From positions 1 through 64,000 of the forward strand of contig JAJPYE010000038.1 of assembly GCA_021205095.1 (NCBI GenBank): a stretch of DNA of 64,000 nt. Reading direction: 5' to 3'. This DNA comes from Oscillospiraceae bacterium (GTDB lineage: Bacteria > Bacillota > Clostridia > Oscillospirales > Oscillospiraceae). A model generated the notes under the pieces. The model had not been told where the DNA came from. It searched no databases and was given only the letters and a program-made list of their open reading frames with translations. The position numbers were made by a program, and so were the translations under genes. Of this stretch, positions 1 to 64,000 are shown one piece after another (positions within the stretch are counted from its first letter, which is position 1; each line of letters opens with the position of its first letter).

Positions 1-11
1 GGGGCGGATAT

Positions 12-803
12 ATGGCGAAGGTGGCGATTGTGACGGGGGGCAGCTCTGGGATTGGGCTAGAGACCGTTCGGGCCCTGCGGGAGGCGGGGTGCGTGGTCTA
101 TGCCGTGAGCCGCAGGCCCTTTGAGGAGCCGGGGGTTTTCCATATCCAGGCGAACGTGACGGAGGACGAGGCCGTTCAAGCCGCCGTGGAGCGGGTATAT
201 CAGGAGCAGGGCCGCATCGACATTTTGGTGAACGACGCGGGCATGGGCATCTCCGGCGCGGCGGAGTTTAACGGCGGCCCGGCGGGGCGGCATCTGTTCG
301 ACGTGAACTTTTTCGGCATGACCCGGTTCTGCGACGCCGTCATGCCCTATATGCGCCGCCAGGGCGGGGGCCGCATTGTGAACATCGGCTCCATCGCGGG
401 CATCGTTCCCATCCCCTTCCAGGCGTATTACTCCGCCTCCAAGGCGGCGGTACACAGCTATACCATGGCCCTGGCCAATGAAATACGGCCCTTCGGCGTT
501 ACCGTATGCGCCCTCATGCCGGGGGATATTGCCACCGGCTTCACCGCTGCGCGGGACAAGCTCCACCAGGGGGACGACATTTACGGCGGGCGGATTGGCC
601 GCTCCGTGGCGAAAATGGAGCATGACGAGGAGACAGGCATGGCCCCGGCGAAGGTGGGGGCTTATGTGGCGAAGCTGTGCCTGAAAAAGCGGGTCAAGCC
701 CCTTTACAGCCTGGGCTTTTTCTACGGGCTGGTGAAGGCGCTTTCAAAGCTTATGCCGACGGGGCTTTTCAACCGGCTGGTGGGTCTGCTCTACGCGGGA
801 TAA
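12..803 (+). CDS. SDR family NAD(P)-dependent oxidoreductase
   Basis: TGGSSGIG cofactor motif, NDAG, YSASK catalytic motif. Confidence 0.9.
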   Translation: MAKVAIVTGGSSGIGLETVRALREAGCVVYAVSRRPFEEPGVFHIQANVTEDEAVQAAVERVYQEQGRIDILVNDAGMGISGAAEFNGGPAGRHLFDVNFFGMTRFCDAVMPYMRRQGGGRIVNIGSIAGIVPIPFQAYYSASKAAVHSYTMALANEIRPFGVTVCALMPGDIATGFTAARDKLHQGDDIYGGRIGRSVAKMEHDEETGMAPAKVGAYVAKLCLKKRVKPLYSLGFFYGLVKALSKLMPTGLFNRLVGLLYAG

Positions 804-813
804 GGAGGAGAAC

Positions 814-1230
814 ATGGCAAAGCTGTCTAAAAAGGATAATATTTTGCAGGGGGTAAAATTTACTCTGTTCTCCTGCTCGGCGGGCATCATCCAGGCCGTC
901 AGCTTCGCCCTTTTAAACGAGCTGACCGGCTTTCCCTATTGGCCCTCCTATCTGATCGCCCTGACCCTGTCCGTGTTGTGGAATTTTACCCTGAACCGCC
1001 GGTTCACCTTCAAATCCGCCGCCAACGTGCCGGTGGCTATGCTGAAGGTTTTGGGCTATTACTGCGTGTTCACCCCAATTTCCACAGTCGTGGGAAACTA
1101 CCTGACGGAGACTCTGGGCTGGATGGAATATCTCGTCCTGGCCGGAACCATGGTGACGAATTTTGTCACGGAGTTTTTGTTCGATCGGTTCGTGGTGTTC
1201 CGGGACTCCATCAACACGAATGGAAAATAA
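814..1230 (+). CDS. GtrA-like family membrane protein
   Basis: 4-TM small protein, 'WNFTLNRRFTF' and 'FDRFVVF' typical of GtrA family. Confidence 0.8.
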   Translation: MAKLSKKDNILQGVKFTLFSCSAGIIQAVSFALLNELTGFPYWPSYLIALTLSVLWNFTLNRRFTFKSAANVPVAMLKVLGYYCVFTPISTVVGNYLTETLGWMEYLVLAGTMVTNFVTEFLFDRFVVFRDSINTNGK

Positions 1231-1267
1231 ATCAAACCGGCCCGCGTCGTTCGGGCCGGTTTGATTT
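1229..1267. terminator. Bidirectional intrinsic terminator between convergent genes
   Basis: Perfect 14-bp stem ATCAAACCGGCCCG / CGGGCCGGTTTGAT flanked by A/T runs. Confidence 0.85.
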
Positions 1268-1272
1268 TGGGG

Positions 1273-2808
1273 TCAGGCGGTTTGCTCGAACAGCCATTCC
1301 CGAATGGTGTCCAGGTCATATGCGACCCGCCAGGTGTTCATATGTTCTGTGGCGTCGGAGGGAGTCACGTCGTCCCGCATAACTGTCTCTGCGTCGAAGA
1401 TTGTCCAGTTGATAGACGTTCCTGCTGCGGCCTGCTCTGCGGTCAGAGCCTCCTGCTCCTCATCGGAAAGCATGGCGGACCACTGGGCGATTGTTACCTC
1501 CGTGCCCGCGCCTTCCACTGCCTCTGTGATTTCCGTCATGCCGGGATAGGCTCTGGCGTCGCCCTCCGAGCATATCATCCAGATATTTGCCGTCGCCAGC
1601 TCTGCCATCTGGTCGGTATAGGCGGAATCCGTCTGCCCGGCAACGAGCAAGGCTCCCGCAAATTCGTCGGGATAATCAATCAGCAGTTTAATGGAGCGTA
1701 TGGTGCCGGAGGACTGTCCCACAAGATATTCCCGTGTGGTATCCACGCTGTAAGCGTCCACGATGGCGGACAGCAGCTCCATGGTGTAGGCGGGGTCGCT
1801 CGTGTTGGCGTTTTCATACTGAGGTACCAGCACAATCGTCTCATGCTCGCTTTGCCATTCCTCCGTCGTCCATATGACGCCGCCCAGACTCTCCGTCAGA
1901 GCCAGGTATTCGTCACTGCCCTCGCCGGTGGCGTCCGGCATGAACAGCACGAGGGGATACGCCGTGTCCTCGTTATAATTCTCCGGCAGATACAGGCTAT
2001 ACATCATTGTGGTTCCGTTGGACAGGGTCATGGTATGCAGGGTAAAGTTCTCTACCAGCAGGTTGACGTTCTCCTCGTAGCTCGTGGAATAGGACTGACT
2101 GTCAGGCTCCAGAATATCTCCGTTGGCGGAGGCAATCTCGCCGGTCTGGGTGAAGGTGACGGTCAGTTGGTTGCTCCCGGTAGCGCCAAGCGTCACCATG
2201 CCCTGTCCGCCGAAGGAGCCTCTGTCCTGGCTGGCGTTCCGGCTATCATATTCGTCGGAAGAAAGCTCGCCGGAGTCTTCTAGGTCTGTTGAGGCGGTTC
2301 TGTCATAGGCAATCTCATCGCTGGCAAGCTCCGAGTTATCCAGAGCGTCAGAGCGGGAGCCAGAGCCGCCAAAGGAGGCTGTGTCACCGCCGCCGGAGGA
2401 ACCGCTGCCGCCGTAATTGGAGGTAGTGTACTCCGTGGACATTTCCAGCAGTATGTAGCATCCGGTGGTATTTTCCTCCGGGATGGATGCTTGCTCGCTG
2501 GTGTATACAGCCGTCAGGGTGTAGCCGTCGATCTCATAGTCCTCTGTGGAGACACTGGCTGGGTCGATAGCAGTGCTGTATTCAAGCACCACATACCAGG
2601 GCTTTTGCCCGTCGCCATAGACATCCGTGACAAGATAATAGTCTGTCAGGGCGATGCTTTCCCCTTCGGGTGCTTCGGTCTCCGCAGCCTCGGTCGTTTC
2701 GGCTTCTGCTTCCGCACCGCTGTTCTCGTTTGATGCCGCCGCAGCGGAACAGCCTGCCAACGCAAGCGTCAGCGCCAGGGCCAGTAAAATTGCGGTGAGC
2801 TTCTTCAT
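1273..2808 (-). CDS. Lipoprotein with C-terminal alpha/beta-hydrolase (esterase/peptidase-like) domain
   Basis: Lipobox LALAGCS at N-terminus; 'YSLYLPENYNEDTAYPLVLFMPDATGEG' and 'VGQSSGTIRS' esterase-like signatures; start chosen at MKKLTAILL. Confidence 0.7.
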   Translation of the reverse strand: MKKLTAILLALALTLALAGCSAAAASNENSGAEAEAETTEAAETEAPEGESIALTDYYLVTDVYGDGQKPWYVVLEYSTAIDPASVSTEDYEIDGYTLTAVYTSEQASIPEENTTGCYILLEMSTEYTTSNYGGSGSSGGGDTASFGGSGSRSDALDNSELASDEIAYDRTASTDLEDSGELSSDEYDSRNASQDRGSFGGQGMVTLGATGSNQLTVTFTQTGEIASANGDILEPDSQSYSTSYEENVNLLVENFTLHTMTLSNGTTMMYSLYLPENYNEDTAYPLVLFMPDATGEGSDEYLALTESLGGVIWTTEEWQSEHETIVLVPQYENANTSDPAYTMELLSAIVDAYSVDTTREYLVGQSSGTIRSIKLLIDYPDEFAGALLVAGQTDSAYTDQMAELATANIWMICSEGDARAYPGMTEITEAVEGAGTEVTIAQWSAMLSDEEQEALTAEQAAAGTSINWTIFDAETVMRDDVTPSDATEHMNTWRVAYDLDTIREWLFEQTA

Positions 2809-3038
2809 AAGTGTGTTCCTCCATTGAATTGGGCATATCGTTTTGGAGATGCCGCTGTTTATTGTTGTAAAAATATCATAGAACTCTTTTATGAATATTA
2901 GATGAATAAATATATGAACATTTTGTGAACGAACCGTTGAGAAGTGGGAGATTGCAAGCCTGTTTCTTTTTTTACTCAAATTTGCTATAATCCTCCCGGA
3001 GACTATGTTAAAAGACTCTTCCGAGGGGGATTTTTGCT

Positions 3039-3710
3039 ATGTACAAAATTTTCATTGTGGAGGACGACCGGGCCATGGCGGAGGCTATGGGGGAGCGGCT
3101 GACAGCCTGGGGGCATGAGGTCTGCTTTGCTGCGAACTTTCAGGACGTGCTGGGGGATTTTCTGGCCTGCCGGCCCCATCTGGTGCTGATGGACATTATG
3201 CTGCCCTTTTATAACGGCTACCACTGGTGTACGGAGCTGCGGCGGGTGTCGGACGTGCCGGTGGTGTTCATCTCCTCCGCCTCGGAGAATATGAACGTGG
3301 TCATGGCCATGAACATGGGCGGGGATGACTTCATCCCCAAGCCGGTGGATTTGGAGGTAATGACGGCGAAGATACAGGCCGTTCTCCGCCGGGCGTATGA
3401 CATGGGAGGCCGTGCGCCCATGCTGGAGCATAGAGGGGCGTCGCTGAATCTGAACGACGCGAGCCTTACCTATAACGGCGAGCGGCTGGAGCTGACGAAA
3501 AACGAGTTTCGCATTTTGCAGACGCTTATGGAAAACAAGGGGAAGGTGGTCAGCCGGGACACCCTGATGACCCGCCTCTGGCAGGCGGATTCCTATGTGG
3601 AGGAGAACACCCTGACCGTGAACGTGACCCGCCTGCGGAAGAAGCTGGAGGACGCGGGCCTTTCCGGCTTTATCACCACCCGCGTGGGCAGCGGGTATAT
3701 CATTCAGTGA
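3039..3710 (+). CDS. OmpR-family response regulator (BceR-like)
   Basis: Receiver domain (VEDD...LMDIMLPFYNGY) plus winged-helix C-terminus. Confidence 0.92.
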   Translation: MYKIFIVEDDRAMAEAMGERLTAWGHEVCFAANFQDVLGDFLACRPHLVLMDIMLPFYNGYHWCTELRRVSDVPVVFISSASENMNVVMAMNMGGDDFIPKPVDLEVMTAKIQAVLRRAYDMGGRAPMLEHRGASLNLNDASLTYNGERLELTKNEFRILQTLMENKGKVVSRDTLMTRLWQADSYVEENTLTVNVTRLRKKLEDAGLSGFITTRVGSGYIIQ

Positions 3711-4717
3711 TGGAGACGCTGCGTATGACAAAGCTGCTGGGGCGGTATATAGGGCAGTGCCGCTGGACTGTCGCCGCCTGGGGCCTCTGCGCCGGGATTT
3801 TTGGCGCAGTGTGCTGGCTGTACGGTCTGCCGGGGGAGGCGGTGCTTTACGCCCTGGGGCTGTGCCTTTTGGCGGGGTGCGTTCTGCTGGGGGCGGGGTT
3901 CCGGCGGTTTTATGCCCGGCGGCGGGAACGGCTGGCCGCCTGGGAGGGCCTGCCTCTGGCCGCGTCCCTGCCGGAGGCGGACACATTGGAGGGCGCGGAT
4001 TTCCGGGCCATGGCCGCCGCTTTGCAAAGAGAGTACGGCGCTCTGATGACCACACGGGCGACAGAGCAGCGGGAGAGTCAGGATTATTACGCCGCCTGGG
4101 TTCACCAGATAAAGACCCCTATCGCTGTCATGGAAATGCGCCTTCAGGGGGAGGACACCCCGGAGAGCCGCGCCCTGCGTTCGGAGCTTTTCCGCGTCAG
4201 CCAGTATGTGGAAATGGCCCTGTGCTACGCCCGGCTGGAGGGCGGTACGCGGGATCTGGTGATACGCTCCTATGACCTGGACAACATCATCCGCCAGGCC
4301 GTGCGGAAATACGCGTCCCAGTTCGTGGCAAAGCGCCTGGGTCTGCGCTATGAGCCAGTGGAGGCACAGGCGCTGACGGACGAGAAATGGCTGCTGTTCA
4401 TCCTGGAGCAGCTATTGGATAATGCCGTGAAATATACCCCCGCCGGGGCCGTCACCATCACCGTGGAGGCGGGGCCGGTGGTGCGTATCGCAGACACGGG
4501 CATCGGCATTGCCCCGGAGGATATACCCCGGATATTCGAGAAGGGCTTCACCGGCTACAATGGCCGCCTGGATAAGAAGTCTACGGGCCTGGGGCTGTAT
4601 CTCAGCCGCCAGGCGGCGGAGCGGCTGGGCCACCGGCTGAGTGCCGCCTCCGTCCCCGGCCAGGGCAGCGTTTTCACCCTGGATTTGCGGACAGAGGCGC
4701 TGGACACCAGGGAGTGA
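3710..4717 (+). CDS. Sensor histidine kinase (BceS-like)
   Basis: Two N-terminal TMs, 'WVHQIKTPIAVMEMRLQ' H-box, 'EQLLDNAVKYTP' N-box, 'GLGLYLSR' G-box. Confidence 0.92.
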   Translation: METLRMTKLLGRYIGQCRWTVAAWGLCAGIFGAVCWLYGLPGEAVLYALGLCLLAGCVLLGAGFRRFYARRRERLAAWEGLPLAASLPEADTLEGADFRAMAAALQREYGALMTTRATEQRESQDYYAAWVHQIKTPIAVMEMRLQGEDTPESRALRSELFRVSQYVEMALCYARLEGGTRDLVIRSYDLDNIIRQAVRKYASQFVAKRLGLRYEPVEAQALTDEKWLLFILEQLLDNAVKYTPAGAVTITVEAGPVVRIADTGIGIAPEDIPRIFEKGFTGYNGRLDKKSTGLGLYLSRQAAERLGHRLSAASVPGQGSVFTLDLRTEALDTRE

Positions 4718-4737
4718 TCTCCGCCTTACAAAAATGT

Positions 4738-4770
4738 CACGCCGCCGTCACCTGATTCGATGGCGGCGTG
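4738..4770 (+). other. Intergenic 9-bp perfect inverted repeat (CACGCCGCC/GGCGGCGTG) without T-run
   Basis: Direct reading; lies between kinase and ATPase genes. Confidence 0.5.
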
Positions 4771-4813
4771 GGCCGGGCTGCGGTATACTCAGGACACAAA
4801 GGAGGTCATGGCA

Positions 4814-5581
4814 ATGACGATTTTAGAGGTTCGGGGCCTGGAAAAGATTTATACCACCCGCTTCGGCGGCAGCCAGGTCAAAGCCCTGTCCAACGTGTCC
4901 TTTTCCGTGGAGCAGGGGGAATATGTGGCCATCATGGGGGAGTCCGGCAGCGGCAAGACCACGCTTTTGAATATGCTGGCGGCCTTCGACCGGCCCACCG
5001 GCGGGGAGGTGCTGCTCCAGGGCAGCAGTGTCACCGCCATTCAGGAGGACGAGCTGGCCGCCTTCCGGCGGGACAATCTGGGCTTTGTGTTCCAGGATTT
5101 TAACCTGCTGGACACGTTCACCATCCGGGACAACATCTATCTGCCCCTGGTGCTGGCGGGAAAGCCGTATGTGGAGATGAATATGCGTCTCATTCCCATT
5201 GCTCAAAAGCTGGGGATCACGGATATTCTTACAAAATACCCCTATGAGGTCTCCGGGGGCCAGAAGCAGCGGGCGGCGGTGGCGCGGGCCATCATTACAG
5301 AGCCGAAGCTGCTCCTGGCGGACGAGCCAACCGGGGCGCTGGATTCCAAGGCCACGGAGGGCCTGCTGCGGATATTTGGGGAGCTGAACGCCTCCGGCCA
5401 GACGATTTTAATGGTGACGCACTCTGTCAAGGCCGCCAGCCACGCCGGGCGGGTCATCTTCATTAAGGACGGAGAGCTGTTCCACCAGCTCTATCGGGGC
5501 GGCAGCACGGACGAACAGATGTATCAGAAGATCTCCGATACCCTGACCCTGCTGGCCGCGGGAGGGCAGGACGATGCGTAA
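4814..5581 (+). CDS. ABC transporter ATP-binding protein (BceA-like)
   Basis: Walker A GESGSGKTTLL, signature SGGQKQR, Walker B LLLADEPTGALD. Confidence 0.92.
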   Translation: MTILEVRGLEKIYTTRFGGSQVKALSNVSFSVEQGEYVAIMGESGSGKTTLLNMLAAFDRPTGGEVLLQGSSVTAIQEDELAAFRRDNLGFVFQDFNLLDTFTIRDNIYLPLVLAGKPYVEMNMRLIPIAQKLGITDILTKYPYEVSGGQKQRAAVARAIITEPKLLLADEPTGALDSKATEGLLRIFGELNASGQTILMVTHSVKAASHAGRVIFIKDGELFHQLYRGGSTDEQMYQKISDTLTLLAAGGQDDA

Positions 5582-7568
5582 ACGCCTGTATAACCGGCTG
5601 GCCTGGGATGGAATAGGGAAAAACTGGAAGCTATACTTCCCCTATATCCTGAGCTGTGTGCTGACTATCACCATGTACTATATGATAAAATCCCTGGCGC
5701 TGAACGACGGGGTACAGGCCATGCGGGGCGGGGACAGCGTGGTTTCGCTGCTGGGCCTTGGCTCCTGGGTGGTGATGATTTTTGCCGTTATTTTCCTGTT
5801 TTATACCAACAGCTTTTTGATGAAACGGCGGAAAAAGGAGTTTGGGCTATATAACGTCCTGGGGATGGAAAAGCGGCACCTGTGCCGGGTGATTTTCCTG
5901 GAAACCATGTATATCGCTCTCATCAGCCTGGGGCTGGGCCTGCTGGCCGGTGTGGCGCTGGGCAAGCTGATGTTTCTGCTGCTGACCCGCGCCCTGGGCG
6001 GGGAGGCGACTCTGGGGTTCCATCTCTCCGGCGAGGCCATTGTCTCCACGCTGGGGCTGTTCGCCGTCATCTTTTGCCTGATACTCCTGAACAGTCTGCG
6101 TCAGGTGCGGAAAACCGCCCCCATCGAGCTTTTGAAGGCGGAAAGCTATGGGGAGCGGGAACCGAAGGCCAAGTGGCTGCTGGCCCTGCTGGGGGCGCTG
6201 TGCCTGGGGGCTGGGTATGCCATTTCTCAGGCGGTGGACGACCCCATTGGAGCCATGTTTTGGTTCTTCGTGGCGGTGGTGTTGGTTATTATTGGCACCT
6301 ATCTGCTGTTCACCGCCGGGAGCATTGCCCTTTTAAAGCTGCTGCAAAAAAACAAACGGTACTACTATAAGGCCCGCCATTTCGTCTCCGTGTCCGGCAT
6401 GATGTATCGCATGAAGCGGAACGCGGTGGGCCTTGCCAACATCTGCATCCTGGCTACCATGGTGCTGGTGATGATTTCCACCACGGCCAGCCTGGTGGCG
6501 GGGGCGGAGCAGGCGGTCAGGCTGCGCTATCCCTATGACCTGGCAAACGATGGAACTGATGAATACACCGCCGCCTGGCTCAGCCAGAAGACGGCGGAGG
6601 AAGCGGCAGTCCAGGGCGCCGCTGTGACGGAGGAGGTAAGCTATTCTTATCTGGCTATGTATGTGCTGCGGCAGGAGGACGTTCTTGTGACAAGCGCTGT
6701 GGATGGCTCGCCGGAGGGGGTCGCTTATACGGAGGGGATTGCCTATTTCATCACCCTGGAGGACTATAACCGGCTCACCGGGGAGAACAGAAACCTGGCC
6801 GAGGATGAAATTCTCCTCTATGTCAGCAAAACGGACTATGACCAGGACACCCTGACCATCTTTGACAGAACCTATGCCGTGGCGGACAGGGTGGACAGCT
6901 TTCTTGGGAACGGGAAGGTCATGGCTTATATCTATCCCAGCTACTGCGTCGTGGTCAGGGACGAGGCCCAGCTTTCCTATTTGGAGGAGAACTCTATATA
7001 TGAGCTGGCGGTGTTCTGGGGAGCCAACCTGGACGCTGACGACGAGACGAAAATCCAGATATACCAGACCCTTCGGCAGGCCGCTTCGGAGGAGGAAGGC
7101 TATTTTGGAAGCCTGGAATGTCAGGCGTGGGAGCGGGATGAGCTGGTGAGCATTTATAACGGCTTCTTCTTCCTGGGGGTATTTTTGAGCGTATTATTTA
7201 TGATTGCCGCCATTCTGGTTATTTACTATAAGCAGATCTCCGAGGGCTACGAGGATCGCCGCCGGTTTGAGATTATGCAGCAGGTGGGTATGAGCCGCCT
7301 GGAGGTGAAGCGGGCCATCCGCTCCCAGGTGCTTACGGTGTTCTTCCTGCCCCTGGCAATGGCCGGTGTCCACGAGCTGTTCGCCATGTCCATTATTTTG
7401 CAGATTATGGACGTTCTCATGCTGGCGAGCCACAGCATTTATTACATCACCGCCGCCGTCAGCTTTGCCCTGTTCGCCGCCGCATACGCCATGGTGTACG
7501 GTCTGACTGCCCGGACTTATTACCGCATCGTCAGTCCCAATGGGCCGGTGAATATTATGGCTGAATAA
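5574..7568 (+). CDS. FtsX-like ABC transporter permease (BceB-like)
   Basis: Large permease with FtsX-like TMs and big extracellular loop; overlaps upstream ATPase gene. Confidence 0.88.
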   Translation: MRKRLYNRLAWDGIGKNWKLYFPYILSCVLTITMYYMIKSLALNDGVQAMRGGDSVVSLLGLGSWVVMIFAVIFLFYTNSFLMKRRKKEFGLYNVLGMEKRHLCRVIFLETMYIALISLGLGLLAGVALGKLMFLLLTRALGGEATLGFHLSGEAIVSTLGLFAVIFCLILLNSLRQVRKTAPIELLKAESYGEREPKAKWLLALLGALCLGAGYAISQAVDDPIGAMFWFFVAVVLVIIGTYLLFTAGSIALLKLLQKNKRYYYKARHFVSVSGMMYRMKRNAVGLANICILATMVLVMISTTASLVAGAEQAVRLRYPYDLANDGTDEYTAAWLSQKTAEEAAVQGAAVTEEVSYSYLAMYVLRQEDVLVTSAVDGSPEGVAYTEGIAYFITLEDYNRLTGENRNLAEDEILLYVSKTDYDQDTLTIFDRTYAVADRVDSFLGNGKVMAYIYPSYCVVVRDEAQLSYLEENSIYELAVFWGANLDADDETKIQIYQTLRQAASEEEGYFGSLECQAWERDELVSIYNGFFFLGVFLSVLFMIAAILVIYYKQISEGYEDRRRFEIMQQVGMSRLEVKRAIRSQVLTVFFLPLAMAGVHELFAMSIILQIMDVLMLASHSIYYITAAVSFALFAAAYAMVYGLTARTYYRIVSPNGPVNIMAE

Positions 7569-7599
7569 AATATAAATTACTTGTAATATTCGTGTAAAT

Positions 7600-7646
7600 A
7601 AAGAGACTACCTGTTCCTTCTGGAATACAGATAGTCTCTTTGTTTT
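7600..7646 (+). terminator. Intrinsic terminator after BceB-like gene
   Basis: AAAGAGACTA...TAGTCTCTTT stem followed by GTTTT. Confidence 0.75.
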
Positions 7647-7815
7647 AGGGATTTTTTGAATGGTTTACAAAATGTTAATAAAATATTCACTCCTATTCCT
7701 TTTATTAACCTTAACACTCTTTTATAATCTGTCATGTGCATATTTGCCCGCATATAGACGGGAGGATTTGCCAAGGAGAAAACGAAAAACGAAAGGTTCA
7801 AGGAGGAAACAAACC

Positions 7816-9486
7816 ATGAGTATGGCGCCAAGGCAAAGTAAAGCCGCCGCTCGGAAGAAGCGCGTCAGGAGAACCATCATCATTCTGCTTATTGTAGCCG
7901 TGGTGCTGGTTGCCGCGGTGCTGATTTTGCGGCAGTACGTCACGGAGAACTATGGCACTTCCACCGAAAGCGAGATAGAGACTGCTGAGGTGACAACGGG
8001 AAGCATCATCTCCACGGTTTCCGGCTCCGGCACGCTGACCAGCGATGACGTGGAGGAGGTAACGATTCCCAGCAGTGTGTCCATCAGCACCTATTACGTC
8101 TCCGCAGAGGATACGGTGGAAGAAGGGGACGTCCTGGCCACCATAGACACGGATTCCGTGCTGGAGGCCCTGGCCGATGTGCAGACCCAGCTTGACGAGC
8201 TGGACGAGGAGCTGGAGGAAGCCAGCGAGGACGCGGTCAGCTCCACGTTAACATCCAGCGTTTCTGGCCGGGTGAAGGTCATTTATGCGGAAACGGATGA
8301 TGATGTTTCCACCGTTATGTATGAGTACGGGGCGCTGGTGATTCTGTCCCTGGACGGTTACATGGCCGTGGATATTGATACAACGGATTACGCCGTGGGA
8401 GATTCCGTGACGGTGGTGGATTCTGACGGGGATTCCTATACCGGCACGGTCTCTGCGGTGTCCGCCGGTGTGACCACCATTCTCCTTACGGACAACGGCC
8501 CGGCCTATCAGGACACGGTGACGGTGGATGAGACCTACACCGGCACCCTTTACATCCATGAGCCTTTGAAGATCACCGGCTACGCCGGTACTGTTTCCGC
8601 CGTCAGCGTGTCGGAAAACACGTCCGTCAGCAGCGGAACCACCCTTTTAACGCTGTCGAATACGTCCTATTCCGCAAACTACAACCAGCTTCTGGCCGAG
8701 CGGGAGGAGCTGGAGGAGCTTTACCAGACCCTGATAACCCTCTATAAGGATGGGGCTATCGTGGCTCCCATCTCCGGCACGGTGGAGAGCGTTTCCGATA
8801 CATCCACATCTTCGTCTGGCAGCTATACTACCAGCGGCATGACGGAGGTAAGCAGCTCCGGCTCCTCCAGCAGCGAGACCACAGTTGTTACCATCAATCC
8901 GAATACATCCATGTCTGTCACCATCAGCGTAGATGAGACGGACATTCTTTCCGTGGCGGTGGGGCAGGAGGCGTCTATTACCGTCAGCTCTATCGGAGAT
9001 GAGACCTACACCGGCTCTGTGACGGAGGTAGACAAAACGGCCAGCAGCTCCGGCGGCGTGTCTGTTTATTCCGTGGTGGTCACGGTGGACAAGACGGATG
9101 AAATGCTCAGCGGCATGAGCGCCTCGGTGTATATTACCATCGAGGGGGTAGAAAACGCCCTGCTCCTGCCGGAGGACGCGGTGCAAAGCACCAGCTCCAC
9201 CTCCTACGTCTATACCGCGTATGACGAGACCACCGGGGAATTGAGCGGCATGGTGGAGGTGACGACCGGCCTTTCCAACGGAACCTATATTGAGATCACC
9301 GACGGCCTTTCCGAGGGCGATACGGTGTACTATACTGAAAGCGAGGACGATTCCTTTACATTCAGCTTCGGCGGCATGGATAGATCCGATTCCTCCGGGT
9401 TCAGCATGGGCGGCAGCAACTCCGGCGGCGGTATGGATATGGGCGGCAACATCGGCGGCGGTATGTCCATGCCCGGCGGTGAATAA
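7816..9486 (+). CDS. HlyD/MacA-like efflux adaptor (membrane fusion protein) with Gly/Met-rich C-terminal tail
   Basis: N-terminal TM, barrel-sandwich hybrid repeats, DELDEELEE coiled coil, tail GGMDMGGNIGGGMSMPGGE. Confidence 0.82.
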   Translation: MSMAPRQSKAAARKKRVRRTIIILLIVAVVLVAAVLILRQYVTENYGTSTESEIETAEVTTGSIISTVSGSGTLTSDDVEEVTIPSSVSISTYYVSAEDTVEEGDVLATIDTDSVLEALADVQTQLDELDEELEEASEDAVSSTLTSSVSGRVKVIYAETDDDVSTVMYEYGALVILSLDGYMAVDIDTTDYAVGDSVTVVDSDGDSYTGTVSAVSAGVTTILLTDNGPAYQDTVTVDETYTGTLYIHEPLKITGYAGTVSAVSVSENTSVSSGTTLLTLSNTSYSANYNQLLAEREELEELYQTLITLYKDGAIVAPISGTVESVSDTSTSSSGSYTTSGMTEVSSSGSSSSETTVVTINPNTSMSVTISVDETDILSVAVGQEASITVSSIGDETYTGSVTEVDKTASSSGGVSVYSVVVTVDKTDEMLSGMSASVYITIEGVENALLLPEDAVQSTSSTSYVYTAYDETTGELSGMVEVTTGLSNGTYIEITDGLSEGDTVYYTESEDDSFTFSFGGMDRSDSSGFSMGGSNSGGGMDMGGNIGGGMSMPGGE

Positions 9487-9498
9487 GGAGGACGCGCT

Positions 9499-10170
9499 AT
9501 GATCGACTTGATTGACATATCCCGCGTCTATCAGATTGGGGCCGAGAAAGTGTATGCCCTGAACAAGGCGAACCTTCACATCGACCAGGGGGAATTCGTG
9601 AGTATTATCGGACCCTCCGGCAGCGGCAAATCCACGCTGATGAACATTATCGGCTGCCTGGATATGGCCGACTCCGGCACCTATCTGCTGGACGATACGC
9701 CTATTGAGGATTATACAGAAAACGAGCTTGCCGCTATTCGAAACCAGAAAATCGGCTTTGTCTTTCAGAGCTTCAACCTGATAAACAAGCTGACGGCGGA
9801 GGAAAACGTGGAGCTGCCCCTGATATACCAGGGGGTTGGCAAGGCGGAGCGCCGCCAGCGGGTGCAGGAGGCCCTGGAGCGGGTAGACCTGGCGAAGCGG
9901 GCCAAGCACCTGCCCAACGAGCTGTCCGGCGGCCAGCAGCAGCGTGTGGCTATCGCCCGCGCCATTGCCACAAACCCTTCCCTGATACTGGGGGACGAGC
10001 CGACGGGCAACCTGGACTCCAAGACCATGGGAGAGATCATGAAGATATTCCACGAGCTTCACCGGCAGGGGAATACCATCGTTCTCATCACCCATGACGA
10101 CGACATTGCCCGCCAGGCCTCCCGCGTGGTTCACATTCTGGACGGCAAGCTGTCGGAGGTGAAAATATGA
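9499..10170 (+). CDS. ABC transporter ATP-binding protein (MacB/LolD-like)
   Basis: [30 protein letters not shown]. Confidence 0.93.
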
Positions 10171-11378
10171 AACATTTCTTCAAAATGTTCTCCCAGTCCT
10201 TCAAAATGGCACTCAAATCCATTGCGGGGAACAAATTCCGGGCTTTTTTGACCATGCTTGGCATTATCATTGGCGTGATGGCCCTGGTCATCCTTGTGAG
10301 CCTGGTGAACGGGGCCACGGGAACGGTGACGGACACCATCTCCAGCCTGGCAACCGACCTGATTACTGTTACTGTTTCGGACGACAAGGGGAATCCTATC
10401 ACCCTGGACACCCTGGACGAGTGGATGGAGGAGGATGGAATCGGCCTGCTGGCTCCGGTAGGTGAGACCAGTGTCACCGCCAAATACGATTCCACCAGCA
10501 CCACAGCGGAGGTTTACGGCACGACTCCGGCCTACGAGACCATTAACGAGCTGAATCTGCTGCTGGGCCGGTTCATTAAGTCCTCCGATGTGGACAACCA
10601 CACCAACGTCTGCGTTATCAACGAGGCAACGGCTGAGGCCCTGGTGGGCTACACCGACTGCCTGGGGGAGGAGCTGTCCCTGGACGGCATGAAATTCACC
10701 ATCGTAGGTGTGCTGGAGGATGACGACGATTCTCTGACCTCTGTGGTCAGCAGCTCCTCTTATACGATTTATATCCCCTATACCACTTTGCTGCGCCTGT
10801 CCTCTACGGTATCTTCTGACATTACCAGCTTTACGGTCAGCGCGGCGGAGGACTCCGACATGACCACCGCCGAGACGGCTATTACAGCCCTGCTGATGGC
10901 GCGGTTTGAGGAGGACGAGGACGCCTTCGAGGTCTCCACCCAGGATGTGATGGAGGACACTATGAGCAGTATTACCTCTATCCTCTCTATCCTGCTGGGC
11001 GGCATTGCGGCCATCTCCCTGATCGTGGGCGGCATCGGCATTATGAACATCATGCTGGTTACTGTCACAGAGCGTACCCGTGAGATCGGCATCCGCAAGG
11101 CCATCGGCGCGGGCCGGGGGGTAATTCTTCAGCAATTTCTTCTGGAATCCGTGGTGCTGTGTATGTTAGGCTGCGCCATCGGCGTATTCCTGTCCTGGGC
11201 TGTTTTGCAGGTGGTGACAGTCGTCGTGTCAAGCCTGAGCATGACCTTTGAAATGAACGTAACGGTGGTTATAATTGCCGTTGCTTTCTGCTTCTTCATC
11301 GGAATCGTGTTTGGACTGTACCCGGCTAATAAGGCGGCAAAAATGGCCCCCATTGACGCGCTGCATTACGATGGCTGA
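10167..11378 (+). CDS. ABC transporter permease (MacB-like, FtsX family)
   Basis: 'MALKSIAGNKFRAFLTMLGIIIGV' and 'ERTREIGIRKAIGAGRG' hallmarks. Confidence 0.92.
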   Translation: MKHFFKMFSQSFKMALKSIAGNKFRAFLTMLGIIIGVMALVILVSLVNGATGTVTDTISSLATDLITVTVSDDKGNPITLDTLDEWMEEDGIGLLAPVGETSVTAKYDSTSTTAEVYGTTPAYETINELNLLLGRFIKSSDVDNHTNVCVINEATAEALVGYTDCLGEELSLDGMKFTIVGVLEDDDDSLTSVVSSSSYTIYIPYTTLLRLSSTVSSDITSFTVSAAEDSDMTTAETAITALLMARFEEDEDAFEVSTQDVMEDTMSSITSILSILLGGIAAISLIVGGIGIMNIMLVTVTERTREIGIRKAIGAGRGVILQQFLLESVVLCMLGCAIGVFLSWAVLQVVTVVVSSLSMTFEMNVTVVIIAVAFCFFIGIVFGLYPANKAAKMAPIDALHYDG

Positions 11379-11393
11379 GAAAGGGAGAGAACT

Positions 11394-14300
11394 ATGTTTA
11401 GGAAAAAATATAATCCGGGAAGCGTTCGTCCCGATACGACAGTGGAAACCGTTTCCCAAGGCGCGGCTGCCCCTGTCAGCGAGCAGAAAACAGAGATACT
11501 GAGCGCCGAACCGGCCAAGCCTGTAACCGAAATGCGGCCATCCCCCAGACCGAATCTGGAGCGGGTTCAAACCGTTCCGGCTCAGCCGCCTCAGCCGCCT
11601 CAGCCGCCCCAGCCGGTGGAAAAGCCGACCCCGCAGGAGCAGCCGATTCCGGCCCAGCCGCCCCAGGCGGCGGAAGCCCCCGCAGGCCCGGTTCACAATC
11701 CTGAACCCCAGGCGCCCGCCGCACCTCCGGCCCAGCCCCAACCGCCTGTTCCCCCGGAACCCAACGACCCGGAGGAGGAAGGCCCGGAGGATTGGGAGGA
11801 GGAGCAGCCCCCCAAGAGGCAGAAAAAGGGTATTGTATTCGTTGTCCTTATGATTCTGTTCGCGGCTGTTATCGCGGCGGATCTGGCGAACCTGGCCCTG
11901 ACCTCCAATACGGGCGCCAGCGGATTCGCCTCCATGGATATGTCGGGCATGGACTTTTCCGATGCGGATATGTCCTCCTTTGCCGCCGACTTCTCCCAGG
12001 AGAGCGGCACGGCGGCGGACAGCGATACCGCTTCGGAGAATAGGACTTCCTCCGGCGGCGCGTCGGGGGAGATGACCCGCGGCGGCGCCTCGGCGGAGTT
12101 CGGTTCCGGCACGATTGCTGACGATGAAGAGAATGAATCGGACGGCGACACAGAGGCTTTCGGCGGTATGGCCGCCGCCTCCGGCAGCACCGGCGTGTTT
12201 ATGCGGATTCGGACATTTGCCCGGCAGCACTGGCTTCCCATTCTGGCGATTGCCGTGCTGGGTGAGCTGATCAGCCTGATCCTGCTTGTCCGTGTTCGCA
12301 AAAAGAGAAAGGCCTTGGAGCAGGAGCCGTTCCCGGAGGAAGAGGCACCCCTCGACATGGAGGAGCTGGTGGAGGCCCGCAGAAGAAAGAGCAGACGGAT
12401 GTGGATTATCCCCCTGGCTGCGGTGGCCGTTATCGCCATTGTGGTGGCGGTGCTGCCCACCCTGACCAGCTCCACCACGGAGAGCGACACCGTCACCGTG
12501 GAAAGCTCGGTGATTTCCGGCACGGCGGAGGCGGATACTATCACCACGACCCTGTCCGGCGCGGGTACGCTGGAGGATGAGGACGCCGTCACCCTGAGCA
12601 TCCCGGAGGCTGTTACCATCAGTGCCTATCACGTCCAGAACGGAGATACAGTGGAGGCTGGCGACATCATCGCTTCCGTAGATACTGTCACAGTGGCCAC
12701 GGCCATTGTGGAGCTTCAGGATGTCATCGACGAGCTGGACGAGGAGCTGGAAGCGGAATCTGAGGAGGAGGCGGAGACAGACCTGACCGCCACGGTTGCA
12801 GGCCGAGTCAAGGTCATCTACGCAGAAGAGGATGTGGACGTGGCCGATACCATTTATGAATATGGCGCGCTGATGCTACTGTCTCTGGATGGGGAGATGG
12901 CCGTCCAGTTTGAATCGGACGCCGACCTGACGGTGGACGACACTGTCACCGTCACCTATTCCGACGGCACCAGCGAGGAGGGCCGCGTGGCCTCCGTCAG
13001 CGACGGAACCGTTACCATCACCGTGTCCGACGAGACGGCGGTCTATCTGGATGAAGTGACAGTATATGATGAGGACGGCAATCTCCTGGGCGGCGGTACG
13101 CTGTATATCCACAGTGAGCTGAAAATCATGGGCTATTACGGCACGGTATCCGACATCGACGTGTCCGAGAATGAGGAGGTGGACGCAGGCGATACCCTGC
13201 TGACTCTGTCCTATTCCGGCCATACATCCACCTATACGGCCCTGCTGAACCGCCGGTATGAGCTGGAGGATCAGATGGAGGCCTTGTTCCAGTATTACAC
13301 AGACGGGTATATCTATGCGGAGACAGACGGCATAGTGTCCGGCATTTCTGATGACGCGACCTATGTGTCGCTGACGGAGGATACCGCCGAGGCGTCCGAC
13401 GCCGCCGATACCTCCGAGGAGGAAACCACTGTTTCTGAAACCGGCTATTCCGGCAAATCCAGCTCTACAGCGGTGCTGACCACCCTGTCCTATTCCGGCG
13501 GCAGTGGGAACAGCGGCGCAACCATCACGCTGCTGAGAGCCACGGAGGAGGATGAAGGGGCGGAGGCAACGGCTACGCCGGAACCCACCGCCACAACGGA
13601 AGCAGAGGCAACGGCTACGCCGGAACCCACCCCCACGGCGGAAGCAGAGGCGACGGCTACGCCGGAACCCACCGCCACGGTGGAAGCGGAGGCGACGGCT
13701 ACGCCGGAACCCACCGCCACAGCGGAAGCAGAGGCAACGGCGACGCCGGAGCCTGTTTCCACCGAGGAGGAGTCTACGGAGGACGAAACTGCCAGCGATG
13801 AAATAACAGAGAACGACGCCCCCGAATTTGACGGCACGGAAATCGATTATGTGGCCATTGTCACCGCTAACGAGGAGAACATCCTGTCCTATGTGAGCCT
13901 TTCCCAGGCCACTGACATAGAGGATTATACGGCTTTGGATTATACCGCTCTGTCCGCCCTTTTGGCCGAGGAGGATGCGGAGACAGAAACCGTCCAGTGC
14001 AGCTATGACGATACTACGGACGTGACGGTTTATACCTATTTGGACGACGCTGACACCTGGGAGGCTTCGGCGCTGGACAGTCTGGCCGCTGATGATTTGG
14101 TGGTGCTGGTGTTCACAAAAGACGAGGAGGACGCTGAGGTGCTGAAATATGTTCTTCTGGTCACAGCCTCCGCCGGCAGCGCCTCCGGCGAGATAACCGA
14201 AAGCGAAGGCTCCGACAGCACCGGCGGTATGTCCGGCAGCAGCGGAATGTCTGGCGGCGGCAGCAGCGGCGGTTCTGTGTCCATGTCCGGCGGCAGCAGC

Positions 14301-14864
14301 GGAGCATCCGCTGTCAGCGGTATGACAGAGGAGGAGACCTACGCCTATGAGACCTACAGCGTGGCGGAACAGGATGTTCTGTCCATCACGCCCCAGGACG
14401 AGGTGACTGTCACCATTACCATTGACGAGCTGGATATTCTGGAGCTGGCGGTGGGCCTGGAGGCCGAGATAACGCTGGACGCCCTGAAGGGCCAGTCCTT
14501 TACCGGCCTGGTGGATTATATCGCCACTACCGGCACCAACGAGGGCGGCAACACGAAGTTCAGCGTGGAGGTAACGATTTCCAAAACCTCTCAGATGCTG
14601 GCCGGGATGAACGTTTCTGTGGAGATCGTCACGGACGTCACGGAGGCTGCTGTCACTATTCCCGTGGCGGCCCTGGTGGAGGATAACGGCAAAACCTATG
14701 TTTACACCGAGTATGAAGAGTCTACCGATACGCTGAGCGGCCTGGTAGAGGTAGAGACAGGTATGTCCGACGGCGACGTGGTGGAGATTCTTTCCGGCAT
14801 GGAGGAGGGAGATACCTACTATTACCGCTATGCCGACACGCTGTCGTATACGTTCGTGAATTAA
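11394..14864 (+). CDS. Large HlyD/MacA-like adaptor with Pro-rich N-terminal region, extra TMs and TPEPTATAEAEA tandem repeats
   Basis: Second half clearly paralogous to the 7816-9486 product (shared GRVKVIYAE..D..YEYGAL..LSLDG..AV; TLYIH..LKI.GY.GTVS); three TM-like stretches. Confidence 0.75.
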   Translation: MFRKKYNPGSVRPDTTVETVSQGAAAPVSEQKTEILSAEPAKPVTEMRPSPRPNLERVQTVPAQPPQPPQPPQPVEKPTPQEQPIPAQPPQAAEAPAGPVHNPEPQAPAAPPAQPQPPVPPEPNDPEEEGPEDWEEEQPPKRQKKGIVFVVLMILFAAVIAADLANLALTSNTGASGFASMDMSGMDFSDADMSSFAADFSQESGTAADSDTASENRTSSGGASGEMTRGGASAEFGSGTIADDEENESDGDTEAFGGMAAASGSTGVFMRIRTFARQHWLPILAIAVLGELISLILLVRVRKKRKALEQEPFPEEEAPLDMEELVEARRRKSRRMWIIPLAAVAVIAIVVAVLPTLTSSTTESDTVTVESSVISGTAEADTITTTLSGAGTLEDEDAVTLSIPEAVTISAYHVQNGDTVEAGDIIASVDTVTVATAIVELQDVIDELDEELEAESEEEAETDLTATVAGRVKVIYAEEDVDVADTIYEYGALMLLSLDGEMAVQFESDADLTVDDTVTVTYSDGTSEEGRVASVSDGTVTITVSDETAVYLDEVTVYDEDGNLLGGGTLYIHSELKIMGYYGTVSDIDVSENEEVDAGDTLLTLSYSGHTSTYTALLNRRYELEDQMEALFQYYTDGYIYAETDGIVSGISDDATYVSLTEDTAEASDAADTSEEETTVSETGYSGKSSSTAVLTTLSYSGGSGNSGATITLLRATEEDEGAEATATPEPTATTEAEATATPEPTPTAEAEATATPEPTATVEAEATATPEPTATAEAEATATPEPVSTEEESTEDETASDEITENDAPEFDGTEIDYVAIVTANEENILSYVSLSQATDIEDYTALDYTALSALLAEEDAETETVQCSYDDTTDVTVYTYLDDADTWEASALDSLAADDLVVLVFTKDEEDAEVLKYVLLVTASAGSASGEITESEGSDSTGGMSGSSGMSGGGSSGGSVSMSGGSSGASAVSGMTEEETYAYETYSVAEQDVLSITPQDEVTVTITIDELDILELAVGLEAEITLDALKGQSFTGLVDYIATTGTNEGGNTKFSVEVTISKTSQMLAGMNVSVEIVTDVTEAAVTIPVAALVEDNGKTYVYTEYEESTDTLSGLVEVETGMSDGDVVEILSGMEEGDTYYYRYADTLSYTFVN
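13557..13766 (+). repeat. About five tandem copies of a 42-bp unit (EAEATATPEPTATx, 14 aa)
   Basis: Direct reading of DNA and protein. Confidence 0.85.
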
Positions 14865-14935
14865 ACCCACAGCCCTGACAAGCTTGTCCCACGGACGCAA
14901 GTCGTCGTGCGGATACGCTCAATCAGAATAAAAAC

Positions 14936-14960
14936 GGGAGCGCTGGATTCCAGCGCTCCC
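14936..14960 (-). terminator. Terminator hairpin between convergent genes
   Basis: Perfect 11-bp stem GGGAGCGCTGG-ATT-CCAGCGCTCCC, A-run on left (T-run on minus strand). Confidence 0.75.
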
Positions 14961-14983
14961 CGATTATTTGTGGCGGGTTGTTA

Positions 14984-16780
14984 TTACGAAGCCTCGCCGG
15001 AGGCGGAGGTCTCCAGAGGAGAAACGGTCAGGGTGCCGTCCTCGTTTTCGGTGATGACGCCGTTGACGGTGCAGCCGTCGTTGATGATAAGCTCGGCCAC
15101 CACAGAAGTCTCTGTGACGTTCCAGACAGCGCCGTTGGTCAGGGTCAGCTCAACGCCCCAAACGGTCTCGTAGCCGTCCTCGTTGAGAATATATTCTCCG
15201 TCAAACTGTGCCTCGCACAGGGCGTTCCAGTCCTCGCAGGTATTGGAATAAATTGCGCCGGTCAGGGTGGTGTTATCCAAAACCACACGCATGGCCCGCT
15301 GATAGTCGTCGTTCACGATGTCGCCGGTCACGTCCATGTCCTGTAGGGTAATGTCGCTGCCCAGGGCCTCGTCCCCGTCGGCGATGTTGTTCACGTTGGA
15401 GTCGTTGTTGATGACCGCATGGATCAGCACGCCGCTCCAGCTCTCCATCTCCACGCCGACCAGCAGAATGTTGGCCTGGGTGGACTTGGTGACGATGCAG
15501 GCCCCGGCGTAGTTCTGCTCATAGGCGTCCAGGCTCTCCGCGCCGCCGTCGATCAGGCTCTCGTCCGTGCTGAGGGTGCCGCCGTTCATGTAAAGCGTTC
15601 CCTTGCGGGTGTTGCCCGCGCCGGTGCCGCCCTGGTCGGGCATGTGGAATTGAACAGCGGTAGCGCCGCCGGAGATCACGCTCTCCAGCACGTCGCCCTC
15701 CTCGGTCTCGTAGTCCTGCCAGCTCAAAGCGCGATCGCCGGACTTGCTCATAATGGCCCGCAGTGTGGCGGAGTCGTCAGTGCAGTCACTGGAAACGGCA
15801 TAGATCTCGCCGTCGTTAGAGGCGACGATGCCGTCAGAGCTGCCCATAACGGTGCTGCCGTACAGGAACAGATGGCAGCTTGTGTCGGCATAAGCGCCAT
15901 AGCCGCCCTGGCTCAGACCCAGGCTGCGGTAGGCCACCAGGTCGAGGCTGACGCGGGCGGAGTCCGTACTCCACGCGCCCCAGGTGTGGGACACGATGGC
16001 GGAATCATAGAGGTATGTTATGCTCTTGCCCTGGGGCTGAATGCCGCGGGCGCGGTTGCCGGTGCTGGTGACGGTGATGGTGTCCTCCGCCTGCTCTTCC
16101 GGGCCGCCCAGGGTTTCCAGCAGGGAGCCGGTGATGACGACGACAGGCTCCTCGCTGCCCTGGCTCATGCCGCCCGCGCCGGGGCCGGCCACGGTGGTGC
16201 CGCCCACCACGTCGGAATACATGGCGCTACGGGCCGTGCCGGAGGCCAGAACCAGGGTGTTGACAATGTTCAAATAGGTATAGCCCTTGGCGGAGATGAC
16301 CGGGGAGCAGGAATCTGCCTCGTCTCCGTCCCCAAGGATAACGGCGGAGTCAAAGCCCTCCAGCCCCAGATTTTCCAGCCACTGGGCGGCAATCTCTGTC
16401 ACGTCGTATTCGTCCAGGGCCACGTTGACCCCGTTGCCGCCGATGGTGTAGAACGCGCCGGTGTCCTCGCTCAGCTCGGAATAATACAGCGCAGCCTGGG
16501 AGTCGTCGGAGGTCATCAGAAAGCCGGAAATGCCGGTTTCCGTCTGCTCGCCGCCTTCAAAGAAGGTCAGGTCGATGTCCTCCGTCTGCTCCTGGGCCTC
16601 GTCCTCCCCCTCATCTGTGATGACGATGACGGCGATAGGGCCGGTTTCCTCTTCGGCTTCCTCCGTGGTTTCGGCGGAGGCGTCCGCCGTTTCGCCGCTG
16701 GCTTCGTCAGAGGCCAGGGCAGGCGCTGCCAGACACATGAGCATGGTCATGGCCAGCAGCAGGGCTAACAGCTTCTTCAT
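14984..16780 (-). CDS. Secreted beta-helix-like repeat protein
   Basis: Signal peptide MKKLLALLLAMTMLMCLAAPALA; repetitive strand-turn pattern; C-terminal half paralogous to the 20435-22477 product. Confidence 0.65.
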   Translation of the reverse strand: MKKLLALLLAMTMLMCLAAPALASDEASGETADASAETTEEAEEETGPIAVIVITDEGEDEAQEQTEDIDLTFFEGGEQTETGISGFLMTSDDSQAALYYSELSEDTGAFYTIGGNGVNVALDEYDVTEIAAQWLENLGLEGFDSAVILGDGDEADSCSPVISAKGYTYLNIVNTLVLASGTARSAMYSDVVGGTTVAGPGAGGMSQGSEEPVVVITGSLLETLGGPEEQAEDTITVTSTGNRARGIQPQGKSITYLYDSAIVSHTWGAWSTDSARVSLDLVAYRSLGLSQGGYGAYADTSCHLFLYGSTVMGSSDGIVASNDGEIYAVSSDCTDDSATLRAIMSKSGDRALSWQDYETEEGDVLESVISGGATAVQFHMPDQGGTGAGNTRKGTLYMNGGTLSTDESLIDGGAESLDAYEQNYAGACIVTKSTQANILLVGVEMESWSGVLIHAVINNDSNVNNIADGDEALGSDITLQDMDVTGDIVNDDYQRAMRVVLDNTTLTGAIYSNTCEDWNALCEAQFDGEYILNEDGYETVWGVELTLTNGAVWNVTETSVVAELIINDGCTVNGVITENEDGTLTVSPLETSASGEAS

Positions 16781-16894
16781 AGTTATTTCTCCTTTCCAAT
16801 TTTTGACGGATAAAAGGGAGGGGAACCGCAGATCAAATAACGCGGTGCGGTCATTGGATCGGTGGTTCCCCAAAGTATCTGGTTTCGTCTGCTA

Positions 16895-17245
16895 TCAGGC
16901 GGTGGGCATTTCGCCGGAGGCCTCGCCAGATGCTTCGCCGGAGGCGGAGGTGCCTGCGGCGGCGCCGGTGTCGGTGGTTGCGGTTGTGGTGTCAGCAGCG
17001 GTGGTCTCGCCGGAGGCACCGCCGGACATCTCGGAAGACGCGCCGGTGTCGGTGGTGGTCTGGGCGGTGGGAGTGGATGCTGCGCTGGCTGTGGCAGTGG
17101 GCTTCGGCGTGGCGCTGCCGGCGGCGGCTGCCGCTGCCGCGCCTGCGGTGTCGATGTCCACATAGCTGCCGGAGCAGCCTGCCAGCAGGCTCAGGGCCAG
17201 CACCAGGGCGAGGATGAGACTCAAAGTGCGCTTGGAATGTTTCAT
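16895..17245 (-). CDS. Small lipoprotein, Ala/Thr/Ser-rich with SGEASGE repeats
   Basis: Lipobox LSLLAGCS; low-complexity tail TSASGEASGEASGEMPTA. Confidence 0.6.
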   Translation of the reverse strand: MKHSKRTLSLILALVLALSLLAGCSGSYVDIDTAGAAAAAAAGSATPKPTATASAASTPTAQTTTDTGASSEMSGGASGETTAADTTTATTDTGAAAGTSASGEASGEASGEMPTA

Positions 17246-17302
17246 GGAAAAACTCCTTTCTGTGCGAAACCATAACGTAGATATTTTCACAAGATTAAAA
17301 TC

Positions 17303-17331
17303 ATTATAACATACTTTTTTCCTCTTGACAA
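17303..17331 (-). promoter_or_regulatory. Sigma-A type promoter for the small lipoprotein gene
   Basis: On minus strand TTGTCA-N17-TATAAT. Confidence 0.7.
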
Positions 17332-17613
17332 TCAAAAATAACACATATGTATTTATGCGATTCGTAATCTTATCGTAAGATGCGGCATGATAGAGTTTAT
17401 TGAACGACCAGTCATGCACACAATCGTCACAGTTTCCGTTGGAATTTGGAATATGCTGGAAAAATGAGCGCGGCAACGAACGCAACCGTTCGAGGTGGGG
17501 CATATTCTTTTGCTCGATTTCAGTCTGTTCTTTGGCATCAACGCAAAAATGTGATACAATAAAAAATCCAGCCCGGAGGGGCCGGAAATTGGAAAAACGA
17601 GGTGCGGGGTATT

Positions 17614-18207
17614 ATGGACGCAGACGATCGGCTGTCAAAGCAGATAGATTTTATCCTGGAGCTGGACAAGGAGAAAAACATTTTTCGTCAGACCCATCTG
17701 TCCGGCCAGGGGCGGAACGAGAACGACGCAGAACACGCCTGGCATATGGCGGTGATGGCCTATGTGCTGCGGGAATACGCAAACGAGCCGGTGGATATTG
17801 GCCGGGTCATGCTGATGTGCCTTCTCCACGATGTGGTGGAGATCGACGCCGGGGACACCTATGCCTATGACGCGGCGGGCCTTGCCACGCAGCAGGCGCG
17901 GGAGGCTGCTGCAAAGGAGCGTATTTATGGCCTGCTGCCGGAGGATTTGGGCGCGGAGCTGGCGGCGGTGTTCGATGAGTTTGAGGCGGACGAGACCGCT
18001 GAAGCCCATTTCGCCCACGCCATGGATAATTTCCAGCCCCTGCTCTTAAACCACAGCAACAACGGCGGAGACTGGCGCGCCCACGGAGTTACCGCCGCCC
18101 AGGTCTATGGCCGCCAGGAGCGGACAAAGGCCGGTTCTCAAAGGCTTTACGACGTGACCTGCGGGATTTTGCGGGAGAATATTGAAAAGGGGAACATCAA
18201 GCCCTGA
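17614..18207 (+). CDS. HD domain hydrolase (YfbR/5'-deoxynucleotidase-like)
   Basis: 'ENDAEHAWHMAVMA', 'LLHDVVEIDAGDT' HD signatures. Confidence 0.85.
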   Translation: MDADDRLSKQIDFILELDKEKNIFRQTHLSGQGRNENDAEHAWHMAVMAYVLREYANEPVDIGRVMLMCLLHDVVEIDAGDTYAYDAAGLATQQAREAAAKERIYGLLPEDLGAELAAVFDEFEADETAEAHFAHAMDNFQPLLLNHSNNGGDWRAHGVTAAQVYGRQERTKAGSQRLYDVTCGILRENIEKGNIKP

Positions 18208-18218
18208 TTTTGCGTATA

Positions 18219-18265
18219 AAAAACTGAGCCGCGCCAGGCGTAATGCCTGACGCGGCGCTTGAGTT
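18219..18265. terminator. Terminator hairpin between convergent genes
   Basis: GCCGCGCCAGGC-GTAAT-GCCTGACGCGGC with flanking A run. Confidence 0.7.
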
Positions 18266-18273
18266 ATTTCAGT

Positions 18274-20259
18274 TTAAAAGCCAGGCCTTCCCATGCCGCC
18301 GGGCATACCGCCGCCCATGCTGCCCATGCCGAAGCCGCCGGAGGAGTTGATCACGGTGGTGCTGGTGAAGTCCAGGGTGGTGGATTCTGTGCCGTAGGTC
18401 ACGGTGTACACATTCCCCACGGTCATGTCCGGGTGGGTGATAATAAGGCAGGAGAAAGTGTCCTCCATGACGGCGGAGGCGATGATATTGCCGTCCTCGT
18501 CCAGAATGGTCACTTCCGTTCCGGCAGCCTGGGTGTTTGTCGCCAGAATAGCGCAGCATTGGGTGGAGCTGGCGGAAAGGCTCTCCTGCATCATGGAGGA
18601 GCCTCCGGCAATGACCATGCCGCCGGTGATAACGAACTCCCCGCCGCCATAATCGATGGCTCCCTCCTGGGTACTGCCGTCGGTGGAGATAATAAGGGTT
18701 CCACCGTCGATATACACGCTGCCGTTGGAGTCCAGGCCGTCGCCCACGTTGCTCATGCTACCGGTTACGACCAGATTCACGCTACCTCCCGTCTGCCGGT
18801 AATAAGTGATGTCCGAGCCGCTGAGGGAATCAGTGGCGCTGTCCTCCTCCGACTCTCCGCTTGCCTCGCCGGAGGCGCTGCCGAAGCCACCCATGCCCAT
18901 GGTTTCCGGGCCGTTGGCGTTGATGCCGTCGTTGACCGAGCGGAGGTCTATCTCGCCGCCGTGTATCTCTATAGCGTAAGCTTCCAAACCCTCAAAGCAG
19001 TCGGTGACGGTAATGGTTCCGTCGTTTATCACCAGCATATCATCCGCATGAATGGCGTCGTCGCTGGAGCATATGGTGATGGTTCCGCCATCGATGGTGC
19101 AAAGCCCGGCGCAGTGGATGCTGTCGTCAGAGGTGTTCAGATTGAATACACCCCCGGAAACGGTAATGTCCCCATCGCTTTTCAGGCCCTTGGCGCTGGT
19201 GTCGGAGGATGTCTCCGTTTCACCGCTTGCCTCGCCGGAAGCGCCGCCCATGCCAAAGCTCTCCCCGGCGTGACTGCTGGCGTCCCCGCCGCCGCCCCCA
19301 GCGGTGATTTGGAAATTCCCCCCGGCGATGGAGAGAAGGGTCTCGGCTTGGATACCGTCGCACCCGGCGTCGATGACAATAGACCCGGCGCTGACCGATA
19401 TGCTTGCCCCTCGGATGCCGTCGTCTGTGGAGAGAATGGAAACGTTCCCATCGGTGACGGTGATCGTCCCTTCACTGTCCATGCCCCGCTCTCCGGCGCT
19501 GATAGAGATGTTGCCGCCGGACAGGAGAATATCTCCCGCCACCAGCCGTCCGGCCTGGGCGCACAGGCCGTCCCCGCCGCACTGCACGGTTATAGTTCCG
19601 CCGGAAACGGTCAGCAGGCCCGCAGATTTCAGCCCATGGTTGGCTGCTGTGACAGTCAACTGGCCGCCGGAAACGGTGAGAGCCGCCTTGCACTGGATAC
19701 CGTTATTGGCTCCGGCGGTGACAGTCAGGCTGCCCTGCCCGTCAATAGTCAGGCTGCCCTTGGAATACAGGGCAGCGGAGGCGGCGCTGTTTGCTGCGGA
19801 GGCCCCGTCAGAGAGGGTGTTTTCCGTCCCCGCCTCTAGGGTCAGCAGCACGTCGGCCTCGGAGCGTATCTCCATGGCGCAGTCTCCCGCCTGGGCGGCG
19901 GTGACGCTGGCCCCGGCCAATATCAGCTCCACCGGGCCGTCTGCATCCACGATCACCTGCCCGGTCAGAGAGCCGGTGAGCCGGTATGTCCCGGCGCTCT
20001 CAATGGTGACGGTTCCGTCCGCAAAGGAGACGCCCTCCGGCACGCTGGCTGTGGTTCCGTTCAGCACAATCTCGTCCTCGGAGGCGGCGAGGCTTTGGAC
20101 TGACAGGGCAGTGGCTTCGGTGGAATCCTGCACAGATGGAACCTCTGGAACCTCCGTAACGGCAGCCTCCGCTGACGCAGTGTCCTGCTGAGCGCAGCCG
20201 CACAGCAGGGCGATTGCCAACGTCAGGGAGAGGAGAGAGAGAAGATAATGTTTTTTCAT
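18274..20259 (-). CDS. Carbohydrate-binding-domain/beta-helix lipoprotein with Gly/Met-rich C-terminus
   Basis: Lipobox ALLCGCA; serial 'SGGTITV..GGDGL', 'IDGGTITICSSDDAIHAD' repeats typical of DUF4353-type proteins; tail GMGSMGGGMPGGMGRPGF. Confidence 0.75.
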   Translation of the reverse strand: MKKHYLLSLLSLTLAIALLCGCAQQDTASAEAAVTEVPEVPSVQDSTEATALSVQSLAASEDEIVLNGTTASVPEGVSFADGTVTIESAGTYRLTGSLTGQVIVDADGPVELILAGASVTAAQAGDCAMEIRSEADVLLTLEAGTENTLSDGASAANSAASAALYSKGSLTIDGQGSLTVTAGANNGIQCKAALTVSGGQLTVTAANHGLKSAGLLTVSGGTITVQCGGDGLCAQAGRLVAGDILLSGGNISISAGERGMDSEGTITVTDGNVSILSTDDGIRGASISVSAGSIVIDAGCDGIQAETLLSIAGGNFQITAGGGGGDASSHAGESFGMGGASGEASGETETSSDTSAKGLKSDGDITVSGGVFNLNTSDDSIHCAGLCTIDGGTITICSSDDAIHADDMLVINDGTITVTDCFEGLEAYAIEIHGGEIDLRSVNDGINANGPETMGMGGFGSASGEASGESEEDSATDSLSGSDITYYRQTGGSVNLVVTGSMSNVGDGLDSNGSVYIDGGTLIISTDGSTQEGAIDYGGGEFVITGGMVIAGGSSMMQESLSASSTQCCAILATNTQAAGTEVTILDEDGNIIASAVMEDTFSCLIITHPDMTVGNVYTVTYGTESTTLDFTSTTVINSSGGFGMGSMGGGMPGGMGRPGF

Positions 20260-20344
20260 CAGGTTTGTCCTCGCTTCGTTATATAACAATTTATAATATA
20301 ATGCCTTGTTTTTGTCATGTCAATGAAATTGAAAAAAATAGGGA

Positions 20345-20372
20345 TTGTTTTTTTAAGGAAGTGTGCTATAAT
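20345..20372 (+). promoter_or_regulatory. Promoter upstream of secreted beta-helix gene
   Basis: TTGTTT-N16-TATAAT with extended -10 (TGC). Confidence 0.55.
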
Positions 20373-20434
20373 GACCATACGTCATTTTTTTGTCATCATA
20401 TATGGCAGAAAGAAATTGAAAGGAGAAACGTAAT

Positions 20435-22477
20435 ATGAAGAGCTGTAAAATCTTGGCGTTGGTTCTGGCCCTGTGCATGCTGTTGAGCGTAAGTGCATTC
20501 GCCTCCAGCGATATGCCGGACACCTCTATGGGCGGCAGCGCCACCAGCGCCCCGCCGGACAACTCCACCAAGGCGGTGGATGTCTTGGGTACCCGCGCCG
20601 CCCTGTATATCGAGTATGGGGAGGACGGCTATACCGTCAGTCAAAACGTTACCGATTCCTATGAAGTAGAGTATCAGGAAGATGTCGCTACCCCTGAGGC
20701 GGGCGAGACCTACACCCTGGGCGGCATCTACATCTACTGCGGTGCAGAGGATTGGGACGAGGAAGAGGCTGTCGGCAACAGCGGCGTCGTAATCAACCAG
20801 CTCACCGATGAGACCACCCCGGTGGTTCTCGGCGGTGAGGAGGACTATTACGAGGCCCCCGACGGCGAAACCTATAACTCCGTCATCGTTATGGAGGTAG
20901 ATGAGGACGAGGAGCTGGCCAGCGACGCTACGGAGACCGCCCCCGGCGTGGCCCTGGCCTTCAACGGCTCTGCTATCGAACTGAAGAACGTCTATGTGGA
21001 GTCCAACGGCACCGGGCGGCCCACCGTTCATATCCCCTCTACCACTCGTGACTCCAACGCCACCCAGCTTCCCGACCTGATTTGCGTGGACAGTATGTTT
21101 GTGAACCACTCCACCCGCGCCCTGCTTCTGATGGGCGGCGACGTGTGGTTTTTGAACTCCACCGTCCTGACGAACTCCTGGGGCGGCCTGAGCTATGACA
21201 ACACCTCCACCACCATGTATGTGGTCAACTCCGATGTGGAGAACATTGGCACCGGCGGCTATGCTATCTATGACGCCGCGGGCTGCACCGCCTTTGTGTA
21301 TGGCAGCCGCGTTGTGGCCGGCAACACCGGCATCACCGTCTGCCGGACGGCTGTCCTGACAGTGGACTCTCTGGAGAACGCGGACGAGACTGCCACCGAC
21401 CCCTATGACGGCGAGGCCGACCTGATGGAGGCTTCCGCCACGGCGGACGGCGCCACCGAGCTGATTGCCCATGACTACGCCATCAAGATTCATGCGGATA
21501 TGGCCGGCGCGGATTCTGTGGGCGAGGCGTATCTGTATAACGCCTACATCTCCACCCTGGACGAGGATGTCCAGTTTGCCGACGGCACTACCTATGAGGA
21601 TTGGGTCGACGGCGAAAGCACCGGCATCAGCGGTCTGATCAGCGAGTATCAGAGCGGCGCGCTTGTCTTCATCGCCAGCCACAATGGCAAGGTGGTTATT
21701 GACAACTGCGAGCTTGCCAGCCGCACCGGGATTCTGGTTCACTCCATGTTCACCTATGACTCCATGGCCTCCGGCATCTATCCTGTGGACGGTACCGAGT
21801 ACGTGGGCGACGAGGTGGTTCTGGCGAACCTGACCGCCGAGGGCGACATTCTCCACGAGGACTATATGCGCAAGATGGTTCTGTCCCTGGAGAACGCTGA
21901 CCTGACCGGCGCTGTGGTGGGCACCACCCTGGCTGCCTGGAACACTTACTGGACAGAGGCCGCCGAGGCTCTGCCTGAGGACGAGCTGGAGGAGGCCACC
22001 GATGAGCTGACCGCTATGGAGGCCACCCTGAAAAACGCCATCTACAACGACACCTATGAAACGGTTTGGGGCGTCCGTATGAGCATGGACGCGGATTCCG
22101 TCTGGACCGTTACCGGCGACTCCAACCTCTACAGCTTCACCCTGGAGGAGGGCGCTGTGGTGCAGGCCCCGGAGGGCAAGAGCCTTGCCATCTATGTGGA
22201 CTGCGGCATGAGCAACGATGAGCTGACCTACGACATCACCACCGGCACCCAGATTGACGCCTTTGAGGCGGGTGTGGAATACACCGGCGTTGTGATCCTG
22301 GTGGAGGACGGTGCTGACGAGGCTGCCGCCGAGAGCGAGGGCGCGCTGACCGTTTCCGTCAGCGACCTGCTGACCGCCATCGGCGCGGAGGTCTCCTATG
22401 ACGCGGAGACCGGCACCCTGACCATCGTGGATCCCACCGGCCTGGTGGCCGCCCTGTTGGAGGATGTCATCCAGTAA
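20435..22477 (+). CDS. Secreted beta-helix-like repeat protein
   Basis: Signal peptide; C-terminal 'YETVWGVRMSMDADSVWTVTGDS' paralogous to 'YETVWGVELTLTNGAVWNVTETS' of the 14984-16780 product. Confidence 0.65.
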   Translation: MKSCKILALVLALCMLLSVSAFASSDMPDTSMGGSATSAPPDNSTKAVDVLGTRAALYIEYGEDGYTVSQNVTDSYEVEYQEDVATPEAGETYTLGGIYIYCGAEDWDEEEAVGNSGVVINQLTDETTPVVLGGEEDYYEAPDGETYNSVIVMEVDEDEELASDATETAPGVALAFNGSAIELKNVYVESNGTGRPTVHIPSTTRDSNATQLPDLICVDSMFVNHSTRALLLMGGDVWFLNSTVLTNSWGGLSYDNTSTTMYVVNSDVENIGTGGYAIYDAAGCTAFVYGSRVVAGNTGITVCRTAVLTVDSLENADETATDPYDGEADLMEASATADGATELIAHDYAIKIHADMAGADSVGEAYLYNAYISTLDEDVQFADGTTYEDWVDGESTGISGLISEYQSGALVFIASHNGKVVIDNCELASRTGILVHSMFTYDSMASGIYPVDGTEYVGDEVVLANLTAEGDILHEDYMRKMVLSLENADLTGAVVGTTLAAWNTYWTEAAEALPEDELEEATDELTAMEATLKNAIYNDTYETVWGVRMSMDADSVWTVTGDSNLYSFTLEEGAVVQAPEGKSLAIYVDCGMSNDELTYDITTGTQIDAFEAGVEYTGVVILVEDGADEAAAESEGALTVSVSDLLTAIGAEVSYDAETGTLTIVDPTGLVAALLEDVIQ

Positions 22478-22510
22478 GGACGGACTGAAGTTGACAGAAA
22501 AAACCTAAAG

Positions 22511-22548
22511 GGCAGCGTCCCGCTCCCAAATGGGAACGGGACGCTGTT
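22511..22548 (+). terminator. Hairpin terminator after beta-helix gene
   Basis: AGCGTCCCGCTCCCA-AA-TGGGAACGGGACGCT. Confidence 0.6.
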
Positions 22549-22565
22549 ACAGTGCATTGCAGCGG

Positions 22566-24170
22566 ATGAGATATAGATTTTTACATATTGGCTTTATACT
22601 AATTGTGCTGACTGTTCTTCTGTCCGGGATGCGCGCTTCTCTTTCTGTGCGGGAAGAGGAGACGGTAATGGCCCGGACATCGGAGGCGGCGCAGGAGGCG
22701 GAGAACGCTGCGGTGTCCTCCGCTGTCGTTGTGTCTGCGGTTACGGCGGAACCGATGGCTACGGCTATGCCTGAACCAACGGCGGAACCAACGGCGGAAC
22801 CCACGGCGGAACCGACGCCGGAGCCCACGGCGGAACCGACGCCGACAGCGGAACCGACGCCGACAGCAGAGCCAACGCCGACAGCAGAGCCAACGCCGAC
22901 AGCGGAACCAACTCCGACAGTGGAACCAACGCCCACGGCGGAGCCAATTCCGACGACGGAACCGACGCCGACGGCGGTGATAACAGCGGCAACGCCGGCC
23001 TCCAATGTCTACCTGACTGTGGCTGATCAGGGATCGCATCCCGCCCTGATGAGTCTGGAGTCGGACGGCTTGTTCCACGGGGAGGATTGCATGACCAGAG
23101 GCCAATTTTGTCTGCTGCTGACCGCGTTGCTGGACGGTTTGCCAGAGGGAACAGACTGTCCCTACCCGGACGTCACCAAGGAGAGCGAGGCGTACAGCGC
23201 CATTACGAGCCTTTACCTGGCAGGGCTGCTGGAGGAGACTGCGGGAGAGACGTTTGCACCCGGTCAATATGCCGCAAGAGAATGGGTGGCCGACATCCTG
23301 GTGCGGCTGGCGTCCTGCCTTTCGGGAACAGAGCAGACCCGCGTGCAGACGCTGGGGGTGGAGGTAGCTTCCGGCGCCACCAGCGAAAGCGGCGCTGTTC
23401 GAAGCGAGAATGAGCTGCTGCGGCGGGATGAGCTTGCCGTCATTCTGGTGCGCCTGGCCGGTCGGAATGAGGCGATTGACGAGGATGCCCTGTTTTTCAC
23501 CGGGAATATTCCAGAGGATATGGACACAGATAGCTGGGCCTGGGCCTACGTCACGGACGCGCTGACGGAGGGGGCTGTGGAGACGGCGGAGCCGGGCGTT
23601 CATCGGCTGTATGGCTGGCTTTACGCCGCCTGGGACGACGGAACCGTCATGCGGGACATGGATTACGGCGTGTGGACCTTTGGTCTGGATGGTAAGTATA
23701 CAACCGGCAGCGACGAGCTGGATGAGTATCTGGCGCAGACGCTGGAGGAAAGCGGCGCAAATGATTTGCCGGAGCAGCAGGAGGCGCTGGCGGCGGTTTA
23801 CCTCTATATAAAGGAGAATTTTGAATATCTGGTCATGGCGGAGGATATGACGACGGAGGATGTGGGAACCACCGGCTGGGAATACGCCAGGGCGCTGCGG
23901 TTTTTCCAAAATGGAGGCGGTACCTGTTATGGCTATTCGGCTACCTTCGGTATCCTGGCCCGTCTGTTAGGGGAGACGGCCTATATCGTGGCCGGGCAGG
24001 TCAATCAGTTCTACGGCGCTCATAGCTGGGTGGTTATCCCGGAGGACGGCATCGACTGGATATATGATGTGGAGCTGGAGGATACCCGCTCAGAGAGACA
24101 TGGGGATTTAGAGCTGTTTCATATTCAAAACTATACGATATATAACTATTGGTACGAGCCAGATCGGTGA
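22566..24170 (+). CDS. Secreted protein with TPEP-repeat linker, SLH-like region and transglutaminase-like domain
   Basis: Cys-His-Asp triad motifs GGGTCYGYS / GAHSWVVI / YDVELED; TPTAEP repeats; start set downstream of terminator hairpin. Confidence 0.7.
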   Translation: MRYRFLHIGFILIVLTVLLSGMRASLSVREEETVMARTSEAAQEAENAAVSSAVVVSAVTAEPMATAMPEPTAEPTAEPTAEPTPEPTAEPTPTAEPTPTAEPTPTAEPTPTAEPTPTVEPTPTAEPIPTTEPTPTAVITAATPASNVYLTVADQGSHPALMSLESDGLFHGEDCMTRGQFCLLLTALLDGLPEGTDCPYPDVTKESEAYSAITSLYLAGLLEETAGETFAPGQYAAREWVADILVRLASCLSGTEQTRVQTLGVEVASGATSESGAVRSENELLRRDELAVILVRLAGRNEAIDEDALFFTGNIPEDMDTDSWAWAYVTDALTEGAVETAEPGVHRLYGWLYAAWDDGTVMRDMDYGVWTFGLDGKYTTGSDELDEYLAQTLEESGANDLPEQQEALAAVYLYIKENFEYLVMAEDMTTEDVGTTGWEYARALRFFQNGGGTCYGYSATFGILARLLGETAYIVAGQVNQFYGAHSWVVIPEDGIDWIYDVELEDTRSERHGDLELFHIQNYTIYNYWYEPDR

Positions 24171-24181
24171 GAATTGAAAGT

Positions 24182-24853
24182 ATGGTAAAAGCATACATTT
24201 TAAATTGGAGCGGCGCTCTGTTGCCGGAGAACGCTGTGGCGCTGCTGCCCGTCTGGCGGCGGGAACGGGCGACAGGGCTGCGCCGCCCGGCGGCCAGGGA
24301 GGAGAGTATATGGACAGGTCTGCTGTGGCGTTGGGCCATGGAAGAAAGCGGCTTTGACCCGGATATGGACATCTCCTGTCTTCCTGCAGGCAAGCCGGTG
24401 GCAACGGACGGAGCGGTGTTTTTCAGCCTTTCAAATTCCGGGTCGCTGGCACTGTGCGCCATTGGAAATGTGCCGGTAGGGGCGGATGTGCAGCAGACGC
24501 GGCCTGTTAACCTGACCATTGCCAAAAGATTTCATCCAGAGGAGCAGGCGTGGCTGAAAGCCCAGCCGGAAGCGGAGCGGGAGCAGGCCTTTTTTCGCAT
24601 ATGGACACGGAAGGAGGCATGGGTTAAGGCGGCCAGTAAGGAGGAATATCTCTCACTTTCTCAACAAAATGTAATAAAGTCCTTGCCAGAATGGGTGTTC
24701 ATGGATTATAATGTGATTGTAAAGAATGTGTCAAGTCGGTGTATGGCGGCTCTTTGCAGTCGAGGAGAGACGCTTCCCGCCGCGCTGATGCAGATCGAGC
24801 CTGAGGCGCTGATAACTGCCCTTGGAAGAGGAAAAGAGAACCCCTTATATTGA
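24182..24853 (+). CDS. 4'-phosphopantetheinyl transferase superfamily protein
   Basis: 'VGADVQQTRPVN' and 'FFRIWTRKEAWVKA' motifs. Confidence 0.8.
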   Translation: MVKAYILNWSGALLPENAVALLPVWRRERATGLRRPAAREESIWTGLLWRWAMEESGFDPDMDISCLPAGKPVATDGAVFFSLSNSGSLALCAIGNVPVGADVQQTRPVNLTIAKRFHPEEQAWLKAQPEAEREQAFFRIWTRKEAWVKAASKEEYLSLSQQNVIKSLPEWVFMDYNVIVKNVSSRCMAALCSRGETLPAALMQIEPEALITALGRGKENPLY

Positions 24854-24864
24854 AAGGAGAACGA

Positions 24865-26949
24865 ATGAAGAAAGCTTTAAGTCTGTTGCTGGCGTTTTGC
24901 CTGGCCTTTTGTCTGGCTGTGCCGGTCGCGGCCTCCTCGGAGGAAGCAGGAAGCGCTGTGGATGCTTCTGAGGAGACGCCCAGCGATGAAATGTTGATTG
25001 GCTACCAGGCCTATGAGCCGGTGGAGGAGCTGGACATTGACCTGGACGGCCTATACACCGGCGAGGACTACGGCGAGAGCCTTGGGGATATTACTGTCGC
25101 CGCCGGAGAGACTTGGTCGGTAGAGGATAGCTGTGTGGTGGATTCCCTTGAGATCGAGGACGGAGCCACCGTGGAGGCGGACTTTCCTGTGATCGTGTTC
25201 TTCTCGGAGAGCAGCACGGTGGAAAACGGCCAGGTTATTGGAAACGTCCAGTTCGTCAGCGATTATGACGAGGTGGTGGCCATTGTCCACACCAACGACA
25301 CTCATGGCTTTTTGACCACGGAGCCTTACGTGAAGGGCCTGAAGACCCAGTTGGAGCAGTCCGGCAATTACAGTTTGGTTTTGGCTGTCAGCGGCGGTGA
25401 TCTGTATGCCGGCGGCTACGCGGCGGCCCATGTATATGAGGGCGAGTATATCCCCTATATCATGGCAATGATTTACGACTACTATACCTGGGGCAATAAC
25501 GACGGCGGCATCACCGACCAGGGCTTGGGTACCTATTTCCTGTCCATTTTGAGTCAGGAGAGCGGCCTGACCCCGCTGCTGGCGAATCAGAACGCCTCAG
25601 AGGACATCGACATGGTGGCTTATGCGGAGAGCTATGAGCCTGCGGTGGGCGCAGAGGAATTTGTGGATCTGTATTCTGATATTCTGTCCCTGAACGAGGA
25701 CGGCACCATTGACTACAGCGCCATCGACCTGGAGAGCTATAATCTCTCCGCCGGGGACAACGCCCTGGATGACGGCGTGATCGTGGAGACCGCGAACGGC
25801 ACTCTGATCGGTCTGTTTGGGGAGTCCACCCAGGGCGGCTCCATCACCGACGCTTATTTCGCCGGCGGTCAGTCCACCATCACCGTGGCCCAGAACGCTT
25901 CGGATGCGCTGATTGCAGACGGAGCCAGCGCGGTGGTCATGGTCTGCCATACCGGCTGGATGGGGGCTGACTCCACAGAGGCCAGCTCCAACGACACGAA
26001 CTCCGCCCAGGTGGCTCTGAAGACCACGGGCATTGACGCCATCATCGACGCCCATACCCACTCCGTTATCAATGACGGCGAGGGCTGGCTGTTCGATGAG
26101 TCTGAATCTGACACCATTGTGAACCAGGCCAACTGCAAGGGCGAGGCCATTGGCGTGCTGTATCTCTATCTGAAGGACGGCCAGGTGGTTGCCAAGGACA
26201 GCGAGAACCTGACCACCAACGACGACGGCGAATGGGAAGGCATCCAGCCGGATGAGGAGGTTCAGGCTGCGGTTGACCGCTGCTATGACCGCCTGGAGGC
26301 GGACGGCTACACCAAGGTTTACGCCACAACGGAGTATTTCCTGAACGGTGAGCGCATCAGCTCCGGCGATGTGGGCGGCGGCGTCCGCGCCAATGAGACG
26401 AACCTGGGCGACCTGGTAGCCGATGGCATCCTGTATACCGCCCAACAGCTTTGGGACGGAGATGAAATTTCCATCGCCCTGTATCCCGGCTTCTGGGTGC
26501 GTTCCTCTATCGAGGCGGGGGACATCACGCTGGTGGACGCTTTGTCCGTGTTTGCGAACCCCTTGAAGATTTATTACGCCGAGTACACGGCGGAGAAGCT
26601 TGTCAGCCTGATGAACACCTCCTGTGCCAAAATGGGGGAGGAGAACAACAATATGTATCAGGTGGCGGGCCTGACCTGCACCTATGACCCGGACACGTTT
26701 GAGGTCACGACTTTGACCGTTGGGGATGAGCTGATTTATGACCACGGGGAATACCTGGTGGATGAGGACTGGACGGTGGGCTGCGCCGCAGAGGTTGGCG
26801 GCGGCGACATGACCGTGCCGGAGGGTACGGAGATTGTGGCCTCCAATTCCGAAATGGCCCAGCTCTGGTGCGAGTTCCTTGAAAATGGTGAGTACACCAT
26901 CTATCCCGATGAGGTAGCTCCTGCTGGTCGCGTGACCCCGGCTGCGTAA
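24865..26949 (+). CDS. Secreted bifunctional UDP-sugar hydrolase/5'-nucleotidase (metallophosphatase)
   Basis: Signal peptide; HTNDTHG, LLANQNAS, IDAHTHS motifs; C-terminal 5'-nucleotidase domain. Confidence 0.8.
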   Translation: MKKALSLLLAFCLAFCLAVPVAASSEEAGSAVDASEETPSDEMLIGYQAYEPVEELDIDLDGLYTGEDYGESLGDITVAAGETWSVEDSCVVDSLEIEDGATVEADFPVIVFFSESSTVENGQVIGNVQFVSDYDEVVAIVHTNDTHGFLTTEPYVKGLKTQLEQSGNYSLVLAVSGGDLYAGGYAAAHVYEGEYIPYIMAMIYDYYTWGNNDGGITDQGLGTYFLSILSQESGLTPLLANQNASEDIDMVAYAESYEPAVGAEEFVDLYSDILSLNEDGTIDYSAIDLESYNLSAGDNALDDGVIVETANGTLIGLFGESTQGGSITDAYFAGGQSTITVAQNASDALIADGASAVVMVCHTGWMGADSTEASSNDTNSAQVALKTTGIDAIIDAHTHSVINDGEGWLFDESESDTIVNQANCKGEAIGVLYLYLKDGQVVAKDSENLTTNDDGEWEGIQPDEEVQAAVDRCYDRLEADGYTKVYATTEYFLNGERISSGDVGGGVRANETNLGDLVADGILYTAQQLWDGDEISIALYPGFWVRSSIEAGDITLVDALSVFANPLKIYYAEYTAEKLVSLMNTSCAKMGEENNNMYQVAGLTCTYDPDTFEVTTLTVGDELIYDHGEYLVDEDWTVGCAAEVGGGDMTVPEGTEIVASNSEMAQLWCEFLENGEYTIYPDEVAPAGRVTPAA

Positions 26950-26968
26950 AATAATCATAGCATAAGAA

Positions 26969-27004
26969 AGCCCCGGCGGGAAATTCCCGCCGGGGCTGTT
27001 TTTC
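26969..27004. terminator. Terminator between convergent genes
   Basis: AGCCCCGGCGGGA-AAT-TCCCGCCGGGGCT followed by GTTTTT. Confidence 0.85.
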
Positions 27005-27030
27005 GGTTGGATGCTATGCCGCGGTCAGTT

Positions 27031-28809
27031 TTATTGGTCGAACTTGCCGCGGGGGGTGTAGGTCGTGTGTAGCAGCTCGTGGGATTTGTGACCGCAGGGC
27101 TCGCCCAGATAGTTTTCATACAGGGCGATGATGTCCGGGTTCTCGTGGGACTTTCTGACCTGCTTGCCCTCATCCTCGATGTAGAGAGCCTGCATACGGC
27201 GCTCCCTGTAGTCGGCCACATGGCCAAGGGTGCGGGGCTGACCGCCGCCGTTAATGCAGCCGCCGGGGCAGCCCATGACCTCGATGAAGTGGTAGGGGCT
27301 TTCGCCGTTTTTGACCTGCTCCATCAGAACATCCGCATTTTTTAGGCCGCTGGTGACGGCGACGCGGGCGGTAACGCCTTCCAGGAAGGAATACTCTGGC
27401 TTCACGTTCTCGAAGGTGAGGGAGGCCTCCTTGATTTTCTCCAGGCCCATGATGGGCTTGAGGTGCAGGTTCTCGCCGGGCATTTCCCGGCCTGTCACCA
27501 GCTCATACACCGTGCGGAGGGCAGCCTCCATCACGCCGCCGGTGACGCCGAATATATCCGCCGCGCCGGAGGAGAAGCCAAGAGGCGCGTCGAACTTGCC
27601 GTCCGGCAGGTTGGGGAAGTCGATGCCCATGGTGCGGATCATGCGGGTCAGCTCGCGGGTGGTGATAACTGCGTCCACGTTGGGGTTGCCGCCGTTTTGC
27701 ATTTCAGGCCGCTGAATTTCGTATTTCTTTGCCGTGCAGGGCATGACGGAGACAACATAGATGTCCTTAGGGTCAACGCCAAGCTTTTCGGCGTAATAGC
27801 TCTTGATGACCGCGCCCATCATGGTGTGAGGACTCTTGCAGGTGGACAGATGGTCAAGCTCGCCGGGGAAGGCGTGTTCGCAGTGCTTGATCCAGCCGGG
27901 AGAGCAGGAGGTTATCATGGGCAGCACCGCGCCCTCGCCGGTCAGGGCGGCCTTCAGCCGCTGGAGAAGCTCTGTGCCTTCCTCCATAATGGTCAGGTCG
28001 GCGGCGAAGTTGGTGTCAAACACATCGTCAAAGCCCAGGTCGTGCAGGGCGGTTGCCAGCTTGCCGGTGACGGGCTGGCCCACGGGCATATGGAAGTCCT
28101 CGCCCAGGGCGGCGCGAACGGCGGGGGCCACCTGAACGATGACCCGCTTGTCGGGGTTCGTCAGGGCGTTCCAGACCTTTTCCGTGCCGTCCGTCTCCGT
28201 CAGAGCGGCGGTGGGGCAGACCAGGGTGCATTGACCGCACATGGCGCAGTCCGTGCTTTCCAGCGGGGCGCAGGTGGCGGGAGCGATAACGGTGTTGAAG
28301 CCACGGTTCTGGGCGTAGATAACGCCCACGCCCTGCACGTCGTGGCAGACGGTGACGCACCGGCGGCATAGAATACACTTGGCGGAATTGCGGGCGATGG
28401 CCGGGGAGATGTCCACACGGGCAGGCGTCTTTTTGCCCTTGATGTGGGTCTCCTGGATGCCCAGGGTGTTGCCGAGAATTTGCAGCTCGCAGTTTTGATT
28501 CCGGGAGCAGAAGGTGCAGTCCTGGGGATGGTTGGAAATCAGCAGGTCGTAGATGATCTTCCGGGCCAGGCGAACCCGCTCGGTACTGGTGTGTACCACC
28601 ATGCCGTCTGTGGCCTTCACGATGCAGGAGGCCATCAGGTTTTTCATGCCCTCTATTTCCACCACACAGATACGGCAGGAGCCGTTGGTGTGGATACCGG
28701 GGAGATGGCACAGGTGGGGAATGTCTATACCGGCCAGCTTCGCGGCCTCCATGACCGTGGAGCCGTCGGGGGCGGAAACGTGCTTTCCGTTAATTGTCAG
28801 TTCAACCAT
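27031..28809 (-). CDS. hydA: NADH-dependent [FeFe] hydrogenase large subunit (group A, HydA/HndD type)
   Basis: H-cluster motifs TSCSPGWIKHCE, MPCTAKKYE, VMGCPGGCINGGGQP; N-terminal 2Fe-2S and ferredoxin clusters. Confidence 0.93.
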   Translation of the reverse strand: MVELTINGKHVSAPDGSTVMEAAKLAGIDIPHLCHLPGIHTNGSCRICVVEIEGMKNLMASCIVKATDGMVVHTSTERVRLARKIIYDLLISNHPQDCTFCSRNQNCELQILGNTLGIQETHIKGKKTPARVDISPAIARNSAKCILCRRCVTVCHDVQGVGVIYAQNRGFNTVIAPATCAPLESTDCAMCGQCTLVCPTAALTETDGTEKVWNALTNPDKRVIVQVAPAVRAALGEDFHMPVGQPVTGKLATALHDLGFDDVFDTNFAADLTIMEEGTELLQRLKAALTGEGAVLPMITSCSPGWIKHCEHAFPGELDHLSTCKSPHTMMGAVIKSYYAEKLGVDPKDIYVVSVMPCTAKKYEIQRPEMQNGGNPNVDAVITTRELTRMIRTMGIDFPNLPDGKFDAPLGFSSGAADIFGVTGGVMEAALRTVYELVTGREMPGENLHLKPIMGLEKIKEASLTFENVKPEYSFLEGVTARVAVTSGLKNADVLMEQVKNGESPYHFIEVMGCPGGCINGGGQPRTLGHVADYRERRMQALYIEDEGKQVRKSHENPDIIALYENYLGEPCGHKSHELLHTTYTPRGKFDQ

Positions 28810-28822
28810 TTTACTACCTCCC

Positions 28823-30688
28823 TCAGTTTAGCACGATGGCGTCAAAGCGGCAGTTCTGCTTGCAGGTGCCGCACTTGATGCAGGCAGACGCGTCAATGAC
28901 GTGGGGCTGGCCCTTCTCGCCGGAAATGGCGTCCACAGGGCAGTTCCGGGCGCAAAGTGTGCAGCCGCGGCACTTGTCGCTGTCGATGGTGTAGGTGAAC
29001 AGGGCCGTACACACATGGGCCGGGCATTTCTTGTCCCGCACGTGAGCGATATATTCGTCCTTGAAGTATTTCAGCGTGGTCAGCACCGGGTTCGGGGAGG
29101 TCTGACCCAGGGCACACATGGCCGTCTGGCTGATGGTGCGGGCCAGAATCTCCAGGTTGTCCAGATCCTCCATCTCGCCCTTGCCGCTGGTTATCTTTTC
29201 CAGCAGCTCCAGCATACGGGTGGTGCCGTCCCGGCAGGGGACGCAGTGACCGCAGCTCTCGTCCTTCACGAAGTCCACGAAGTAGCGGGCGGTGTCCACC
29301 AGACAGGTGTTCTCGTCCATGGCAATCAGACCGCCGGAACCCATAATGGCGCCGGCCTGGGTCAGAGACTCGTAGTCCACCGACACATCCAGATGCTCCT
29401 GGGTCAGGCAGCCGCCGGAGGGGCCGCCGGTCTGCACGGCCTTGAAGGCCTTGCCGTCCTTCATGCCGCCGCCGATTTTGAAAATGATGTCCCGCAGGGG
29501 GATGCCCATGGGGATTTCAATAATGCCGGAGTTCACCAGGTCACCGGCCAGGGCGAAAACCTTGGTGCCCTTGGAACGACCCACGCCGTAGGAGGCATAT
29601 TTCTCCGCGCCCATGTTGATGATGGCGGGGACGTTTGCCAGGGTCTCCACGTTGTTGATGGTGGTGGGGCAGCCCCACAGGCCGCTCTGGAAGGGGAAGG
29701 GGGGCTTCTGCCGCGGCTCGCCGCGATGGCCCTCAATGGAGTTTATCAGCGCCGTCTCCTCGCCGCAGACGAAAGCGCCCGCGCCGATGCGGATTTCGAT
29801 GTCGAAGTTGAAGTCGCTGCCCAGGATATGCTCGCCCAGAAGGCCGGTGTCTCTGGCCTGCTGAATGGCCTCGGTGAGGCGCTCCACTGCCAGAGGATAT
29901 TCCGCCCGGACATAGACATAGCCCTTGTTGGCGCCAATGCAGTAGCCGCCGATGAGCAGAGCCTCTACGATGCTGTGGGGGTCGCCCTCCAGGATGCTTC
30001 TGTCCATGAACGCGCCGGGGTCGCCCTCGTCCGCGTTGCAGATGATGTATTTCTGTCCCTCCGGCTGGTCAAAGCCGGATTTCCACTTGGTGCCGGTGGG
30101 GAAACCGGCGCCGCCGCGGCCACGCAGGCCGGAGTCGGTGATTTCCTGGATGGTGCGCTCCCGGCCATATTCGTTCAGCACCTTTGCCAGGGCAAAATAT
30201 CCGTCGTGACCTATGTAATCCTCAATGGAGGAGTAGTCGATGCGCCCCACGTTCCGCAGGGCAATCTTCACCTGGGTGGAGAAAAAGGGCAGATCCTTGG
30301 TATAGGGGATATATTCGCCGGTGACGGTATCCTGGTAGCAGTATTCCGGAATCACGTTGCCGCCGATCAGGTGCTTGTCTACGATCATCTTGATTTTTTC
30401 CGGGGTGAGGTTTCCATAGAATACCCCCTCCGGGTCAACGATCATGCAGGGCCCCTGTGCGCACAGGCCCACGCAGCCGGTGACGACAAGCCGCACCTCC
30501 TGAGAGAGGCCCCGAAGGGTGATGGCCTTTTTCAGCGCCTGGACGATGGCGTCGCTGTTGGAGGAATTGCACCCTGCGCCGCCGCAGACGTATATCGTGT
30601 GGCGATAGCCGGTAGTGCTTTCCTGGAAGGACTGGCGCAGCTCCTTCAGATCTTCAACGGTGTTGAGCTTGAGAGTGTAAATAGACAT
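28823..30688 (-). CDS. hydB: NuoF-like NADH-binding subunit of [FeFe] hydrogenase (HydB/HndC)
   Basis: GRGGAGFPTG NADH motif, ESCGHCVPCRDGTTRM, C-terminal 2x[4Fe-4S] ferredoxin. Confidence 0.93.
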   Translation of the reverse strand: MSIYTLKLNTVEDLKELRQSFQESTTGYRHTIYVCGGAGCNSSNSDAIVQALKKAITLRGLSQEVRLVVTGCVGLCAQGPCMIVDPEGVFYGNLTPEKIKMIVDKHLIGGNVIPEYCYQDTVTGEYIPYTKDLPFFSTQVKIALRNVGRIDYSSIEDYIGHDGYFALAKVLNEYGRERTIQEITDSGLRGRGGAGFPTGTKWKSGFDQPEGQKYIICNADEGDPGAFMDRSILEGDPHSIVEALLIGGYCIGANKGYVYVRAEYPLAVERLTEAIQQARDTGLLGEHILGSDFNFDIEIRIGAGAFVCGEETALINSIEGHRGEPRQKPPFPFQSGLWGCPTTINNVETLANVPAIINMGAEKYASYGVGRSKGTKVFALAGDLVNSGIIEIPMGIPLRDIIFKIGGGMKDGKAFKAVQTGGPSGGCLTQEHLDVSVDYESLTQAGAIMGSGGLIAMDENTCLVDTARYFVDFVKDESCGHCVPCRDGTTRMLELLEKITSGKGEMEDLDNLEILARTISQTAMCALGQTSPNPVLTTLKYFKDEYIAHVRDKKCPAHVCTALFTYTIDSDKCRGCTLCARNCPVDAISGEKGQPHVIDASACIKCGTCKQNCRFDAIVLN

Positions 30689-31212
30689 CAGACGCCCTCC
30701 TCCTCATCCTTTTTGTACCAGCTTTCAATAATACCGGCCAAATCGTCCGGCTTTACCTGGGGGTAGATGGTGGTATCAATGACCATGGCGGGAGCCAGGC
30801 CGCAGGCGCCGATGCACCTTGCCACCTCGAAGGTGAACATACCGTCCTTGGTGGTGTTCCCCACGGTAATGCCAAGCTGCTTTTGCAGAGCGTCCATGAT
30901 GGATACGCCGCCCCGCACATAGCACGCCGTCCCCAGGCAGATGCGGATGGTGTGCTTGCCTCTTGGCTGGTCGGAGAAGAAGGAATAAAAAGTCGTCACG
31001 CCGGATACCTCTGCAATGGGGATGTCCAGCTCCTCGGCCACGATGCGCTGCACCTCCAGCGGGAGATAGCCGTATACGCCCTGAACAGTATGCAGAGCCT
31101 GGATAAGAGCGCCCTGTTGGCCCTTATAGCTCGACAAAAGCTGGCGCACGCGGTCAAGCAGGGCCTGCTCCGAATCGGCACATCCGATGGCACAGTTGGT
31201 TTCGTTGCTCAT
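30688..31212 (-). CDS. hydC: NuoE-like [2Fe-2S] subunit (HydC/HndA)
   Basis: GVTTFYSFF, CLGTACYVRG, CIGACGLAP. Confidence 0.92.
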   Translation of the reverse strand: MSNETNCAIGCADSEQALLDRVRQLLSSYKGQQGALIQALHTVQGVYGYLPLEVQRIVAEELDIPIAEVSGVTTFYSFFSDQPRGKHTIRICLGTACYVRGGVSIMDALQKQLGITVGNTTKDGMFTFEVARCIGACGLAPAMVIDTTIYPQVKPDDLAGIIESWYKKDEEEGV

Positions 31213-31544
31213 TTTTGACCTCCTTTGAGTCGGAATGATTCCAAAAAGGGAATTATTCCGCAAGTTACCGAACATTGATGAATGAACGGCATGAGACGCT
31301 GACATTTGTATATATTGTACTACTAACGGCTTAAATAGTGCAACAAAAGTTATAATAATCACGGAAAATAGTAAACAAAAATTTATGACTCAGATTAGCT
31401 ATATTGCTGGATTGTGAAATAGTTCATACAGAAGCCAAAAACATATCAGATTTGGATTAAAAAATTAAGGGGCTACCGAGAAGGGAACAAGGCTAAGGAA
31501 CTCTGGAATTCAAAATCCTGCATTTTGCTTTTTAATAATTTTTC

Positions 31545-31573
31545 TTGACACAGCAACGGCTTGGTGATAAAAT
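31545..31573 (+). promoter_or_regulatory. Strong sigma-A promoter for rpsL operon
   Basis: TTGACA-N17-TAAAAT. Confidence 0.85.
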
Positions 31574-31619
31574 TCTATTTCGTGCGAGAGCGCAAATCTT
31601 TAAGGAAAGGAGAACAAAT

Positions 31620-32033
31620 ATGCCCACATTTAACCAGTTGGTTCGGAAGGGACGCAAGAAGGTGACCTATAAATCTACCTCTCCCGCTATGCAGAAGGGC
31701 CTGAACACCCTGAAGAATCAGGAGACCGATTTGTCCAGCCCCCAGAAGCGCGGCGTTTGCACGGCTGTGCGTACCTCTACGCCTAAGAAGCCGAACTCCG
31801 CTCTGCGGAAGATTGCCCGTGTCCGCCTGACCAACGGCTATGAGGTGACGGCCTATATCCCCGGCATCGGCCACAACCTTCAGGAGCACAGCGTCGTGAT
31901 GATTCGCGGCGGACGTGTCAAGGATCTTCCTGGCGTTCGTTATCACATCATCCGCGGCACGCTGGACACACAGGGTGTGGATGGCCGCCGTCAAGGCCGC
32001 TCCAAGTACGGCGCAAAGCGCCCGAAGAAGTAA
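31620..32033 (+). CDS. rpsL: 30S ribosomal protein S12
   Basis: [36 protein letters not shown]. Confidence 0.98.
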
Positions 32034-32172
32034 TTTCAGCAAATACCCAACAGCAGCCCTGTTGGTTTCTATATACTATATTTAATGTATGGGAACGCCA
32101 GGGCGCAAACGGAAGTCGAAAAACACTTTCGAGTACCGGTGAATTCATTCTTTATGAAGGAGGGAAGATTAA

Positions 32173-32643
32173 GTGCCCAGAAGAGGTAATGTTCCCAAAA
32201 GAGAGATCTTGCCGGATCCTATTTACCATTCCGTTCTGGTGACGAAGCTCGTCAACCAGATCATGGTGGACGGCAAGAAGGGCGTGGCCCAGAAGATCGT
32301 GTATTCTGCCTTTGACATCGTCAAGGAGAAGACCGGCAAGGATCCGCTGGAGGCCTTTACGGAGGCTCTCAACAACATCATGCCCAGCCTGGAGGTCAAG
32401 GCCCGCCGTGTGGGCGGCGCAACCTATCAGGTTCCTATTGAAGTACGGCCCGCCCGTCGTCAGACCCTTGGTCTGCGCTGGCTGGTCAGCTATGCCCGTA
32501 AGCGCGGCGAAAAAACAATGAAGGAGCGCCTTGCGGGAGAGATCATGGACGCCTGCAACAACACTGGCGCCGCGGTGAAAAAGCGCGAGGATACGCACAA
32601 GATGGCAGAGTCCAACAAGGCGTTTGCGCATTTCCGCTATTGA
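32173..32643 (+). CDS. rpsG: 30S ribosomal protein S7
   Basis: [16 protein letters not shown]... Confidence 0.98.
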
Positions 32644-32668
32644 TTTCTAAAAAGGGTTGGAGACTGAG

Positions 32669-34747
32669 ATGGCAAGAGAATACCCTCTCGAAAAAACAAG
32701 AAATATTGGCATAATGGCCCATATTGACGCGGGCAAGACTACGACGACGGAGCGTATTTTGTTCTATACCGGCGTCAACTATAAGCTGGGCGAGGTGCAT
32801 GAGGGCAACGCCACCATGGACTGGATGGAGCAGGAGCAGGAGAGAGGCATTACCATTACCAGCGCTGCTACCACCTGCCATTGGCGGGATCATCGCATCA
32901 ACATCATCGACACGCCGGGCCACGTGGACTTTACCGTGGAGGTGGAGCGTTCCCTGCGCGTGCTGGACGGAGCTGTCACAGTCCTGTGCGCCAAGGGTGG
33001 CGTGGAGCCTCAGACGGAGACCGTCTGGCATCAGGCCGATAACTACAACGTACCCCGTCTGATATACGTCAACAAAATGGACATCACGGGCGCGGACTTC
33101 TATAACGTGGTGGACATGATTCACGAGCGTCTGAAGTGCAACGCCGTACCCATTCAGCTCCCCATTGGCAGTGAGGCCGATTTCCGCGGCATCATCGACC
33201 TGGTGGAGATGAAGGCGGACGTATATTACGACGACCTTGGCAAGGACATGAAGGTGGAGGACATCCCTGAGGACATGATGGAGCTGGCCCAGCAGTATCG
33301 GGAAAAGCTCATCGATGCAGCCTCGGATTTCTCCGACGACATTGCCATGCTTTACCTGGAGGGAGAGGAAGTTCCCTCCGACATGATTCGCACCGCCCTG
33401 CGGGAAGGCACCATCAGCGGCAAGCTGGTGTGCGTCACCTGCGGCACCAGCTATCGGAACAAGGGCGTGCAGAAGCTGCTGGACGCAATCGTGGATTATC
33501 TCCCCTCGCCCCTGGACGTACCCCCTGTGAAGGGTACCAATCCCAAGACCGATGAGGAGACCCAGCGCGAGCCTTCTGACGACGCGCCGTTTTCTGCCCT
33601 GGCGTTCAAGATTATGACCGACCCCTATGTGGGCAAGCTGACCTTTGCCCGTGTCTATTCCGGCACGGCCACGGCTGGCTCTACGGTTATGAACTCCACA
33701 AAGGGCAAGCGGGAACGCCTGGCCCGCATAGTGCTGATGCACGCAAATCACCGGCAGGATCTGGACACCGTTTATTCCGGCGACATCATCGCCCTGGTGG
33801 GCCTCAAAAACACCACCACCGGCGATACTCTCTGCGATGAGAAGGAGCAGATTGTCCTGGAGTCCATGGAATTCCCTGAGCCTGTTATCCGCGTAGCTAT
33901 TGAGCCGAAGACCAAGGCTGGCGAGGAAAAAATGACCATCGCCCTGGCAAAGCTGGCAGAGGAAGATCCTACCTTTAAAGCGTATACCGATGAGGAGACG
34001 GGTCAGACCATCATTGCCGGTATGGGCGAGCTTCATCTGGAGATCATCGTTGACCGTCTGCTCCGGGAATTCCGGGTAGAGGCCAATGTGGGCAAGCCCC
34101 AGGTTTCCTACAAGGAGACCATCACCAAGCCCGCTACGGTGGACGTGCGCTACAGCCGTCAGACCGGCGGCAAGGGCCAGTTTGCCCAGGTGAAGCTGAT
34201 GATCGAGCCGAATGAGAGCGGCAAGGGCTATGAGTTTATCAACGCCGTCACCGGCGGCGCCATTCCCAAGGAGTATATCCCTGCGGTAGACGCGGGTATC
34301 CAGGGGGCTATGGCCGGCGGCGTTGTAGCCGGTTATCCCATGGTGGATGTGAAGGCTACTGTTCTGGATGGTCAGTTCCATGAGGTCGACTCCTCTGAAA
34401 TGGCCTTTAAGATTTGCGGCAGCATGGCCTTTAAGGAGGCCTGCGCCAAAGCCGGGGCAACCCTGCTGGAGCCCATCATGAAGGTGGTTGTCACCACCCC
34501 GGAGGACTATATGGGCGACGTTATCGGCGATGTAAACTCCCGCCGTGGACAGATCGTCGGCCAGGAGTTCCGTAACGGCGTCGTCATCATCGAGGCCAAC
34601 GTGCCTCTGTCCACCATGTTCGGCTATGCCACGGATCTGCGCAGCAGAACCCAGGGTCGCGCCAACTACAGCATGGAGCCGAGCCACTATGTCGAGCTGC
34701 CCCAGAGCCTGCGGGAAAAACTGGTCAGCTCTCGCCATAAGGACTGA
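32669..34747 (+). CDS. fusA: Elongation factor G
   Basis: [24 protein letters not shown], full length. Confidence 0.98.
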
Positions 34748-34758
34748 GTAAAAATCAG

Positions 34759-34787
34759 TTGCAAAATAATCCCGCTTACTGTATAAT
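34759..34787 (+). promoter_or_regulatory. Sigma-A promoter upstream of tuf
   Basis: TTGCAA-N17-TATAAT. Confidence 0.75.
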
Positions 34788-34909
34788 AAATCCAAGCGTT
34801 CATTATACAGCTATCAAGCCGTTTGCGCCCCAAAGGCGTACAGCACGCGGCATACGGAATACCCAAATTTTGAACATTATTTTTATCTGACTTTTAGGAG
34901 GAAAATGCA

Positions 34910-36115
34910 ATGGCAAAGCAGATGTATAACCGCACAAAACCCCATGTGAACATCGGCACCATCGGCCACATCGACCACGGCAAGACCACTCTGACCGCCG
35001 CTATCACCAAGGTTCTGAACATGGCCGACCCTGAGGCCGCTGAGTACACTGGCTACGACCAGATCGACAAGGCCCCGGAGGAAAAGGCCCGTGGCATCAC
35101 GATCAACACCGCTCACGTTGAGTATCAGACCGCTGCTCGTCACTATGCCCACGTTGACTGCCCCGGCCACGCTGACTATATCAAGAACATGATCACCGGC
35201 GCTGCGCAGATGGACGGCGCTATCCTGGTTATCGCCGCTTCCGACGGCCCCATGGCTCAGACCCGTGAGCACCTGCTGCTGGCCCGTCAGGTGAACGTGC
35301 CTTATGTTCTGGTGTTCCTGAACAAGTGCGACCAGGTGGACGACCCTGAGCTGCTGGAGCTGGTGGAGATGGAAGTCCGCGAGCTGCTGGATCAGTATGA
35401 GTTCCCCGGCGACGAGACCCCCATCATCAAGGGTTCCGCTCTGAACGCCCTGGTTTCCGAGTCCACCGATCCTCATGCTCCTGAGTATGAGTGCATCTGG
35501 GAGCTGATGAACGCTGTCGACGAGTGGATCAAGACCCCGGAGCGCGCTTCCGACAAGCCCTTCCTGATGCCCATCGAGGACGTGTTCACCATCTCTGGCC
35601 GTGGCACCGTCGTGACTGGCCGAGTGGAGCGCGGCGCTGTCAAGATCGGCGATAAGGTTGAGATCGTCGGCATCCGCGACACCCAGGAGACCGTCGTTAC
35701 CGGCACTGAGATGTTCCACAAGACCCTGGAGTCCGCCGAGGCTGGCGACAACGTGGGCTGCCTGCTCCGCGGCATTGACAAGAAGTCTGTTGTCCGTGGC
35801 CAGGTTCTGGCTGCTCCCAAGAGCATCCATCCTCACACTAAGTTCAAGGGTCAGGTCTACGTCCTGAGCAAAGAAGAGGGCGGTCGTCATACCCCGTTCT
35901 TCAACAACTATCGTCCCCAGTTCTATTTCCGTACCACTGACGTGACCGGCGTCATCTCCCTGCCCGAAGGCGTTGAGATGTGCATGCCCGGCGACAACGT
36001 GGACATGGATGTTGAGCTGATTACCCCGATCGCTATCGAAGCCGGCCTGCGCTTCGCTATCCGCGAGGGTGGCCGCACCGTTGGTTCCGGCGTTGTTATC
36101 GACATCAACGAGTAA
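34910..36115 (+). CDS. tuf: Elongation factor Tu
   Basis: [20 protein letters not shown]..., full length. Confidence 0.98.
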
Positions 36116-36128
36116 TCAATATTGCGAA

Positions 36129-36163
36129 AAAAAGGAGCGTCGCTGCTGCGGCGCTCCTTTTTC
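36129..36163 (+). terminator. tuf terminator
   Basis: AAAGGAGCG...CGCTCCTTT stem plus T-run. Confidence 0.8.
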
Positions 36164-36199
36164 ACACTGCGGCGCTATTTCGCCAGCCTGCGCTGATTC

Positions 36200-36646
36200 C
36201 TATGTCAGTCCGATCATGAATCCGTTCAGATTTGTAGAATGAACGTCGCCGCCGATGACGCGGTTTTTATAGACGTACAGATTGACCAGCACGGTCTGAT
36301 CCTTATCGGGGTAGTTGGTCACGGCGTAGGTATACAGGGTGCAGTCCAATCCTGCATAGGGCTTCAGGTCATAGCCCTGTTGGAGCTGCAAATCATTATA
36401 GGACTCGTATATCTCCGAAAAGGTTTCCGGGATGTGAATGGTCTGCGTCTGCTCGGATTGGATGTCCACCTCCCAGCCGCACTCCTGAAGGAATTCCGCC
36501 CGCTCCTCCGGGGTGGATACAACCTGTGCGGCCAGCACTGCCGCGCCGCCGGCGGTACTTCCTATTATCAGCAGCAGGGCCAGCAGGATAAATGCGGCCA
36601 GCACAAGGAGGAAGGTTCTTGTCTTTGGTGCGAGATGTTTTTTCAT
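36200..36646 (-). CDS. DUF4830-like membrane-anchored protein
   Basis: N-terminal TM; 'IPETFSEIYESYNDLQLQQGYDLKPYAG...VIGGDVHSTNLNGFM'. Confidence 0.6.
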   Translation of the reverse strand: MKKHLAPKTRTFLLVLAAFILLALLLIIGSTAGGAAVLAAQVVSTPEERAEFLQECGWEVDIQSEQTQTIHIPETFSEIYESYNDLQLQQGYDLKPYAGLDCTLYTYAVTNYPDKDQTVLVNLYVYKNRVIGGDVHSTNLNGFMIGLT

Positions 36647-36681
36647 GCTATACTTATATGCGCGAGAGAGGAGCGGTATGA

Positions 36682-37395
36682 ATGGCCTTGGAACGACTGG
36701 ATAAGATAATGGGCGGGTCAGGACAGTTTACCCGCGCTCAAGCCCGCGCCTTGATATTGGCTGGAGAGGTGACGATAAACGGCGTTCCCGCCTGTCGGCC
36801 AGAGCAGAAGGTGTCGCGGGAGGCGGTCATATGTGCCGGAGGCCAGCCGGTGGATACAGCCCTTTATGTTTATTACATGATGAATAAGCCCGCCGGGTAC
36901 GAGTGTACCAGCCGGGACGGCATTTACCCTGCTGTCACGGGGCTGCTGCCCCCAGCCCTGCGGAAGCGGGGGGTGTTCTCCGTGGGGCGGCTGGACGCGG
37001 ATGTTACCGGCCTGCTGATTCTTACAGACGACGGAGGCTTCGCCCACCGCATTACAGCTCCTAAGGCGGAGGTGCCAAAGACCTACGAGATTTTCGCCGA
37101 CGGCCCCCTGACGGCGGCGGATGTGGAGGCCCTGGCCGCCGGTGTTACCATGAGAGATGGGACGGCCTATAAAGGTGCCTGCCTGACCCTGGATCTAGCA
37201 GACCCGGCTCACGGCCTCATCACCGTTACGGAGGGGAAATACCATGAGGTCAAAAATCTGGTGGCCAGCCGGGGACGACGGGTCACGGCTATGCGCCGGG
37301 TGAAAATCGGCGGCCTGTCCCTGGATGAGAGCCTGCCTTCTGGTCAGCTTCGTCCTCTGACGGCGGCGGAACGGGACGCATGTTTTCTATCGTAG
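36682..37395 (+). CDS. 16S rRNA pseudouridine synthase (RsuA family)
   Basis: S4-like N-terminus, VGRLDADVTGLLILTDDG. Confidence 0.92.
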   Translation: MALERLDKIMGGSGQFTRAQARALILAGEVTINGVPACRPEQKVSREAVICAGGQPVDTALYVYYMMNKPAGYECTSRDGIYPAVTGLLPPALRKRGVFSVGRLDADVTGLLILTDDGGFAHRITAPKAEVPKTYEIFADGPLTAADVEALAAGVTMRDGTAYKGACLTLDLADPAHGLITVTEGKYHEVKNLVASRGRRVTAMRRVKIGGLSLDESLPSGQLRPLTAAERDACFLS

Positions 37396-37515
37396 CGGGG
37401 CTTCCTTTTCATTGTTTTTATAGGATTAACCAATTATTATCGATTTTTTTGTGCAAATTGAGGACGAATGGTAACAAAGTGGTAAAAAAATTTACAAAAA
37501 ATCGGTCGTTTTGTA

Positions 37516-37544
37516 TTGAAAAAATACAAGAAATGTTCTACAAT
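37516..37544 (+). promoter_or_regulatory. Sigma-A promoter for the PucR/CdaR-type regulator
   Basis: TTGAAA-N17-TACAAT. Confidence 0.65.
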
Positions 37545-37577
37545 GAGACCATATATACAGTGAGGGGTTGAGTGATT

Positions 37578-38666
37578 ATGTCGAGCAGGATTTTCCAGAG
37601 CGTAGTTTTGCAGATGAAGGATGCCAGCAAACGCTGCATCGGCGTGGTGGATGACCAGGGAAACGTGATCGCCTCCAGCGACCTGTCCCTGATGGGCGCG
37701 ACCCTGGGAGAAATACACCTTGTGGCCCAGGAGGCTGGAATGGATCTGTTCGTTGCGGCCAACCGCACCTGCCGTGCCATCGGAACAGGAGGGCGCGGTG
37801 CTTATATTGCTTTTGTGGACGGACAGGATGAGATGGCCAGAAGCATCTGCATCCTGGCTGCGGTGGCTTTGTCTGAGGCAAAATCCAGCTATGACGACAA
37901 GCACGATACAGCCACCTTTGTGAAGAACATCATTTCAGACAACATCCTGCCCGGCGACGTATATGTGCGGGCCAAGGAACTGAATTTCAACGCGGAGACG
38001 CCGCGGGCCGTTTTCATCGTCCGTCAGGAGGATGGGGCGGAAATGGCCGTTTTGGAGCATTTGCAGGAAATGTTTCCCACAAAGGACAAGGAATTCGTCC
38101 TTTCCATGAGCGAGACGGATGTGGTTGTCATCCGGGAGGTCGTCAACAGCGGCGATGGAGAAGAACTGGAGGAAACAGCCCGGCAAATGCAGCAGAGCAT
38201 TGAGCAGGAGCTGGGGATTCACTGTGTCGTGGGTATTGGCTCCCAGGTCAATCATCTGCGGGAGCTGGCCGACCGCTACAAGGAGGCGCAGACTGCCATA
38301 GAGGTGGGGAAGGTCTTTGGAAATGAAAAGACCGTCATCAGCTATGAGAGCCTGGGCATAGGACGCATCATCTATCAGCTCCCGAATACCCTGTGCGAGA
38401 TGTTCCTGGCAGAGGTATTCAAAAAATGCCCTATCGAGGCGCTGGATCAGGAGACCCTGTATACCATCAACAAATTCTTTGAAAATAATTTGAATGTATC
38501 GGAGACCTCCCGTAAGCTTTTTGTCCACCGCAACACGTTGGTGTATCGGCTGGAAAAGATCAAAAAGCTGACGGGACTGGATCTTCGGGAATTTGACCAT
38601 GCCATTGTGTTCAAGGTGGCTCTGATGGTAAAACGGTATCTGGATTCCCAGAACAACCGATACTGA
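37578..38666 (+). CDS. PucR/CdaR-type helix-turn-helix transcriptional regulator
   Basis: C-terminal 'NLNVSETSRKLFVHRNTLVYRLEKIKKLTGLDLREF' PucR HTH. Confidence 0.8.
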   Translation: MSSRIFQSVVLQMKDASKRCIGVVDDQGNVIASSDLSLMGATLGEIHLVAQEAGMDLFVAANRTCRAIGTGGRGAYIAFVDGQDEMARSICILAAVALSEAKSSYDDKHDTATFVKNIISDNILPGDVYVRAKELNFNAETPRAVFIVRQEDGAEMAVLEHLQEMFPTKDKEFVLSMSETDVVVIREVVNSGDGEELEETARQMQQSIEQELGIHCVVGIGSQVNHLRELADRYKEAQTAIEVGKVFGNEKTVISYESLGIGRIIYQLPNTLCEMFLAEVFKKCPIEALDQETLYTINKFFENNLNVSETSRKLFVHRNTLVYRLEKIKKLTGLDLREFDHAIVFKVALMVKRYLDSQNNRY

Positions 38667-38695
38667 TACGAATTCTTCGGAGGAACCGAAAAACT

Positions 38696-39388
38696 ATGGT
38701 ACGATTTGACGATGTCTCCATGGTCTACCCTGGAGGCGACACAAAAGCCATCGACAACATGAGTTTCACCATCCATGACGGCGAGTTTGTCTTTCTGGTG
38801 GGGCCGTCCGGCAGCGGGAAGACCTCTGTTATCAAGCTGATAACGGGAGAGGTCAGCGCCTGCGGCGGTGAGTTGAATGTGAATGGCTTTGACCTTCGCA
38901 ATATCCGGCGCAATAAGCTACCTGCCCTGCGCCGCACCATCGGCGTCATATTTCAGGATTTCCGCCTGATCGAGGACAAGACGGTATTTGAAAATGTGGC
39001 CTTTGCCATGCACGTTGTAGGCGCCACGAACCGGGACATTCGGCGGCGGGTACCCTATGTGCTGGATCTGGTGGGCCTGGCCGGGCGGGAGAAGCGCTAT
39101 CCGCGTGAGATTTCCGGCGGTGAGCAGCAGCGCGTGGCCGTGGCGCGGGCCATCGTGAACAGCCCCAAGCTGCTGATTGCGGACGAGCCGACAGGCAATC
39201 TGGATCCCGCTCGCAGCCTGGAGCTTATGCTTCTGATGGATCGCATCAACGAGATGGGAACCACCGTTTTGGTTGTGACCCATGAAAAGGAGCTTGTCAA
39301 CTCCTTCTCCAAGCGTGTGGTGGCCATCGAGGACGGCCAGGTTATCTCTGACGGAATGGATGGGTATTACAGTTATGAAATCGAATAA
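38696..39388 (+). CDS. ftsE: Cell division ATP-binding protein FtsE
   Basis: ABC motifs and position upstream of ftsX. Confidence 0.93.
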   Translation: MVRFDDVSMVYPGGDTKAIDNMSFTIHDGEFVFLVGPSGSGKTSVIKLITGEVSACGGELNVNGFDLRNIRRNKLPALRRTIGVIFQDFRLIEDKTVFENVAFAMHVVGATNRDIRRRVPYVLDLVGLAGREKRYPREISGGEQQRVAVARAIVNSPKLLIADEPTGNLDPARSLELMLLMDRINEMGTTVLVVTHEKELVNSFSKRVVAIEDGQVISDGMDGYYSYEIE

Positions 39389-40262
39389 ATTCGGCTATCT
39401 GATACATGAGGGCCTAAAAAGCATTTTTACCCATGGTTTCATGTCCTTTGCTACTGTGACGATCGTGGTGGCGTGTTTGGTCATTATGGGGAGCTTTACC
39501 CTGATTGCCGTGAACGTTGATTCCATGCTGGATGATCTGGAATCGGAAAACGAGATGATTGCTTATGTGGAGGAAACGCTGACCGAGGAGGAGGCCCGCG
39601 CTCTTCAATCAGAGATAGAGTACATATCGAATGTCAGCTCCTGCGAGTTCGTCACCCGCGAACAGGCCATGGAAGAATTTGCCGCTCAGTATGAGGATGA
39701 TTCCCTTTTTGAAGATGTAGATTCCTCTGTGTTCCGCCATCGGTTCATTATCTATCTAAACGATATTTTCCTGATGGAGGAAACCAAGGAGTCCGTGGAA
39801 GACATTACCGGCATTGCCAAGGTCAGCGCTTACCTGGAGGTGGCGGAGGGCTTTGTCACCGTGCGGAACGTCATGAGCGCCGTGTCTCTGGTGCTTATCG
39901 TGGTGTTGGTGGTGGTGTGCGTGTTCATCATGTCGAACACGGTGAAGCTGGCCACCTACAGCCGACGAGACGAGATCGCCATTATGAAAATGGTGGGCGC
40001 GTCCAACTGGTTTATCCGCTTTCCTTTTGTGGTGGAAGGACTGGTTCTTGGGCTTTTGGGCGGCTTTTTGGCTTATTTCCTGGAATGGGGCCTTTATGAC
40101 GTGGTGGCAAACCGAATTATGTCCGGCATGATGGGGAGCCTTCTGGCAGTGGTATCCTTCAGCGCAATGAGCGCCTATGTGCTGGTAATCTATCTGGCTG
40201 TTGGCCTGGTGGTGGGCGTGTTCGGCAGCTCTGTGGCCATTCGCAATTACCTTCAGGTATAA
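39375..40262 (+). CDS. ftsX: Cell division permease FtsX
   Basis: MKSNKFGYLIHEGLKSIFTHGFMSFATVTIV; overlaps ftsE. Confidence 0.92.
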   Translation: MKSNKFGYLIHEGLKSIFTHGFMSFATVTIVVACLVIMGSFTLIAVNVDSMLDDLESENEMIAYVEETLTEEEARALQSEIEYISNVSSCEFVTREQAMEEFAAQYEDDSLFEDVDSSVFRHRFIIYLNDIFLMEETKESVEDITGIAKVSAYLEVAEGFVTVRNVMSAVSLVLIVVLVVVCVFIMSNTVKLATYSRRDEIAIMKMVGASNWFIRFPFVVEGLVLGLLGGFLAYFLEWGLYDVVANRIMSGMMGSLLAVVSFSAMSAYVLVIYLAVGLVVGVFGSSVAIRNYLQV

Positions 40263-40421
40263 CTCTTCAGGCAAATTATAGTATTTAACAAAGAACGTCT
40301 TGCGGAGGATGTACTCTCTGCAGCGCATAAAAAAAGATAGTCGACACACACGAACCGGCATTGCCGGAAGCGGGACGGCGCTTTTCTCCGGGCCGTCCGC
40401 GCGAATCATAAGGAGGTTTTC

Positions 40422-41726
40422 GTGAAAAAGCGCAGAACATTCATTTCCGTCGTTTGTATCATCCTGGTCGTTTTGATGATTCTGTCTCTGACGGTTGCGG
40501 TCGTCAGCTCTTCTGCCGCCGCTGCCAGCAGCAGCTCCATTCAGGCGGAGATTGACGATCTGGAGGATCAGAAAAGCGACATCCAGGATCGGATGGACGA
40601 GATCCAGGCGGAGATAGACAGCCTTGACTATGAAAAGGCCTCTGTCCTGGAAAAGAAGGAGATCTTGGATCAGAAAAACGAGCTGGCCCAACAGGAGCTG
40701 GACGTTATTCAGGAGCAAATCGATATTATTGACGGCCTGCTCACCAATATGCAGGAGGATCTGGCTGAGGCACAGGAGGAAGAGGAATACCAGCGGGAGC
40801 GCTGGCTGACCCGGCTCCGGGCGATGGAGGAAGGCTCCAGTCTCAGCTATATGGAGGTTCTTTTTAACGCCACCAGCTTCTCTGACCTGCTGACAAGGCT
40901 CGACCTGGTCAACGAGGTCATGGAGTATGACGAGGATTTGGAAGCGGACTACATTGCAGCCCGCGAGGCGGTGGAAGTCCTGGAGGCCGAGGCGGAGGAA
41001 ATGTACGCCGAGAACGAGGCCAACAAGGCGGAGCTTGAGGAGAAAAAAGCCCAGCTTGAGGCGGATATTGAGGCCGCCTGTGAGCTGATTGCCGAGATGG
41101 AGGCCGACATCGAGAGCTATAACGCCTCCCTTGAAGAGGAACAGGCCACCATGGATGAGATAGAGAGTCTCATCGTGGAGAAGGAAGAGGAGCTGGAAGA
41201 AGCCAAGGCCGCAGAGGAAGCGGCGGCTGCGGCAGCGGCGGCAGCAGCGGCGGCTGCGGCGGCGAACGCATCTACCACTACAACCACAGCCACCTCGACC
41301 TCCTCCAGCGTCACCACCAGCTCCAGCAGCGGCTGGCTCTGGCCCAGCTATACCACCACGATAACCTCCTATTATGGCTATCGCTATCTGGAGCTGTATG
41401 GCTACACCAAGTTCCACGCCGGTGTGGACATCGGCGCTTCCTATGGCACCGCCATTTATGCCTCCGCCAGCGGCACGGTCATTCTGGCCAGCTATAACGG
41501 CGGCTACGGCAACTGCGTGATGATAAACCATGGCAATGGATATACTACCCTTTATGGGCATATGTCCTCCATCGCCGTTTCCAGCGGCCAGACGGTCAGC
41601 CAGGGGCAGGTCATCGGTTATGTTGGCTCCACGGGCAACAGCACAGGGCCGCACCTGCATTTTGAAATTCGTGACAGCTCTTCCGGCTCTACCTACAATC
41701 CGCTGAGCTTCTCGTATTACTATTGA
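40422..41726 (+). CDS. Murein hydrolase activator EnvC-like, M23 peptidase
   Basis: N-terminal coiled coil, C-terminal HAGVDIGA...GNGYTTLYGH...GPHLHFEI. Confidence 0.9.
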   Translation: MKKRRTFISVVCIILVVLMILSLTVAVVSSSAAAASSSSIQAEIDDLEDQKSDIQDRMDEIQAEIDSLDYEKASVLEKKEILDQKNELAQQELDVIQEQIDIIDGLLTNMQEDLAEAQEEEEYQRERWLTRLRAMEEGSSLSYMEVLFNATSFSDLLTRLDLVNEVMEYDEDLEADYIAAREAVEVLEAEAEEMYAENEANKAELEEKKAQLEADIEAACELIAEMEADIESYNASLEEEQATMDEIESLIVEKEEELEEAKAAEEAAAAAAAAAAAAAAANASTTTTTATSTSSSVTTSSSSGWLWPSYTTTITSYYGYRYLELYGYTKFHAGVDIGASYGTAIYASASGTVILASYNGGYGNCVMINHGNGYTTLYGHMSSIAVSSGQTVSQGQVIGYVGSTGNSTGPHLHFEIRDSSSGSTYNPLSFSYYY

Positions 41727-41782
41727 TTCCAAAGGGCAGTGGGGAGGCTGCGCCTTACCTTTGCTTTGCCTTGCATCCACTG

Positions 41783-41815
41783 GCAAGGACGGCCTTGTTT
41801 GCCGTCCTTGCTTTT
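41783..41815 (+). terminator. Terminator after envC-like gene
   Basis: GCAAGGACGGC...GCCGTCCTTGC TTTT. Confidence 0.75.
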
Positions 41816-41843
41816 GTGGTGAAGGTCGTTATGGAGAAATAAC

Positions 41844-43028
41844 TTGAAAAAACCATTGAAAAACAACCCGGCCCTGGTGGGCCTTCTGTGCTTCGTGGCG
41901 GGCCTTGTGGCCGCCTTCGCCGCGATTTTGCTGGGCTTCGGGGGCTGGGAGGGCTTTCGCGCCTCCGCAAAATATGCCTCCGTGATACGGGTCATAGAAA
42001 ATAACTATGTGGCCGATTACGATGTGGATGATTTGACCGACGCGGCGTTGGCCGCCGTCATAGACGCTCTGGATGACGACTGGAGCTATTATATGAACGC
42101 GGACACCTATGCCGCCTACCAGGATTATTCCGCCAACCAGTACCAGGGCATTGGCGTGACCATATCCCAGGACGAGGAAACGGGCGGCTTTCTGATCGTG
42201 ACCGTCACCAAGGACGGCCCGGCCCAGACCGCCGGATTGGAGCCGGGGGATATTATCCTGGCTGTGGACGGGGTGGATGTGACCGGCGGCACGTCTGCGG
42301 ATGTCCGCGCTCTTATCCAGGCGGACTATGGAGATTATGCGGTTTTAACCATCCAGAGCGGCGAGGATGACTCGGTCTATGACGTTTCCGTCTCCTGTGA
42401 GGTCATTTATACCAGCCCGGTCACGGCGGAGCTTCTGGACGGGAACGTGGGATATATTATCATCTCGAACTTCCGGGAGGGAGCCGGTTCCCAGGCCATT
42501 GAGGCGGTGGAGGAAATGATTGCTCAGGGGGCGGAGAGTCTCATCTTTGATGTGCGCTCCAATCCCGGCGGCCAGGTCTCGGAAATGGTGGAGCTGCTGG
42601 ACTATCTGCTCCCGGAGGGGGACTTGTTCATCCGCGCCAATAAAAACGGGAAAGAGGTCATTGAAACCTCGGACGCGGACTGCGTGGAGCTTCCCATGGC
42701 GGTCATCGTCAATTCCGACAGCTACAGCGCTGCGGAGTTTTTCGCCGCCGCCCTGCGGGACTATGACTGGGCCACCATCGTGGGGGAAGCCACCACTGGA
42801 AAGGGCCGCAGCCAGGTGACGATTCCCCTGGCGGACGGTAGCGCGGTGCATATCTCAAAATATACCTATTTGACACCCAGCCGAACCGACCTGTATGAGG
42901 CGGGCGGTTTGATTCCGGATGTGGAGATAGATTTGACGGAGGAGGAGCTGCTCCTCTACCAGACCGGCTGGCTGGAGCCGGAGGACGACCCCCAGGTGCA
43001 GGCGGCAATCGACGCGCTTGGCGCTTGA
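41844..43028 (+). CDS. S41 family C-terminal processing peptidase
   Basis: PDZ domain plus 'VNSDSYSAAEFFAAALRDY' and 'TTGKGRSQ'. Confidence 0.9.
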   Translation: MKKPLKNNPALVGLLCFVAGLVAAFAAILLGFGGWEGFRASAKYASVIRVIENNYVADYDVDDLTDAALAAVIDALDDDWSYYMNADTYAAYQDYSANQYQGIGVTISQDEETGGFLIVTVTKDGPAQTAGLEPGDIILAVDGVDVTGGTSADVRALIQADYGDYAVLTIQSGEDDSVYDVSVSCEVIYTSPVTAELLDGNVGYIIISNFREGAGSQAIEAVEEMIAQGAESLIFDVRSNPGGQVSEMVELLDYLLPEGDLFIRANKNGKEVIETSDADCVELPMAVIVNSDSYSAAEFFAAALRDYDWATIVGEATTGKGRSQVTIPLADGSAVHISKYTYLTPSRTDLYEAGGLIPDVEIDLTEEELLLYQTGWLEPEDDPQVQAAIDALGA

Positions 43029-43084
43029 CAGGGTGATTTTGGAACCCTATAATATGTATACTTGGAAATAATGGAGGCATTGGC

Positions 43085-43558
43085 ATGGCTGAAGCAAAAT
43101 ACAAAATGAGCCGGGAACGGTACGAGGAGATTCAGCGGGAGCTGGATTATCTTCAGACCGTCCGGGAAAAAGAAGTCTCTGAGCTGATTAAGGAGGCCCG
43201 TAGCTACGGCGACCTGTCCGAGAACAGCGAGTATGACGAGGCTAAAACCGAGCAGGGCAAGCTGTATTCCAAAATCGCGGAGTATAAAAACCTGCTGGAA
43301 AACGCGGAAATTGTGGAAAAAACCTCCCGCGCCGGGGTTATCGGCATCGGCAGCAAGGTGCTGGTTCTGGATGTGGAGCTGGGCGAGGAGGCGGAATACC
43401 AAATCGTCGGCAGCCAGGAGGCCAACCCCATGACCGGGCGCATTTCCGACGATTCCCCCTTTGGCCGGGGCCTTATCGGCCGCAAGATAGGGGAGACCGT
43501 TATGGTTGAGGCCCCCGCCGGGGAGCTGCAGTTCGAGATTCTGAACGTATCCTATTGA
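43085..43558 (+). CDS. greA: Transcription elongation factor GreA
   Basis: EARSYGDLSENSEYDEAKTEQGKL. Confidence 0.95.
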   Translation: MAEAKYKMSRERYEEIQRELDYLQTVREKEVSELIKEARSYGDLSENSEYDEAKTEQGKLYSKIAEYKNLLENAEIVEKTSRAGVIGIGSKVLVLDVELGEEAEYQIVGSQEANPMTGRISDDSPFGRGLIGRKIGETVMVEAPAGELQFEILNVSY

Positions 43559-43635
43559 TTTGATTTTCATGCCGGGGACGGTCGCTGCTGGCCGCCCCGA
43601 CGAATCCATATTCTGTTGATGTTGAGGTGAAGCAT

Positions 43636-45135
43636 ATGTTTCAATATGCACCAGGCTACCGGGACGAGCCGGAGGGCCTTTCCGATGAAATGCGGGTGCG
43701 CCGGGAGAAGCTGTTCAAGCTCCAGGACGCCGGACGCGACCCCTATCAGATAACCAAGTTTTCCCGTACCCACTATTCCGCCCAGGTGAAGGAAAATTAT
43801 GACAGCCTGGAAAACCAGACTGTCCGGGTGGCGGGCCGGATTATGGCGAAGCGGGTGCAGGGCAAGGCCGGATTCATGGATATTCAGGACGACCGTGGCC
43901 GCCTGCAGCTATATGTCAGCGTCAACGAGCTTGGCGCGGAGGGCCTTGCGGAGCTGAAAACCTGGGATGTGGGGGATATTATCGGCGGGGAGGGCTTTGT
44001 GTTCAAAACCCGCACGGAGGCTATATCTGTCCATATACAGAGCATACAGCTCCTTTCCAAGAGCCTGCGCCCGCTGCCGGAGAAATTCCACGGCCTGACC
44101 GATACCGACCAGCGCTACCGCCGCCGGTATCTGGACCTGATTATGAGCCCGGAGAGCCGCCGGGTTTTTGAGCTGCGGACAAAATTCATCCGCCATGTGC
44201 GCCGGTATCTGGACGAGCGGGGGTATCTGGAGGTGGAGACCCCTGTGCTTGGCACCATCCAGGGGGGCGCCGCGGCCCGGCCCTTCATCACCCATCACAA
44301 TACCCTGGACATTGATATGTATATGCGTATTGCCACGGAGCTGAATTTGAAGCGGCTCATCGTGGGCGGCATGGAGCGCGTCTATGAAATAGGCCGCATC
44401 TTCCGCAACGAGGGCATGGACACCAAGCACAACCCGGAGTTCACCACCGTTGAGCTGTACGAGAGCTACGCAAACTATGAGACCATGATGGACTACGCGG
44501 AGGGGATATTGTCCTCCGCTGCCATGGAGTTGCGTGGTACTTATGAGCTGGAATGGGGCGGCAATGTAATCAACATGGCCCCCGGCTGGCGGCGTCTGAC
44601 TATGGTGGAGGCCGTGCGGGAGTATGTGGGCGTGGACTTCGACGCCCTGTCCGGCGATGAGGAGGCCGTGGCTGCCGCCGTGGCCGCCGGTGTGGACATG
44701 GAAAAGGTGGAAAAGACCTGGGGCCACGCCCTGTATGAGTGCTTCGACCAGAAGGTAGAGGAGAAGCTGATCCAGCCCACCTTTATCACCATGTACCCGG
44801 TGGAGGTGTCCCCCCTGGCCAAGCGCAGCCCTGTGGACAGCCGGATGACGGAGCGGTTTGAGGTGTTCATCGGCGCCAGCGAAATGGGCAACGCCTTTTC
44901 TGAGCTGAACGACCCCTTGGATCAGCGCCTGCGCTTCCAGGAGCAGATGGAACTGAAAGCCCGCGGCGACGAGGAAGCCAGCGATATGGACGTAGACTTC
45001 TGCGAAGCCCTGGAATACGGCATGCCCCCCACCGGCGGCATGGGCCTGGGCATAGACCGCGCCGTCATGCTCCTGGCCGGCGTAGATTCCGTGCGGGACG
45101 TGATTTTGTTCCCGACGATGAAGCCGGTGGATTGA
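43636..45135 (+). CDS. lysS: Lysyl-tRNA synthetase
   Basis: Class II motifs, GGMGLGIDRAVMLL. Confidence 0.97.
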   Translation: MFQYAPGYRDEPEGLSDEMRVRREKLFKLQDAGRDPYQITKFSRTHYSAQVKENYDSLENQTVRVAGRIMAKRVQGKAGFMDIQDDRGRLQLYVSVNELGAEGLAELKTWDVGDIIGGEGFVFKTRTEAISVHIQSIQLLSKSLRPLPEKFHGLTDTDQRYRRRYLDLIMSPESRRVFELRTKFIRHVRRYLDERGYLEVETPVLGTIQGGAAARPFITHHNTLDIDMYMRIATELNLKRLIVGGMERVYEIGRIFRNEGMDTKHNPEFTTVELYESYANYETMMDYAEGILSSAAMELRGTYELEWGGNVINMAPGWRRLTMVEAVREYVGVDFDALSGDEEAVAAAVAAGVDMEKVEKTWGHALYECFDQKVEEKLIQPTFITMYPVEVSPLAKRSPVDSRMTERFEVFIGASEMGNAFSELNDPLDQRLRFQEQMELKARGDEEASDMDVDFCEALEYGMPPTGGMGLGIDRAVMLLAGVDSVRDVILFPTMKPVD

Positions 45136-45310
45136 AAAAACCTTGATATATCAAGGAAAATCAGCGTTTCCCGCTCCGTAAAAAAACGGAAAATAACCCA
45201 ATTTTAACCCATTTGAATCAAAAGACACCCAACAGGGACGGTTTAGTGAACAGCCCCAGATTGTACGGACAGCACAAAAAAGCCCCTATGTAGGAAATAT
45301 TTTGTTAAGC

Positions 45311-45347
45311 GGACAGGCGTTGCGAGAGCGGAGCCTGTCCAGTTTTT
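45311..45347 (+). terminator. Hairpin terminator GGACAGGC...GCCTGTCC-AGTTTTT
   Basis: 8-bp stem followed by T-run. Confidence 0.65.
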
Positions 45348-45480
45348 ATCTGGATGCGTTCCTTGTTATAGAAATCAATGAAGTATGGCCTGGACGAGAA
45401 GGAAATCGCATTTATTGAACCACACGTAAAGGAGATGAGCTGATGGAGACTGTCAATATCAAATCCTTTCAACGTGTCAT

Positions 45481-46075
45481 GCCATCCTGGAACGGTTAGA
45501 CGGCAAGCGTGAAGTAAAACGGCGGAGTGCTCAGAAGACCTTTTCTGCCGCAGAGGATATGCGGCCACGCTCCCTGATCGACATTCAATCAAGGCTGACT
45601 CAGGTCAACTCCCCCGGATTTGAGCGGTGGGCAAAGGGCTTCAATCTGAAAGCGATTGCGAAAACGGTCGTCTGGATGAAGGAACACGGCATCTCTGATG
45701 TGGAGAAACTCGCGCAGGAATGTGACGTTGCGTTTGAAAGCTATCACGGACTCTCTGAACGGACAAAGGCTAACCAGGCCCGGATGAAGGAGATCTCTGA
45801 TCTGCAACGGCAGATAAGCAACTACGGCAGGACAAAAGAGATTTATGTTTAGTACAAGAAGCTCCCGCGGAAAAAGCAGGCGCAATTTTATGAATACCAT
45901 CGTGAAGGCATTATACTCCATGAGAACGCGAAACGCTATTTCGATTCCCTGGGAGTGGAGAAGCTGCCACCCATGAAGGCGTTGAAGCAGGAGTACGCTG
46001 CGCTGAGTGCAGAGAACAAACGGCTCTACCCTCAGCAGAAAGCGGCAAGAAAGAAAATGATAGACCTGCCTCCCG
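45481..46075 (+). pseudogene. C-terminal remnant of a relaxase/mobilization protein interrupted by an in-frame TAG
   Basis: AILERLDGKREVKRRSAQKTFSAAEDMRPRSLIDIQSRL...FERWAKGFNLKAIAKTVVWMKEHG...GRTKEIYV*YKKLPRKKQAQFYEYHREGIILHENAKRYFDSLGVEKLPPMKALKQEYAALSAE; frame 1 throughout; TAG at 45850-45852; no N-terminal relaxase domain. Confidence 0.8.
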
Positions 46076-46241
46076 ACAGCAGACGACGAAGGCGGCTTAA
46101 AACCCCGGTCATAAACGACCGGGGTTCACAGGGGCTTGGGGGCTGTCTGCCACCAAAAGCTGCCGAGGTATATACCGAGGCATTGCTTGCTACTACTTAT
46201 ACTGAACCGTACTTGACCGCGTTGTATGAAATCCTGCGCTG

Positions 46242-47363
46242 TTATGACAAAAGCTCCTGATAGCATTGATCAAAGATTTGTAGAAATTCATTCAGTTCAT
46301 CCTGCGTCGTTAGGTGGCTGAGGCTGATTCGCCAGGAGGACAGGGCAGTTTGGCGATTGCGGCTGACAGCATAGACTGCCTTGGAGACAGTTCCCTCCAC
46401 AGAGCAGGCCGATTTGACGGAAACACATACGCCGCGTCGATCCAACGCCCTCTGGAATGCCGCACCCTTGATGCCCTGAACACTGAGATTGAGGATGTGC
46501 GGAACGGCGTTTGCCGGACTGTTGATAGATACTGCCGGATATTGTGCCAGTGCATCTCTGAGCCGATGGTTCAGCTCCTGCACGTAATGCACTCGCTTTT
46601 CCTGCTGGGTCAGCGCCAGAGAGAGTGCTGTCTCCGTGGACACTGCCAGAGCCAAAGTCGGTGTTCCACTGCGGTAAACAGTCGTGCTGATTCCTCCATG
46701 GATCTGCGGCTCGATGACCAGATCCTTTCTTTTCAGCAGAAGGCCGCTGCCGTTCAGTCCGTAAAATTTATGAGGCGCAATGCTCATAGTATCCACGCCG
46801 TCTGTCACCAGCGCTGTTTTTCCAACAGCCTGCGTAGCGTCCACATGGAGGCGGCAGTTGGGAAAATTCTTCAGCATTTGAGCAATCTCACGAATCGGCT
46901 GCACCGTACCCAGCTCGCTGTCTACCGCGCAGACCGATACCAGAACGGTGTCCTCCCGCAATAGCTCCCGAAGCTGCTCCAGATCTACGGTGCCGTCCCG
47001 ATTGATCCTGACCAGGTCGATCTCGCAGCCTTGCCACTGGAGCGCGGACAGCGTGCCGCTGACGGAGGAATGCTCCAGGGCGGTGGAAATAATGTGCTGC
47101 CCCTGGTGCCGCGATGCCTGCACGATTCCCTTGATGGCCAGGTTGTTTGATTCGCTGGCCCCGGAGGTGTAGATGATTTCGGCGGGGTCAACATCCAGCA
47201 GCGCAGCGATGTGAGCCGTGGCCCGATTCATCTCGTCCAGGGCCTCCCGTCCGGCTGTGTGCGTGGAATTTGGGTTTCCGATATAACGCTGTTCCGTTTG
47301 AATGAATGCATCCAAAACGGCAGGATCCGCCGGCGTGTTGGCGGAATAGTCCAGATAAATCAC
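46242..47363 (-). CDS. NifS/IscS-like cysteine desulfurase (class V aminotransferase)
   Basis: YLDYSANTP, SGASESNN, DATQAVGK, APHKFYG Lys, VSVKSACS catalytic Cys. Confidence 0.88.
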   Translation of the reverse strand: MIYLDYSANTPADPAVLDAFIQTEQRYIGNPNSTHTAGREALDEMNRATAHIAALLDVDPAEIIYTSGASESNNLAIKGIVQASRHQGQHIISTALEHSSVSGTLSALQWQGCEIDLVRINRDGTVDLEQLRELLREDTVLVSVCAVDSELGTVQPIREIAQMLKNFPNCRLHVDATQAVGKTALVTDGVDTMSIAPHKFYGLNGSGLLLKRKDLVIEPQIHGGISTTVYRSGTPTLALAVSTETALSLALTQQEKRVHYVQELNHRLRDALAQYPAVSINSPANAVPHILNLSVQGIKGAAFQRALDRRGVCVSVKSACSVEGTVSKAVYAVSRNRQTALSSWRISLSHLTTQDELNEFLQIFDQCYQELLS

Positions 47364-47382
47364 ATCATACCTCCGCTATCCC

Positions 47383-48159
47383 TCAAAGTGTCAGCCATGG
47401 CCGGAGCGTTCGTTCTCCGCGAGCCTTCTCCAAAGGAAGGTCGAGCAGAAGCATCGTTTCCTCTCCGGCGGCTTTAAAAATCAGCGAGCCGTCCGGCCCG
47501 GCGGCCAGGGACTGACCGGCAAAGTTCATAGCATCCTCCTGTCCCACCCGGTTGCATATCGCGGCGAACACAGTGCTTTGGAAGGCCTGTACCCGTATCT
47601 CCCACTCGAACAGCTCCAGCGGTTCTCCTTCTATGTTGGCGGTGGGCATGATAACCAGCTCCGCTCCTTGCTTTGCGCAGGTTCGGATGCTGTCAGGCAT
47701 ATGCCGGTCAAAGCATATCACTACGCCAACTGTCCCGAAAGGAAGCCGATAGACCGGGAACCCGCCATAGGAGGGCGTGTAATAATCCTGCTCATAGAAA
47801 TACCTGGACTGAGTAATATGAACCATTTTGGAAACGCCCAGGATTTCCCCGTTTGAGTCAATCATCACGGAAGCGTCATAGAGCTGCCCGCCCTGCTGCA
47901 AATACAGATTGGGGCAGGCGCAGATACGGAACGTCCGGCAGGCGTTCCGAATGGCGGTCAGCTCCGGCCCGTCCAGAGTCATGGCCCAGCAATCCGCAGA
48001 CCGCTTTTCATATTGAGGGAAGAATGGCGATAGCTGAAGCTCCGGGAAAAAGATAAGATCTGCCCCGGCCTTTCCCGCCAATTCTATATAGTGCAGCGAT
48101 TTATGCAGGTTTTCCTCTATACTGCTTCCCATCTGCATCTGAGCCATAGCCAACTTCAC
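47383..48159 (-). CDS. Carbon-nitrogen hydrolase (nitrilase superfamily)
   Basis: FPELQLSPF (Glu), K, CFDRHMPD (Cys) triad. Confidence 0.88.
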   Translation of the reverse strand: MKLAMAQMQMGSSIEENLHKSLHYIELAGKAGADLIFFPELQLSPFFPQYEKRSADCWAMTLDGPELTAIRNACRTFRICACPNLYLQQGGQLYDASVMIDSNGEILGVSKMVHITQSRYFYEQDYYTPSYGGFPVYRLPFGTVGVVICFDRHMPDSIRTCAKQGAELVIMPTANIEGEPLELFEWEIRVQAFQSTVFAAICNRVGQEDAMNFAGQSLAAGPDGSLIFKAAGEETMLLLDLPLEKARGERTLRPWLTL

Positions 48160-48199
48160 AGTGTTTCTTCCTTTTTCCTTTTTGAGTTCATCCCGCCTT

Positions 48200-49480
48200 C
48201 TAAGCGGTAACGGTAATCGTGTTTTTCAGCATCCCCATCCAGCAGGAATAGGTATAGGTTCCTTCCTCTTCAGGGGTAAATGTAATCGTCACCTCTCCGG
48301 CGCTCAGCGTGACCTGCTGGTCAAAGGCAGAGAGAATGATCTCCTTGTTGCAGCCGTTCAGCGCGCTTTCCTCCACCTCAATCGTCCATACCACAGGAAT
48401 ACCGGCAACGACCTGAATGTCGTCGTAGCCGTTTGCGTGGAGCGTGGTGGTGACATACTGCGTATCGCCGTCCACCACGGCCTCGATCACATCGCCGCTG
48501 CCGGAGGAAGTACCCGGCAGGGTGAACCCGGTCAGCACCAGGTTATTTTGCACTGTGAATACTCCCATCAGCACCAGCAGGGCTGCTCCGGCTTGGAGCA
48601 TCCGCCGCCGCCATTTCATCTTGAGAAGTCCTGCCGCTGTACCGCACAGGAGTACCAGGGGAATGGTGCCAAGGCAAAAGAAGAACATGGAGGCTGCTCC
48701 GGCGACCAGGCTGCCGCTGGCAATGGCATAAAGCTGCATGGACTGGAGAGGGCCGCAGGGCATCAGACCGTTTACAAGTCCGATTGCATAAGGGCCATGC
48801 GCCCGAAAGGATGCCAGAGCATTGGTCAGTCCTTTGGGGATCCGAAACCGAACCAGTCGGGGCAGAGAAAAGCCACCCATCATGCACACGCTCATCACCA
48901 GCATGAACAGTCCGGCCAGCAGTCCTATCACACCCCGAACCTGGAGTGAAATGGCCGCTTTTTCCCCAATGAAGCCCAGCACAGCGCCGATCAGCGTATA
49001 GCTGGTCAGGCGTCCCAGGTTATAGAGCAGACTGCCCCGCAGGGGATGCTGTCCTTCGCTGCCAAGGCTCTGAGCCATGTTCAGTCCGCCGCACATGGCG
49101 ACACAGTGAACGGAGGTCAAAAGACCGATAAGGAACAGCGCCAAAAAGCTCACCTGCTCCTCGCTTACGGTGGGAAATGCCTGAAAAAGCTCTGTCAGTC
49201 CTAGCTGCCGGGCAATGGCATACAGACCCAGCAGAATGACCAGGAACCAGATCGCATTGCCCTTGCTTTTCGGTCGTGTTACCACGGAATAACCTGCTGA
49301 CTGCACCGCCTGCGTGATCTGCTCCGGGGTGCAGGGCGAGGAAAATTCGGCTTCCAGCAGCCCTTTCTGCCGATCAGCCTGCACAGCGTGTACGCCCTCC
49401 AGTCTGGATACCGCCAGCTCCAGGACGCGTTCGCAACCATCGCAGGTCATTCCTTCAATATGAAAGCTCTGTTTTTCCAT
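48200..49480 (-). CDS. Fusion: N-terminal HMA heavy-metal domain, SafE/UreH-like membrane domain, C-terminal cupredoxin-like domain
   Basis: GMTCDGCE; LTSVHCVAMCGGL; MPCGPLQSMQLYA; C-terminal CNKEII...GTYTYSCWMGML. Confidence 0.82.
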   Translation of the reverse strand: MEKQSFHIEGMTCDGCERVLELAVSRLEGVHAVQADRQKGLLEAEFSSPCTPEQITQAVQSAGYSVVTRPKSKGNAIWFLVILLGLYAIARQLGLTELFQAFPTVSEEQVSFLALFLIGLLTSVHCVAMCGGLNMAQSLGSEGQHPLRGSLLYNLGRLTSYTLIGAVLGFIGEKAAISLQVRGVIGLLAGLFMLVMSVCMMGGFSLPRLVRFRIPKGLTNALASFRAHGPYAIGLVNGLMPCGPLQSMQLYAIASGSLVAGAASMFFFCLGTIPLVLLCGTAAGLLKMKWRRRMLQAGAALLVLMGVFTVQNNLVLTGFTLPGTSSGSGDVIEAVVDGDTQYVTTTLHANGYDDIQVVAGIPVVWTIEVEESALNGCNKEIILSAFDQQVTLSAGEVTITFTPEEEGTYTYSCWMGMLKNTITVTA

Positions 49481-49490
49481 AGCATTATCA

Positions 49491-49991
49491 TCAGAACTGC
49501 TTCCAGTTGACGAACCGGCTGGCATTTTCCTCCAGGAAGGAGGCGGGAACAGTGATGACGCCGTCCGCCTCAGTGTAATCCTCCGCTGTGATGGGGACGG
49601 GGTTGCAGCCGCCGCTTACCACGCCGATGTCAGTGGAGGAGAAGCGGTTCATGCAGTTTTGGCAAATAAAATCGTCCCCTTCCTGCACGAAGTAGGCATA
49701 GGGAGAGCCGTTGCATACCTGACAGGTATTCAGCGCCAGCCGAATCGTACCGTCGGAGGCCAGCACTGCCAGCACCTCCACCGTAACGCCATCCGCGTCA
49801 TAGTCGAAATAGCTGGCCTCCGTGTCAATATCCGCCGTCTGAATGAGCAAATCGCCTTCACTCACAGTGGCGGCGGCTGAGTCTTCATCATCCTGCAAAC
49901 GGGGAAGGAGTACGGCTGCCGCTGCCGCCAGAATCACGAGGACGGCCACGACAGGCAGCAATATATTTTTATGACTTGTCGTTTTTTTCAT
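49491..49991 (-). CDS. DUF2318-like membrane-anchored Cys-rich protein
   Basis: N-terminal TM; CQVCNGSPYAYFVQEGDDFICQNCMNRF. Confidence 0.7.
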   Translation of the reverse strand: MKKTTSHKNILLPVVAVLVILAAAAAVLLPRLQDDEDSAAATVSEGDLLIQTADIDTEASYFDYDADGVTVEVLAVLASDGTIRLALNTCQVCNGSPYAYFVQEGDDFICQNCMNRFSSTDIGVVSGGCNPVPITAEDYTEADGVITVPASFLEENASRFVNWKQF

Positions 49992-51184
49992 GCCAAAACC
50001 TCCAGTTCGCACTGTATCATTGCCTGCCTCAAATCGCCAAGGATGTCATCAATGTCCTCAATGCCGACAGAAAAGCGGAAGAAGCCGTTGTGAAATTCCA
50101 CCGGGTACAGATATTGCCGCTCGTCGTTTTCGCCCAGGAAGACAATCAGGCTCTCATCGTGGCCCAGGGAAACAGCGGAGGTGACGACCTTCAAATGACT
50201 GACAAATCGGTTGTGGGTGTCATGATTCGCCTTTAACCCGAAGGACAGAACACCACCGTAGCCGGGAGACATCTGCCGGGCGGCAACGGCGTGTCCCGGA
50301 TGACTCTCCAGGCCGGGATAGGCTACGAAGCTGACGCAGGGCTGCTTTTCCAGCCAGTGGGCTACCGCCAGGGCGTTTTCGTTGTGCTGCCGCATCCGCA
50401 GAGGGAGAGTAACGCTGCCCCGCATGATGAGCCAGGCGTTGAAGGGACTGATGGTGCCGCCCAGATTGACCTGGGAGACCGCCCGAATCTGATCGAGATG
50501 TGCCTTTTTGCCCACAATAGCGCCACCCATGGCATCACCGTGACCGTTGATATACTTTGTCAGGCTCTCCACAGAGAAATCCGCCCCCAGCTCCACGGGA
50601 CGCTGGTTATAGGGCGAGGCAAAGGTGTTGTCCACGCTGAGCAGCGCTCCATGCCGGTGGGCAATGTCCGCGATGGCGGCAATATCAGAGACGGTAAGGG
50701 TGGGATTGCCCGGCGTTTCGATATGGATGAGCTTGGTGTTGGGGCGGAGGGCTGCCTCCACGTTGGCCGGGTCGGAGGTGTCCACGATGGTGGTCTCCAC
50801 GCCAAATTTATTGTTCAGCAGCTCATGGAGCAGCCGGTAGACGGCAATATAGGTGACGCTGGAAAATATTACATGGTCGCCCTGGTTCAGCAGCGCGAAA
50901 AACAGTCCGCTCAGAGCGGCTACGCCGGATGCCAGTACTACGCAGTCCTCGCCGCCCTCCAGGGAGGCGATCCGCTCTTGGAGATATTTCTGATTGGTGC
51001 CGCCGTTGCGGGTATATAAATTTCCGTCGGCGCTTGACCAGTTCATATCCGTGGGGTCGTATGGCAGGGCATAGCTGTTGGCCATGGTGATGGGGCGCTT
51101 GATAGCGCCGCTGTCCTTATCCGTCCCGTTGCCCACATGAACGGCTCTGGTAGCGAAGCCAGTTGCGTCAAACTCATTCGGCAT
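49988..51184 (-). CDS. Trans-sulfuration PLP-dependent enzyme (cystathionine/O-acetylhomoserine/methionine-gamma-lyase family)
   Basis: ASGVAALSGLF, SVDNTFASPYNQRP, SLTKYINGHGD PLP Lys. Confidence 0.9.
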   Translation of the reverse strand: MPNEFDATGFATRAVHVGNGTDKDSGAIKRPITMANSYALPYDPTDMNWSSADGNLYTRNGGTNQKYLQERIASLEGGEDCVVLASGVAALSGLFFALLNQGDHVIFSSVTYIAVYRLLHELLNNKFGVETTIVDTSDPANVEAALRPNTKLIHIETPGNPTLTVSDIAAIADIAHRHGALLSVDNTFASPYNQRPVELGADFSVESLTKYINGHGDAMGGAIVGKKAHLDQIRAVSQVNLGGTISPFNAWLIMRGSVTLPLRMRQHNENALAVAHWLEKQPCVSFVAYPGLESHPGHAVAARQMSPGYGGVLSFGLKANHDTHNRFVSHLKVVTSAVSLGHDESLIVFLGENDERQYLYPVEFHNGFFRFSVGIEDIDDILGDLRQAMIQCELEVLA

Positions 51185-51211
51185 AAAAGTTACCTCACTT
51201 TGTATTGTAAA

Positions 51212-51228
51212 CCTATATGCATACTAGG
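51212..51228. promoter_or_regulatory. Operator-like motif CCTATATGCATACTAGG
   Basis: Imperfect palindrome just downstream of the leftward -10; shared with 51420-51436. Confidence 0.6.
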
Positions 51229-51237
51229 ATAATTGGA

Positions 51238-51266
51238 ATCATAGCACGACGGCACGAGCATGTCAA
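51238..51266 (-). promoter_or_regulatory. Promoter of the leftward sulfur operon
   Basis: Minus strand TTGACA-N17-TATGAT. Confidence 0.85.
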
Positions 51267-51381
51267 GCCGTTTTGTGCATATCAGCACCCGGAAAAGCCT
51301 GTATTCCAGGACATATTTGCCTCCGTCTGCGCTGGCAGAAAATAAAAATCATAAAAACATGGGGATTTAATCAAAAAAAGG

Positions 51382-51410
51382 TTGACAAGACGCTACTTCT
51401 GTGTTAATAT
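51382..51410 (+). promoter_or_regulatory. Promoter of the rightward transporter/nitrogenase-like operon
   Basis: TTGACA-N17-TAATAT. Confidence 0.88.
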
Positions 51411-51419
51411 CCCATTATG

Positions 51420-51436
51420 CCTACAGAAATACTAGG
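51420..51436. promoter_or_regulatory. Operator-like motif CCTACAGAAATACTAGG
   Basis: Same architecture and placement as 51212-51228. Confidence 0.6.
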
Positions 51437-51464
51437 TAAAACACATGGAAGGAGCAAACGGAAG

Positions 51465-51578
51465 ATGTGGAATAAAAACACCTGTTGTTGTGAACGAATG
51501 CTTTGCTCCCGGACTGTTCAAGTGACCGGGCGCTTAAACGCGCCTATATTTCCCCGGCAAATCATATCTGCGGCATAG
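51465..51578 (+). CDS. Poly-cysteine leader peptide MWNKNTCCCERMLCSRTVQVTGRLNAPIFPRQIISAA
   Basis: RBS AAGGAG upstream; TGT TGT TGT tandem Cys codons plus TGC; followed by attenuator hairpins. Confidence 0.75.
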   Translation: MWNKNTCCCERMLCSRTVQVTGRLNAPIFPRQIISAA

Positions 51579-51610
51579 GGATAGCATTACAGTCACTTAC
51601 AGTTCGGGAG
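51506..51610 (+). promoter_or_regulatory. Predicted antiterminator: 51506-51526 pairs with 51592-51610
   Basis: CTCCCGGACTGTTCAAGTGAC versus reverse complement CTCCCGAACTGTAAGTGAC: identical except one G-U and a 2-nt bulge. Confidence 0.75.
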
Positions 51611-51632
51611 CGCAAGCGGCCCGAACTTTTTT
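51601..51632 (+). terminator. Intrinsic terminator (attenuator) AGTTCGGG-AGCGCAAGCGG-CCCGAACT-TTTTT
   Basis: 8-bp perfect stem plus T-run, in the 5' leader of the transporter operon. Confidence 0.88.
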
Positions 51633-51792
51633 CTGCCCAGCACGGGTTGCTTAGGATTCAGATACAATTCAATACATAGCATTGACTGGACAAACCGGAG
51701 ATTCTTCCTAATTGTGGCAGAGGCCACAGAAGAAGGCTCTGGTTTTGTGATTTCTCAAAATTAATTCTTTGATTTACAAGGAGAATAAAAAT

Positions 51793-52911
51793 ATGAAGAT
51801 CAAACAATGGATAGCTGTTCTGCTGGCTGCAGCAGCCTTACTGATTCCGCTGACTGCCTGCGGCAGCTCGAATACAGATACTGCCACATCGAACGAAGAC
51901 GCAGAAACGCAGACTGCCGGTGACAACGCCGCCGCAGCAGAAAGTGATGATGAGACCACCGAAGACGAGGCCGAGGCCACAGAAATCAAGTGGAGCATTA
52001 CCATTCCCGGCGCCAGCGGCTCCCTGTGCAACTCCCCCACCTATCTTGCCTATGAGCTTGGCTATTTTGCGGAGGAAGGGATCGATGCAGAGCTGATCAC
52101 CGCAGACTTCGAGACGAAAAAGGTGGGACTGAATAACGGCACCATCAGCACGGTCAACGGAGACTTCCAGTATTTCCAGTCCATCGAGGCTGGGGTGGGT
52201 ATGACCATCGTAGGCGGTCTGCACCAGGGGTGCATCAAGCTGAACGTTTTGGCGGATTCCGATATTGAGACCGGGGCGGATCTGGAGGGCAAGACCATCG
52301 CCGTGGATGAGATAGGCGGCTCGCCCTATCAGGTGACAGTTTTGTGGCTGGCCCAGTATGGGCTGTCTGTGGATGATGTAAACATTGTGGCCTATAACGA
52401 CAGCTCTTTGGAGATCGAGGCGCTCAAGAGCGGTCAGGTGGACGTGGCCGCCGTGTGGGATCCCATCGCCACGATTTCCACCCAGGACGGCACCGTCCGC
52501 ACCATCTTGGACATTGGCACCGATGAGCCGTTTGCGGGGCATTTCTGCTGCTTCCTGTATGCTTCCACCAAGGTGGTGGAGGAGCAGCCGGAGCTGATCG
52601 CCGCAGAGCTGCGAGCCTATTATAAGGCCCAGAACTGGATCTATGAAAACCCGGAGGAGGCGGTGCGGATCGTCACCGAGAAAGGCTACGTCTCTCTGGA
52701 CGAGGAATACTTTGACATCGCCGTAGAGCTTGTGAAGAGCTACAGCTACCCCTCTACGGAGGCGTATGCAAACGGAGAGTGGGACATCGAAGGCGATATT
52801 GAATATTATGCCCAGGCTCTGTATGACGCGGGCTTTTTGACCACCGACCCGGAGGAATTCGTATCCATTGCCTACACGGAAATAGACCTAACTCTGGGAT
52901 TGGATGACTAA
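51793..52911 (+). CDS. ABC transporter substrate-binding lipoprotein (nitrate/sulfonate/taurine, SsuA/TauA-like)
   Basis: Lipobox LIPLTACGS; 'YLAYELGYFAEEGIDAELI', 'GSPYQVTVLWLAQYGLS'. Confidence 0.85.
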   Translation: MKIKQWIAVLLAAAALLIPLTACGSSNTDTATSNEDAETQTAGDNAAAAESDDETTEDEAEATEIKWSITIPGASGSLCNSPTYLAYELGYFAEEGIDAELITADFETKKVGLNNGTISTVNGDFQYFQSIEAGVGMTIVGGLHQGCIKLNVLADSDIETGADLEGKTIAVDEIGGSPYQVTVLWLAQYGLSVDDVNIVAYNDSSLEIEALKSGQVDVAAVWDPIATISTQDGTVRTILDIGTDEPFAGHFCCFLYASTKVVEEQPELIAAELRAYYKAQNWIYENPEEAVRIVTEKGYVSLDEEYFDIAVELVKSYSYPSTEAYANGEWDIEGDIEYYAQALYDAGFLTTDPEEFVSIAYTEIDLTLGLDD

Positions 52912-53017
52912 AGCATCGGCGCTGTTGCCCGCCGTCTCTCCCTAAAAGGAGGCGGCGGAGCAGCCGATTCTTTGGAAGGGCCTGACTGTTTCCCTGACAA
53001 GAAAGCGAGGGATATTT

Positions 53018-54070
53018 TTGCAAAAAACTCATTCAAACAATTCTGCCCATCACCCAGGAGCCGGGAACCTGACCGGGCAGCAGGTATCGGGAAGACGCCT
53101 GCTGGGGGCGGCAGTCTTTACCGTCTCCGGGTTCGGAATTGCCATTTTGTCTAACTGGCTGCTGCCACAAGTGGCGGAGACAACCAATGCCGTATATGAG
53201 GTGGGAGCTGTTACCCTGACGCGCAACAGCTTTTACAGACTGGTGCTTCTTGGTATCATGCTGATTTACGCCCTGGGCGGCGTGACGGCCTGGTTTAATG
53301 ATTCCCGCAGGCCCCGCTATGTAAAGCAGGCGGCCTTCCGTTTTGCCATGGGTATCGTGCTGGCGGTCTATGACCTGGTAGCGACCAAGCTGGCACTGAC
53401 GCCGCAGCCCTTCTTCCCTGGCCCGGCGGAGATACTGGAATCCTTTTTGTCTGATGGGAGCAATATTTTCAAAAATATGCTGTATTCCCTGCGGCTGTTC
53501 GGGGCGGGCTTTTTGCTGGGGACGCTTTTGGGCGTGTCCACAGGAATCCTGATCGGCTGGTTCCCCAGGGCGTACTACTGGATCTATCCTGTGCTGAAAA
53601 TCACCGGGGTTATTCCGGCGGTGGCCTGGATGCCCTTCGCTCTGACGGTATTCCCCACGGCTTTTTCGGCGGCGGTATTTCTCATTATTATATGCTCCTG
53701 GTTCACGGTGGCGTCTCAAACCAGCTTTGGAATACAGAATACGCCAAAAACGCAGCTTGAGGCGGCGCGAACGTTGGGAGGCAATACATTTTATCTTGTG
53801 TTCCATGTGGCTGTCCCTCAGGCCATGCCCCAGGTATTCACCGGCATTACCACCGCCTGCGCCAGCTCCTTCACCTGCCTGGTAATTGCGGAGATGATGG
53901 GCCAGCCCGGCGGCCTGGGATATTACATAAATATTGCCAAGGTCTGGGCAGCGTACCACAAGGTCTTTGCGGCTATTTTGGTCATGGCGATTTTGTTCAG
54001 CCTGATACTGGCGATCCTGGGCGCGGTGCGAAGCTATGTCCTGCGCTGGCAAAGGGGGCAGTTTAAATGA
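53018..54070 (+). CDS. ABC transporter permease (SsuC/TauC-like)
   Basis: BPD permease motif EAARTLGGNTFYLVFHVAVPQAMP. Confidence 0.88.
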   Translation: MQKTHSNNSAHHPGAGNLTGQQVSGRRLLGAAVFTVSGFGIAILSNWLLPQVAETTNAVYEVGAVTLTRNSFYRLVLLGIMLIYALGGVTAWFNDSRRPRYVKQAAFRFAMGIVLAVYDLVATKLALTPQPFFPGPAEILESFLSDGSNIFKNMLYSLRLFGAGFLLGTLLGVSTGILIGWFPRAYYWIYPVLKITGVIPAVAWMPFALTVFPTAFSAAVFLIIICSWFTVASQTSFGIQNTPKTQLEAARTLGGNTFYLVFHVAVPQAMPQVFTGITTACASSFTCLVIAEMMGQPGGLGYYINIAKVWAAYHKVFAAILVMAILFSLILAILGAVRSYVLRWQRGQFK

Positions 54071-54861
54071 GCGATGTGATATTGGAGCTGAAGGGCATCG
54101 ACCGCATCTATACCGACGGAGACGACCCGGCCACGGCCACGACTGTGGAGGCCCTGCGGAACATTAATTTGCAGATATTCGAGGGGGAGTTTGTCTCCAT
54201 CATCGGCACCTCCGGCTGCGGCAAAACCACTATGCTTCGGCTCATTGGCGGACTGGATCAGCCTCAGGCGGGGCAGGTGCTGCTGCGGGGAAACCCTATC
54301 ACCGGGCCAGACCCGGAACGGGCCTATGTGTTCCAGCAAGGGAGTCTGTTTCCCTGGCTGACGGTGGAGCAGAATATCGCCGCCGGATTAAAGGCCCGCC
54401 ACGTCTATCGTCAGGAGAAGGATAAGATAGCGCAGTATATCCACCTCATCGGGCTGGAGGGCTTTGAAAAAGCTTATCCTCATCAGATCAGCGGCGGCAT
54501 GAATCAGCGGGTGGCCATCGCCAGGGCGCTCATCAATAACCCTGCGGTGCTTCTGATGGATGAACCTATGGGGGCGCTGGATACCTTCACCCGCGCCGAT
54601 TTGCAGGATAAGCTGCTGGAGATCTGGGAGCGGAATAAAACGACCATGATCCTGGTGACGCATGACGTGGACGAGGCCATCTACCTCTCCGACCGCATCG
54701 TCATTATGACGCCAAGGCCGGGAAAAATCAGCGAGGTGCTGCCTGTCAGGCTGCCCCATCCCCGTGACCGCGGCGGCGTGGAGTTCATGAATCTCCGGCG
54801 GGAGATATTGGATCGGTTTCACCTGGCCAGTGCGAACCCCCAGCCGGAATACTTCATTTGA
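54067..54861 (+). CDS. ABC transporter ATP-binding protein (SsuB/TauB-like)
   Basis: [36 protein letters not shown]. Confidence 0.92.
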   Translation: MSDVILELKGIDRIYTDGDDPATATTVEALRNINLQIFEGEFVSIIGTSGCGKTTMLRLIGGLDQPQAGQVLLRGNPITGPDPERAYVFQQGSLFPWLTVEQNIAAGLKARHVYRQEKDKIAQYIHLIGLEGFEKAYPHQISGGMNQRVAIARALINNPAVLLMDEPMGALDTFTRADLQDKLLEIWERNKTTMILVTHDVDEAIYLSDRIVIMTPRPGKISEVLPVRLPHPRDRGGVEFMNLRREILDRFHLASANPQPEYFI

Positions 54862-54888
54862 TATAGATACCAAATTTCCGGCTGGGGG
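54837..54888 (+). other. 13-bp perfect inverted repeat spanning the ATPase stop codon
   Basis: CCCCCAGCCGGAA ... TTCCGGCTGGGGG, 26-nt spacer, no T-run. Confidence 0.7.
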
Positions 54889-54924
54889 TCTGCAAGCCCG
54901 CCGGTCGGAAAAGGAGGTGAGCTT

Positions 54925-55287
54925 TTGGAATATCTTGTGGCGGTCTCCTCCAGCGACGGCACGATGGTGGATACGCATTTTGGGCGGACACGGGCGTTTC
55001 GCATTTTCAACGTGCGGGACAATGGGGCCTATGCACCGGTGGAGACGCGAATCGTTTCCGCGCCCTGCCGGGAGGGGGCACATGACCAGGCGGATATGAC
55101 GGCGGCGGTCAATGCGCTGTCTGACTGCCGGTATGTACTCAGCGCACAGATTGGCCCCGGCGCACAGACAGCGCTGCGGGCGCGGGGCATAACGCCTTTG
55201 GAAGTCACCCATCAGGTGAGCTATGCGCTGGAAAAAGTGATGCTCTACGACAAAAAATTTAAACATGACAAACATGAAAGGGACTAA
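54925..55287 (+). CDS. NifX/NafY-type dinitrogenase iron-molybdenum cofactor-binding domain protein
   Basis: VAVSSSDGTMVDTHFGRTRAFRIFNV...VLSAQIGPGAQTALRARGI. Confidence 0.8.
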   Translation: MEYLVAVSSSDGTMVDTHFGRTRAFRIFNVRDNGAYAPVETRIVSAPCREGAHDQADMTAAVNALSDCRYVLSAQIGPGAQTALRARGITPLEVTHQVSYALEKVMLYDKKFKHDKHERD

Positions 55288-56151
<864 letters not shown>

Positions 56152-56175
56152 ATCTGATAGACAGGAGGAGCATTT

Positions 56176-57114
56176 ATGGCACAGCTTGCACAAAAACTGA
56201 CAGACCTGGTGGGCAACACCCCGCTGCTTCAGCTCAATGCTTACGGCGCGGAAAAGGGCGTAGGCGCGAGACTGATCGCGAAGCTGGAATATTTTAACCC
56301 TGCCGGGAGCGTCAAGGATCGCATCGCGCTGGCGATGATAGAGGATGCGGAGGAGCGGGGGCTGATTGGCCCCGGAACGGTCATTATTGAGCCGACCTCC
56401 GGCAACACCGGCGTGGGGCTGGCCTTCGTGGCCGCCGCCAAGGGGTATCGCTGTATTCTGACCATGCCGGACACCATGAGTGTGGAGCGGCGGAAGCTGC
56501 TGGCCGCGCATCGGGCGGAGCTGGTGCTGACGCCGGGCGCCCAGGGGATGAAGGGCGCGATCCGCAAGGCGGAGGAGCTGGCCGCGCAGTTTCCCAATTC
56601 CTTCATACCGCAGCAGTTCAATAACCCCGCCAACGTGGCGGTGCATAAAAGGACCACGGCCCAGGAGATATTGAGAGATCTGGACGGCCAGGTGGATATT
56701 TTCGTGGCCGGTGTGGGAACCGGCGGCACTGTGACCGGCGTGGGAACGGCGCTGAAGGAGCATGACCCCAGTGCCTATATTGTAGCGGTGGAACCGTTTG
56801 GATCCCCGGTGCTGTCCGGCGGGCGGCCTGGCTCCCATAAGATTCAGGGCATTGGAGCAGGATTCGTCCCAAAAGTATACGATGCGGGCGTGGTGGATGA
56901 GATATTTCGTGTGCGGGACGAGGAGGCGTTTGAAACATCCCAGGATCTCTCCCGGACGGAGGGCTTGCTGGTGGGCATTTCCTCAGGCGCGGCGGTTTTC
57001 GCCGCCACGCAGCTTGCCCGCCGGAAGGAAAATCAGGGAAAGACCGTCGTGGCGCTGCTGCCCGACACCGGGGAGCGTTATCTGTCCACAGCGCTTTATG
57101 ATTGGATCCACTAA
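56176..57114 (+). CDS. cysK: Cysteine synthase A (O-acetylserine sulfhydrylase)
   Basis: [35 protein letters not shown]. Confidence 0.92.
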
Positions 57115-57161
57115 TACTGATTCACGAAAAATATAAGTCGATGCATTGGAGGTATTGCAGC

Positions 57162-57559
57162 ATGAGTATTCAGAAAATTTTGGAGCAGTTTGGCGGCCCG
57201 TTTTTCCTGGCGACCGTGGAGCAAGGGGAGCCCCGCGTCCGGCCTCTTGGACTGATTTTGGAGTATGAGGGCAGGCTTTATTTGGGCCTTGGCAGTCAGA
57301 AGGCAGGCTATCGCCAGCTTTTGGAGCAGCCGGCACTGGAGATTTCCGCTGTGGATGCCAATAAAAACTGGCTTCGTATTCGCGGAGAAGCGGTCTTTGA
57401 TGACAGCCCTGCGGTTTTGGCGGCGGTATATGAAAAATGCCCCACCTGGAGGCCCAGTACAGCGCTCCGGACGGCCCCCGGCTGAAGCCCTTTTACATCA
57501 AAAACGGCGTGGCGGAGATCGCCAGCCTCAGCGGCGAGTTTCAGTCGTTCACTTTTTGA
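57162..57559 (+). pseudogene. Pyridoxamine 5'-phosphate oxidase-like flavin protein, apparent frameshift near 57440-57443
   Basis: Frame ends early at 57485, but adding one C in the C run restores ...YEKCPHLEAQYSAPDGPRLKPFYIKNGVAEIASLSGEFQSFTF*. Confidence 0.7.
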
Positions 57560-57574
57560 TGAGAGGAGCGCACA

Positions 57575-58915
57575 ATGAGCAAATTTGTAGACAGACCCCG
57601 GTATGGGTGCGCCCTGGCCGGTGCCTTGGCCCTGCTGCGGGCTATCCCCAGAACCATCCCTATCATCCACTCCTCCACCGGCTGCGGCTTCAACTGCTAT
57701 AACGGCATCAATCCCGGCGCAGGCTATCTGGGCGGCGGCTACTGCGGCGGAACGGCCACGCCCAGCAGCAATGTGGTGGAGCGTCATGTGGTATTTGGCG
57801 GGGAGGATCGGCTGCGGGAGCAGATTGCCTCCACGCTGGAGGTCATGGACGGCGATTTGTATGTGGTTGTCACCGGCTGTATGGTGGAGATGATCGGCGA
57901 CGACGTGCAGTCCGTGGCACAGGAGTTTCAGGATGAAGGCCAGCCGGTCATTGCGGTCAATACCCCCAGCTTTCAGGGAAATTCCTACTATGGTTATGAG
58001 CTTCTGTTTTCCGCCTTGGCGCAGGAGATTGTAAGAAAAACGGAGACGAAGAACCCTAAAAAGGTCAATGTGCTGGGACTGGTACCAGGTCAGGACGTGT
58101 TTTACAAGGGTAATCTCCGGGAGATAAAACGACTTCTGACTGACATTGGTCTGGAGGTCAATACCTTCGTGGGCGAGGGAGAAACGCTGGACAGCTTCAA
58201 AAACGCCGGAGATGCGGCGCTGAACATTGTCCTGTCCGATGTTCATGGGGTCAAGACCGCCCAGGTGTTCCAGCAGGTACACGGCATACCTTATATCACC
58301 ACAGGACTTCCTATTGGCTACTTCCAGACGGCGGACTTTCTCTACCAGGTGGCGGAACAGACCGGCGTAGAAAAATCCGCAGTGGATGCGGTTCTGGAGA
58401 GAGAGCGGGGCGTGTATTTCGATTATTTCGAGCGCGTTGCCGATATTTACAATGACATTGATATGCAGCGCTACGCGGTCATCGTGGCCGACTCCAACTA
58501 CGCTCCGGCGCTGAGCCGATTTGTGGCGGATGAGCTTGGGTGGCTGCCGGAGCTGGCGGTCATAACGGATTTTCTGGAGGAACATCATAAAACCGCGCTG
58601 GAAAAACGCTTTGACGGCTGGGAATCCGGCCTGCGGCCTGCGGTGCGGTTCGACACGGACGCGTCCTCCGTCCGACAGTATCTGGGCGAGCTGTGGCCCA
58701 GAGACCGCAACACCCGGTATTACGATGCCCTTGACCCTGGCTTTATCCTGGGGAGCGTTGTAGAACGGGAGCTTTCGGATGAATTTAATTTCCCGCTACT
58801 GCCTGTGGCGTTCCCTGTGACAAATCGGGTCATTTTTAACCGGGGCTACGCGGGCATACGAGGCGGTCTGACGCTGACCGAGGACATTTTTGGCGTTTTG
58901 GTAACGGCCAGATAA
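57575..58915 (+). CDS. Nitrogenase component 1 family, NifK-like (beta) subunit
   Basis: RYGCALAGALA...HSSTGCGFNCY; VVFGGEDRLREQI; TGCMVEMIGDDV: three P-cluster-type Cys with NifK-like spacing. Confidence 0.88.
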   Translation: MSKFVDRPRYGCALAGALALLRAIPRTIPIIHSSTGCGFNCYNGINPGAGYLGGGYCGGTATPSSNVVERHVVFGGEDRLREQIASTLEVMDGDLYVVVTGCMVEMIGDDVQSVAQEFQDEGQPVIAVNTPSFQGNSYYGYELLFSALAQEIVRKTETKNPKKVNVLGLVPGQDVFYKGNLREIKRLLTDIGLEVNTFVGEGETLDSFKNAGDAALNIVLSDVHGVKTAQVFQQVHGIPYITTGLPIGYFQTADFLYQVAEQTGVEKSAVDAVLERERGVYFDYFERVADIYNDIDMQRYAVIVADSNYAPALSRFVADELGWLPELAVITDFLEEHHKTALEKRFDGWESGLRPAVRFDTDASSVRQYLGELWPRDRNTRYYDALDPGFILGSVVERELSDEFNFPLLPVAFPVTNRVIFNRGYAGIRGGLTLTEDIFGVLVTAR

Positions 58916-58928
58916 GGAGGAGTGTATC

Positions 58929-60434
58929 GTGAACCATACTATAGAGACCTCTGCCCCCGCGAGAGAGGAGCGGCTTCATGCCGGTATTGCCTTCGGTGGC
59001 ACCTGCGGAGAGCTGAAATGCAGTCTGAACCAGGGCGGCACCTGCCTGAGCGCCTCCAACCGCTCGTTTACGGAGACCTATGGGTGTCAATTCACCCTGA
59101 GCCTGGGCATTTTAAACACGCTGCGAAACGCTGTTGTCATCATGCACGGCCCTATTGGATGCGGCTTCTGCTCCACCAACACCATCGGCACGGGCAAAAG
59201 CTATAAGCGTCTGCGGGATCCCAATGCAGCGGGAACCATCTGGCTCAGCTCCAACATGGATGAAAACGACGTGATTGGCGGCGGCGAGGCGAAGCTGAAG
59301 GCGGCCGTTCTGTTTGCCGATCGGGAATACAGGCCGGAGATCATCGTGGTGGTCAGCTCCTGCGTTCCGGCTCTGATTGGGGACGATGTGGACACCATTC
59401 TGGAAAACTTGCAGGGAGATACCGCCGCCACTTTGGTGGCTTGCAACTGCGAGGGCTTTAAAACCAAGGTCATGGCCACTGCCTATGACGCAGCCTATAA
59501 CGGCATTATGAAAAGCGTCACCGAACCCTATGGCGAGTGGCGTCCCCTGACAGAGAGCGACCAGGACAAGGCGGATCGGGAATATCGCATCAGCCGGACA
59601 GTAAACGTGTTTAACGTCGGGTCTATGAGCCGGACGGATGAGCTGGAGCTGCAAAGACTGCTGAACGCGCTGGATCTGAACGTGAACTTCCTCCCCTGCT
59701 ATTCCGCGCCGGACGATTTTAAAACCAGCCTGGAGGCGGCGCTGAATGTTTCCATCTGCGGAACGCATGATGATTATTATCTGAAATACCTGAAGGAGAA
59801 CTTTGGTATCCCCTATCTGATCGACACCATACCCATTGGCAAAAAGAATATTGCCCGCTGGCTGCGGAAAGTCGCCGCGTTTTTCCATGAGGAGGAGAGG
59901 GCTGAGGCTCTGATCGCCATCGAGGAGACGGCGCTGGAGGAGGGGCTGGCGCCCTTCCGGGAGGAGCTGAAGGGCAAGCGGGTCTATATCGGCGGCGGGG
60001 AGGTGCGTGTGCTGGCAACTGCGTCCATCGCACAGGATCTTGGGATGGAGATTGTGGGCCTGAAGGGCCACCATGCCGACGAATTTCTGCTGCCGCTGTT
60101 TGAAACGCTGGAGGACGCGGAAAATATTCCCATTAACATCGCCACACAGCACCCCTTTGAGCAGGCGAACATCATTCAGCGGGTCAAGCCGGACGCGATC
60201 ATCATTCATACCGGCGGCAACAGCATTTCTGCCAAGCACGGTCTGCCGCTGCTGCCTCTGTTCAGCGCGTCCATCAACTATCTTGGCTACTCAGGAGAAT
60301 ATGAAATGGCCCGCCGCCTGAACCGCATTATGAAAAATCCCTCTCTGAACCGACACCTGAGCCAGAATTGCCCTAAGCCCTTTAAGCAGAGCTGGTATCA
60401 GGAAGATCCGTTCAAATATATCAAGGAAGGATAA
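58929..60434 (+). CDS. Nitrogenase component 1 family, NifD-like (alpha) subunit
   Basis: YGCQF..HGPIGCGF, DENDVIGGGEAKL, SSCVPALIGDDVD, NCEGF, SICGTHDDYYLKYLKENFGIPYL, VYIGGGEVRVL. Confidence 0.88.
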   Translation: MNHTIETSAPAREERLHAGIAFGGTCGELKCSLNQGGTCLSASNRSFTETYGCQFTLSLGILNTLRNAVVIMHGPIGCGFCSTNTIGTGKSYKRLRDPNAAGTIWLSSNMDENDVIGGGEAKLKAAVLFADREYRPEIIVVVSSCVPALIGDDVDTILENLQGDTAATLVACNCEGFKTKVMATAYDAAYNGIMKSVTEPYGEWRPLTESDQDKADREYRISRTVNVFNVGSMSRTDELELQRLLNALDLNVNFLPCYSAPDDFKTSLEAALNVSICGTHDDYYLKYLKENFGIPYLIDTIPIGKKNIARWLRKVAAFFHEEERAEALIAIEETALEEGLAPFREELKGKRVYIGGGEVRVLATASIAQDLGMEIVGLKGHHADEFLLPLFETLEDAENIPINIATQHPFEQANIIQRVKPDAIIIHTGGNSISAKHGLPLLPLFSASINYLGYSGEYEMARRLNRIMKNPSLNRHLSQNCPKPFKQSWYQEDPFKYIKEG

Positions 60435-60442
60435 TTTTTGCC

Positions 60443-61597
60443 ATGTCCAGAGAGCTTGAAACGCGATGTATTCATGGAGGCGGGCATCTAGGCGTTACCG
60501 ACAGCACCCGTGCCGTCAGCTTCCCTATCTATCAGACCGCTACCTTCGGTCATGTGGGGCTGGGACAGTCCAGCGGCTATGATTACACACGAGAGGGTAA
60601 TCCGACCCGGCAGCGGCTGGAGGAGACGGTCTCGTCCCTGGAGGGGGCATGGGACACCGTGGCCCTCTCCTCCGGGATGACAGCAATCAGCGTCTGCTTC
60701 GAGCTGTTTCAGCCGGGAGATCATATCATCTGCTCGGAGGATCTGTATGGCGGCGCGGTACGCCTGTTTCAAACTGTCAGCCGGAAGAACGGTCTTTCCG
60801 TCAGCTATGCAGACACGTCGAATATGGAGCAGGTACGCGCCCAGCTACGCCCAGAGACCAGGGCGCTCTATATCGAGACGCCCAGCAATCCTATGATGAA
60901 CATCACAGACCTGCGCGAATGTGCGGCACTGGCGAAAGAGCGGGGCCTGCTGCTGATTGTGGACAACACGTTCCTCTCACCCTGGCTGCAAAATCCCATT
61001 GCCCTGGGAGCCGATCTGGTGCTTCACAGCGGCAGCAAATTCCTGAGCGGACACAACGATACCATTGCCGGCTTTCTGTCCTCGGCCAGCCGGGAGCTGG
61101 CCGAACGGATCCGTCTTATTGCCAAGACCACCGGCGGAATGCTGGCGCCCTTCGATAGCTGGCTGGTGCTGCGAGGCATCAAGACACTACCTGTACGAAT
61201 GGAACGCCAGCAGGAAAGCGCGAAGAGGATTGCCCTGTGGCTGTCTCAGCAGCCGCAGGTTCAGCAGGTATTCTATGCCGGCCTGCCGGAGCATCCCGGT
61301 TACGAGGTCAATCGCACCCAGGCCAGAGGGGCAGGCAGTACACTCTCCTTTCGAACGGACAGTGTTGAAACGGCCCATCGGATCCTTCAAAAGGTGAAGC
61401 TCATCACCTTTGCGGAGAGTCTGGGCGGGACGGAGACGCTGATTACCTACCCTGTGACGCAGACCCACGCAGACGTTCCGCCCACCATGCGGGAACACTT
61501 GGGCATCACAGAGACTCTGCTTCGTCTGTCTGTTGGTTTGGAGCATGTCAATGACATCATCGAGGATCTGCGTCAGGCTATGGAGGAACAGGCGTGA
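60443..61597 (+). CDS. Trans-sulfuration PLP-dependent enzyme (cystathionine gamma-synthase/O-acetylhomoserine sulfhydrylase family)
   Basis: YDYTREGNPTRQRLEE, LHSGSKFLSGHND PLP Lys. Confidence 0.9.
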   Translation: MSRELETRCIHGGGHLGVTDSTRAVSFPIYQTATFGHVGLGQSSGYDYTREGNPTRQRLEETVSSLEGAWDTVALSSGMTAISVCFELFQPGDHIICSEDLYGGAVRLFQTVSRKNGLSVSYADTSNMEQVRAQLRPETRALYIETPSNPMMNITDLRECAALAKERGLLLIVDNTFLSPWLQNPIALGADLVLHSGSKFLSGHNDTIAGFLSSASRELAERIRLIAKTTGGMLAPFDSWLVLRGIKTLPVRMERQQESAKRIALWLSQQPQVQQVFYAGLPEHPGYEVNRTQARGAGSTLSFRTDSVETAHRILQKVKLITFAESLGGTETLITYPVTQTHADVPPTMREHLGITETLLRLSVGLEHVNDIIEDLRQAMEEQA

Positions 61598-62775
61598 AAT
61601 ACTACGATTTTGACCGGCAGATCGAACGCCGGGGTACCAACAGTCTGAAATATGACTTTGCGGAGGAGCGGGGGCGGCCATCGGATGCGCTTCCGCTCTG
61701 GGTGGCCGACATGGATTTTCAGGCCCCGGAGCCGGTGTTGGACGCACTGAGAAAGGCTGTGGAGCATGGGATTTTCGGCTACAGTGAGACGAAGGAGGAC
61801 TACACGCAGACCGTGGCCTCCTGGTTCCGAGAGCGATTCGGTTGGGAAACCCACCCGGAATGGCTGGTCAAGACGCCCGGTGTTGTCTTTGCCTTGGCTA
61901 TGGCGGTGCGGGCGCTGACCTGTCCCGGCGACGGGGTGCTGATTCAAACGCCGGTCTATTATCCTTTTTTCAGCGTGATTCGGGACAACGGACGAAAGGT
62001 GGTCGAGAACCGGCTTCGCTATATCCAGGGCCGGTATACCATTGATTTTGAGGATTTTGAGCACCAGATTAAGGATAATCGGGTAACGCTCTTTCTCCTG
62101 TGCAGTCCTCACAACCCGGTGGGCCGCGTATGGACGCAGGATGAGCTGAGGCAAATGGGACGCATCTGCGAGCGATATGGAGTTTATGTGGTCTCTGATG
62201 AGATTCACTGCGACTTTGCTTTCCCGGAGCATCCTCACCACATCTTTCCGAACGCTGTTCCGTCAATGGAGGGACGCACCATCGTCTGCACCGCCGCCAG
62301 CAAATCCTTTAATCTGGCGGGATTACAGGTGTCGAATATTTGGATACCAAATGAGTGGATCCGCCGACGGTTTGTCCGGGAGATAGACAAATGCGGTTAT
62401 TCCCAGCTTAATCAGTTGGGACTGGTAGCGACCCAGGCGGCCTACACTGGCGGCAGCGAATGGCTAGAGCAGTGTAAAACCTATCTGCGGCACAATCTGG
62501 ACTTTCTGCGGGCATTTTTGACAGAGCGCATCCCTCAAATCCGATTGGTGGAGCCGGAGGGAACCTATTTCGCCTGGCTGGATTGCTCCGGGCTGAAGTT
62601 GAGCAGCAGAGAATTGGATGATCTGATTCTCCACCGTGCAAAGCTGTGGCTGGATCCGGGAGCCATGTTCGGTGGCGGTGCGGAGCAGTTTCAGCGCGTC
62701 GTCCTGGCTTGTCCCCGGAAGACATTGGAGACAGCTTTGGAACGGTTGGCAACAGCGGTGCAGAGTTTGCCTTGA
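61594..62775 (+). CDS. MalY/PatB-type PLP-dependent C-S lyase
   Basis: LPLWVADMDFQAPEPVLDAL, CSPHNPVGRVW, TAASKSFNLAGLQ. Confidence 0.9.
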   Translation: MKYYDFDRQIERRGTNSLKYDFAEERGRPSDALPLWVADMDFQAPEPVLDALRKAVEHGIFGYSETKEDYTQTVASWFRERFGWETHPEWLVKTPGVVFALAMAVRALTCPGDGVLIQTPVYYPFFSVIRDNGRKVVENRLRYIQGRYTIDFEDFEHQIKDNRVTLFLLCSPHNPVGRVWTQDELRQMGRICERYGVYVVSDEIHCDFAFPEHPHHIFPNAVPSMEGRTIVCTAASKSFNLAGLQVSNIWIPNEWIRRRFVREIDKCGYSQLNQLGLVATQAAYTGGSEWLEQCKTYLRHNLDFLRAFLTERIPQIRLVEPEGTYFAWLDCSGLKLSSRELDDLILHRAKLWLDPGAMFGGGAEQFQRVVLACPRKTLETALERLATAVQSLP

Positions 62776-62812
62776 GAAGATTTAACCTTGGACGATATAT
62801 TTGGAGGTCATA

Positions 62813-62986
62813 ATGAGTCAGGATAAAAAAGAGACAGAACGGAAAGAACCTATTGCCCCAGCCCAATTTCGGCAAATACAGGAGCTTGCAAGTACTATAC
62901 GTTATGGCTCGATCACCCTTGTATTTCAAGATGGCGCTTTGATTCAGATTGAGAAAAATGAAAAGATACGAATACCAAGGCAGTGA
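62813..62986 (+). CDS. DUF2292 (YezD-like) small protein
   Basis: 'IRYGSITLVFQDGALIQIEKNEKIR' typical of the family. Confidence 0.75.
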   Translation: MSQDKKETERKEPIAPAQFRQIQELASTIRYGSITLVFQDGALIQIEKNEKIRIPRQ

Positions 62987-63069
62987 AACCTCTGGCCATA
63001 ACGGAGATGCTGCGTATGCCCCTGTATACCAGCGTTTTTTTGCATCCAATTTTGGAAGGAGATATAAAT

Positions 63070-63978
63070 ATGAACGGCATCAGCGCTAAAGCGGAGCAAT
63101 ACACACGAGGCAATCCGCTGGAGCATGTATCCAATCTGCATCCCTGTTTCAGCGGAGGCGTCAATACAAATCGGGGTCGGGTTCATCTTCCTGTCAGTCC
63201 GGCCTGCAATATTCAATGCGCCTTCTGCAATCGGACACGCAATGAAACGGAGCAGAGGCCGGGCGTGACCGCCCAGCTTCTGTCACCTGAGGACGCTGCG
63301 GATATAGTGGATCGGGCGCTGGAGCTGTGCCCGGAAATCACGGTCGCCGGTATCGCCGGGCCGGGGGATACGCTGGCCACCCACCATGCCATTGATACGT
63401 TCCGCCTGATACAGCAGCGGCACCCAGAGCTGATCAACTGCCTGAGTACCAATGGCCTTCTGCTGGAGCGATATGCAGAGGAGCTGATCGAGGTAGGAGT
63501 CCGCACCATTACGGTAACGGTCAACGCGGTGGATCCGGAGATCCTGAAGCATATCTGTTTGTGGGTCGTGAAGGATGGGAAGTGCTACGAGGGAACCGAG
63601 GGAGCGGCTGTCCTGATTGAAGCCCAGAAGCGGGGCATTTCCAAAATCTCCTCACTGGGCGCTCTGGTCAAGATTAATATGGTGCTGGTACCGGGAATCA
63701 ATGACAGCCATGTGGAGGAGGTTGCCCGCACGGTGAAGGATCTGGGAGCGAATTTTCTCAATATCATACCGCTGATTCCGCAGTATAAGCTGTCCCATCT
63801 GCGGGAGCCGTCCTGCGAGGAGCTGTACGCCGCACGGGAACGGGCGGAAGCGTATCTGCCTGTGTTTCGCCACTGCCAGCGCTGCCGCGCCGATGCCTGC
63901 GGAATCCCCGGTCAGTCTGAGCTGGCTGACCAGCTCTATCGGTTCCGCCAGGCTCCAACCACCTTCTCGCACGGCTGA
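63070..63978 (+). CDS. nifB: NifB-type radical SAM protein (no NifX fusion)
   Basis: HPCF, CNIQCAFCNR, EQRPGV, GIAGPGDTLA, LSTNGL, MVLVPGIND, CQRCRADACGI. Confidence 0.92.
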   Translation: MNGISAKAEQYTRGNPLEHVSNLHPCFSGGVNTNRGRVHLPVSPACNIQCAFCNRTRNETEQRPGVTAQLLSPEDAADIVDRALELCPEITVAGIAGPGDTLATHHAIDTFRLIQQRHPELINCLSTNGLLLERYAEELIEVGVRTITVTVNAVDPEILKHICLWVVKDGKCYEGTEGAAVLIEAQKRGISKISSLGALVKINMVLVPGINDSHVEEVARTVKDLGANFLNIIPLIPQYKLSHLREPSCEELYAARERAEAYLPVFRHCQRCRADACGIPGQSELADQLYRFRQAPTTFSHG

Positions 63979-64000
63979 TGCAGAGAATGGCGGATGCCGT

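Follow-up and report, generated by a model that had tools for sequence, protein, structure and literature searches.

The window, a stretch of 64,000 nucleotides (positions 1-64,000 of the forward strand of contig JAJPYE010000038.1, assembly GCA_021205095.1) from an Oscillospiraceae bacterium (GTDB lineage Bacteria; Bacillota; Clostridia; Oscillospirales; Oscillospiraceae), contains two divergent sulfur operons. The leftward operon (46242-51184, minus strand) encodes a Cys/Met PLP enzyme (49988-51184), an FtrD-like protein, a DsbD/HMA membrane protein, a nitrilase-type hydrolase and a class-V aminotransferase resembling cysteine desulfurases. The rightward operon (51793-62775, plus strand) begins with an SsuA/TauA-like binding protein, a permease and an ATPase, which together are SsuABC-like, followed by NifX-like and NifH-like proteins and CysK, and continues to 62775 with a NifK/MarK-like subunit (57575-58915), a NifD/MarD-like subunit (58929-60434), a cystathionine-lyase-type enzyme and a MalY-like aminotransferase. 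The best solved relatives of its component-1 subunits (NifK/NifD-like) are 9d9u/9fmg (E 4e-77 and 5e-50), of which 9FMG is a methylthio-alkane reductase (PMC12552129), and the operon appears to encode an enzyme of that kind. It also has its own CysK and two PLP enzymes of the cystathionine type and, judged by its operators, the MarDKH-like locus occurs in 6 of the 35 genomes of the genus. The evidence throughout is comparative sequence analysis, with these 35 genomes for the genus comparison and the 2.34 Mb genome itself for motif scans.

A first-pass annotation of this DNA had described twin 17-mers with an identical CCTA-N5-ATACTAGG frame, each about nine nucleotides past the -10 element of a near-consensus promoter and covering its start. 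The twin sites are real. The left dyad (CCTATATGCATACTAGG, 51212-51228) and the right dyad (CCTACAGAAATACTAGG, 51420-51436), both predicted operators, are present exactly as described, and so are the promoters: TTGACA-N17-TATGAT leftward (51238-51266, minus strand, 11/12 consensus match) and TTGACA-N17-TAATAT rightward (51382-51410, plus strand, 10/12). TG precedes the -10 in both, and the region holds four promoter-like sites versus 1.1 in shuffles. On both sides the dyad begins after a gap of nine bases from the -10 and thereby spans the expected start point.

The annotation's reading hung on conservation upstream of orthologous operons and on the motif not being scattered at random through the genome, and both were found. 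Exact CCTA-N5-ATACTAGG occurs in the whole genome only at the two twin sites and, across the 35 genomes of the genus, in ten copies, all of them at the twin locus of six genomes. The left site is kept in six genomes of the genus, and both sites persist in the sister species G217, G301 and G303, where every specified base is unchanged. Differences between species are confined to the unspecified bases (TATGC/TATAC on the left, CAGAA/CGGAA on the right), with the exception of G302, whose right site is CCTACAGAAATACAAGG, one mismatch away; the G095 contig breaks off or is rearranged ahead of the right site.

The shared frame is exact in both twins, but its ATAC is absent from the other sites in the genome, and the conserved element is best written as the inverted repeat CCTA-N9-TAGG. 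With two mismatches allowed, the first pattern gave about 25 scattered genome matches and was uninformative until cut to this form. Written so, the dyad occurs five times in 2.34 Mb: four times on promoters, at the twin sites, at C22:8664 (isc promoter) and at C24:12824 (ABC transporter promoter), and once at C27:51334. The isc dyad (CCTATTGACTTTATAGG, C22:8664-8680) wraps the -35 of its promoter, and the C24 dyad lies directly 3' of TTGACA-N17-TATAAT in front of an ABC transporter of the oligopeptide type (SBP_bac_5). The C27 copy is inside coding sequence and was taken as chance. Taking promoter core to make up about 3% of the genome, which is my own estimate, four of five copies would fall on promoters by chance with P near 4e-6. 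A looser, TTGA-containing dyad was also tried in this genome and set aside; besides isc, it found only coding or unconvincing sites.

What protein might bind these dyads? The first-pass annotation had suggested an Rrf2-family (CymR/IscR-like) regulator encoded elsewhere, in charge of a sulfur/FeS repressor regulon joining the divergent operons, and comparison supports both suggestions. The genome has a single Rrf2-family gene (C22:12111-12500; PF02082, E 2.8e-40), the last in the operon iscS-iscU-mnmA-HD-Rrf2, and it is this operon whose promoter bears the third dyad. Across the genus the isc-promoter dyad is retained as CC(T/C)ATTGACAGACTAGG and variants, including in species that do not have the twin locus. 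The solved structures closest to the protein are 4cic, a BadM/Rrf2 regulator from Thermincola, and B. subtilis CymR 2y75 (E 8e-24). After its winged helix the protein carries a cysteine cluster of the IscR kind (APVECLDESPNQCEHCATCS, L027), and an APVACL...C...C pattern is likewise present in the linked Rrf2 proteins described below. CymR is marked by the absence of Fe-S cysteine ligands, whereas this genome's Rrf2 has the cluster, and an Fe-S-sensing mode is therefore more likely for it than CymR's mode of partnering with CysK. Thus, because the dyad sits on the Rrf2 protein's own isc operon and on sulfur-gene promoters across Clostridia, some of them adjoined by Rrf2 genes, this Rrf2 is the best candidate for the regulator of the dyads.

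The earlier control scheme kept its dyad layer but had missed a second one, since the rightward transcript probably contains a cysteine attenuator (51465-51632) that would raise transcription on cysteine shortage. Its 37-codon leader ORF (51465-51578, plus strand) follows a GGAG-type ribosome-binding site, encodes MWNKNTCCCERMLCSRTVQVTGRLNAPIFPRQIISAA and is near-identical in four sister species. Three tandem Cys codons, TGT TGT TGT (51483-51491), are the predicted control codons, the last of them six codons before the antiterminator 5' arm CTCCCGGACTGTTCAAGTGAC (51506-51526), which lies within the ORF. The 3' arm GTCACTTACAGTTCGGGAG (51592-51610) overlaps the 5' arm of a predicted intrinsic terminator, GTTCGGGAGCGCAAGCGGCCCGAAC-TTTTTT (51602-51632), so the two predicted structures are mutually exclusive. 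A simple terminator scan of the region did not list the 51602-51632 terminator. Thus, with translation presumed and structures predicted, the leader has what defines an attenuator, namely a short ORF with tandem control codons and an antiterminator and terminator that exclude each other. T-box control of the locus was considered and rejected, since a covariance-model search there gave no T-box match at E up to 5; T-box-like elements do occur elsewhere in the genome. A search of the locus against Rfam returned nothing real, the same search at ten related leader loci gave no match at the leader element, and no NCBIfam family covers the leader peptide.

The leader is not peculiar to this operon. 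A DNA pattern for its arms and terminator matched 20 of 401 genomes of the family, in 10 genera, while the reversed pattern had no match. In GTDB representative genomes at least 119 stretches match, and 99 of the 119 among the matches listed code for leader peptides of the C-R-M..S-R type; most of them come from Lachnospiraceae, Oscillospiraceae and other Clostridia. An O-acetylhomoserine-sulfhydrylase-like gene lies downstream of at least 52 leaders; others head cysE, cysK-like, MetQ/NlpA, family-3 binding protein and ABC-transporter genes, and a few head genes that are not obviously sulfur-related. Two loci (L202:794-2128 and L193) have a Cys leader of the family before an iron-type alcohol dehydrogenase gene. 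Nearer to the window, homologous leaders precede a family-3 binding protein in the same genus (G258, G316) and an O-acetylhomoserine-sulfhydrylase-like gene in another genus of the family (G156, G211), and G161, from another genus, has a leader with a related dyad 3.4 kb upstream of its orthologue of the binding protein. In G316 (L099:1550-1780) the dyad promoter and the start of the leader are separated by about 230 bases that include several palindrome-rich stretches and are absent in relatives.

The architecture of the family fits what attenuation requires. Among the matches listed, the last Cys codon stands five or six codons before the antiterminator-arm TCC in 83 of 91 distinct leaders, a fixed distance, as would suit a ribosome that stalls on these codons and just leaves the arm free; the Cys codons are TGT 149 times and TGC 24 times. 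Covariation in the inner antiterminator helix is modest, the native partner beating mismatched ones in 52 of 91 leaders (P = 0.002, among the matches listed), and part of the conservation of the antiterminator could come from coding constraint or ancestry. In a single case, the leader MTFRNTMMMRMLFSR before a MetQ gene (G031, L113:1440-1616), ATG-ATG-ATG replaces the Cys codons. Such a swap is the change that attenuation predicts, and it suggests an apparent change of control amino acid from cysteine to methionine. The C24 transporter of the genome studied here (L054:4500-4890) has a perfect TTGACA-N17-TATAAT with the dyad next to it, a leader ORF containing both Cys and Met codons (MIGAAGERICMHMCQDIAVTMSPSRH...) and a terminator; the Cys codons are off the family spacing, so this leader is a candidate member only.

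Dyad and leader travel together. Although the leader loci are related by descent, so that counts are not independent and the enrichment exaggerates how many separate events there were, exact CCTA-N9-TAGG occurs in 54 of 97 leader-bearing upstream regions versus 0.07 expected from dinucleotide shuffles, and a one-mismatch dyad in 17 more versus 2.15 expected (both among the matches listed). The typical leader-promoter dyad is CCTATTGACATAGTAGG, with the -35 TTGACA inside it. The window's twin sites thus appear to be a positional variant, lying past the -10 where most related dyads wrap the -35, and in G153 and G208 a dyad of the CCTA/CCCA type also directly follows the -10. Of the 99 leader stretches (688 kb) among the matches listed, 20 contain Rrf2 genes, which were sought by regular expression with a positive control; about one would be expected at two to three Rrf2 genes per genome. 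Seven of the 20 are divergent within about 350 bp, and in G110 and G265 Rrf2 and the cysE leader flank the dyad. Most bacteria have Rrf2, which was present in 20 of 20 genomes tested; its linkage to the dyad is statistical and positional.

The reading that I favour, with a probability of about 0.75, is that the twin dyads are operators of the isc-operon Rrf2, which would repress both divergent operons as well as isc, with the cysteine attenuator as a second tier on the rightward side. When the supply of sulfur and Fe-S is sufficient, an Rrf2 dimer on each CCTA-N9-TAGG over the start would block RNA polymerase, so that both operons would be silenced together and the regulator's own isc operon would also be repressed. 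A fall in this supply would lift the repression. On the rightward transcript, the ribosome translating the leader would then pause at TGT-TGT-TGT only when Cys-tRNA is short; a paused ribosome would leave 51506-51526 free to pair with 51592-51610, preventing the 51602-51626 terminator, and the operon would be transcribed. With cysteine present, the ribosome would instead cover the 51506-51526 arm and the terminator would form.

Could the dyads be bound by a different regulator, such as a LysR, MarR or other winged-helix protein, with Rrf2 nearby only as a fellow gene of a sulfur island? The usual position of the dyad, around the -35 in most species, does not by itself identify the binding protein. 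However, the promoter of the operon that houses this genome's only Rrf2 gene bears the dyad, isc promoters of the genus keep it in species that lack the twin locus as well, and in several Clostridia Rrf2 is divergent from dyad promoters, including across the dyad from cysE. Together these make a different regulator unlikely.

A second alternative is that the attenuator alone controls and that the dyads are promoter-associated sequence, an extended -35/-10 context to which no repressor binds. In its favour, the leader and terminator of the rightward operon are complete, and the -35 TTGACA lies inside many related dyads. Yet the leftward operon has a dyad although a leader would not fit in front of it, the expected start point and the start codon (51184) being some 45 nucleotides apart; the window's dyads lie 3' of the -10, where promoter sequence is not needed; and the half-sites are retained while the N9 varies. 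I regard control by the attenuator alone as improbable, more so than binding by another protein. Finally, the resemblance of the twins could be put down to chance, given that the motif is short and that matches with up to three mismatches are no commoner in the window than in shuffles. Against this stand exact matches confined to the twin locus in 35 genomes, the four promoter sites among the genome's five dyads, and the exact dyad at 54 of 97 related promoters among the matches listed; chance is in practice refuted.

Repression by the isc-operon Rrf2 coupled to cysteine attenuation would connect a defined, predicted regulon of gut Clostridia with an enzyme family whose members free sulfur from methylated thioethers, and short DNA targets are now defined for an Rrf2 protein. 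The predicted cysteine attenuator is widespread in Clostridia, a group in which T-boxes and CymR-type repressors are the usual explanation of cysteine control, and it has no Rfam entry; its leader family would be a way to spot cysteine-limited genes in many uncultured gut bacteria. As kinds of regulation, both Rrf2 control of sulfur genes and leader-peptide attenuation are already known. In the literature searched, coverage of which was incomplete, neither the leader nor its combination with an Rrf2-type dyad was found described. On balance, I lean towards a Clostridia-wide and apparently undescribed two-tier switch, in which an IscR-like Rrf2 dyad and a C-R-M..S-R attenuator reading the charging of Cys tRNA (once Met tRNA) would control cysteine and methionine acquisition, here through the MarDKH-like operon of gut bacteria.

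Cysteine control in Clostridia has been described via T-boxes and CymR/IscR-like proteins (PMC2940859, PMC3828012). The predicted regulon resembles that of CymR in Bacillus and Staphylococcus, an Rrf2-family repressor of cysteine metabolism that controls, among others, sulfonate uptake and enzymes of the CysK and cystathionine types. The rightward operon even encodes CysK, the kind of protein that is the partner of CymR in B. subtilis (cited in PMC3828012, PMC2940859). However, BsCymR binds no Fe-S cluster (PMC9338935), whereas the Rrf2 here has the cysteine cluster, a location in the isc operon and CCTA-N9-TAGG as its predicted dyad. In its clustered cysteines, and in being encoded in and predicted to control an isc operon, it resembles IscR of E. 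coli and Thermincola potens, although its predicted targets also take in the uptake of sulfur compounds and a nitrogenase-like enzyme. The predicted enzyme itself is like MarDKH in having NifD-, NifK- and NifH-like subunits in one operon, with 9d9u/9fmg as best solved relatives; it differs in its Clostridia-type host and in being encoded beside an SsuABC-like transporter, CysK and cystathionine enzymes.

For the second tier, the cysteine T-box of Clostridia also reads Cys-tRNA charging and controls termination before cysteine genes (PMC2940859), as the leader here presumably does, but the window locus has no T-box match. Comparable in design are two kinds of Cys leader. Short leader ORFs of Actinobacteria carry Cys codons in runs and precede cysteine genes, those of mycobacteria without an intrinsic terminator (PMC1262725), and uORFC-8-2, before cysS of Rhodobacterales, also has an intrinsic terminator (PMC8632094). 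The Clostridia family differs from these in its C-R-M..S-R peptide, its RNA, its host group and its targets, and in being coupled to a predicted dyad operator.
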